From IMG/VR virus record IMGVR_UViG_3300043450_000168, positions 1-26,056 of that record: a DNA stretch of 26,056 nucleotides. One strand, 5' to 3'. The position numbers were made by a program, and so were the translations under genes. Source of the stretch: a virus. Position 1 is the first letter of the stretch. Each line of letters starts with the position of its first letter. The notes beneath the pieces were generated by a model. It had not been told where the DNA came from, made no database searches, and saw nothing but the letters and a program-made list of their open reading frames with translations. This document shows positions 1 to 26,056 of this stretch, piece after piece.

Positions 1-549
1 GCTAACAAATTTCAAGAATGGACTAACACTCAAAAACCCACATTTAGTAGGATTATAAGAGATGAAAGTCGCATAGTAATACCACTATACACTATGGAAG
101 GAGAACTGTTTGGATTCCAAGGAAGATCTTTAGGTCCCAGTAATGTTAAATACATTACGGTGATTTTAGATGAGAGTATTCCCAAAGTTTATGGACTAGA
201 CGAGGTAAGTACAGATGAAACAATCTACGTCACAGAAGGACCATTCGATTCAACGTTTGTCAAAAATGCCATCGCAATGTGTGGATCGGATATTCTACTC
301 GATAGTCTTAATTTGGGTGATGATATTGTCTATGTACTTGATAATGAACCCCGCAATAAGGAAATCTGTAATAGGATCTCCAAACTCATCGACGGAGGTA
401 AAAAGGTAGTCATCTGGCCAAAAGCAGTTCAGCAAAAGGATATCAATGATATGGTGCTCGCTGGACTTTCAATTATGAATATGGTAAAATCAAATACATA
501 TAGAGCACTCGAAGCAAAAATTAAATTCAACGAATGGAAGAAGGTATGA
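1..549 (+). CDS. DNA primase subunit, gp61-like (5' end outside window)
   Basis: The reading frame is open from base 1, so the N-terminus lies outside the window; about 182 C-terminal residues are seen. The core is a TOPRIM-like fold: a glutamate in VTEGPFD, followed by the acidic VLDNEPRN segment, which in primases binds the metal used to join ribonucleotides into primers. T4 gp61 works with the gp41 helicase at the replication fork, and this piece fits the C-terminal half of such a protein. The stop overlaps the nrdA start as ATGA, so the two genes are translationally coupled. What is seen: frame, TOPRIM-type motifs and the nrdA neighbour. Inferred: gp61 identity, from family resemblance and gene order. 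Confidence 0.8.
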   Translation, partial: ANKFQEWTNTQKPTFSRIIRDESRIVIPLYTMEGELFGFQGRSLGPSNVKYITVILDESIPKVYGLDEVSTDETIYVTEGPFDSTFVKNAIAMCGSDILLDSLNLGDDIVYVLDNEPRNKEICNRISKLIDGGKKVVIWPKAVQQKDINDMVLAGLSIMNMVKSNTYRALEAKIKFNEWKKV

Positions 550-2843
550 GTAACGGAACAAATGTAGTTAAGAGAAATGGGTCGGTTGAGAGTCTTGATC
601 TAAACAAACTTCACTTAATGGTAGAAGAGGCATGTAAAGACCTTGCTGGAGTCTCCGCATCACAAGTTGAGATGCAGTCTGGTATTCAATTTTACGATGG
701 TATTACAACGTCGGAAGTTCAGGAGATTCTGATTCGTTCTGCATCAGACTTGATTGATCTTGAGCATCCCAATTATCAATTTGTTGCTGCCCGTTTGCTT
801 TTATTTGCTCTCCGTAAGCAGTTGTTTGGTCGTATGCACGAGTGCCCAAATGTTTTGGAGCATACACAAAAATGTGTAGAATTGGGAGTTTATGATGCAG
901 AGATTCTTTCACTGTATAATGCTGAAGAGTTTGAAAAACTCCAGTCATTTATCGATCATGGTCGTGACTATCTTTTCACTTATGCAGGTCTTCGTCAAGT
1001 AGTTGATAAGTATCTTGTACAAGATCGTAGTAGTGGGCAGATTTATGAAACTCCACAGTTCATGTATTTGTTGATTGCAGCAACTATTTTTTCTAAGTAT
1101 CCAAAAGAAACTCGTTTAGACTACGTTAAGAGGTATTATGACGCAATCAGCAAGCACAAAATCAACATTCCAACGCCAATCATGGCAGGAGTCAGAACAC
1201 CACTTAGGCAATATGCTTCTTGTGTTCTCGTTGATGTTGATGACACCCTCGATAGTATCGGTCACTCTGATTTGGCTATTTACAAATATGTTGCACAAAG
1301 AGCTGGAATCGGTATCAACGCAGGCAGAATCCGTGGCATCAACAGTAAAATCAGAGGCGGAGAGGTACAGCACACAGGTGTTATCCCCTTCCTTAAAAAG
1401 TTTGAAGCAACTGTCAGATCTTGCACACAAAACGGCATCAGAGGTGGTTCTGCAACAGTCCACTTTCCTATCTGGCATCAAGAAATCCAAGACATTCTAG
1501 TCCTTAAAAATAACAAAGGAACCGAAGACAATCGTGTTCGTAAGTTAGACTATTCTATCCAAATCAGCAAAATCTTCTATGAGAGATTTATTCAGAATGG
1601 AGAAATCACCCTCTTCTCACCACACGATGTTCCTGGACTTTATGATGCTTTTGGGACCGACCAGTTTGACGAGTTATACGTTCAATACGAGAACAATTCG
1701 TCTATTCCGTCGAAAACTATTGGTGCTCAAGAACTCTTTCTTGACCTCCTGAAAGAACGTGCTGAAACTGGTCGTTTGTACATTATGAACATCGATCATT
1801 GCAACTCCCACTCATCCTTTATGGATAAGGTTGAGATGAGCAATCTGTGCCAGGAGATTACTCTACCTACTAAACCAATTCAGCACATTGATGACCCCAA
1901 TGGTGAAATTGCTCTCTGCATCCTTTCTGCTATTAATATTGGTAAAATCAAAAATAATGATGATCTTGAAGTTCTTTGTGACCTTGCCATTCGTAGTCTT
2001 GATGAACTCATTGACTTCCAAGGATATCCCGTCAGGGCAGCAGAAATTGCCACCAGAGCACGTCGTTCACTTGGAATAGGTTACATTGGTCTGGCACATT
2101 ATCTTGCTAAGCATGGGGAGCACTATGATGATCCTGGTGCCTGGCAACTGGTTCATAACTTGACTGAATCTTTCCAATATTACCTAATCAAGGCAACTGT
2201 AAATCTTGCTAAAGAAAAAGGTGCATGTGAATACTCTCATCGCACTAAGTACGGTCAAGGAATTCTGCCGATTGATACATACAAAAAAGATGTTGACGAA
2301 CTGGTTCCAAACAATCTCAAATATGATTGGGAAGCACTCAGAGAAGAGGTAAAGAAGTATGGAGTACGGAACTCAACATTGTCTGCACAGATGCCTTCGG
2401 AGAGCAGTTCCGTTGTGTCAAACGCAACCAATGGAATCGAACCTCCTCGTGGATACTTGTCCGTTAAGAAATCTAAGAAAGGACCGCTTAAGCAAATTGT
2501 TCCACAGTTTCACACACTTAAGAACAATTATACACTTCTTTGGGATATGCGTAGCAATCGTGGGTATATTAATATTGTTGCAGTTATGCAGAAATTCTTC
2601 GATCAAGCGATTTCTGGAAACTGGTCCTATAATCCGGAGAATTATCCCAATAATGAAGTTCCTGTTAGCGTAATGGCACAGGATCTTTTGACTACATATA
2701 AGTACGGCTGGAAAACCAGTTATTACCAGAATACTTATGATATTAAAACAGATGAATCGGAGGAATCCAAAACATCTGTTGATGACTTAATTAACGACAT
2801 TTTGAATTCGGAGGAAGAAGATTGTGAGTCTTGTAAGATTTAA
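546..2843 (+). CDS. nrdA: ribonucleoside-diphosphate reductase class Ia, alpha (large) subunit
   Basis: Reduces ribonucleoside diphosphates to deoxy forms for phage DNA synthesis, with NrdB supplying the radical. From the ATG at 546 the protein has 765 residues, close to E. coli NrdA (761). An N-terminal ATP-cone (VVKRNGSVE onward) is followed by the barrel: C226 (SCVLVD) and the NLCQE triad N433/C435/E437 of the active site, GIRGGSATVHFPIWH, and the PSESSS...NATNGIEPPRG phosphate-binding loop. Y726-Y727 of the radical path and a C-terminal C760/C763 redox pair (CESCKI) complete it, so every catalytic residue is present. An ATG at 534 is in frame, but 546 gives the usual ATGA overlap with the primase and matches the family N-terminus. 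nrdB follows at once. Confidence 0.97.
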   Translation: MSNGTNVVKRNGSVESLDLNKLHLMVEEACKDLAGVSASQVEMQSGIQFYDGITTSEVQEILIRSASDLIDLEHPNYQFVAARLLLFALRKQLFGRMHECPNVLEHTQKCVELGVYDAEILSLYNAEEFEKLQSFIDHGRDYLFTYAGLRQVVDKYLVQDRSSGQIYETPQFMYLLIAATIFSKYPKETRLDYVKRYYDAISKHKINIPTPIMAGVRTPLRQYASCVLVDVDDTLDSIGHSDLAIYKYVAQRAGIGINAGRIRGINSKIRGGEVQHTGVIPFLKKFEATVRSCTQNGIRGGSATVHFPIWHQEIQDILVLKNNKGTEDNRVRKLDYSIQISKIFYERFIQNGEITLFSPHDVPGLYDAFGTDQFDELYVQYENNSSIPSKTIGAQELFLDLLKERAETGRLYIMNIDHCNSHSSFMDKVEMSNLCQEITLPTKPIQHIDDPNGEIALCILSAINIGKIKNNDDLEVLCDLAIRSLDELIDFQGYPVRAAEIATRARRSLGIGYIGLAHYLAKHGEHYDDPGAWQLVHNLTESFQYYLIKATVNLAKEKGACEYSHRTKYGQGILPIDTYKKDVDELVPNNLKYDWEALREEVKKYGVRNSTLSAQMPSESSSVVSNATNGIEPPRGYLSVKKSKKGPLKQIVPQFHTLKNNYTLLWDMRSNRGYINIVAVMQKFFDQAISGNWSYNPENYPNNEVPVSVMAQDLLTTYKYGWKTSYYQNTYDIKTDESEESKTSVDDLINDILNSEEEDCESCKI

Positions 2844-2877
2844 AACAAATAGCACGGAGAAAAAAGTGGTTAATCAA

Positions 2878-4008
2878 ATGACCGTTTTTAACTCTCAGGA
2901 GGTAGATACCAAAAAGCAACCAATGTTTTTTGGACAACCACTGGGCATTCAGAGATATGATTCTTACAAGTATCCAATTTTTGAAAAACTGACAACTCAA
3001 CAACTGGGGTACTTTTGGAGACCTGAAGAAGTCTCTCTACAAAAAGACAGAGGAGATTATCAATCTCTTCGTCCTGAACAAAAGCATATTTTTACTTCTA
3101 ACCTAAAATATCAAGTTATGCTTGATAGCGTTCAAGGTCGTGGACCTGGAATGGCATTTGCTCCCTACTGCTCACTTCCCGAACTGGAAGCGTGTATGAA
3201 AGTCTGGGAGTTTATGGAGATGATTCACTCACGATCCTATACCTATATCATCAAAAACGTATATTCAGATCCTTCGGATGTTTTTGATACTATTCTTCGT
3301 GATGAAAGAATTCTTGAACGTGCTGTTAGTGTAACCGAAGCATACAACGATTTTATCAATAGTGCCCAACATTATGGCAATTCTGAACTTTGGAAATATG
3401 CCCAAGAACAAGTTCCTTACGCACAGGCAGAAAGATATGAACTTAAAAGAAAGTTATTCCGAGCAGTTGCAAACGTTAATATTCTTGAAGGTATTCGCTT
3501 TTACGTCAGTTTCGCTTGCAGTTTTGCATTTGGCGAACTCAAACTTATGGAAGGAAGTGCAAAGATCATTGGACTGATTGCTCGTGATGAGAATCAACAT
3601 TTGGTCATCACTCAGAACATCCTCAACAAGTGGAAGGAGGGTGATGACCCCGAGATGCAAAGAATCTATAAGGAAGAGGAGCAATGGGTCTACAAGACCT
3701 TTGAGAATGCAGTCAATCAAGAAAAACTTTGGGCAGAGTATCTGTTTAAGGATGGTTCTATGATTGGATTGAATGATAAACTTCTTCAGCAGTATGTTGA
3801 ATGGATTGCGAATCGTCGTATGAGGGCCCTCGGATTGAAACCACTTTATGATATTTCGGCAAAGAACAATCCACTTCCTTGGACAGAACATTGGATTAGT
3901 TCTAAAGGTCTTCAAGTGGCACCCCAAGAAACGGAAGTTGAAAGTTATATCATTGGTGGAATTAAACAGGACGTTACAAAGGATTCCTTCGCAGGATTCC
4001 AACTTTAA
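2878..4008 (+). CDS. nrdB: ribonucleoside-diphosphate reductase class Ia, beta (small) subunit
   Basis: Carries the di-iron site and tyrosyl radical used by NrdA. From the ATG at 2878 it has 376 residues, matching E. coli NrdB. Iron ligands D83, E114, H117, E204, E238 and H241 and radical tyrosine Y121 (IHSRSYTYI) are all visible, as is the GIRFYVSFACSFAF helix; the C-terminal GFQL resembles the tail that docks on the large subunit. A GTG at 2824, with a purine-rich stretch before it, would add 18 residues and overlap nrdA by 20 bases; those residues do not resemble the family, so ATG 2878 is preferred, although no strong ribosome site precedes it. A terminator follows, closing the operon. 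Confidence 0.97.
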   Translation: MTVFNSQEVDTKKQPMFFGQPLGIQRYDSYKYPIFEKLTTQQLGYFWRPEEVSLQKDRGDYQSLRPEQKHIFTSNLKYQVMLDSVQGRGPGMAFAPYCSLPELEACMKVWEFMEMIHSRSYTYIIKNVYSDPSDVFDTILRDERILERAVSVTEAYNDFINSAQHYGNSELWKYAQEQVPYAQAERYELKRKLFRAVANVNILEGIRFYVSFACSFAFGELKLMEGSAKIIGLIARDENQHLVITQNILNKWKEGDDPEMQRIYKEEEQWVYKTFENAVNQEKLWAEYLFKDGSMIGLNDKLLQQYVEWIANRRMRALGLKPLYDISAKNNPLPWTEHWISSKGLQVAPQETEVESYIIGGIKQDVTKDSFAGFQL

Positions 4009-4011
4009 TAC

Positions 4012-4037
4012 AGAGGATCTTCGGATCCTCTTTTTTT
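4012..4037 (+). terminator. rho-independent terminator after nrdB
   Basis: Perfect 8-bp stem AGAGGATC/GATCCTCT closed by a TTCG tetraloop and followed by a run of T. The last T of the run is also the first base of the late promoter box at 4037-4044. Confidence 0.93.
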
Positions 4038-4044
4038 ATAAATA
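4037..4044 (+). promoter_or_regulatory. late promoter box TATAAATA
   Basis: Exact match to the T4 late consensus, read by the phage sigma gp55 with the sliding clamp in T4. It ends 26 bases before the start of the next gene, giving a short leader. There is no -35 element, as expected for this class. Confidence 0.8.
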
Positions 4045-4070
4045 TCTGTAGCAATTCCATAAGTATTAAA

Positions 4071-5093
4071 ATGTTGCCATCGGATATTAGAAGTTTGCAA
4101 GAAGCATACCAAAGTATTTACGAAGAATCAGATTTGTTAACTGATGATTTGATTGAAGAAATTGTAGAAGAACTTGTAGAAGAATGTTTAGAGTTCGGAT
4201 ATGATCTTGATGAGTCTGCTGATGCAGTAGAGGCAGCAGCAATTCTTTATATTGATGAGGCAAAAGTGACTTATGGTAGTGATACGATAAGTCCCGAAGA
4301 TAGACGTGCTGAAGCTAAGGCTAGACTTAGTGATAGAAAAACATCGGCAAGAAAGGCGGCAGTAAAGGGTGCTGTAGATCGTGTAAAATCGACGGCAAAG
4401 GGGGTTAAGGCTGCTGCTGGAATCGCAGGGTCAATTGCCAAGGATGAGGTCAGGAGAGCAGGTCGTACTGCTTCCCAGGCCGTTCAGAAGAAGAAGGCAG
4501 AGGTCAAGGGTGGTATCAAAAAGATGATTGGTGGAGGTCTCCGTGCTGCTGCTGGTGGTCTCGGTAAGATCGCTCAGAGGGCAGCAGGGGCAGCATCAAA
4601 ATTTGGTGAAGAAGTTGAACTTGGTGAAAATAGAAGAATGGCAAGAGATCCAGAAGGACGTAAATCTGGCCATTCTAAGCAACCAGATCCTTCCAAACCT
4701 GGATTTACTGGTATTGGCAATATGAGTATTGCTCAAATTGCTAAGATGAGTGCCAAGATTGGAAAAGATAAAAAGCAAAATGAAGAAGTAGAAATCTATG
4801 ATGTTGTTCTTGAGTACTTGATGTCTGAAGGACATGCTGATACAATTGCTGAGGCAGAATACATTATGACTGAACTCGATAGTGAAATAGTAGATCAAAT
4901 TCTTGAAACTCGTATGGATCCAAGAGGTCGTCCTGCTTCTGGTCCTATGAATGTTTATGCAAAATCAAAACCAAATACAGATCCTGCTTTCCAAGCTGCT
5001 TTAAAGTCGTATAGAGAAAAAGAAGCAAAGAAAACTCCAGAGCAAAGAAAGGCAGAACTTGATGCTTATAAAGCAAGGCAAATGAACCGATAA
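4071..5093 (+). CDS. Lys/Ala-rich late protein, probable virion or internal protein
   Basis: 340 residues, function not recognised. The N-terminus (SLQEAYQSIYEE) begins an acidic helical domain to about residue 65. A long basic lysine/alanine-rich stretch follows (about 75-180), looking like amphipathic helices with glycine-alanine repeats. A second acidic domain lies around 235-275 (YDVVLEYLMSEGHADTIAEAEYIM), then a basic proline/lysine tail. The alternation of acidic helical modules and a polybasic centre resembles internal or scaffold-type phage proteins, and the exact late promoter just upstream supports late, structural expression. No catalytic motif is visible. A virion role is inference; DNA binding through the basic centre is also possible. 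No clear Shine-Dalgarno precedes the ATG. Confidence 0.72.
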   Translation: MLPSDIRSLQEAYQSIYEESDLLTDDLIEEIVEELVEECLEFGYDLDESADAVEAAAILYIDEAKVTYGSDTISPEDRRAEAKARLSDRKTSARKAAVKGAVDRVKSTAKGVKAAAGIAGSIAKDEVRRAGRTASQAVQKKKAEVKGGIKKMIGGGLRAAAGGLGKIAQRAAGAASKFGEEVELGENRRMARDPEGRKSGHSKQPDPSKPGFTGIGNMSIAQIAKMSAKIGKDKKQNEEVEIYDVVLEYLMSEGHADTIAEAEYIMTELDSEIVDQILETRMDPRGRPASGPMNVYAKSKPNTDPAFQAALKSYREKEAKKTPEQRKAELDAYKARQMNR

Positions 5094-5106
5094 TAAATAA
5101 TTCTTC

Positions 5107-5137
5107 AGGGGGCTTGACAAGTCCCCTTTTTTTGTTT
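5107..5137 (+). terminator. rho-independent terminator after the Lys/Ala-rich gene
   Basis: Hairpin GGGGGCTT/AAGTCCCC (one G-T pair) with a very short loop and a run of seven T. The loop and upper stem contain TTGACA, the -35 box of the next promoter. Confidence 0.9.
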
Positions 5138-5142
5138 AGAAT
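5114..5142 (+). promoter_or_regulatory. sigma-70 promoter with -35 inside the terminator
   Basis: TTGACA at 5114-5119, 17-base spacer, TAGAAT at 5137-5142. The -35 is the consensus and is located in the terminator hairpin of the previous gene. It would feed the GIY-YIG-like gene, which also has a late-type box at 5161. Confidence 0.65.
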
Positions 5143-5160
5143 AGGTTTGTTCCCGTTAAA

Positions 5161-5168
5161 GATAAATA
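5161..5168 (+). promoter_or_regulatory. late-type promoter box GATAAATA
   Basis: One mismatch from TATAAATA, ending 22 bases before the ATG at 5191, the same spacing class as the other late boxes here. The gene may therefore have both an early and a late promoter. Confidence 0.5.
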
Positions 5169-5190
5169 ATAGCTCATAAGATTACTTTAT

Positions 5191-5646
5191 ATGGGCTATG
5201 AGAACCCATGGAGATTTAATGGGGAAATATTTGAGTCTGATCATATAGAAGACTATTTTGGATTTGTTTATCATATTCACTCTAAGATCACCGGTAGAAG
5301 TTACATAGGACGTAAGTACCTGTGGTCGTTCAGAACTCCTCCTGGTAAGAAAAGAAAGGTAAAACAAGAATCTGATTGGAAAAAATATTACGGATCTTGC
5401 CCTGAACTTAAAGAGGACGTTAAGAAGTATGGTAAAGAATGTTTTGAAAGAAAAATAATATCATTACATAAGACCAAGGGTAAATGTAATTTTGAAGAAA
5501 CACGGCAACTTTTCCTAAATAATGTACTGACCGAAGCACTTGACTCTGGAGTTCCTGCGTACTATAATAGTAACATACTCTCCAGATACTTTAGGAAGGA
5601 TTATTTTGATGGTTACCTTGGAACAGACCCTTCGGACATCACATGA
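5191..5646 (+). CDS. GIY-YIG-like nuclease family protein
   Basis: 151 residues. The segment FGFVYHIHSKITGRSYIGRK (about 23-42) has the spacing of the GIY...YIG core of this nuclease family, with Val-Tyr in place of Ile-Tyr. SDWKKYYGSCPELKEDVKKYGKECFERKII resembles the following part of Seg-type and related phage endonucleases, and an acidic segment with glutamates (KCNFEETRQLF) could supply the metal ligand. Such enzymes make double-strand breaks as homing or genome-degrading nucleases. No group I intron or helix-turn-helix DNA-binding tail is visible, so a free-standing nuclease is more likely than an intron endonuclease. The call rests on motif spacing only; catalysis is unproven. The next gene starts inside its 3' end. 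Confidence 0.62.
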   Translation: MGYENPWRFNGEIFESDHIEDYFGFVYHIHSKITGRSYIGRKYLWSFRTPPGKKRKVKQESDWKKYYGSCPELKEDVKKYGKECFERKIISLHKTKGKCNFEETRQLFLNNVLTEALDSGVPAYYNSNILSRYFRKDYFDGYLGTDPSDIT

Positions 5647-5809
5647 TTGGGCAGTTGATCGTATTCATTCTCTCTGTGAAAAAAAGGACTATGAAGATGC
5701 TCAGGCAATTCAATCAGAATTTAGTGAATGGTTGAATCCAGATATTCCTGATCATGATATTTTTTCATTAGCGTACATAGGAGAAGAAAATGACTTTAGA
5801 TCTTCATAA
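5609..5809 (+). CDS. small conserved-type protein, unknown function
   Basis: 66 residues from the ATG at 5609, which has AGGAAGG a few bases upstream; longer in-frame starts lie deeper in the previous gene and are less likely. The protein overlaps the nuclease gene by 38 bases and the following peptidase gene by 20. It is acidic and probably helical (WAVDRIHSLCEKKDYEDAQAIQSEFSEWL), with no recognised motif. The tight overlaps on both sides argue that it is translated with its neighbours. Function unknown. Confidence 0.6.
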   Translation: MVTLEQTLRTSHDWAVDRIHSLCEKKDYEDAQAIQSEFSEWLNPDIPDHDIFSLAYIGEENDFRSS

Positions 5810-6461
5810 CTTTTTTAAATTTTATGATGATGGTAATGCAAATCACGTAGCAGCAGTTCAATGGTTAGAGGATAACCTACCTGCTGAGTTTATGGATGAT
5901 TCTGAAACAGAGTGGATAGGAATGTTCAGAACAAAACCACCAACTCCAGCAGTGTTGGCGGTTCCTTACTTCAATCAAGTAGATAACTACAGAGACGCAC
6001 ATAGAACTTGTAACAGTTCATCGTGTGCTATGTGCCTTGCTTTCCTCAAGCCAGGAAGCATCAAAGGTGATGATGAATATGTTAAGAAAGTATTTGCGAT
6101 TGGCGACACAACTGACCACGCAGTTCAGACCAAGGTTCTGCAAGGTTATGGTGTTAAGTCACACTTTAGTTATAATTTAAGTTTTGCTGATATTGATAAG
6201 AGTCTTGATAGAGGAAAACCAGTTGTTATTGGTATTCTGCACAGGGGTTCTCTTACTTCACCTACTGGTGGTCATATGTGTGTTGTAATCGGTAAAACGC
6301 CAGATGGTAAAGGATACTTTGTCAATGATCCTTATGGTTCATTAAATGACAACTATACTGGACCAGTAACAAACGGTAAGAAGACCGTTTATACCAAAGC
6401 AGTTCTTAAGCATCGTTGGGCCCCAGGCGGCAGCGATGGTTGGGGTCGCATTTTCGATTGA
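5790..6461 (+). CDS. C39-like cysteine peptidase with shared N-terminal module
   Basis: 223 residues in two parts. Residues 4-48 are a module nearly identical to the start of the next protein (DLHNFFKFYD, AVQWLEDNLP). Residues 57-223 look like a papain-fold C39-type peptidase: Q63 in VPYFNQ as oxyanion residue, C74 in TCNSSSCAM as likely nucleophile, H162 in GGHMCVVIG, D180 in VNDPYG. This fold cleaves peptide or amide bonds, and beside a lysozyme and holin-like gene a role against cell-wall peptide bridges is reasonable. It has no signal peptide. The Cys is in a C-N-S-S-S-C-A-M setting instead of the usual C-G-P, so activity needs proof. The lysozyme gene begins 19 bases downstream behind an AAGGAG site. 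Confidence 0.75.
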   Translation: MTLDLHNFFKFYDDGNANHVAAVQWLEDNLPAEFMDDSETEWIGMFRTKPPTPAVLAVPYFNQVDNYRDAHRTCNSSSCAMCLAFLKPGSIKGDDEYVKKVFAIGDTTDHAVQTKVLQGYGVKSHFSYNLSFADIDKSLDRGKPVVIGILHRGSLTSPTGGHMCVVIGKTPDGKGYFVNDPYGSLNDNYTGPVTNGKKTVYTKAVLKHRWAPGGSDGWGRIFD

Positions 6462-6479
6462 TACATAAGGAGAAAACTA

Positions 6480-7151
6480 ATGGCACGTATCGACTTACAC
6501 AACTTCTTCAAGTTTTATGACGAGAAGAATCCTAATCACATCAAAGCAGTTCAGTGGTTAGAAGATAACCTACCTGTCAAGTATCTTGAGGATAATATTG
6601 ATTGGGCGGAGATTTATAGAGGAAAAAAGTCAAGTTCTGCATCCCCAGTGGTTGCAGCAACTGCTCCTGCAAATAGTGGTGGTGATGATATGCCTATGAT
6701 GGGCCTTAAATTAATCAAAGAGTTTGAAGGATGCCATCTCAAAGCATATCCAGATCCTCTCTCAGGTGGACTTCCAATCACCATAGGTTGGGGAACTACC
6801 CGTAAGAAGGATGGATCACCATTCCATATGGGTGATACCATCACTCAACAGGAAGCAGATGAGTTATTGATTACTCAATGTAAGAACCAGTTTCTTCCAT
6901 CACTTCGTAAAATTCCACACTGGAATGAAATGTCTGACGGCAAAAGAGGAGCACTTCTCTCCTTTGCTTATAATCTTGGTGCTGGTTTTTATGGTGGTGA
7001 TAATTTCAATACTATTACACGCACACTGAAGAATAAAGAATGGGACAAAGTTCCAGATGCTTTATACCTCTACCGTAATCCTGGATCTAATGTAGAAGCA
7101 GGACTTGCTCGTAGAAGAAAAGCAGAAGGTGAATCTTGGAAAAAAGGTTAA
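6480..7151 (+). CDS. GH24 lysozyme (endolysin) with shared N-terminal module
   Basis: 223 residues. After the N-terminal module (residues 4-48) and a Ser/Ala/Pro linker comes a complete T4/P22-type lysozyme domain from about residue 74: E83 in EFEG, D92 in YPDPLSGG and T101 in ITIGWGTT form the catalytic Glu-Asp-Thr set, followed by SDGKRGALLSFAYNLG and GLARRRKAEGESW, hallmarks of the family. It cuts the glycan of peptidoglycan (N-acetylmuramic acid to N-acetylglucosamine bond). The holin-like gene follows within 45 bases, as in a lysis cassette. Start chosen at the ATG with AAGGAG upstream. The only unusual part is the added N-terminal module shared with the peptidase. Confidence 0.93.
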   Translation: MARIDLHNFFKFYDEKNPNHIKAVQWLEDNLPVKYLEDNIDWAEIYRGKKSSSASPVVAATAPANSGGDDMPMMGLKLIKEFEGCHLKAYPDPLSGGLPITIGWGTTRKKDGSPFHMGDTITQQEADELLITQCKNQFLPSLRKIPHWNEMSDGKRGALLSFAYNLGAGFYGGDNFNTITRTLKNKEWDKVPDALYLYRNPGSNVEAGLARRRKAEGESWKKG

Positions 7152-7193
7152 CCTATTAAACTAACAAAAATGAACAACAAAAAGGAAAATGGT

Positions 7194-7514
7194 ATGGGAC
7201 AACTAATTCGTGTTGTGATTTTGAGTTGGTCTGCCGCACTACTTACCGCAAGTTATGCTGGTATGTTTGCTAAAATGGATCCCACATTCATTGCTACAGT
7301 ATTTACTGCTTCTGCTGCTACTTTTGGTATTAATACAATGAAGAAAGGTGGTGATGATGAAGATGAAAAAAAGGAACTTCCAAGAACTGAGACAGTTGTA
7401 GAAGCATCTCCCGAACCACCTGTTTCAACAATTGATGAAACAGCAGTATCTCTTGAAGAAAGAGTTGAAGCACTTGAGGAAGGACAAGTTCAACCTCGTA
7501 CAACTGGTGCATAA
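7194..7514 (+). CDS. holin-like small membrane protein
   Basis: 106 residues from the ATG at 7194, which has GGA seven bases upstream; an in-frame ATG at 7170 lacks any ribosome site. Two hydrophobic segments (about 6-24 and 31-46) are followed by a KKGG turn and a long charged, acidic C-terminus with a short possible coiled coil (VSLEERVEALEEG). Two membrane segments, a polar tail and the position just after the lysozyme match a class II-type holin, which opens the inner membrane for the endolysin. No family-specific motif is seen, so holin is an inference from topology and position. The stop overlaps the next start as TAATG. Confidence 0.6.
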   Translation: MGQLIRVVILSWSAALLTASYAGMFAKMDPTFIATVFTASAATFGINTMKKGGDDEDEKKELPRTETVVEASPEPPVSTIDETAVSLEERVEALEEGQVQPRTTGA

Positions 7515-7618
7515 TGGCAAAATCATCAAACAAAGGTAAGAAAGGTTCGAATGGTTCTAAACAGAACCAAGGGAATGCTACAGCAAAAAAAGCAAAGAAT
7601 GGTGGAAAGAAAAAATGA
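7514..7618 (+). CDS. 34-residue lysine-rich peptide
   Basis: A short frame of 34 codons starting on the last base of the preceding stop (TAATG). The product has 11 lysines and otherwise almost only Asn, Gly, Ser, Gln and Ala, with no acidic and no large hydrophobic residue, so it should be disordered and strongly basic. Coupling to the holin-like gene makes translation plausible. It could bind nucleic acid or acidic surfaces; nothing in the sequence shows which. It is short enough to have been missed by ordinary gene callers. Confidence 0.5.
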   Translation: MAKSSNKGKKGSNGSKQNQGNATAKKAKNGGKKK

Positions 7619-7624
7619 GGTCTT

Positions 7625-7816
7625 ATGGCACGAGAGTGGAACACTCCCAAGCGTGAGTGTTGGAATAAACCAATACATCAAATACTTAAAGCCATAGATA
7701 ATCACACCCGTCTTCATTTGGAGACGGGTGATTTTTGGCATGAGGAACAGGCACAGATACTAAGAAAGTATGTCAAAGATTTAAAAGTTTTTATACACAA
7801 AGAGGAGGGAAGATGA
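7625..7816 (+). CDS. small soluble protein, unknown function
   Basis: 63 residues, rich in Trp, His and charged residues (REWNTPKRECWNKPIHQILKAIDNHTRLHLETGDFWHEEQ), probably helical. GAGG lies just before the ATG, and the stop overlaps the next start as ATGA. Codons for NHTRLHLETGDF form a strong hairpin at 7705-7730 followed by five T. No domain recognised; a single Cys and several His do not form an obvious metal site. Confidence 0.6.
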   Translation: MAREWNTPKRECWNKPIHQILKAIDNHTRLHLETGDFWHEEQAQILRKYVKDLKVFIHKEEGR

Positions 7817-8028
7817 TTAACAAATTAGCATTAGGATTATCAATTCTAAGTCTCAGTATTAGTGGAGCACTTTGCTATGGTGCTTACACAACTTATAAGA
7901 AAGCAGAGGCAATTCTCAACAACCCAGAAGATTTTGTAGGTGCTGTTGTTGAGAAACAGATCAGTAAAGCATTAGAAAAATTGCCTATTCCTAACCTAAA
8001 TACAGGGAAGTTTAAACTCCCATTCTGA
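7813..8028 (+). CDS. small membrane-anchored protein
   Basis: 71 residues with one N-terminal hydrophobic segment (ALGLSILSLSISGALCYGAY), then a short soluble tail with an amphipathic helix (AVVEKQISKALEKLPIPNL). The start has GGAGGGAAG upstream and overlaps the previous stop; its own stop overlaps the next gene start (TGATG). The N-terminal segment could be an uncleaved anchor. Its place in the lysis/nuclease block might suggest a spanin-like or accessory lysis role, but no lipobox or matching partner is seen, so the function is unknown. Confidence 0.6.
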   Translation: MINKLALGLSILSLSISGALCYGAYTTYKKAEAILNNPEDFVGAVVEKQISKALEKLPIPNLNTGKFKLPF

Positions 8029-8447
8029 TGTCATTAAGAGATCCATACATCTATCGCATCAAACAAATTTTAAAAGTAGTTGATGGGGACACAATTGATG
8101 CTGACATTGACCTTGGTTTTGATATCTCTCTCAGTAAGCGAATACGTCTTGCTGCTGTGGATACTCCAGAGAGTCGCACAGCAGACGCAAACGAAAAGAA
8201 ATATGGACTCCAATCAAAAGAATGGTTGAAGCATAAAGTAGAAAATGCTAAGAATATTTTAATCAAAACTGAACTCCCAGATAGCACTGAGAAGTATGGT
8301 AGAATCATTGGTCATTTATTCATTAACGACCAAGAGACTTCATTGAATAATCAAATGATTACTGAAGGTTATGCTTGGACTTATGATGGTGGAACAAAGA
8401 AGAAAAACTTTGCTGAATTAGATGCCAAACGTACCAGAAATTCCTGA
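8028..8447 (+). CDS. thermonuclease (staphylococcal nuclease-like)
   Basis: 139 residues forming an OB-fold SNase domain. The calcium and catalytic residues can be placed: D21 (VVDGDTID), R40, D45 and E48 (RIRLAAVDTPESR) and R92 (EKYGRIIGHLF), then the closing NNQMITEGYAWTYDGG. Members hydrolyse DNA and RNA with calcium. There is no signal peptide, so it would act inside the host on nucleic acid, or from the virion. The 3' end overlaps the next gene by 26 bases. All active-site residues are kept, so it is probably active. Confidence 0.9.
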   Translation: MSLRDPYIYRIKQILKVVDGDTIDADIDLGFDISLSKRIRLAAVDTPESRTADANEKKYGLQSKEWLKHKVENAKNILIKTELPDSTEKYGRIIGHLFINDQETSLNNQMITEGYAWTYDGGTKKKNFAELDAKRTRNS

Positions 8448-9144
8448 TATAAGAGCAAATAGAATAGAAACACCAAGGGTGGAGGTTCCAGTCATTCGTA
8501 ATCTGGAACCTCCACCTATTCTTGTACCAATCAATAGGAAATTGCCAATACCTGTTGTGGATGTTCCTCTTGAAGGTATTCCACAATATGAACCGATAGA
8601 TGCTCCTACAACTGAAGAGTTTAGGAAAATGATAAATGCTCAGCAAGAACCAAAGAAAGAAGAAGAGATACAAGACAAACCCAGAGGACTTCCAGATACC
8701 AAATCAATTACTGATGCATTAAAGCAAGTACCCCAATCTCAATCACAAGAACAAGTTATTCCATCAGCACCAAAAATAGATGCTCCAACTATTACGGTTC
8801 CTTATATCGGGGCAATTCCAGTTCCATCCACCGAAACGGTTGTATTATCTGGCACCACTGCTACTGCTTCTGTTGCTGCGGCTCTTATTGGCAAATCTAT
8901 GGTGGAATGGTTGGTAGGAAAAATGAAACCGATTATTCAGCAGGTCTTTGTGAGGGGGAAACAATTGTTGAACCGAGATCTGACGCCTTACGAGACTCAG
9001 ATGATGTTTGCTTTGGAACTGGATAAGAAGACTTTGAAACTCTTGAAGAAGGAACAAAAGGCTGAGAAATTACGCCAGAAGCAGGCTTTTGCTGAATCAC
9101 AACAACATCCGCACATATCTTTGCGTAAGGGGAAGCAGGATTAA
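8422..9144 (+). CDS. proline-rich membrane protein, unknown function
   Basis: 240 residues. Residues 1-70 are dense in proline and short hydrophobics (PEIPDI, PRVEVPVI, PPPILVPI), suggesting an extended chain. A low-complexity Gln/Glu/Lys linker follows. Around 140-165 (ETVVLSGTTATASVAAALIG) is one probable membrane segment, then a helical C-terminus with DLTPYETQMMFALELDKKTLKLLKKEQKAEK, likely a coiled coil. This could be a virion or envelope-spanning protein; no enzymatic motif is present. It overlaps the thermonuclease at its start, and its last 212 bases overlap a leftward gene on the other strand. The C-terminal helix looks like real protein, which supports the full length. Confidence 0.7.
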   Translation: MPNVPEIPDIRANRIETPRVEVPVIRNLEPPPILVPINRKLPIPVVDVPLEGIPQYEPIDAPTTEEFRKMINAQQEPKKEEEIQDKPRGLPDTKSITDALKQVPQSQSQEQVIPSAPKIDAPTITVPYIGAIPVPSTETVVLSGTTATASVAAALIGKSMVEWLVGKMKPIIQQVFVRGKQLLNRDLTPYETQMMFALELDKKTLKLLKKEQKAEKLRQKQAFAESQQHPHISLRKGKQD

Positions 9145-9655
9145 AGAAAATCCCATTCTTCATCGCTTCTCCACATTTGAGTAATCTTACAAGTTCAAAA
9201 TCTAATCGTGCTTTATCAGTTTCTGCTCTTTGACGGGCCGTCCAAGTATCTGCGGCAGTTTTACATCTTTCCTGCAATCCACCATCTAATGGAAATGAAA
9301 GAGTTGCTGATAGACCAAAGTTATTTGCAAAACTATCTTTCTGACCCGTTCTTTCTAATCCATTAATACCTGTGGTTAGGTCATTATCTATATTTGCATA
9401 TTCTTCAAAAGGTCTTGAACCACTTTTAGATGTGGTCATAAAAGGAGTAAGATTAAATGTTGGTCCCTGACAACTTACTCCACCACCGTATGAGTTGGTC
9501 ACGTATGGACCCTGTAGCACCTGTACTGCCTGATTGGTTACACTTCCTGTTGATGTTGCTTGAGGATTTGCAATTGCAGTTACAGGAGTATCCCCCTCTG
9601 CATACGCAGGGAGAACAAAGACACTTAGGGCAAGGATTGCTTTGAGACATTTCAT
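8933..9655 (-). CDS. exported protein, probable minor structural protein
   Basis: 240 residues with a clear signal peptide (KCLKAILALSVFVLPAYAEG). The mature part begins with NQAVQVLQGPYVTNSYGGGVSCQGPTFNLTPFMT, a pattern I associate with exported proteins of T4-like cyanophages. A central region follows (FGLSATLSFPLDGG, RQRAETDKARLDFELVRLLKCG), then a Ser/Pro-rich disordered tail. Three or four cysteines could form disulphides outside the cytoplasm. It is the last of three leftward genes, one base from its upstream neighbour. Its 3' 212 bases lie antisense to the end of the rightward proline-rich gene, and no terminator is visible between them. Virion membership is inference. Confidence 0.75.
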   Translation of the reverse strand: MKCLKAILALSVFVLPAYAEGDTPVTAIANPQATSTGSVTNQAVQVLQGPYVTNSYGGGVSCQGPTFNLTPFMTTSKSGSRPFEEYANIDNDLTTGINGLERTGQKDSFANNFGLSATLSFPLDGGLQERCKTAADTWTARQRAETDKARLDFELVRLLKCGEAMKNGIFFNPASPYAKICADVVVIQQKPASGVISQPFVPSSRVSKSSYPVPKQTSSESRKASDLGSTIVSPSQRPAE

Positions 9656-9656
9656 C

Positions 9657-10016
9657 TTACTGGGTAAATACTGACATCGAATCTGTAACAGATTGAATTG
9701 TCGTGGTTCTATTAACTGTTGTGTCTTTAATCAATCCAGGACCCATATAAGTTTCTGAAAACTGAAATGGTTGTCCTTGATTCACAATAGAATATCCTGT
9801 TCCAAGAGTTGGAGTTCCTGGAATATTAATATTTGTTCCAGTAACTGTATAACTAAATCCAGTTTGGAAATCTTGTTGTCTAATAATCTCATTTACTGTT
9901 GTGGTGGATTCAGTATGAGAAGTTACAGTACCACTAGTAAAGTTTGGTGTGACTGGAGCTGCTAGGGATGGTAAAGAAAACCCTAGCAGACAAATGCCCG
10001 CTAGGATAGATCTCAT
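9657..10016 (-). CDS. exported protein, paralogue of the next leftward-operon gene
   Basis: 119 residues with a signal peptide (RSILAGICLLGFSLPSLAAP). The mature protein is Thr/Ser/Asn-rich and beta-like. It shares a pattern with the 164-residue protein encoded just upstream: SYTVTGTNI against SYAVSGTNI, then GYSIVNQGQPFQFSE against TYAINNDGQAFSFTE. The two are therefore paralogues, this one shorter. The start overlaps the upstream stop as ATGA. A beta-rich exported protein could be part of the virion surface or be delivered to the host envelope. No enzymatic residues are seen. Confidence 0.72.
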   Translation of the reverse strand: MRSILAGICLLGFSLPSLAAPVTPNFTSGTVTSHTESTTTVNEIIRQQDFQTGFSYTVTGTNINIPGTPTLGTGYSIVNQGQPFQFSETYMGPGLIKDTTVNRTTTIQSVTDSMSVFTQ

Positions 10017-10507
10017 TTGAATACGCTCAGTTCTACACTACGCTGACCGATTGCAGTGGTTCCGGCACCACCACCAGTAACTGTAAGAGCACCTGTTGTG
10101 GTATCAATTGTACCCGCAAGAGTTCCCTTATCACCTGCTACTTGTGTGGTATTCTTACCATATAGAGTTGGTGATGCAATTGCACCATTAGTAACTGTCT
10201 GTGATGAAACAGTACTGTCTCCAACATTTAGTGATTCTGTAAATGAGAATGCCTGACCATCATTATTGATAGCATAAGTACCAGCACTCATCGTTGCTGC
10301 TGCACTTGATGTACCACCAGTCAATCCACCTAATGCTGAAACTCCAATATTAGTTCCCGAAACTGCGTAGGAACTACCAATTCTTTCTGTTTGTACCGCT
10401 GCACCCTGTACTGTTAATTGAACGGAATCAGTGATTGTTGATGAAATTTCACCTGCAAAAACAGGAGTCGTAAGGAATAACGAAAAGGCTAAAAGAAGTC
10501 TTTTCAT
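10013..10507 (-). CDS. exported beta-rich protein, first gene of leftward operon
   Basis: 164 residues with a signal peptide (KRLLLAFSLFLTTPVFAG). The mature region is rich in Thr, Ser, Gly and Val with repeated short beta strands (TITDSVQLTVQGAAVQ, SYAVSGTNIG, AGTYAINNDGQAFSFTES, TTGALTVTGGGAG), and it has no cysteine. It is a longer paralogue of its downstream neighbour, with an added glycine-rich C-terminal half. A late-type box on the same strand (CATAAATA at 10532-10539) lies 24 bases before the start, pointing to late expression and a structural or envelope role. Confidence 0.75.
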   Translation of the reverse strand: MKRLLLAFSLFLTTPVFAGEISSTITDSVQLTVQGAAVQTERIGSSYAVSGTNIGVSALGGLTGGTSSAAATMSAGTYAINNDGQAFSFTESLNVGDSTVSSQTVTNGAIASPTLYGKNTTQVAGDKGTLAGTIDTTTGALTVTGGGAGTTAIGQRSVELSVFK

Positions 10508-10531
10508 TTTTCTATTTTATAGGACTATTAG

Positions 10532-10539
10532 TATTTATG
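10532..10539 (-). promoter_or_regulatory. late-type promoter box CATAAATA for leftward operon
   Basis: On the minus strand, one base from TATAAATA, 24 bases before the ATG at 10507. The spacing agrees with the rightward late boxes in this window (19-26 bases). Confidence 0.55.
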
Positions 10540-10564
10540 ATGGACACTTTTGAAATTGGACTAC

Positions 10565-10593
10565 TTGACAAAAAATAAATAGTAACTTATTAT
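10565..10593 (+). promoter_or_regulatory. sigma-70 promoter before the structured leader
   Basis: TTGACA at 10565-10570, 17-base spacer, TATTAT at 10588-10593; transcription should start near 10600, at the first hairpin of the leader. AATAAATA in the spacer could also serve as a weak late box. Confidence 0.75.
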
Positions 10594-10597
10594 GGTA

Positions 10598-10699
10598 AAT
10601 CCCTCACACAGGGATTACATCATGAGATCTTGATGTGACATTAGAGCCCAGGAAAGTGCCTCCCGAGAGGGTTGGTATACCCCCTTTCTATTGGGATGT
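10598..10699 (+). ncRNA. structured 5' leader RNA, unassigned
   Basis: About 100 non-coding bases between a sigma-70 promoter and the tail-lysozyme gene fold into ordered helices. Hairpin AATCCCT/AGGGATT (10598-10616) is followed by hairpin ACATCA/TGATGT (10617-10636). A long branched stem then pairs ACAT with ATGT, CCCAG with TTGGG and GAAAG with CTTTC (10638-10699), enclosing CCTC-CCGA-GAGG and GG-TATA-CC. ACATCA/TGATGT and ACAT/ATGT could compete, as in a switch. Cyanophage T4-like genomes are known to carry structured RNAs (manA and wcaG motifs), but I cannot assign this one. The helices are seen; a regulatory function is inference. Confidence 0.5.
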
Positions 10700-10717
10700 A
10701 GAGTTCAATTAACCTTA

Positions 10718-11356
10718 ATGCAAAACTTCTTTACAGTAGCCCTGCCTCTTCTGGCATCGGTTACAACCAATACGGCAACACTGCCTGGTTTATTTCCTCC
10801 CCCTCCTTTGAGTGGACCACCACCATTTTCTGTTATTAGGGAGTTTGATACCAAGACAGCGACCAAAGAGGTTGCTCCCGATAAGACAAAAGAGAAAAGG
10901 CTAATTTGTAAAGGGTGTTCAAATGTAGAGCAAAATGCTCTTGATTATTTCCAAGACATTGGAATTAAAGACAGAAACGCCCTTGCTACCATCATGGGCA
11001 ACATTAAACAGGAATCAACATTCCAATCTAGTGTTTGTGAAGGTGGTAGTATAACGTCATATCATAACTGCGGTCGTGGTTATGGTTTGATTCAATGGAC
11101 ATCTGCGAATCGTTATTATGGATTGGGTGATTTTGCTAAGAAGTATGGTGGTTCTCCATCATCACTTCAAACGCAACTTCGTTATCTAACAAATGAAGTT
11201 CAATGGCAACGAATTGAGGAGAAGATGAAAACTCCTGGCAAATCAATTAATCGTTACATGGACTATGCGTATAGTTGGATTGGTTGGGGGCATCATGGTG
11301 CTCGCACATCCTATGCCTATGATTATGCTTCTCGACTGGTTCAAGTAGAAGTCTGA
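10718..11356 (+). CDS. phage tail-lysozyme-domain protein
   Basis: 212 residues from the ATG at 10718; a TTG further up would translate part of the structured leader and is rejected. A hydrophobic N-terminus (FFTVALPLLASVTT) and a proline-rich stretch precede a small CKGC motif (C64, C67). The domain from about 70 to 205 matches phage tail lysozyme (Phage_lysozyme2 type): DYFQDIGIKDRNALATIMGNIKQES with E99 as likely catalytic acid, GRGYGLIQWTSANRY and QLRYLTNE. Such domains cut peptidoglycan during DNA entry or exit. The N-terminal segment could anchor or export it. It stands alone behind its own promoter and leader and ahead of a terminator. Confidence 0.85.
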   Translation: MQNFFTVALPLLASVTTNTATLPGLFPPPPLSGPPPFSVIREFDTKTATKEVAPDKTKEKRLICKGCSNVEQNALDYFQDIGIKDRNALATIMGNIKQESTFQSSVCEGGSITSYHNCGRGYGLIQWTSANRYYGLGDFAKKYGGSPSSLQTQLRYLTNEVQWQRIEEKMKTPGKSINRYMDYAYSWIGWGHHGARTSYAYDYASRLVQVEV

Positions 11357-11363
11357 TTATGTT

Positions 11364-11387
11364 AGGGAGGGACTCCTCCCTTTTCTT
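11364..11387 (+). terminator. rho-independent terminator after the tail-lysozyme gene
   Basis: Stem GGGAGG/CCTCCC with a GACT loop and a TTTTCTT tract. Confidence 0.88.
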
Positions 11388-11392
11388 GTATA

Positions 11393-11400
11393 TATAAACA
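11393..11400 (+). promoter_or_regulatory. late-type promoter box TATAAACA
   Basis: One mismatch from TATAAATA, directly after the terminator and 24 bases before the ATG of the Hc1-like gene. Confidence 0.55.
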
Positions 11401-11424
11401 CATACTTATATTAAGGTAATTATT

Positions 11425-11619
11425 ATGTCAGAAACAGTACAACAACTCACAGATGCAGTTGCAGCGTGGCAAGTTGAAGATGAAAAGTTTGTTGCAGGCA
11501 ATAGTGCTGCAGGAACTCGTGCTCGTAAAGCACTTCAAGAAGTTGCTAAACTTGTAAAGGCACGTCGTAACGAAATTACTGCTGAAAAGACTGCTCGTAA
11601 AGAAGCAGCAGCAGGTTGA
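11425..11619 (+). CDS. Hc1 histone H1-like DNA-binding protein
   Basis: 64 residues. The core FVAGNSAAGTRARKALQEVAKLVKARRNEI matches the Hc1 (chlamydial histone H1-like) pattern, in which a helix with spaced Arg and Lys contacts DNA; the C-terminus is a short Lys/Ala/Arg tail. Proteins of this type compact DNA, and a late-type promoter upstream fits a job in condensing or packaging phage DNA or in altering the host nucleoid late in infection. The stop is followed by a weak hairpin. Family assignment is by remembered pattern; a role in this phage is inference. Confidence 0.72.
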   Translation: MSETVQQLTDAVAAWQVEDEKFVAGNSAAGTRARKALQEVAKLVKARRNEITAEKTARKEAAAG

Positions 11620-11624
11620 TATAT

Positions 11625-11650
11625 AAGGGGAGTGTTTTGCTCTCCTTCTT
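11625..11650 (+). terminator. weak terminator or attenuator hairpin
   Basis: AAGGGGAG/CTCTCCTT pair fully with one G-T, loop TGTTTTG, followed only by CTT and the next ATG. The poor T tract suggests partial termination; the hairpin would also sit over the start region of the following gene, which lacks a Shine-Dalgarno. Confidence 0.45.
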
Positions 11651-12043
11651 ATGTTTAAATTTGGTAAACAAAAACCAGATATAAAGCAATATGCAATCAT
11701 AGGAATTGTATTGAGTTCTATTATTGCAACACTTTCCCAATGCACTGGTATCAAGCAAGATAGTATTTGGGATTTACTTGACGAAGTTCAAAGAAGATAT
11801 TTTCCCCAAACTATTCTCAACGATTTTGTAATTAAAGATCCAGAGAAACTTGATAGAAGAGTTAAACGTGATGTTGATGCAGCAATTGCAGAGTATGAAC
11901 GGTTGACAGGTGACGATGGAAAGGTTAGAATATCTAAACCACGATACTCAGAGAAACCACCAGACGGGTCTTATGCCCAATCAGTTCTTGGAGGTGAAAT
12001 GAGATTGTGTGCTCCTTGGGTTGACGACTGCCCTAAGGAGTGA
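11651..12043 (+). CDS. membrane-anchored protein, unknown function
   Basis: 130 residues. After a basic start (MFKFGKQKPDIKQ) comes one hydrophobic segment (YAIIGIVLSSIIATL), then a soluble, charged domain likely outside the membrane, with a helix (DRRVKRDVDAAIAEYERL) and a tail with two Cys (LCAPWVDDC) that may form a disulphide. LSQC after the membrane segment is not a good lipobox. No family recognised; a spanin-like role is possible but unsupported. The tRNA promoter at 12021-12049 sits over its last codons. Confidence 0.65.
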   Translation: MFKFGKQKPDIKQYAIIGIVLSSIIATLSQCTGIKQDSIWDLLDEVQRRYFPQTILNDFVIKDPEKLDRRVKRDVDAAIAEYERLTGDDGKVRISKPRYSEKPPDGSYAQSVLGGEMRLCAPWVDDCPKE

Positions 12044-12049
12044 TATAAT
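12021..12049 (+). promoter_or_regulatory. sigma-70 promoter for tRNA-Arg/Asn/Thr
   Basis: TTGACG at 12021-12026, 17-base spacer, consensus TATAAT at 12044-12049, nine bases before tRNA-Arg. It lies inside the end of the preceding gene. Confidence 0.85.
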
Positions 12050-12057
12050 AGTCTCAT

Positions 12058-12129
12058 GGGCACGTAACTCAGTGGAAGAGTATCCGCCTTCTAAGCGGTC
12101 TGTCGGGGGTTCAAATCCCTCCGTGCCTG
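12058..12129 (+). tRNA. tRNA-Arg(TCT)
   Basis: Full cloverleaf: acceptor GGGCACG/CGTGCCT, anticodon loop CTTCTAA giving TCT, T-arm GGGGGTTCAAATCCCTC. CCA is not encoded. Reads AGA codons, common in this AT-rich phage and rarer in marine Synechococcus. Confidence 0.95.
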
Positions 12130-12148
12130 TTGGAGATTTATTCTCCAA
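12130..12148 (+). other. intergenic hairpin between tRNA-Arg and tRNA-Asn
   Basis: Perfect 7-bp stem TTGGAGA/TCTCCAA with loop TTTAT and no T tract. It probably helps processing or spacing of the tRNA precursor. Confidence 0.5.
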
Positions 12149-12153
12149 ACCAT

Positions 12154-12226
12154 TCCCCTATAGCTCAATTGGCAGAGTATTTGACTGTTAATCAAAGTGT
12201 TCCTGGTTCGAGTCCAGGTGGGGGAG
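12154..12226 (+). tRNA. tRNA-Asn(GTT)
   Basis: Acceptor TCCCCTA/TGGGGGA, anticodon stem TTTGA/TCAAA with loop CTGTTAA giving GTT, T-arm CCTGGTTCGAGTCCAGG. CCA is not encoded. Confidence 0.95.
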
Positions 12227-12230
12227 CCTT

Positions 12231-12302
12231 GCCGGAGTAGCTCAGTGATAGAGCAGGAATTTTGTAAATTTCAGGTCGCAGGTTTGATCCCTGTCTCCGG
12301 CT
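12231..12302 (+). tRNA. tRNA-Thr(TGT)
   Basis: Acceptor GCCGGAG/CTCCGGC, anticodon loop TTTGTAA giving TGT, T-arm GCAGGTTTGATCCCTGT. CCA is not encoded. The -35 box of the next promoter begins two bases after it. Confidence 0.94.
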
Positions 12303-12303
12303 C

Positions 12304-12332
12304 TTGACATAATATTCGTTATGTCTTATACT
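12304..12332 (+). promoter_or_regulatory. sigma-70 promoter with embedded dyad
   Basis: TTGACA at 12304-12309, 17-base spacer, TATACT at 12327-12332. A perfect inverted repeat GACATAA/TTATGTC (12306-12325) spans the -35 and the spacer, a placement typical of operators. It drives the unassigned RNA and tRNA-Gly. Confidence 0.78.
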
Positions 12333-12430
12333 TCACAAGTCCGTGTGAAGGAAGTGCTGAGAGTGATGCCAAAAGTAAGGCACCCCGACAAGGGATACAG
12401 TAGAAGGATGCGAAACCTTCCACTCTCACA
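12331..12430 (+). ncRNA. multibranched small RNA of unknown class, upstream of tRNA-Gly
   Basis: Starts at the predicted transcription start. A hairpin CTTCACA/TGTGAAG with loop AGTCCG (12331-12350) is followed by a 71-base element closed by a perfect 8-bp stem TGAGAGTG/CACTCTCA (12358-12428). That stem encloses three helices: TGCC/GGCA, CCC/GGG and GAAGG/CCTTC, the last with loop ATGCGAAA that resembles a T-loop. The size and layout resemble a tRNA, but there is no regular anticodon arm and the D-loop lacks GG. It could be a riboswitch-like or manA/wcaG-type phage RNA, or a decayed tRNA. Helices are seen; the class is unknown. Confidence 0.6.
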
Positions 12431-12432
12431 TT

Positions 12433-12504
12433 GCGAAATTAATTCAGCGGTAGAATGTCTGCCTTCCAAGCAGAACGTCAGGAGTTCGAATCTCCTATTT
12501 CGCT
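12433..12504 (+). tRNA. tRNA-Gly(TCC)
   Basis: Acceptor GCGAAAT/ATTTCGC, anticodon stem TCTGC/GCAGA with loop CTTCCAA giving TCC, T-arm AGGAGTTCGAATCTCCT. CCA is not encoded. Probably cut from the same transcript as the multibranched RNA three bases upstream. Confidence 0.95.
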
Positions 12505-12506
12505 TC

Positions 12507-12521
12507 CCCAAATTTTTTGGG
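12507..12521 (+). other. short hairpin after tRNA-Gly
   Basis: CCCAAA/TTTGGG with a TTT loop. No T tract follows, so it is at best a weak terminator, and transcription may run on into the porin gene. Confidence 0.35.
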
Positions 12522-12564
12522 ACTACTAAATAATCCTCGTAGTTGTAAATCTTAATACAATCTT

Positions 12565-14052
12565 ATGAAATTTTTCAAACAACTGATGCTTGCACCTGTT
12601 GCTCTTGGAATGATTGCACCTGCCGCACAAGCAGCAGACCTTAATTTGGCAGCAGTCAACCAATATGCTTCGGCAGAACAGGTCACAAGTGTTACACAAT
12701 TCTCTGATGTAAAACCTACCGATTGGGCATATCAGGCACTCACCAACTTAGTAACTCGTTATGGTTGCGTTGCAGGATACCCTAATGGTACTTTTGCAGG
12801 TGGGAAAGCAATGACTCGTTTTGAGGCAGCGGCACTTCTGAATGCCTGTCTTGATCGTGTCACTGAAACAACTGATGAACTTCGTAAACTTCTTACTGAG
12901 TTTGATACGGAACTGACTGTATTGACTGCTCGTGTAGATGGACTTACCAGCAAAGTTGGTCAACTTCAAGCAACTCAATTCTCCACTACTACCAAACTGA
13001 AAGGTGAGGCAAGTATGGTTCTGGGTGGAGTTCCTGGACTTAGGACTACTACTGGTACAGAGTCTGGTAATACTGCATTTAACTATGACCTTCGTATCAA
13101 CTTTGATACATCGTTCAGTGGTAAAGATTTGCTGCGTACTCGTTTGCGTTCTGGTAACTTCTCCAGTCAACCTTTTGGTTCTTCTTCGTCACTGCTCAAA
13201 CTTGATAAGGCAGAAACCTCACAAGGAACTGGAACCAGTAGTAATGTCTGGTTGGATCGTCTCTATTACACCTTCCCTGTTGGTAAGAATGTAAAACTGA
13301 CTGCTGGTGCTCTGGTTCGTAATACAGAGATGGCATGGATTGCTTCGGCATATAAGTCTGACATTCTTGACTTCTTCCAACTTGGTGGTACTTCAGGTGT
13401 CTATAACAAGGCAACTGGTGCCGGTTTTGGTGCTCAATACACTCAACCAGGAACACAAGGTGTGGTTGCTAACCTGAACTATGTTGCAGAGAATGGTTCT
13501 GATAGTTCTACTGGTACTTTTGATTCCAGTGGTAAACTGAACCTGCTTGCTCAGGTTGGTTACCGTGCTCCTCAGTTCGGTGTTGCCGTTGGTTACCGTT
13601 ATGGTACTGAAGGTTCACGAGTTCGCAACTTCAATGCTCTTGGTGGTGGATCTGCTGCTCTTGTTAGTGGTCAAGATTCCAGCAGTGTAGCATTCAATGC
13701 TTACTGGCAACCTAAGACCTCTGGTATCGTTCCTTCAATCACTTTTGGTTATGGATATAATGGTATCAATGGTACTGGTAAGGCAACTGGAGCAACCAAC
13801 TCACAATCTTGGATGACTGGTCTTCAGTGGTCTGATGTGTTTGCTAAGGGTAACGTTGCTGGTGTTGCTGTTGGTCAACCTTCCAACTCTGAGAATGCTA
13901 ACAAGGCAACTCTGGTTGAATTCTTCTACAAGTATCAGGTTAGTAACAATATTGCAGTTACTCCTGCTATCTTCTATGTTTCAGACAACCAAGGTGCTCA
14001 AAATGCCTCCTCTAACTGGGGTGGTGTAATTCAGACAACCTTCCGTTTCTGA
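12565..14052 (+). CDS. cyanobacterial-type SLH-domain outer-membrane porin
   Basis: 495 residues with all parts of a host porin. A signal peptide ends at AQA (residue 23). An SLH domain covers about 44-98 (FSDVKPTDWAYQALTNLV, RYGCVAGYPNGTFAGG, MTRFEAAALLNACLDRV) and would bind the cell-wall polymer. A coiled coil spans about 101-137 (ELRKLLTEFDTELTVL). Then comes a 350-residue beta-barrel of alternating strands ending in the outer-membrane signature TFRF. This is the architecture of cyanobacterial SomA/OprB-type porins, which pass ions and small solutes. It looks intact, so it may be inserted in the host outer membrane during infection. No clear promoter or ribosome site precedes it; read-through from tRNA-Gly is likely. 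Acquisition from a host is inference. Confidence 0.92.
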   Translation: MKFFKQLMLAPVALGMIAPAAQAADLNLAAVNQYASAEQVTSVTQFSDVKPTDWAYQALTNLVTRYGCVAGYPNGTFAGGKAMTRFEAAALLNACLDRVTETTDELRKLLTEFDTELTVLTARVDGLTSKVGQLQATQFSTTTKLKGEASMVLGGVPGLRTTTGTESGNTAFNYDLRINFDTSFSGKDLLRTRLRSGNFSSQPFGSSSSLLKLDKAETSQGTGTSSNVWLDRLYYTFPVGKNVKLTAGALVRNTEMAWIASAYKSDILDFFQLGGTSGVYNKATGAGFGAQYTQPGTQGVVANLNYVAENGSDSSTGTFDSSGKLNLLAQVGYRAPQFGVAVGYRYGTEGSRVRNFNALGGGSAALVSGQDSSSVAFNAYWQPKTSGIVPSITFGYGYNGINGTGKATGATNSQSWMTGLQWSDVFAKGNVAGVAVGQPSNSENANKATLVEFFYKYQVSNNIAVTPAIFYVSDNQGAQNASSNWGGVIQTTFRF

Positions 14053-14058
14053 TAATTC

Positions 14059-14433
14059 ATGAAGAAACTGATCAAGTATTGGAAACACAGACCTATAACT
14101 CGTCAAGAGTGGATTGATCTGTATGTCTCATATTTGAGAAGGATACCGGAGAGGCAATACTTTCCAATCTTTGTATTGCTCTCTCTGTATTTTGTAGTTC
14201 CGTATAGTGAGTTTGTAGTCACTGCATTCATACCACTATACTTTCTTTTTGAGAAACAGGTTCGTTGGTTTTTTAGTAAAATACCAATGCCAGACTATTT
14301 AAGAATAGGTGGATCAGTTATTTTCTTTTTGGTCATGATTGATGACTACCTATTCTACTTTGCTATCATGGCATTTGCTGTCTGGAGTGCAAAGCAGATT
14401 AAGAAAACTAACGAATCTGATTTGTTGGACTAG
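14059..14433 (+). CDS. small polytopic membrane protein, unknown function
   Basis: 124 residues with three or so hydrophobic segments (YFPIFVLLSLYFVVPY, FVVTAFIPLYFLFE, GGSVIFFLVMIDDYLFYFAIMAFAVW), a basic N-terminus and a charged tail. It begins six bases after the porin stop, so the two are probably co-transcribed. A terminator follows at once. No family is recognised. Being paired with a porin, it may act in the envelope, for example on uptake or exclusion; that is inference only. Confidence 0.65.
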   Translation: MKKLIKYWKHRPITRQEWIDLYVSYLRRIPERQYFPIFVLLSLYFVVPYSEFVVTAFIPLYFLFEKQVRWFFSKIPMPDYLRIGGSVIFFLVMIDDYLFYFAIMAFAVWSAKQIKKTNESDLLD

Positions 14434-14457
14434 GGGTTGACAAAACCCCCCTTTTTT
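14433..14457 (+). terminator. terminator closing the porin operon
   Basis: GGGGTT/AACCCC stem with a short loop and a TTTTTT tract. The hairpin contains TTGACA, the -35 box of the next promoter. Confidence 0.88.
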
Positions 14458-14466
14458 GTGTATTGT
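14437..14466 (+). promoter_or_regulatory. sigma-70 promoter with -35 inside the terminator
   Basis: TTGACA at 14437-14442 in the terminator hairpin, 18-base spacer, TATTGT at 14461-14466. It serves the two small genes that follow. Confidence 0.6.
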
Positions 14467-14486
14467 AGTTTGGAGTTAACATTTTT

Positions 14487-14642
14487 ATGTCACTTATTTC
14501 ACAGCAAGATAGAGTACTTGTAATTAAGGCTTTGGAACATTATGCATCTTCATTTAAAGATGTTATGACAGAAGCAGAGAGAGCAGAATCAAATGCCCTT
14601 CTTAACTGGATCAAACTTGAGTATAATAAAAATGAATATTAA
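14487..14642 (+). CDS. 51-residue protein, unknown function
   Basis: Short frame starting MSLISQQDRVLVIKALEHYA, with GGAG upstream of the ATG and a promoter 20 bases before it. The product is helical and amphipathic, with an acidic middle and NALLNWIKLEY at the end. It overlaps the next gene by 11 bases. Short enough to be missed by standard cut-offs; the promoter, ribosome site and coupling support it as real. Confidence 0.6.
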   Translation: MSLISQQDRVLVIKALEHYASSFKDVMTEAERAESNALLNWIKLEYNKNEY

Positions 14643-14796
14643 ACTTTGGTATTGTGACTCAATGAAACAATGGCGTTGGACATTGGCAGATTGTTCTCGT
14701 CCAATCATCAAGCAAGAATCTGGACAAAGACCAAATTTGAGAGATGCTATGAATGATGTTGCAAATACTGTTGAGTATATGTTAGAATCTCATTAA
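14632..14796 (+). CDS. 54-residue protein, unknown function
   Basis: From the ATG at 14632 (MNIKLWYCDSMKQWRWTL), inside the end of the previous gene; a longer in-frame start reads back through that gene and is less likely. It is rich in Trp in its first third, then NLRDAMNDVANTVEYMLESH, a likely helix. It resembles small early proteins of cyanophages that bind host partners, but no function can be read from it. Confidence 0.58.
   Translation: MNIKLWYCDSMKQWRWTLADCSRPIIKQESGQRPNLRDAMNDVANTVEYMLESH
14759..14788 (+). promoter_or_regulatory. possible sigma-70 promoter for tRNA-Val
   Basis: TTGCAA at 14759-14764 and TAGAAT at 14783-14788 with an 18-base spacer, inside the end of the preceding gene and 15 bases before tRNA-Val. 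The match is moderate. Confidence 0.35.
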
Positions 14797-14803
14797 TCTT
14801 ATT

Positions 14804-14876
14804 GGGTGAATAGCTCAGCGGTAGTAGCGTTTCCTTTACACGGAAAAAGTCGGGGGTTCGAATCCCTCTTCACCCA
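14804..14876 (+). tRNA. tRNA-Val(TAC)
   Basis: Acceptor GGGTGAA/TTCACCC, anticodon stem TTTCC/GGAAA with loop TTTACAC giving TAC, T-arm GGGGGTTCGAATCCCTC. The D-stem has only three good pairs. CCA is not encoded. An exact late promoter starts three bases later. Confidence 0.93.
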
Positions 14877-14878
14877 TT

Positions 14879-14886
14879 TATAAATA
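14879..14886 (+). promoter_or_regulatory. late promoter box TATAAATA
   Basis: Exact T4 late consensus, 19 bases before the ATG of the Dps-like gene, immediately after tRNA-Val. Confidence 0.8.
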
Positions 14887-14905
14887 CCTAAAAAGTATTG
14901 GTGTA

Positions 14906-15340
14906 ATGGATAAACTTTATAAACTTATAAGTGATACCCAGGCATCACTTTTTTTGCTATTCCAAAAAACCTGGGTCTATCACTGGCATATTGTGGGACC
15001 AGACTTTAAACAAATCCACGATTTGTTTGGAGACCAATACGTAGAAATTCAAGAAGAAGTTGACCGTATCTCAGAACATATGAGATTTTTGGGCATCAAA
15101 CCAATTAGTTCTTTATCAAGAGTTGTAGAAGTTTCTGGTGTTGGAGAAGCAAAGACTAATATTTCTGAAATGGAAATGATTAAAGATTTGCTTGAGGGTC
15201 ATAAAAAGATTATAGATATGTTAGGTGAAGTTGCCGAAGAAGCAGAAGCACAAAAATCAAGAGGAACTGTTAACCTTGTTGATGATTTAAACGAAGCACA
15301 TGGTAAGTTCGTTTGGATGTTACGTTCATTTACTGAATAA
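14906..15340 (+). CDS. Dps-like ferritin-family protein
   Basis: 144 residues, a four-helix Dps-type chain. Family Dps proteins form 12-subunit shells that oxidise and store iron and protect DNA. The signature YHWHIVGPDFKQIHDLFGDQYVEIQEEVDRISEHMRFLG (about 25-63) carries four of the five usual inter-subunit ferroxidase residues: H26, H38, D53 and E57. The fifth site, normally Asp or Glu four residues after the second His, is Gly42, with Asp43 next to it. The N-terminus is short, without the Lys-rich tail that binds DNA in E. coli Dps. An exact late promoter suggests late expression, possibly as a virion component or as iron/oxidative protection late in infection. The fold call is firm; activity is uncertain. 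Confidence 0.85.
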   Translation: MDKLYKLISDTQASLFLLFQKTWVYHWHIVGPDFKQIHDLFGDQYVEIQEEVDRISEHMRFLGIKPISSLSRVVEVSGVGEAKTNISEMEMIKDLLEGHKKIIDMLGEVAEEAEAQKSRGTVNLVDDLNEAHGKFVWMLRSFTE

Positions 15341-15360
15341 AATTTAACTTATAGTGATCG

Positions 15361-15621
15361 ATGGAAAATTTACGCATTCGTTGCAAGTCATGCAACAGAG
15401 AAATAGAAGGACATCCAACAAAAACTGTTGCTTGTGGATGTTCAAATATGGCAACTATTCGTATTAATACATATGTATCAGCACTTGACTTATCAAAGGT
15501 TGTTATGCTAAACTCTATGCATACCAAAGAGAAATCTGGTGTTCTTACAAATGAAGATCTTGCCTTTCAGGAGTCAAGGCGTCAACGTAAAGTAAGACGA
15601 TTAGATTTCGAAGTCCGTTAA
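15361..15621 (+). CDS. small zinc-ribbon protein
   Basis: 86 residues. C8-x-x-C11 and C25-x-C27 (RIRCKSCNREI, VACGCSNM) form a likely zinc knuckle pair, followed by a helix and a basic C-terminus (ESRRQRKVRRLDFEVR). This could bind nucleic acid or a host protein; no partner can be named. The last codons form AAGTCC/GGACTT, a possible weak terminator, with ATTTT after it. tRNA-Ser begins 12 bases downstream. Confidence 0.65.
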   Translation: MENLRIRCKSCNREIEGHPTKTVACGCSNMATIRINTYVSALDLSKVVMLNSMHTKEKSGVLTNEDLAFQESRRQRKVRRLDFEVR

Positions 15622-15632
15622 GGACTTATTTT

Positions 15633-15717
15633 GGAGAGGTGGCCGAGTGGTTTATGGCAGCAGTCTTGAAAACTGCCGATGTGAAAGCATCCGTTGGTTC
15701 GAATCCTACCCTCTCCG
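15633..15717 (+). tRNA. tRNA-Ser(TGA)
   Basis: 85 bases with the long variable arm of class II tRNAs. Acceptor GGAGAGG/CCTCTCC, anticodon stem GCAGT/ACTGC with loop CTTGAAA giving TGA, T-arm TTGGTTCGAATCCTA. CCA is not encoded. Confidence 0.95.
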
Positions 15718-15719
15718 TG

Positions 15720-15748
15720 TTGACATGATGAAGTAGTCGTGGTATTAT
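15720..15748 (+). promoter_or_regulatory. sigma-70 promoter for tRNA-Pro
   Basis: TTGACA at 15720-15725, 17-base spacer, TATTAT at 15743-15748, 12 bases before tRNA-Pro. Confidence 0.8.
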
Positions 15749-15759
15749 AGATATATCAA

Positions 15760-15835
15760 CCGAATGTCGCCTAACTTGGTCATGGCACCTGCTTTGGGAG
15801 CAGGAATAATCTCAGTTCAAATCTGAGCATTCGGA
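15760..15835 (+). tRNA. tRNA-Pro(TGG)
   Basis: Acceptor CCGAATG/CATTCGG, D-arm GCC/GGC, anticodon stem CCTGC/GCAGG with loop TTTGGGA giving TGG, T-arm CTCAGTTCAAATCTGAG. CCA is not encoded. Confidence 0.92.
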
Positions 15836-15838
15836 TTA

Positions 15839-15854
15839 CCAGTTTCACAACTGG
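15839..15854 (+). other. hairpin after tRNA-Pro
   Basis: Perfect CCAGTT/AACTGG stem with TCAC loop but no T tract; a processing or weak termination signal. Confidence 0.45.
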
Positions 15855-15859
15855 CACAC

Positions 15860-15888
15860 TTGACTTAAAGGTCAATTCATCCTATAAT
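15860..15888 (+). promoter_or_regulatory. sigma-70 promoter with dyad over the -35
   Basis: TTGACT at 15860-15865, 17-base spacer, consensus TATAAT at 15883-15888. The -35 is one arm of TTGAC-N6-GTCAA (15860-15875). It drives the three small coupled genes at 15912-16563. Confidence 0.82.
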
Positions 15889-15911
15889 AACAAGGCAAAC
15901 AAATCAAAGCA

Positions 15912-16127
15912 ATGTCGGTTACAATTAAATTTAAGAAAGACCTCCAAACTCTTAAATCTGCGGTCAATGGTGATTTCTATCTTGATGTAAAGAGTCCGAA
16001 ACTTTACAAAAAGATTCGTCGATATTATCAAAATGAGGGTGTAATGTTTTCTGAAGATGCTTTAGATAATTATGATATCCTCATGGAATGTATTGCCCAA
16101 GACCTTGAAACTTCTGAAGTTGCGTGA
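15912..16127 (+). CDS. small early-type protein, unknown function
   Basis: 71 residues (MSVTIKFKKDLQTLKSAVNGDFYLDVKSPKLYKKIRRYY...), basic first half and acidic second half, no recognised domain. AAGG lies before the ATG and a consensus promoter sits 24 bases upstream. It is the first of three genes coupled by TGATG and ATGA overlaps, which looks like an early host-takeover set; that role is inference. Confidence 0.65.
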   Translation: MSVTIKFKKDLQTLKSAVNGDFYLDVKSPKLYKKIRRYYQNEGVMFSEDALDNYDILMECIAQDLETSEVA

Positions 16128-16369
16128 TGACAAAAGTTATTCTTGAACGAGAAGGTTATCGTTTTGTTGAGAAAGGTATTATCGAACTCAACGGTATGCC
16201 TGATTATCGTCTACAGAAACAGAACTACTACACAAAATATTGGAACGATATTTACTTGTTTGATAATTCTATGCAACTTACTACTGCAATGGAAGATCAA
16301 CAATATGCGCGTTGGCTAGATCCTGATAGGGTTCCTTGTTATGTGAAAGAGGATGATATTCTTGAATGA
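16127..16369 (+). CDS. small early-type protein, unknown function
   Basis: 80 residues from the ATG overlapping the previous stop; a GTG one codon earlier is not preferred. Mixed charged and aromatic composition (YRLQKQNYYTKYWNDIYLFD, YARWLDPDRVPCYVKEDD), no membrane segment, no motif I recognise. Coupled to both neighbours. Confidence 0.62.
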   Translation: MTKVILEREGYRFVEKGIIELNGMPDYRLQKQNYYTKYWNDIYLFDNSMQLTTAMEDQQYARWLDPDRVPCYVKEDDILE

Positions 16370-16563
16370 GGTCAATAGTCACGGAGAGACTTAAAAAGTA
16401 CTGGTCGGGACCCCCTGGAAGTCACGGATGGACTCAAACAGAACTGGTGGAGTCATACGACCCTATTATGAGTTTACAATCTCTCTCAAGGATTGTTGGT
16501 GCGGATGGGACTCTCTCCCGCCTGGTTTCCAATTTCCAGTTAAAGAATTGGTGGCGAGCCTGA
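16366..16563 (+). CDS. small protein, unknown function
   Basis: 65 residues beginning MRSIVTERLKKYWSGPPGSH, ending NFQLKNWWRA, starting in an ATGA overlap with the previous gene. Base composition is higher in G and C than in the two genes before it. Codon choice is less clearly phage-like, so it is the least certain of the three, but the overlap and the terminator straight after it support it. Confidence 0.5.
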   Translation: MRSIVTERLKKYWSGPPGSHGWTQTELVESYDPIMSLQSLSRIVGADGTLSRLVSNFQLKNWWRA

Positions 16564-16570
16564 AAGACCT

Positions 16571-16600
16571 AAAGGAGAGTTGCATAAACTCTCCTTTTTT
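16571..16600 (+). terminator. terminator before the glycan cluster
   Basis: Perfect 11-bp stem AAAGGAGAGTT/AACTCTCCTTT with loop GCATA and T tract. The loop holds most of the -35 box of the next promoter. Confidence 0.92.
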
Positions 16601-16608
16601 GGTATAAT
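16580..16608 (+). promoter_or_regulatory. sigma-70 promoter of the glycan cluster, -35 in the terminator loop
   Basis: TTGCAT at 16580-16585, 17-base spacer made of the terminator's 3' arm, consensus TATAAT at 16603-16608, 20 bases before the gmd ATG. Likely promoter of the sugar genes. Confidence 0.78.
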
Positions 16609-16628
16609 GGTACAAAGAACTTTATGAT

Positions 16629-17630
16629 ATGAAAGTTGCATTAATTACTGGTATTACTGGGCAAGATGGTTCTTATCTTGCAGAATTGCTTTTAGAAAAA
16701 GGATATGAAGTACATGGAATCGTCAGACGATCCTCCCTTATCAATACTCACCGAATTGATGGGATTTATGATCGTCTTAGTCTTCACTATGGTGATCTTA
16801 CTGATTCTACTAACCTAGTTAGGGTTATTCAAAAAGTTCAACCAGATGAGATTTATAATCTTGGTGCCCAGAGTCATGTGAAGGTATCCTTTGAGATGCC
16901 TGAATACACTGCTGATGTCGATGCTGTAGGAACTCTTAGGGTTCTTGAAGCAGTCCGTCTCCTGGGCATGGAAGACCGTGTAAGGATCTACCAGGCGTCT
17001 ACAAGCGAACTCTATGGATTAGTTCAGGAAACCCCACAGAAGGAGGCAACACCCTTCTACCCACGTTCTCCCTATGGTGTAGCGAAACTCTACGGATACT
17101 GGATCACAAAGAACTATCGTGAGGCATATGGAATGTATGCTTGTACTGGTATTCTTTTCAATCACGAATCTCCCCGTCGTGGTGAGACCTTTGTGACCCG
17201 TAAGATTACTCAGGCACTTTCTAAGATTTCAGTTGGACTTCAGGATTGTTTGTATCTGGGTAACTTGAATGCTAAAAGGGATTGGGGTCATGCTAAAGAT
17301 TTTGTAGAAGCAATGTGGTTAATGCTTCAACAGAATGAACCTGATGATTATGTGGTTGCTACTGGAACTCAATACTCTGTAAAAGATTTTGTCGAAGAAG
17401 CAGCACCATATTTTGGTATGAAGATTGCTTGGGAAGGTGAAGGGTTGGGTGAAGTTGGTATTGATAAACTTACTAAAAAGGTGGTCATTCGAGTCGATCC
17501 TAAATATTTTAGACCTGCTGAAGTAGAGACTTTGTTAGGTGATGCCTCTAAGGCAAAGGAAAAACTGGGTTGGGAACCTAAGATTTCTTTTAAACAATTA
17601 GTTGAGGATATGTGCATTTATGGACAGTGA
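16629..17630 (+). CDS. gmd: GDP-mannose 4,6-dehydratase
   Basis: 333 residues, an extended SDR enzyme that turns GDP-D-mannose into GDP-4-keto-6-deoxy-D-mannose with bound NADP. Visible: the TGITGQDG dinucleotide loop (7-14), the RRSS...HR NADP 2'-phosphate region, T125/E127 in QASTSELYG, catalytic Y149 and K153 (SPYGVAK), [16 protein letters not shown] and [11 protein letters not shown]. It is slightly shorter than bacterial Gmd but complete. It is the first gene behind the promoter at 16580. Its base composition is clearly richer in G+C than the genes after it. Its product is the shared substrate of the next two enzymes. The 3' end overlaps the next start by 11 bases. Confidence 0.96.
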
Positions 17631-18540
17631 AAGTAAAGTATATGTTGCGGGTAACACTGGACTTGTAGGATCTGCAATAGTTAGAAAGTTAAAAGAGAAT
17701 GGGCATAAGAATATTCTTTCTTCTCCAAGATCTCATTTTGATTTGAGAAGTCAATATGATGTAGAGAAATTTTTTAATCTTAACAAACCAGATTATGTTT
17801 TTCTTGCTGCCGCACGGTGTGGAGGAATTTTTGATAATATTAATTATCCAGTTGATTACTTACTTGATAATCTAAACATTCAAAATAATATTATCTCCAC
17901 TGCTTATAAGTATGGAGTCAAGAAACTAATGTTTTTTGCATCCTCTTGCATATATCCCAAAAATTGTAGTATGCCAATAAAGGAAGAGTATCTTCTTTCT
18001 GGTGAACTTGAAAAGACAAATGAACCATATTCCATTGCGAAGATTGCTGGAATTAAATTGTGTGATGCTTATAGAAAGCAACATGGATGTAACTATTTTT
18101 CTGTTAATCCTTGTAATGTGTATGGACCAAATGATAAATTTGATCCAATGCATGGTCATGTAATGTCAAGTTTAATTTATAAAATTTGGAAAGCAAAAAG
18201 GGATAATGTAAAAGAGGTCCAATGTTTTGGTGATGGATCTCCAAAACGAGAGTTTATTTACTCTGATGATATAGCAGATGCTTCAGTTTTTTTAATGAAC
18301 TCTGATGATAATTTTGATATCATTAATATTGGTACAGGAGTTGATCATACTATCATGGAGATTGCACAAACTATTTGCAAAATAGTAGAATATGATGGAG
18401 AGTTAGTATGGGACACATCAAAACCAAATGGTGTAATGAGAAAAGTTTTGGACGTTACTAAATTGGATTCTTTAGATTGGAAACCATCCATAACACTTGA
18501 ACAAGGTATTTTAAAAGTTATTAATTCATTGGAGAACTGA
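17620..18540 (+). CDS. GDP-fucose synthase / ColC-type epimerase-reductase
   Basis: 306 residues from the ATG at 17620; a TTG at 17602 is in frame but lies before the family start. It is an extended SDR with [11 protein letters not shown] (10-20), SSCIYPK with S109 and C110, catalytic Y137 and K141 (EPYSIAK), [10 protein letters not shown] and H180 (MHGHV). Cys and His at these places are the acid/base pair for C3/C5 epimerisation in E. coli GDP-fucose synthase (Fcl/WcaG), with NADPH reduction following. With Gmd alone the product would be GDP-L-fucose. With the ColD-type enzyme next door, it could instead act as ColC and finish GDP-L-colitose. Sequence by eye cannot separate the two. Confidence 0.9.
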
Positions 18541-18541
18541 A

Positions 18542-19714
18542 ATGAGTCAAAAAAAATATTGGCCATTGATGGAGGATACTATTACACTCAGAGACAGAAT
18601 TAAAATGTCTTTGTTTTTATTGACCTATAGTAGACTTACGAATGGACCTAAAGTGCGTCAATTTGAAAAGGAATGGTCTGAATGGTTAGGTGTAAAACAT
18701 TCACTCTATGTTTCCAGTGGATCAACCGCAAACTCTCTTTTAATTTCTGCTGTTAAGGAATATTATGGATTGAGAGATGGAGATAAAGTTCTTGTTCCAT
18801 CTACAACTTGGATGACAAATGTTGCTCCTGTTTTTCAGGCAGGATTACAACCTATTTTTTGTGATATTAACTTACAGAATTTTTCATTCGATATTGAGGA
18901 ACTTAAGTATGTTGCTTCTGTTCATCCAGATATCAAAGTAGTTTTTATTACTCATCTAATTGGTCTTTCTTCTGATGTAGAAAAAGTTCGTGAAATTTTT
19001 CCAAATGCCTTAATTTTAGAAGACGTTTGTGAATCTCATGGTGTAGAGGGACCAGAAGGTAAAAAACGTGGAACAGACTCTGTAGGATCAACGTTTAGTT
19101 TTTACTTTGGGCATCATATGACCACTATTGAAGGTGGAATGGTGTGTACAAATAATACTGAATTGTATGAATTGATGAGACTTAAAAGAAGTCATGGTAT
19201 GGCTAGAGAAGCATCTCCACATCTCTTTGAACGGTATGCGGAAGAAAATCCAGATATTGACAAGATGTTTTTGTTTATGACTGATGGATATAATTTTCGC
19301 AATCATGAGGTATGTGCTGTTTTGGGACTTTCTCAATTAAAAAGATTAGATAAAAATATTCAAATACGAAGAGATAACTATGAGTTTTTTAATCAAAAAC
19401 TTTTAGAAAGTGATAAGTACCATATTCCGGAGTATCAGATTGGAAATAGTAGTTTTTCTTTTCCTTTGATTTGTATTGATGGTAAAAGAACTATTGTAAT
19501 TAAGAATACTTTAAATGAAAACGGAATCGAATTCCGTCCAGTGATTAGTGGTAATCTACTGAGGCATCCCGCATTTAAAAAATATAAATTGTGTACTCAA
19601 AGAGAAAATCCAAATGTAGAAACTCTTCACAAGAATGGATTGTATGTTGGTAATAGTCAATATGTGACTAAGAAAAAAATAGATAAACTTTTTAATATTC
19701 TGAGTGGCATATAA
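18542..19714 (+). CDS. ColD-type PLP-dependent GDP-4-keto-6-deoxymannose 3-dehydratase
   Basis: 390 residues, DegT/DnrJ/EryC1 fold, the same length as E. coli ColD (about 388). SSGSTAN (58-64) binds the cofactor phosphate and EDVCESHG (160-167) its ring. Where aminotransferases have the PLP lysine, this protein has histidines 191-192 in FYFGHHMTTIEGGM. This matches ColD (FYSHHIATMEGG), where the histidine makes the enzyme a 3-dehydratase. The end is also ColD-like: FRPVISGNLLRHP and LHKNGLYVGNSQ. RfbH-type 3-dehydratases share the His but are longer with an iron-sulfur cluster. Its substrate would be the Gmd product, with glutamate as amino donor, giving a 3-deoxy intermediate. It starts two bases after the previous stop. 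Confidence 0.88.
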   Translation: MSQKKYWPLMEDTITLRDRIKMSLFLLTYSRLTNGPKVRQFEKEWSEWLGVKHSLYVSSGSTANSLLISAVKEYYGLRDGDKVLVPSTTWMTNVAPVFQAGLQPIFCDINLQNFSFDIEELKYVASVHPDIKVVFITHLIGLSSDVEKVREIFPNALILEDVCESHGVEGPEGKKRGTDSVGSTFSFYFGHHMTTIEGGMVCTNNTELYELMRLKRSHGMAREASPHLFERYAEENPDIDKMFLFMTDGYNFRNHEVCAVLGLSQLKRLDKNIQIRRDNYEFFNQKLLESDKYHIPEYQIGNSSFSFPLICIDGKRTIVIKNTLNENGIEFRPVISGNLLRHPAFKKYKLCTQRENPNVETLHKNGLYVGNSQYVTKKKIDKLFNILSGI

Positions 19715-19720
19715 TCTAAT

Positions 19721-20557
19721 ATGTTAGAACTCTCTGTTGGGTTATCTGGTTGTAAATTAGAATTAATTGAAAACAATACTATAAGAAAATATTCTAGTAG
19801 TATTGAATATAATCAAAGATTATCGTTACAGGTTGACAAACAAGTTCTTTTTTCCAACCTAATATTAAAAAACATAGATACTCCAAAAATATATGATATA
19901 AATCAAAATGAACTTTACCATTTTGATATGGAATATATTCATGGAGAATCTTTTTACGATTACTTTATGACCTCAACAATATTTGACATTGAATTTGTGA
20001 TTCAGTCTTTGGTTGAATATTTTAATTTTTTTTCATCCAATATCAGATGTATAAATGTACAGGATCAGGTTCTATCAAAATTGCATAGTTTACAAAATAA
20101 AACAAATTATAAAGAATACTTATTATTTTTATATTCTTATGTTAAAAATACTGAAATAATAGTACCAAAAACTTTTTGTCATGGTGATCTAACTTTTGCA
20201 AATATAATTTTCCATAAGAATAGATTATTTTTTATTGATTTTTTAGATTCGTATATTGATAGTTTTTATTGCGACTTAGTTAAATTAAAGCAAGAGTTAT
20301 ATTACTTTTGGAACCTCCGGGTTCAAAATAAAATGAATCTTAGAATGGTTCAAATCTATAAAAAAATCTGGGATACATTAAGTTGCAAATATGAAAAGTT
20401 CATTCAAACTGATGAGTTTGAAATCTTGGATGTAATGAATACTTTAAGATTAGAACCATACTTGACAAATGACAATCAAAGATTTATACTTAATAAAATG
20501 GTAACGTCTACTAAACTGTATGAGAAATTTAATAGTTCCAATGGCAGGGAAATCTAG
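19721..20557 (+). CDS. APH/choline-kinase-fold small-molecule kinase
   Basis: 278 residues, very rich in Phe, Tyr, Ile and Asn, and very AT-rich at DNA level. The kinase signature is clear: catalytic loop HGDLTFAN (H154, D156, N161) and metal-binding D173 in FIDFLDS, with a hinge-like MEYIHGESF at 70-78. The glycine-rich ATP loop is not obvious (VGLSGCKLEL near the start may replace it). Relatives phosphorylate aminoglycosides, choline, ethanolamine or sugars. The next gene, overlapping by 38 bases, is a nucleotidyltransferase, so a kinase-nucleotidyltransferase pair that activates a small group, as LicA/LicC or AmgK/MurU do, is likely. Substrate unknown. Confidence 0.75.
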   Translation: MLELSVGLSGCKLELIENNTIRKYSSSIEYNQRLSLQVDKQVLFSNLILKNIDTPKIYDINQNELYHFDMEYIHGESFYDYFMTSTIFDIEFVIQSLVEYFNFFSSNIRCINVQDQVLSKLHSLQNKTNYKEYLLFLYSYVKNTEIIVPKTFCHGDLTFANIIFHKNRLFFIDFLDSYIDSFYCDLVKLKQELYYFWNLRVQNKMNLRMVQIYKKIWDTLSCKYEKFIQTDEFEILDVMNTLRLEPYLTNDNQRFILNKMVTSTKLYEKFNSSNGREI

Positions 20558-21581
20558 TAGATTTCCAAATATGAGACCAAAGTGGATGTTAACTCATCCA
20601 ATGACAAACCGATTCATGTGCGTTGAATCGATACTGGGTTTAAATCTGAATTTTTTTGATAATGTATATTTTGTTTGTTTGGAAGAACATGAAGAGAAGT
20701 ATAAGTTTTCAAAAAGTCTAATCAAACAAATTGATGATTTGGGTTTGAAAAACAAAACAGAGATCGTCTATCTCAAGAATCAAACTAAATCTCAATCTGA
20801 AACCGTTTATAATTTACTTAAAGAATCTGAGATTAATGGATTTATTTTCATTAAAGATTCTGATAGTTACTATGAGTGTGAAGTTAAGAACGAAGAGAAT
20901 CAAGTAGTTTTCTTTGATCTTAATGACATGGATGATATCAATGCAAGAACTAAAAGTTATATTCAATTTGATATCAACGGACTCATCACAAATATTGTAG
21001 AGAAGAAAGTCATCAGTTCAACATTTTCTGTTGGTGGATATGCATTTTCAAGTGCAGAAGAGTTCTGCAACACTTATGAAAAGTTTCAAACGTTTAGTGA
21101 TGAGTGCTATATCAGCCACATTATATTTGATATGGTATTATCTGGATCTTTATTCTATGGACTTGGAAGTTCTAACTTTAAAGATTGGGGAACCATAGAG
21201 TCTTGGAACAAATATAAAAACGATTACAAGTGTTTTTTCATAGACATTGATGGTACTTTAGTTGAGAATTCTTCTGTTCATTTTTCCCCATATATTGGAG
21301 AAGGAAAACCACTTCAAAAAAATATAGATCTGATTCAAAGACTATATAAGTCTGGTAAGGTAAAGATTATTCTTACCACGAGTAGACCAGAAGAAATGAG
21401 ATCTGTGACAATTGAGGAGATGGATAGAAATGGTATTCTTTATGATCAACTCATCATGGGACTACCTCACTGTAAAAGAATTTTAATCAATGATTTTGCA
21501 AATACAAACCAATATCCATCTTGTGAAGTAATTAACATTTTAAGGAACTCTGATAATCTATCTGATTTTATAACATTATAA
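20520..21581 (+). CDS. nucleotidyltransferase-HAD phosphatase fusion
   Basis: 353 residues with two domains. Residues 1-230 are a sugar/alcohol-phosphate nucleotidyltransferase: MRNLIVPMAGKSSRFP with PKWM (NTP loop), acidic metal pair D113/D115 in IKDSDSYYE, and DWGTIESW near the end. Residues 237-353 are a HAD phosphatase: D242/D244 in FIDIDGTLV, T287-S288 in LTTSRP, K319 and D325 in CKRILINDF. Fused, they could activate a phosphorylated group with CTP or another NTP and remove phosphate from the same or a related metabolite. The start lies in the end of the kinase gene, so the two are coupled. The fusion recurs in capsule clusters by my recollection; the substrate is not known. Confidence 0.8.
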   Translation: MRNLIVPMAGKSSRFPNMRPKWMLTHPMTNRFMCVESILGLNLNFFDNVYFVCLEEHEEKYKFSKSLIKQIDDLGLKNKTEIVYLKNQTKSQSETVYNLLKESEINGFIFIKDSDSYYECEVKNEENQVVFFDLNDMDDINARTKSYIQFDINGLITNIVEKKVISSTFSVGGYAFSSAEEFCNTYEKFQTFSDECYISHIIFDMVLSGSLFYGLGSSNFKDWGTIESWNKYKNDYKCFFIDIDGTLVENSSVHFSPYIGEGKPLQKNIDLIQRLYKSGKVKIILTTSRPEEMRSVTIEEMDRNGILYDQLIMGLPHCKRILINDFANTNQYPSCEVINILRNSDNLSDFITL

Positions 21582-21585
21582 TTTT

Positions 21586-22329
21586 ATGAAAGTAGCATTA
21601 TGTTTATCTGGACAACCCAGAAATGCGATACAAATTTCCGAACGTATAAAACATACTATCATCAATGATAATGATGTAGATGTTTTTCTTCATGCATGGC
21701 ACGATCCTGACAACCTAAATTTTGACAAGAGATGTCCTGGACACTGGAATAGGCAGGCAGAACCTGACATTACTGAAAAACTTTTAGAAGTCTATAAACC
21801 AAAGTCTTTCTTATTTGAAAAACCAAAGCACTGGTCAAATCCAAATATGAAAGTATCTGAGGAAAATATTCAGAGATGTTTTGATTATGGACTTAATGAC
21901 CCAAATGGTGTTGAGCATTTTGGTAAGTACATAGTTGACATTTGCCACAGTCAATGGTATAGTAATCTAAGATCAAATCTTCTTAAAGAGGAATATTCTA
22001 TTGATCATAATGTTCATTATGATTGTATTATTAAACTCAGGTATGATGTAAGTCCAACATCAAAATTAGACTTGGTTAATGGTGATTTTGATGAAAATAT
22101 TTTATATTATCAACATCTAAATCAACCATTAAATATGGTAAGTGATTGGTTTGCTTTAGGTTCAAATAAAGTTATGAATATTTGGAGTAGTATGTACTAC
22201 TACATTGAACCTCTATATCATCAGGTTATTTCTGAAGATAACATCTGGTGCAATGAACTTCTCTTAAGAAACCATCTAAAAAATAATAAAGTACAAAGTC
22301 AATCAGTAGATTTAGGGGTGCAATTTTGA
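21586..22329 (+). CDS. glycosyltransferase-like protein
   Basis: 247 residues. Begins MKVALCLSGQPRN, followed by DVDVFLHAWHDPD and later YDCIIKLRYDV and YYQHLNQPLNMVSDWFALGSNKVM. This resembles a group of polysaccharide-cluster and large-virus proteins with a GT-A-like fold, where SGQPR is the first strand and loop and an R-x-D (KLRYDV) may take the place of the D-x-D metal motif. It has no membrane segment. It begins five bases after the HAD fusion and overlaps the next gene by four bases. Donor and acceptor are unknown. Confidence 0.6.
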   Translation: MKVALCLSGQPRNAIQISERIKHTIINDNDVDVFLHAWHDPDNLNFDKRCPGHWNRQAEPDITEKLLEVYKPKSFLFEKPKHWSNPNMKVSEENIQRCFDYGLNDPNGVEHFGKYIVDICHSQWYSNLRSNLLKEEYSIDHNVHYDCIIKLRYDVSPTSKLDLVNGDFDENILYYQHLNQPLNMVSDWFALGSNKVMNIWSSMYYYIEPLYHQVISEDNIWCNELLLRNHLKNNKVQSQSVDLGVQF

Positions 22330-23330
22330 AACATAAAAGAGTTATTATATGGGGATATAAACTTTATTCTCATACACATTCATATATTCATGCTGGATAT
22401 TATCAAGCATTTAAAAATCTTGGATACGAAGTACACTGGCTCGATGGTAGAGATAACTTTGATCCACAGTTGTTTAATGATGCTCTAATCTTTACTGAGC
22501 AGTGGGCAGTCATGAACAATCCAAATATGCCACTGTTCAATAACTCCACTTATGCCGTTCACTATCTTGGTAACAAGGAAAATCAAGTGGAGGGAAATCC
22601 TGGTCCATCAATTTATTTTGGTAGAGTTGGTAGATTGATAGATGTTAGATGTAATGTTGACAAATGGATTGATAAAAACTACGACTATTCTTTAGACCGT
22701 AGTAAAGTTGAAAAAATTGGATCTGGATCTTATTATGAAAAAGGTTCAGATTATGATATATTTTATACACTTTGGGCAACAGACTTATTCCCTGAGCAAA
22801 TAAATTTTGACGATATGTATATTCCCAAGGAAAATTATGTTTTCTTTGCTGGAACTATTGGAGGAGGTCGAGGTGGTCCAAAAGATTGTTTACCTGCACC
22901 ATTAGAGTATGATAATTTAATTTACTTAAATCCTTTTATTCAAGCTTGTGAAGAACATGGTATAGAGTTTAAATATAATTGTCCATGGATCAGTCCTCAA
23001 ACATTTGAAGAACAAAAAAAAATAATTCAAAAATCTTATTTGGCTCCAGACTTTAGACATAAAGCATTTAAAGAACGGGGATATATTCCTTGTCGAACAT
23101 TTAAAAATATTAGTTATGGTCAATTGGGAATTACTAATTCAAAACCGGTTCATGAATTTTTTGATGGCAACATAATTTACAATGAAGATACCTATCAATT
23201 GTTCTTTGATGCTGAAAAAGAAAAAGAAAATTACAATATGATTAGGTCACAAATGTTGTTTGTTAAAGAGAATCATACATATATAAACAGAGTTAATGAA
23301 CTTATTGAAATTGTAAACGGAGGATTATGA
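22326..23330 (+). CDS. GT-B-like glycosyltransferase
   Basis: 334 residues. N-terminal Rossmann-like start (KRVIIWGYKLYSHTHSYIHAGYYQAFKNLGYEVHWLDGRD) as in GT-B enzymes, and a C-terminal part with SYGQLGITNSKPVHEFFDGNIIYNEDTYQLF that resembles the donor-binding end of CgeB/Glyco_trans_1 type proteins. The TIGGGRGGP loop at about 178-186 may bind phosphate. The ATGA overlaps at both ends place it firmly in the cluster. Probably transfers one of the activated sugars made here; this is inference. Confidence 0.6.
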   Translation: MKHKRVIIWGYKLYSHTHSYIHAGYYQAFKNLGYEVHWLDGRDNFDPQLFNDALIFTEQWAVMNNPNMPLFNNSTYAVHYLGNKENQVEGNPGPSIYFGRVGRLIDVRCNVDKWIDKNYDYSLDRSKVEKIGSGSYYEKGSDYDIFYTLWATDLFPEQINFDDMYIPKENYVFFAGTIGGGRGGPKDCLPAPLEYDNLIYLNPFIQACEEHGIEFKYNCPWISPQTFEEQKKIIQKSYLAPDFRHKAFKERGYIPCRTFKNISYGQLGITNSKPVHEFFDGNIIYNEDTYQLFFDAEKEKENYNMIRSQMLFVKENHTYINRVNELIEIVNGGL

Positions 23331-23947
23331 GCATTTTTATAGACTGTGGAACAAACGAAAAACAGGGTTTAGTTCAAATTGCATCAATGAATAGTGATAT
23401 TGATACTGCATATTCATTTGAAGCTAATACAATCGTGTATGATGGGATTGATAAGACTGATGATGTCAACTATTATAATGTTGCAGTTTCTGACAAAAAT
23501 GGATTTTGTGATTTTTACTTGGAAAAGTGCATTATAAGAGGTGATAATTTTATTGGTGGTGGATCAAGAATGCAAGATCCTAGATATGGACTTACCCCAC
23601 ACTTTGAAGATGAAAATAAACTTCATAATATAGGTGCTGGAAAACAAACTAATGATATTGAAGAGTTTGTTTCTGATATGTACATTAAAACAATCGTCCC
23701 AACAATTCGTTTGGTTGATTTTATCAATTACCTAAATCCAGAAGATCACTCTATCATTTTGAAGTTAGATGTTGAGGGTACGGAGTATGCCATTCTTGAG
23801 GATATGAGACAGTCAAATACATTTGGCAAAATAAAAAAATTATATATTGAATTCCACGAGTGGGCTAGAACACCAGAATATCAAAGTAACGTGGACTGGA
23901 TTAATTACTTTAAAGAAAATAACATTGAATATAATTGGTGGGGTTGA
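23327..23947 (+). CDS. FkbM-family methyltransferase
   Basis: 206 residues. FIDCGTNEKQGL (4-15) is the SAM-binding motif I, SFEAN (30-34) the acidic end of strand 2, and LKLDVEGTEYAILEDM (145-160) the FkbM hallmark; IEFHEWA lies near the end. FkbM enzymes O-methylate sugars and other natural-product groups, so this one probably caps a sugar hydroxyl in the phage-directed glycan. A 30-residue insertion (RGDNFIGGGSRMQDPRYG onward) lies between motifs. It overlaps the previous gene by four bases and lies five bases from the next. Confidence 0.82.
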   Translation: MSIFIDCGTNEKQGLVQIASMNSDIDTAYSFEANTIVYDGIDKTDDVNYYNVAVSDKNGFCDFYLEKCIIRGDNFIGGGSRMQDPRYGLTPHFEDENKLHNIGAGKQTNDIEEFVSDMYIKTIVPTIRLVDFINYLNPEDHSIILKLDVEGTEYAILEDMRQSNTFGKIKKLYIEFHEWARTPEYQSNVDWINYFKENNIEYNWWG

Positions 23948-23952
23948 ATATT

Positions 23953-25488
23953 ATGTACTTACTATCTTTTTGCTCCGAAGGTCCTCCACATGATGAGGGA
24001 TACTCCTTAACAGATTTATCAGATGAAATAAAAGAAAAATTGCAACCATATTTTGAAGAAATTATTTTCTATACAAAAAGAACATTAAAACTTCTTCCCA
24101 ATAGTGAAGAAGTTTGTAATTGTTACGATGAACCATTGGATCAAAATCCAAATGTTCATAACTTTGGTTACTTCGATTTTAAACCGTTTATTATTGATTA
24201 CACTCTAAAAAATATTCCAGAAAATTCTTTGTTACTTTATCATGATGGTAATTTTATTAGGAATCAACAATATTGGCAAACTGATTGGGAAAATTTAAAC
24301 TCAATTTGTGAAACGATGTTGAGGGAAAACAATACTGACATCTGGGTTCAGATGGAAAGATCTGATTGTTATGTTAGAGGTTTTGTTAAAGAGTATACTC
24401 TAGATTATTTTTTCAATAAAAAAGAAAAATTTATTGTAAAAAATTCACACCTGATTAATGCTGGAAAGATTGTAATTAGAAATACAGAACTTGGCAGGGC
24501 ATTTATTTCTGAGTATCTAGAACTTTGTAAAAATAAAGATCTAATTTCTAAAACTCCTAATCATAATCCAGATCCAGATTTTCAATGGTCTTGTGGAGAT
24601 CAAGATGTTTTGAATTGTCTTGTATATCGGTATATTTTAGATGGAAAATTTCCAAAGACATTCCCTAGATTTTCTTTTTTGTATAGAGTCTGGAGATATG
24701 AAAATAGACCATTTCTTTGGAGTGGTGTAAATAATGATAATCCACACTCTACAGGTATATATCAAATTGTAAATAAAGAACTATTAAATTACATGGAAAA
24801 TAATCTAATTGAAATTACTGAAGATGAAATACTTTCGTTTTTAAATTTGGATAAATTAAATCAAAAAACAGAATTGTGTGAGATATTTTTAAAATATGGA
24901 TGTTTGAAAGGACTATTAGGTGTAGATGAAAAATCTTTGAGTACTTTTAAATTAGAACCTGAACCTGGATGGCATAATTATTCATCCCTATACGATTATC
25001 TCTTCAAAAATTTAAGAAATGAAAATCTTAATATTTTTGAAGTTGGGGTTTATCATGGTGATTCTGCTAAAAGTTGGAGAGAATATTTTCCAAAGGCTCA
25101 AATTTATATGGGTGATGTTGATGTTTCACTTTTTACCTATGTAGAAAATATAGATAATGTGCAATGTTTTTATTGCGATCAAGATGATCCACATACTATA
25201 AAAAATATGTGGATGGATGATAAACTAGTTAATGTGGAATTTGATATTATTATGGATGATGGTAAACATGAGTTTATCCCTAACCTAAATTTCTTTAGAG
25301 AATCTATTCATAAACTTAAAAAGGGTGGAATTTTTATTATTGAAGATTTGACTTTTTCAACTTATTATCAATTTGAAAATATTGTTAATCAACTACAGAA
25401 TGAATATTCTTTAAATTATATAAAACTTATGAAATTACCTCATGAAAGAAATAATAATGATAATAACATTCTTTTAGTTATCAAGTAA
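23953..25488 (+). CDS. glycosyltransferase-like / SAM methyltransferase fusion
   Basis: 511 residues from the ATG at 23953, which has GGTGGGG upstream; an in-frame TTG at 23935 is not preferred. Residues 1-300 look like a glycosyltransferase-type domain: MYLLSFCSEGPPHDEG, LLLYHDGNFIRNQQYW (96-111) with a possible metal Asp, and SCGDQDVLNCLVYRYI, typical of GT-A enzymes that read a final D-Q-D near the acceptor. From about 335 a class I methyltransferase follows: IFEVGVYHGDSAKSW (361-375), MGDVD, FDIIMDDGKHEF and GGIFIIEDL, close to the Methyltransf_24/cephalosporin-hydroxylase-type group used for sugar O-methylation. One protein may thus add and methylate a sugar. AGGAGG follows for the next gene. 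Confidence 0.72.
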   Translation: MYLLSFCSEGPPHDEGYSLTDLSDEIKEKLQPYFEEIIFYTKRTLKLLPNSEEVCNCYDEPLDQNPNVHNFGYFDFKPFIIDYTLKNIPENSLLLYHDGNFIRNQQYWQTDWENLNSICETMLRENNTDIWVQMERSDCYVRGFVKEYTLDYFFNKKEKFIVKNSHLINAGKIVIRNTELGRAFISEYLELCKNKDLISKTPNHNPDPDFQWSCGDQDVLNCLVYRYILDGKFPKTFPRFSFLYRVWRYENRPFLWSGVNNDNPHSTGIYQIVNKELLNYMENNLIEITEDEILSFLNLDKLNQKTELCEIFLKYGCLKGLLGVDEKSLSTFKLEPEPGWHNYSSLYDYLFKNLRNENLNIFEVGVYHGDSAKSWREYFPKAQIYMGDVDVSLFTYVENIDNVQCFYCDQDDPHTIKNMWMDDKLVNVEFDIIMDDGKHEFIPNLNFFRESIHKLKKGGIFIIEDLTFSTYYQFENIVNQLQNEYSLNYIKLMKLPHERNNNDNNILLVIK

Positions 25489-25503
25489 TAGGAGGACAAA
25501 CTA

Positions 25504-26056
25504 ATGATTCCACTTTTAGGTATTACAACATGCAATCAGTTTGATATATTTTGTAGGTTATTTTCTTCTATTAATTATCCCGTAAAAACCCTATCAATTC
25601 TTGTTAATTCTAGTTTAAATTATTTTGATCAGATTAGAAATTATGTTTATCAAAATTCAAATCATAATATTGGAAAAGTAGACTTTGCTTTTTCTGAACA
25701 AAATTTAGGATGTGCATCAAGTTGGAATTTTCATATTAAAAATTATCCTGATGCTGAATATTGGGTTTTATGTCCTGGTGATGTTATTCTTGGTGAGACA
25801 GACCTAAAGCAAATGGATGAGAAAATAAAATTTTATGACGGTTGCTTTGCTGACAAAGATATGGAGTTTGTTCTATTTGCTTTAAGTAGAGCAATGATAA
25901 AAAAAGTTGGACTTTTTGATGAAAATTTTCATCCAGGTGGATATGAGGATGATGATTATCGAAAACGGATGGCTTTATCGAATGCCAATATTGATTGGTT
26001 TGATATTGGTGCTTATCATACAAGTGGCGGAACAGTTAAATCCATGTCACATGAGA
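25504..26056 (+). CDS. family 2 glycosyltransferase (3' end outside window)
   Basis: At least 184 residues, open to the end of the window. ATG 25504 has AGGAGG upstream. The start IPLLGITTCNQFDIFCRLFSSINYPV, then EQNLGCASSWNFHI, the D-containing YWVLCPGDVIL in place of D-x-D, and HPGGYEDDDYRKRM (the acceptor-side ED motif) define a GT-A fold, family 2-type glycosyltransferase. It likely extends the same glycan as the upstream enzymes. Not complete here, so length and C-terminal domains are unknown. Confidence 0.8.
   Translation, partial: MIPLLGITTCNQFDIFCRLFSSINYPVKTLSILVNSSLNYFDQIRNYVYQNSNHNIGKVDFAFSEQNLGCASSWNFHIKNYPDAEYWVLCPGDVILGETDLKQMDEKIKFYDGCFADKDMEFVLFALSRAMIKKVGLFDENFHPGGYEDDDYRKRMALSNANIDWFDIGAYHTSGGTVKSMSHE

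Follow-up and report, generated by a model that had tools for sequence, protein, structure and literature searches.

An intact gene for an outer-membrane porin of the SLH-OprB type, 495 amino acids long, lies at 12565-14052 on the + strand of a cyanophage contig, in a genome position that related phages fill either with the same kind of pore, predicted to have 16 strands, or with an unlike barrel predicted to have 8. The contig, hereafter the window, is a 26,056-base IMG/VR virus record that also carries genes of T4-like and cyanophage type, among them nrdA, nrdB and many cyanophage PHROGs, and seven tRNAs. The reading we favor, at a probability of just under one half (about 0.48), is that the protein is a phage-made outer-membrane tether, which would replace host proteins during infection and, in the window's lineage, would conduct as well. 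Computed support for this reading comes from the domain anatomy, the predicted 16-strand fold, purifying selection, the invariant SLH residues and the sharing of the slot with an 8-strand alternative.

The reading frame of the porin is uninterrupted and ends in TFRF. Read directly by eye, residues 1-24 (12565-12636, +) form a predicted signal peptide, MKFFKQLMLAPVALGMIAPAAQA/AD, which is conserved in relatives. It is followed by an SLH domain at residues 46-89 (12700-12831, +; Pfam PF00395, E=2.9e-10, above gathering score), which contains the ligand residues W54 and TRFE 84-87, and by an OprB match over residues 101-495 (PF04966, E=2.2e-10, likewise above gathering score). The AlphaFold2 model, built on 72 viral sequences and of moderate confidence (mean pLDDT 63), places a long helix or coiled-coil stalk at residues 85-138 (12817-12978, +) and 16 strands at 142-494, and the predicted barrel spans residues 142-495 (12988-14049, +). 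With this model as query, Foldseek returned Pseudomonas OprB first and Veillonella OmpM1 within the top 20, and the VIA-align comparison with OprB gave Z 24.9 and an rmsd of 3.2 over 308 residues. The protein matches NCBIfam NF033921 (por_somb, SomB/'iron uptake porin') over profile positions 1-485 of 485 with 279 bits, where the curated cut-off is 100 bits, and it has the SLH-then-OprB order required of that subfamily; a PHROG search of the window genes gave no match for it. The 16-stranded fold behind a coiled-coil stalk that marks OmpM-type proteins is present in the moderate-confidence model. Judged by profile and predicted fold, the window porin is an OmpM/SomB-type outer-membrane protein; the family name suggests ion or iron transport, without establishing a substrate. 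The first-pass annotation had described an intact SLH-domain porin with signal peptide, coil and barrel in a single frame, and that description holds.

Relatives of the porin are encoded by 308 viral stretches in IMG/VR under one pattern set; a looser, SLH-based set gave at least 562, a number that may include the small-barrel class described below. Among the 82 porin loci fetched (80 from IMG/VR, one genome-collection contig and the isolate S-SRM01), the gene is unbroken in 79 of the 79 that span it, at 489-509 amino acids, the other three being cut by contig ends. Pairwise dN/dS is 0.19-0.29 (about 0.2), and by this measure the porin is under purifying selection. Conservation peaks in the SLH domain and the first strands. 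Outer loops L1, L4, L6, L7 and L8 are variable, and L3 (residues 253-283; 13321-13413, +) is the most conserved, being nearly invariant among relatives; because of this, we infer that the channel is kept in use, with L3 as its constriction loop.

The only isolate with this porin type is S-SRM01, at 66% identity. GenBank labels its protein just 'porin', the S-SRM01 genome paper (PMC8557907) does not mention it, and the open-access literature, to which the search was confined (subscription papers lay outside its scope), yielded no article that deals with an SLH porin in a cyanophage. Six phage records, which represent S-SRM01, S-CREM1 and S-PM2, encode an SLH barrel of one kind or the other; the small membrane gene beside the window porin, by contrast, is common to 161 cyanophage records. 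The presence in most cyanomyovirus isolates that is expected of a T4-like cyanophage core gene was not found, in agreement with the earlier impression that this is not a standard cyanomyovirus gene. The protein search also confirmed a host-type porin in a T4-like cyanophage, but not as a lone case, given its many relatives in IMG/VR and the annotated protein of S-SRM01. In a tree of viral and cyanobacterial plasmid porins, the viral sequences form one clade against eleven plasmid porins (support 100/100). This tree, from which the likely host genera Synechococcus and Cyanobium are absent, points to neither a donor nor a number of captures. A Scytonema porin used as query returned no viral relatives, hence no second viral porin lineage at that sensitivity. 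A scan of genome-collection contigs gave one match (L082), from a Microbacteriaceae MAG contig; its porin falls inside the viral clade, and it is probably a cyanophage contig in the wrong bin. Locus L051 (record G009) contains two intact SLH porins that differ from each other and are separated by about 15 kb (62675-64165 and 77478-78953), the sole two-porin case among 32 long records.

The SLH part of the window porin also matches S-PM2p168 ('putative S-layer protein', 279 amino acids) and the S-CREM1 'iron uptake porin' UYA57656.1 (292 amino acids). Similarity to this family, which is encoded by 361 viral stretches, is limited to the SLH and coil, and the window porin does not have the family's 8-strand barrel; conversely, the domain search gave no OprB match in the barrel of the small-barrel class. 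The small-barrel model has 8 strands and resembles OmpW and OmpA (Z 14-15), with a moderate pLDDT of 65 that is better in the barrel region. The SLH Trp and Arg are invariant in 72/72 porins and 56/56 small barrels, and the porins retain all of W54, G79, T84, R85 and E87 (72 of 72). A chimeric origin, with barrels swapped behind one shared SLH, was considered and rejected because the SLH tree keeps the porin and small-barrel classes apart; whole-gene replacement is thus likelier than barrel exchange. The S-PM2 'S-layer protein' was described in 2010 as early and abundant, and the protective role proposed for it is unproven (PMC2984593); this statement on expression is taken from a review and applies to the small-barrel class, not the porin.

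The two classes share a position in the genome. A tRNA end lies within 250 bases upstream in 41/75 porin loci and 44/74 small-barrel loci, and the nearest such tRNA is tRNA-Gly(tcc) in 38 of the 41 and 42 of the 44, respectively. In the window this upstream border is at 12433-12504 (+). The downstream border common to both classes is the phrog_2818 gene (14593-14796, +), and phrog_2818, Dps, phrog_8074 and two further small genes flank both classes on that side. A small protein matching histone H1-like Hc1 (PF07432, E=5.8e-15) is encoded at 11425-11619 and is found near the slot in other loci too. Directly behind the window porin, after a 6-base gap, is the small membrane protein gene (phrog_1248; 14059-14433, +), so that the porin does lie between the tRNAs and this gene, as first noted. 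In S-PM2, a 6-base gap likewise separates the SLH barrel gene from S-PM2p169, whose product is 74% identical to that of the window's membrane gene, and in two further small-barrel loci the gene stands directly behind the barrel gene (85-87% identity). The proposed link between porin and membrane gene is local: among loci with enough flank, the gene occurs within 4.5 kb in 2/48 porin loci and 1/51 small-barrel loci. A conserved operon of the two was dropped on the former count. The 32 long records, the longest of 258 kb, divide into 14 with the porin and 18 with the small barrel, and none has both; no formal probability is attached to this mutual exclusion, as the records were picked by matches to either class. 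Although common, the slot is not used in every phage: the S-CREM1 copy sits elsewhere, by MoxR ATPase and clamp genes.

The control region is also shared, and in both classes the order from tRNA to start codon is hairpin, TAAATA late-type motif and leader. The window hairpin (12506-12521, +) lies between tRNA-Gly and the late-type motif; its stem is maintained among relatives with varying sequence, stems of at least 5 pairs being present in 30 of 37 distinct leaders vs 6 expected from shuffles. The late-type promoter motif CTAAATA (12526-12532, +; cyanophage consensus NATAAATA) is followed by the slot-specific leader GTAGTTGTAAATCTTAA (12539-12555, +), which leader comparison showed to be common to both barrel classes. 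In the form GTAGTTRTAWWWCTTAA, the leader occurs 28 times before porins and 27 times before small barrels, and is absent elsewhere on both strands of the 1.9 Mb searched. The promoter scan found no -35 box close to the late-type motif of the window porin. The late motif coincides in part with an early-type site in 16 porin leaders and 12 small-barrel leaders; a combination of early and late promoters has been described for cyanophage genes (PMC2984593). A sequence scan also found, at 12304-12332 (+) and upstream of the tRNA-Gly unit, a strong sigma-70-like promoter (TTGACA-17-TATACT), from which early read-through into the porin is possible.

Several RNA features were noted in and around these regions. 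The sigma-70-like promoter at 12304-12332 belongs to a conserved, structured and unannotated RNA-like element at 12333-12432, between tRNA-Thr and tRNA-Gly, which is about 90-94% identical across many porin loci and has no Rfam match in the window. An ORF at 12321-12533 overlaps tRNA-Gly and was not accepted as a gene. The wcaG RNA (RF01761) precedes the small-barrel gene in 8 of 16 loci tested, ending 108-211 bases before the start codon; these are L086 (S-PM2, RNA at 4691-4790, with tRNA-Gly intervening before the gene), L091, L094-L098 and L114. It was not found directly before the porin in the window or in eight porin loci tested. As wcaG RNAs have been associated with genes for exopolysaccharides and for high-light conditions (PMC2864571), their position before small barrels points to the cell surface. 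In the window, a wcaG RNA (16468-16629, 100.7 bits) stands just before the GDP-mannose 4,6-dehydratase gene that opens a sugar-nucleotide cluster reaching the window end. Two of the cyanophage contigs also contain tRNA-Sec matches (L096, 10607-10692; L098, 10419-10504; 49 bits, gathering score 47), which may represent an unusual long-arm tRNA.

It is tentatively proposed, with odds a little short of even, that these loci represent an exchangeable outer-membrane slot, in which a leader behind tRNA-Gly precedes an SLH tether joined to either a pore of 16 strands or a barrel of 8, in many cases with Dps nearby, as part of an envelope take-over programme. As far as could be found, the literature searched does not describe a slot of this kind, where a single leader precedes either type of barrel and Dps is a neighbor. 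The porin itself belongs to a known host family, and its setting is recorded in GenBank and not discussed in that literature.

The steps that follow, from export and membrane insertion to wall binding, their timing and the envelope take-over, are inferred. After export, the 16-stranded barrel would insert into the host outer membrane, and the SLH domain on its coiled-coil stalk would bind pyruvylated polysaccharide linked to peptidoglycan. The phage protein would then stand in for the host's own SLH proteins of the outer membrane when the host ceases to express its genes, such that the envelope would remain attached and its surface phage-made until lysis; in the window's lineage, the barrel would double as a small-solute channel. 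Solved SLH complexes show sugar and pyruvate held by the Trp and by the Arg of the TRAE motif (PMC10628300), and in Synechocystis, SLH outer-membrane proteins hold less firmly and the outer membrane detaches when pyruvylation is suppressed (PMC9163127); wall binding by the phage SLH domain is predicted from its ligand residues. A phage-made tether is favored because both classes keep the signal peptide, SLH, coil, barrel and control region. As one slot holds two mutually exclusive barrel types, the constant part appears to be the SLH tether and a barrel, not the pore size, in structure models of moderate confidence for both proteins. Among the roles suggested in the first-pass annotation, a link between envelope layers through the SLH domain agrees with this shared, invariant part, whereas nutrient entry is weakened as a general role because related phages have a small barrel instead of a pore.

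An import module is an unlikely but not negligible alternative. Here the porin would let more inorganic ions, chiefly iron, enter the infected cell, and the neighboring Dps would store or detoxify iron. The conserved L3 and the Dps neighbor fit this role equally well. The Dps-type ferritin gene of the window (14906-15340, +; PF00210, E=1.1e-21, with PDB Dps matches) has the ferroxidase residues, as do 64/64 phage copies (H-H-D-E). Dps lies within 4.5 kb downstream in 28/48 porin loci with enough flank and anywhere in 10/14 long records with a porin. It is common in IMG/VR cyanophage contigs, and the one cyanophage isolate that bears it, S-SRM01, is also the one with this porin. The family carries the name 'iron uptake porin', and a Synechocystis porin does carry inorganic iron (PMC9705863). 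However, SomA/SomB permeability is low, an Anabaena study found no iron link, and a family name is no proof of substrate. Dps also accompanies the small-barrel class, in 18/51 loci and 9/18 long records (two of the nine being weak matches), although the 8-strand barrel that fills the slot there lacks a wide pore, and Dps may instead protect phage DNA from oxidants that photosynthesis generates.

Slightly less probable, in our estimation, is superinfection exclusion, in which the phage barrel would displace or mask a host porin or surface sugar used as a receptor by related phages. A surface role of this sort would agree with the presence of two dissimilar barrels in one slot, with the protective role proposed for the S-PM2 protein (PMC2984593) and with the variable outer loops of the porin. 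Variable outer loops are, however, usual in porins, masking would not need a strongly conserved L3, and no receptor is known for these phages. A functionless gene recently picked up from a host, or an assembly error that joined host DNA to a virus contig, could account for the GC of the porin (0.44 vs 0.37 for the window), although its GC3 of 0.30 is phage-like. This reading is considered refuted and its probability slight: the gene is unbroken in every spanning relative and under purifying selection, has its own leader, is present in the isolate S-SRM01 and belongs to one viral clade apart from the available cyanobacterial porins.

The phage-made tether thus remains the favored reading. Host-derived genes of cyanophages are mostly discussed as metabolic helpers, and the gene described here would instead supply numerous phages with a structural, wall-tethered outer-membrane protein whose barrel varies between phages as the tether, leader and genome position stay constant. 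If this is correct, control of the host envelope is a selected phage function in its own right, and the 'S-layer protein' of S-PM2 gains a meaning. Isolates carrying each type exist, namely S-SRM01 for the pore and S-PM2 for the small barrel.

Comparison with known systems places the window porin closest to that of S-SRM01 (QPX48248.1), which belongs to the same family, with identity extending over the full length, and has the same neighbors, with lysin and histone-like genes before the porin and Dps after it. Unlike in the window, the small membrane gene does not come after the S-SRM01 porin, which is annotated by name alone. S-PM2p168 and S-CREM1 UYA57656.1 resemble the window porin in signal peptide, SLH and coil, and S-PM2p168 also in having tRNA-Gly and the leader in front and the membrane gene behind; they differ in their length of 279-292 amino acids, the lack of an OprB match and a predicted 8-strand OmpW/OmpA-like barrel. 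Cyanobacterial SomA/SomB (NF033921) share the entire domain order, with a full-length profile match. The plasmid-borne cyanobacterial SLH-OprB porins are about 30-40% identical to the viral ones, which are shorter (about 495 vs about 550 amino acids) and form a separate clade in a tree that does not include Synechococcus/Cyanobium. Finally, OmpM1 of Veillonella parvula (8bym, 8bys) has the same combination of SLH, coiled-coil stalk and 16-strand porin and has been shown to act as both tether and channel (PMC10628300); OmpM1 binds polyaminated peptidoglycan, whereas the phage SLH domain has the W and TRFE residues associated with pyruvylated polymer.
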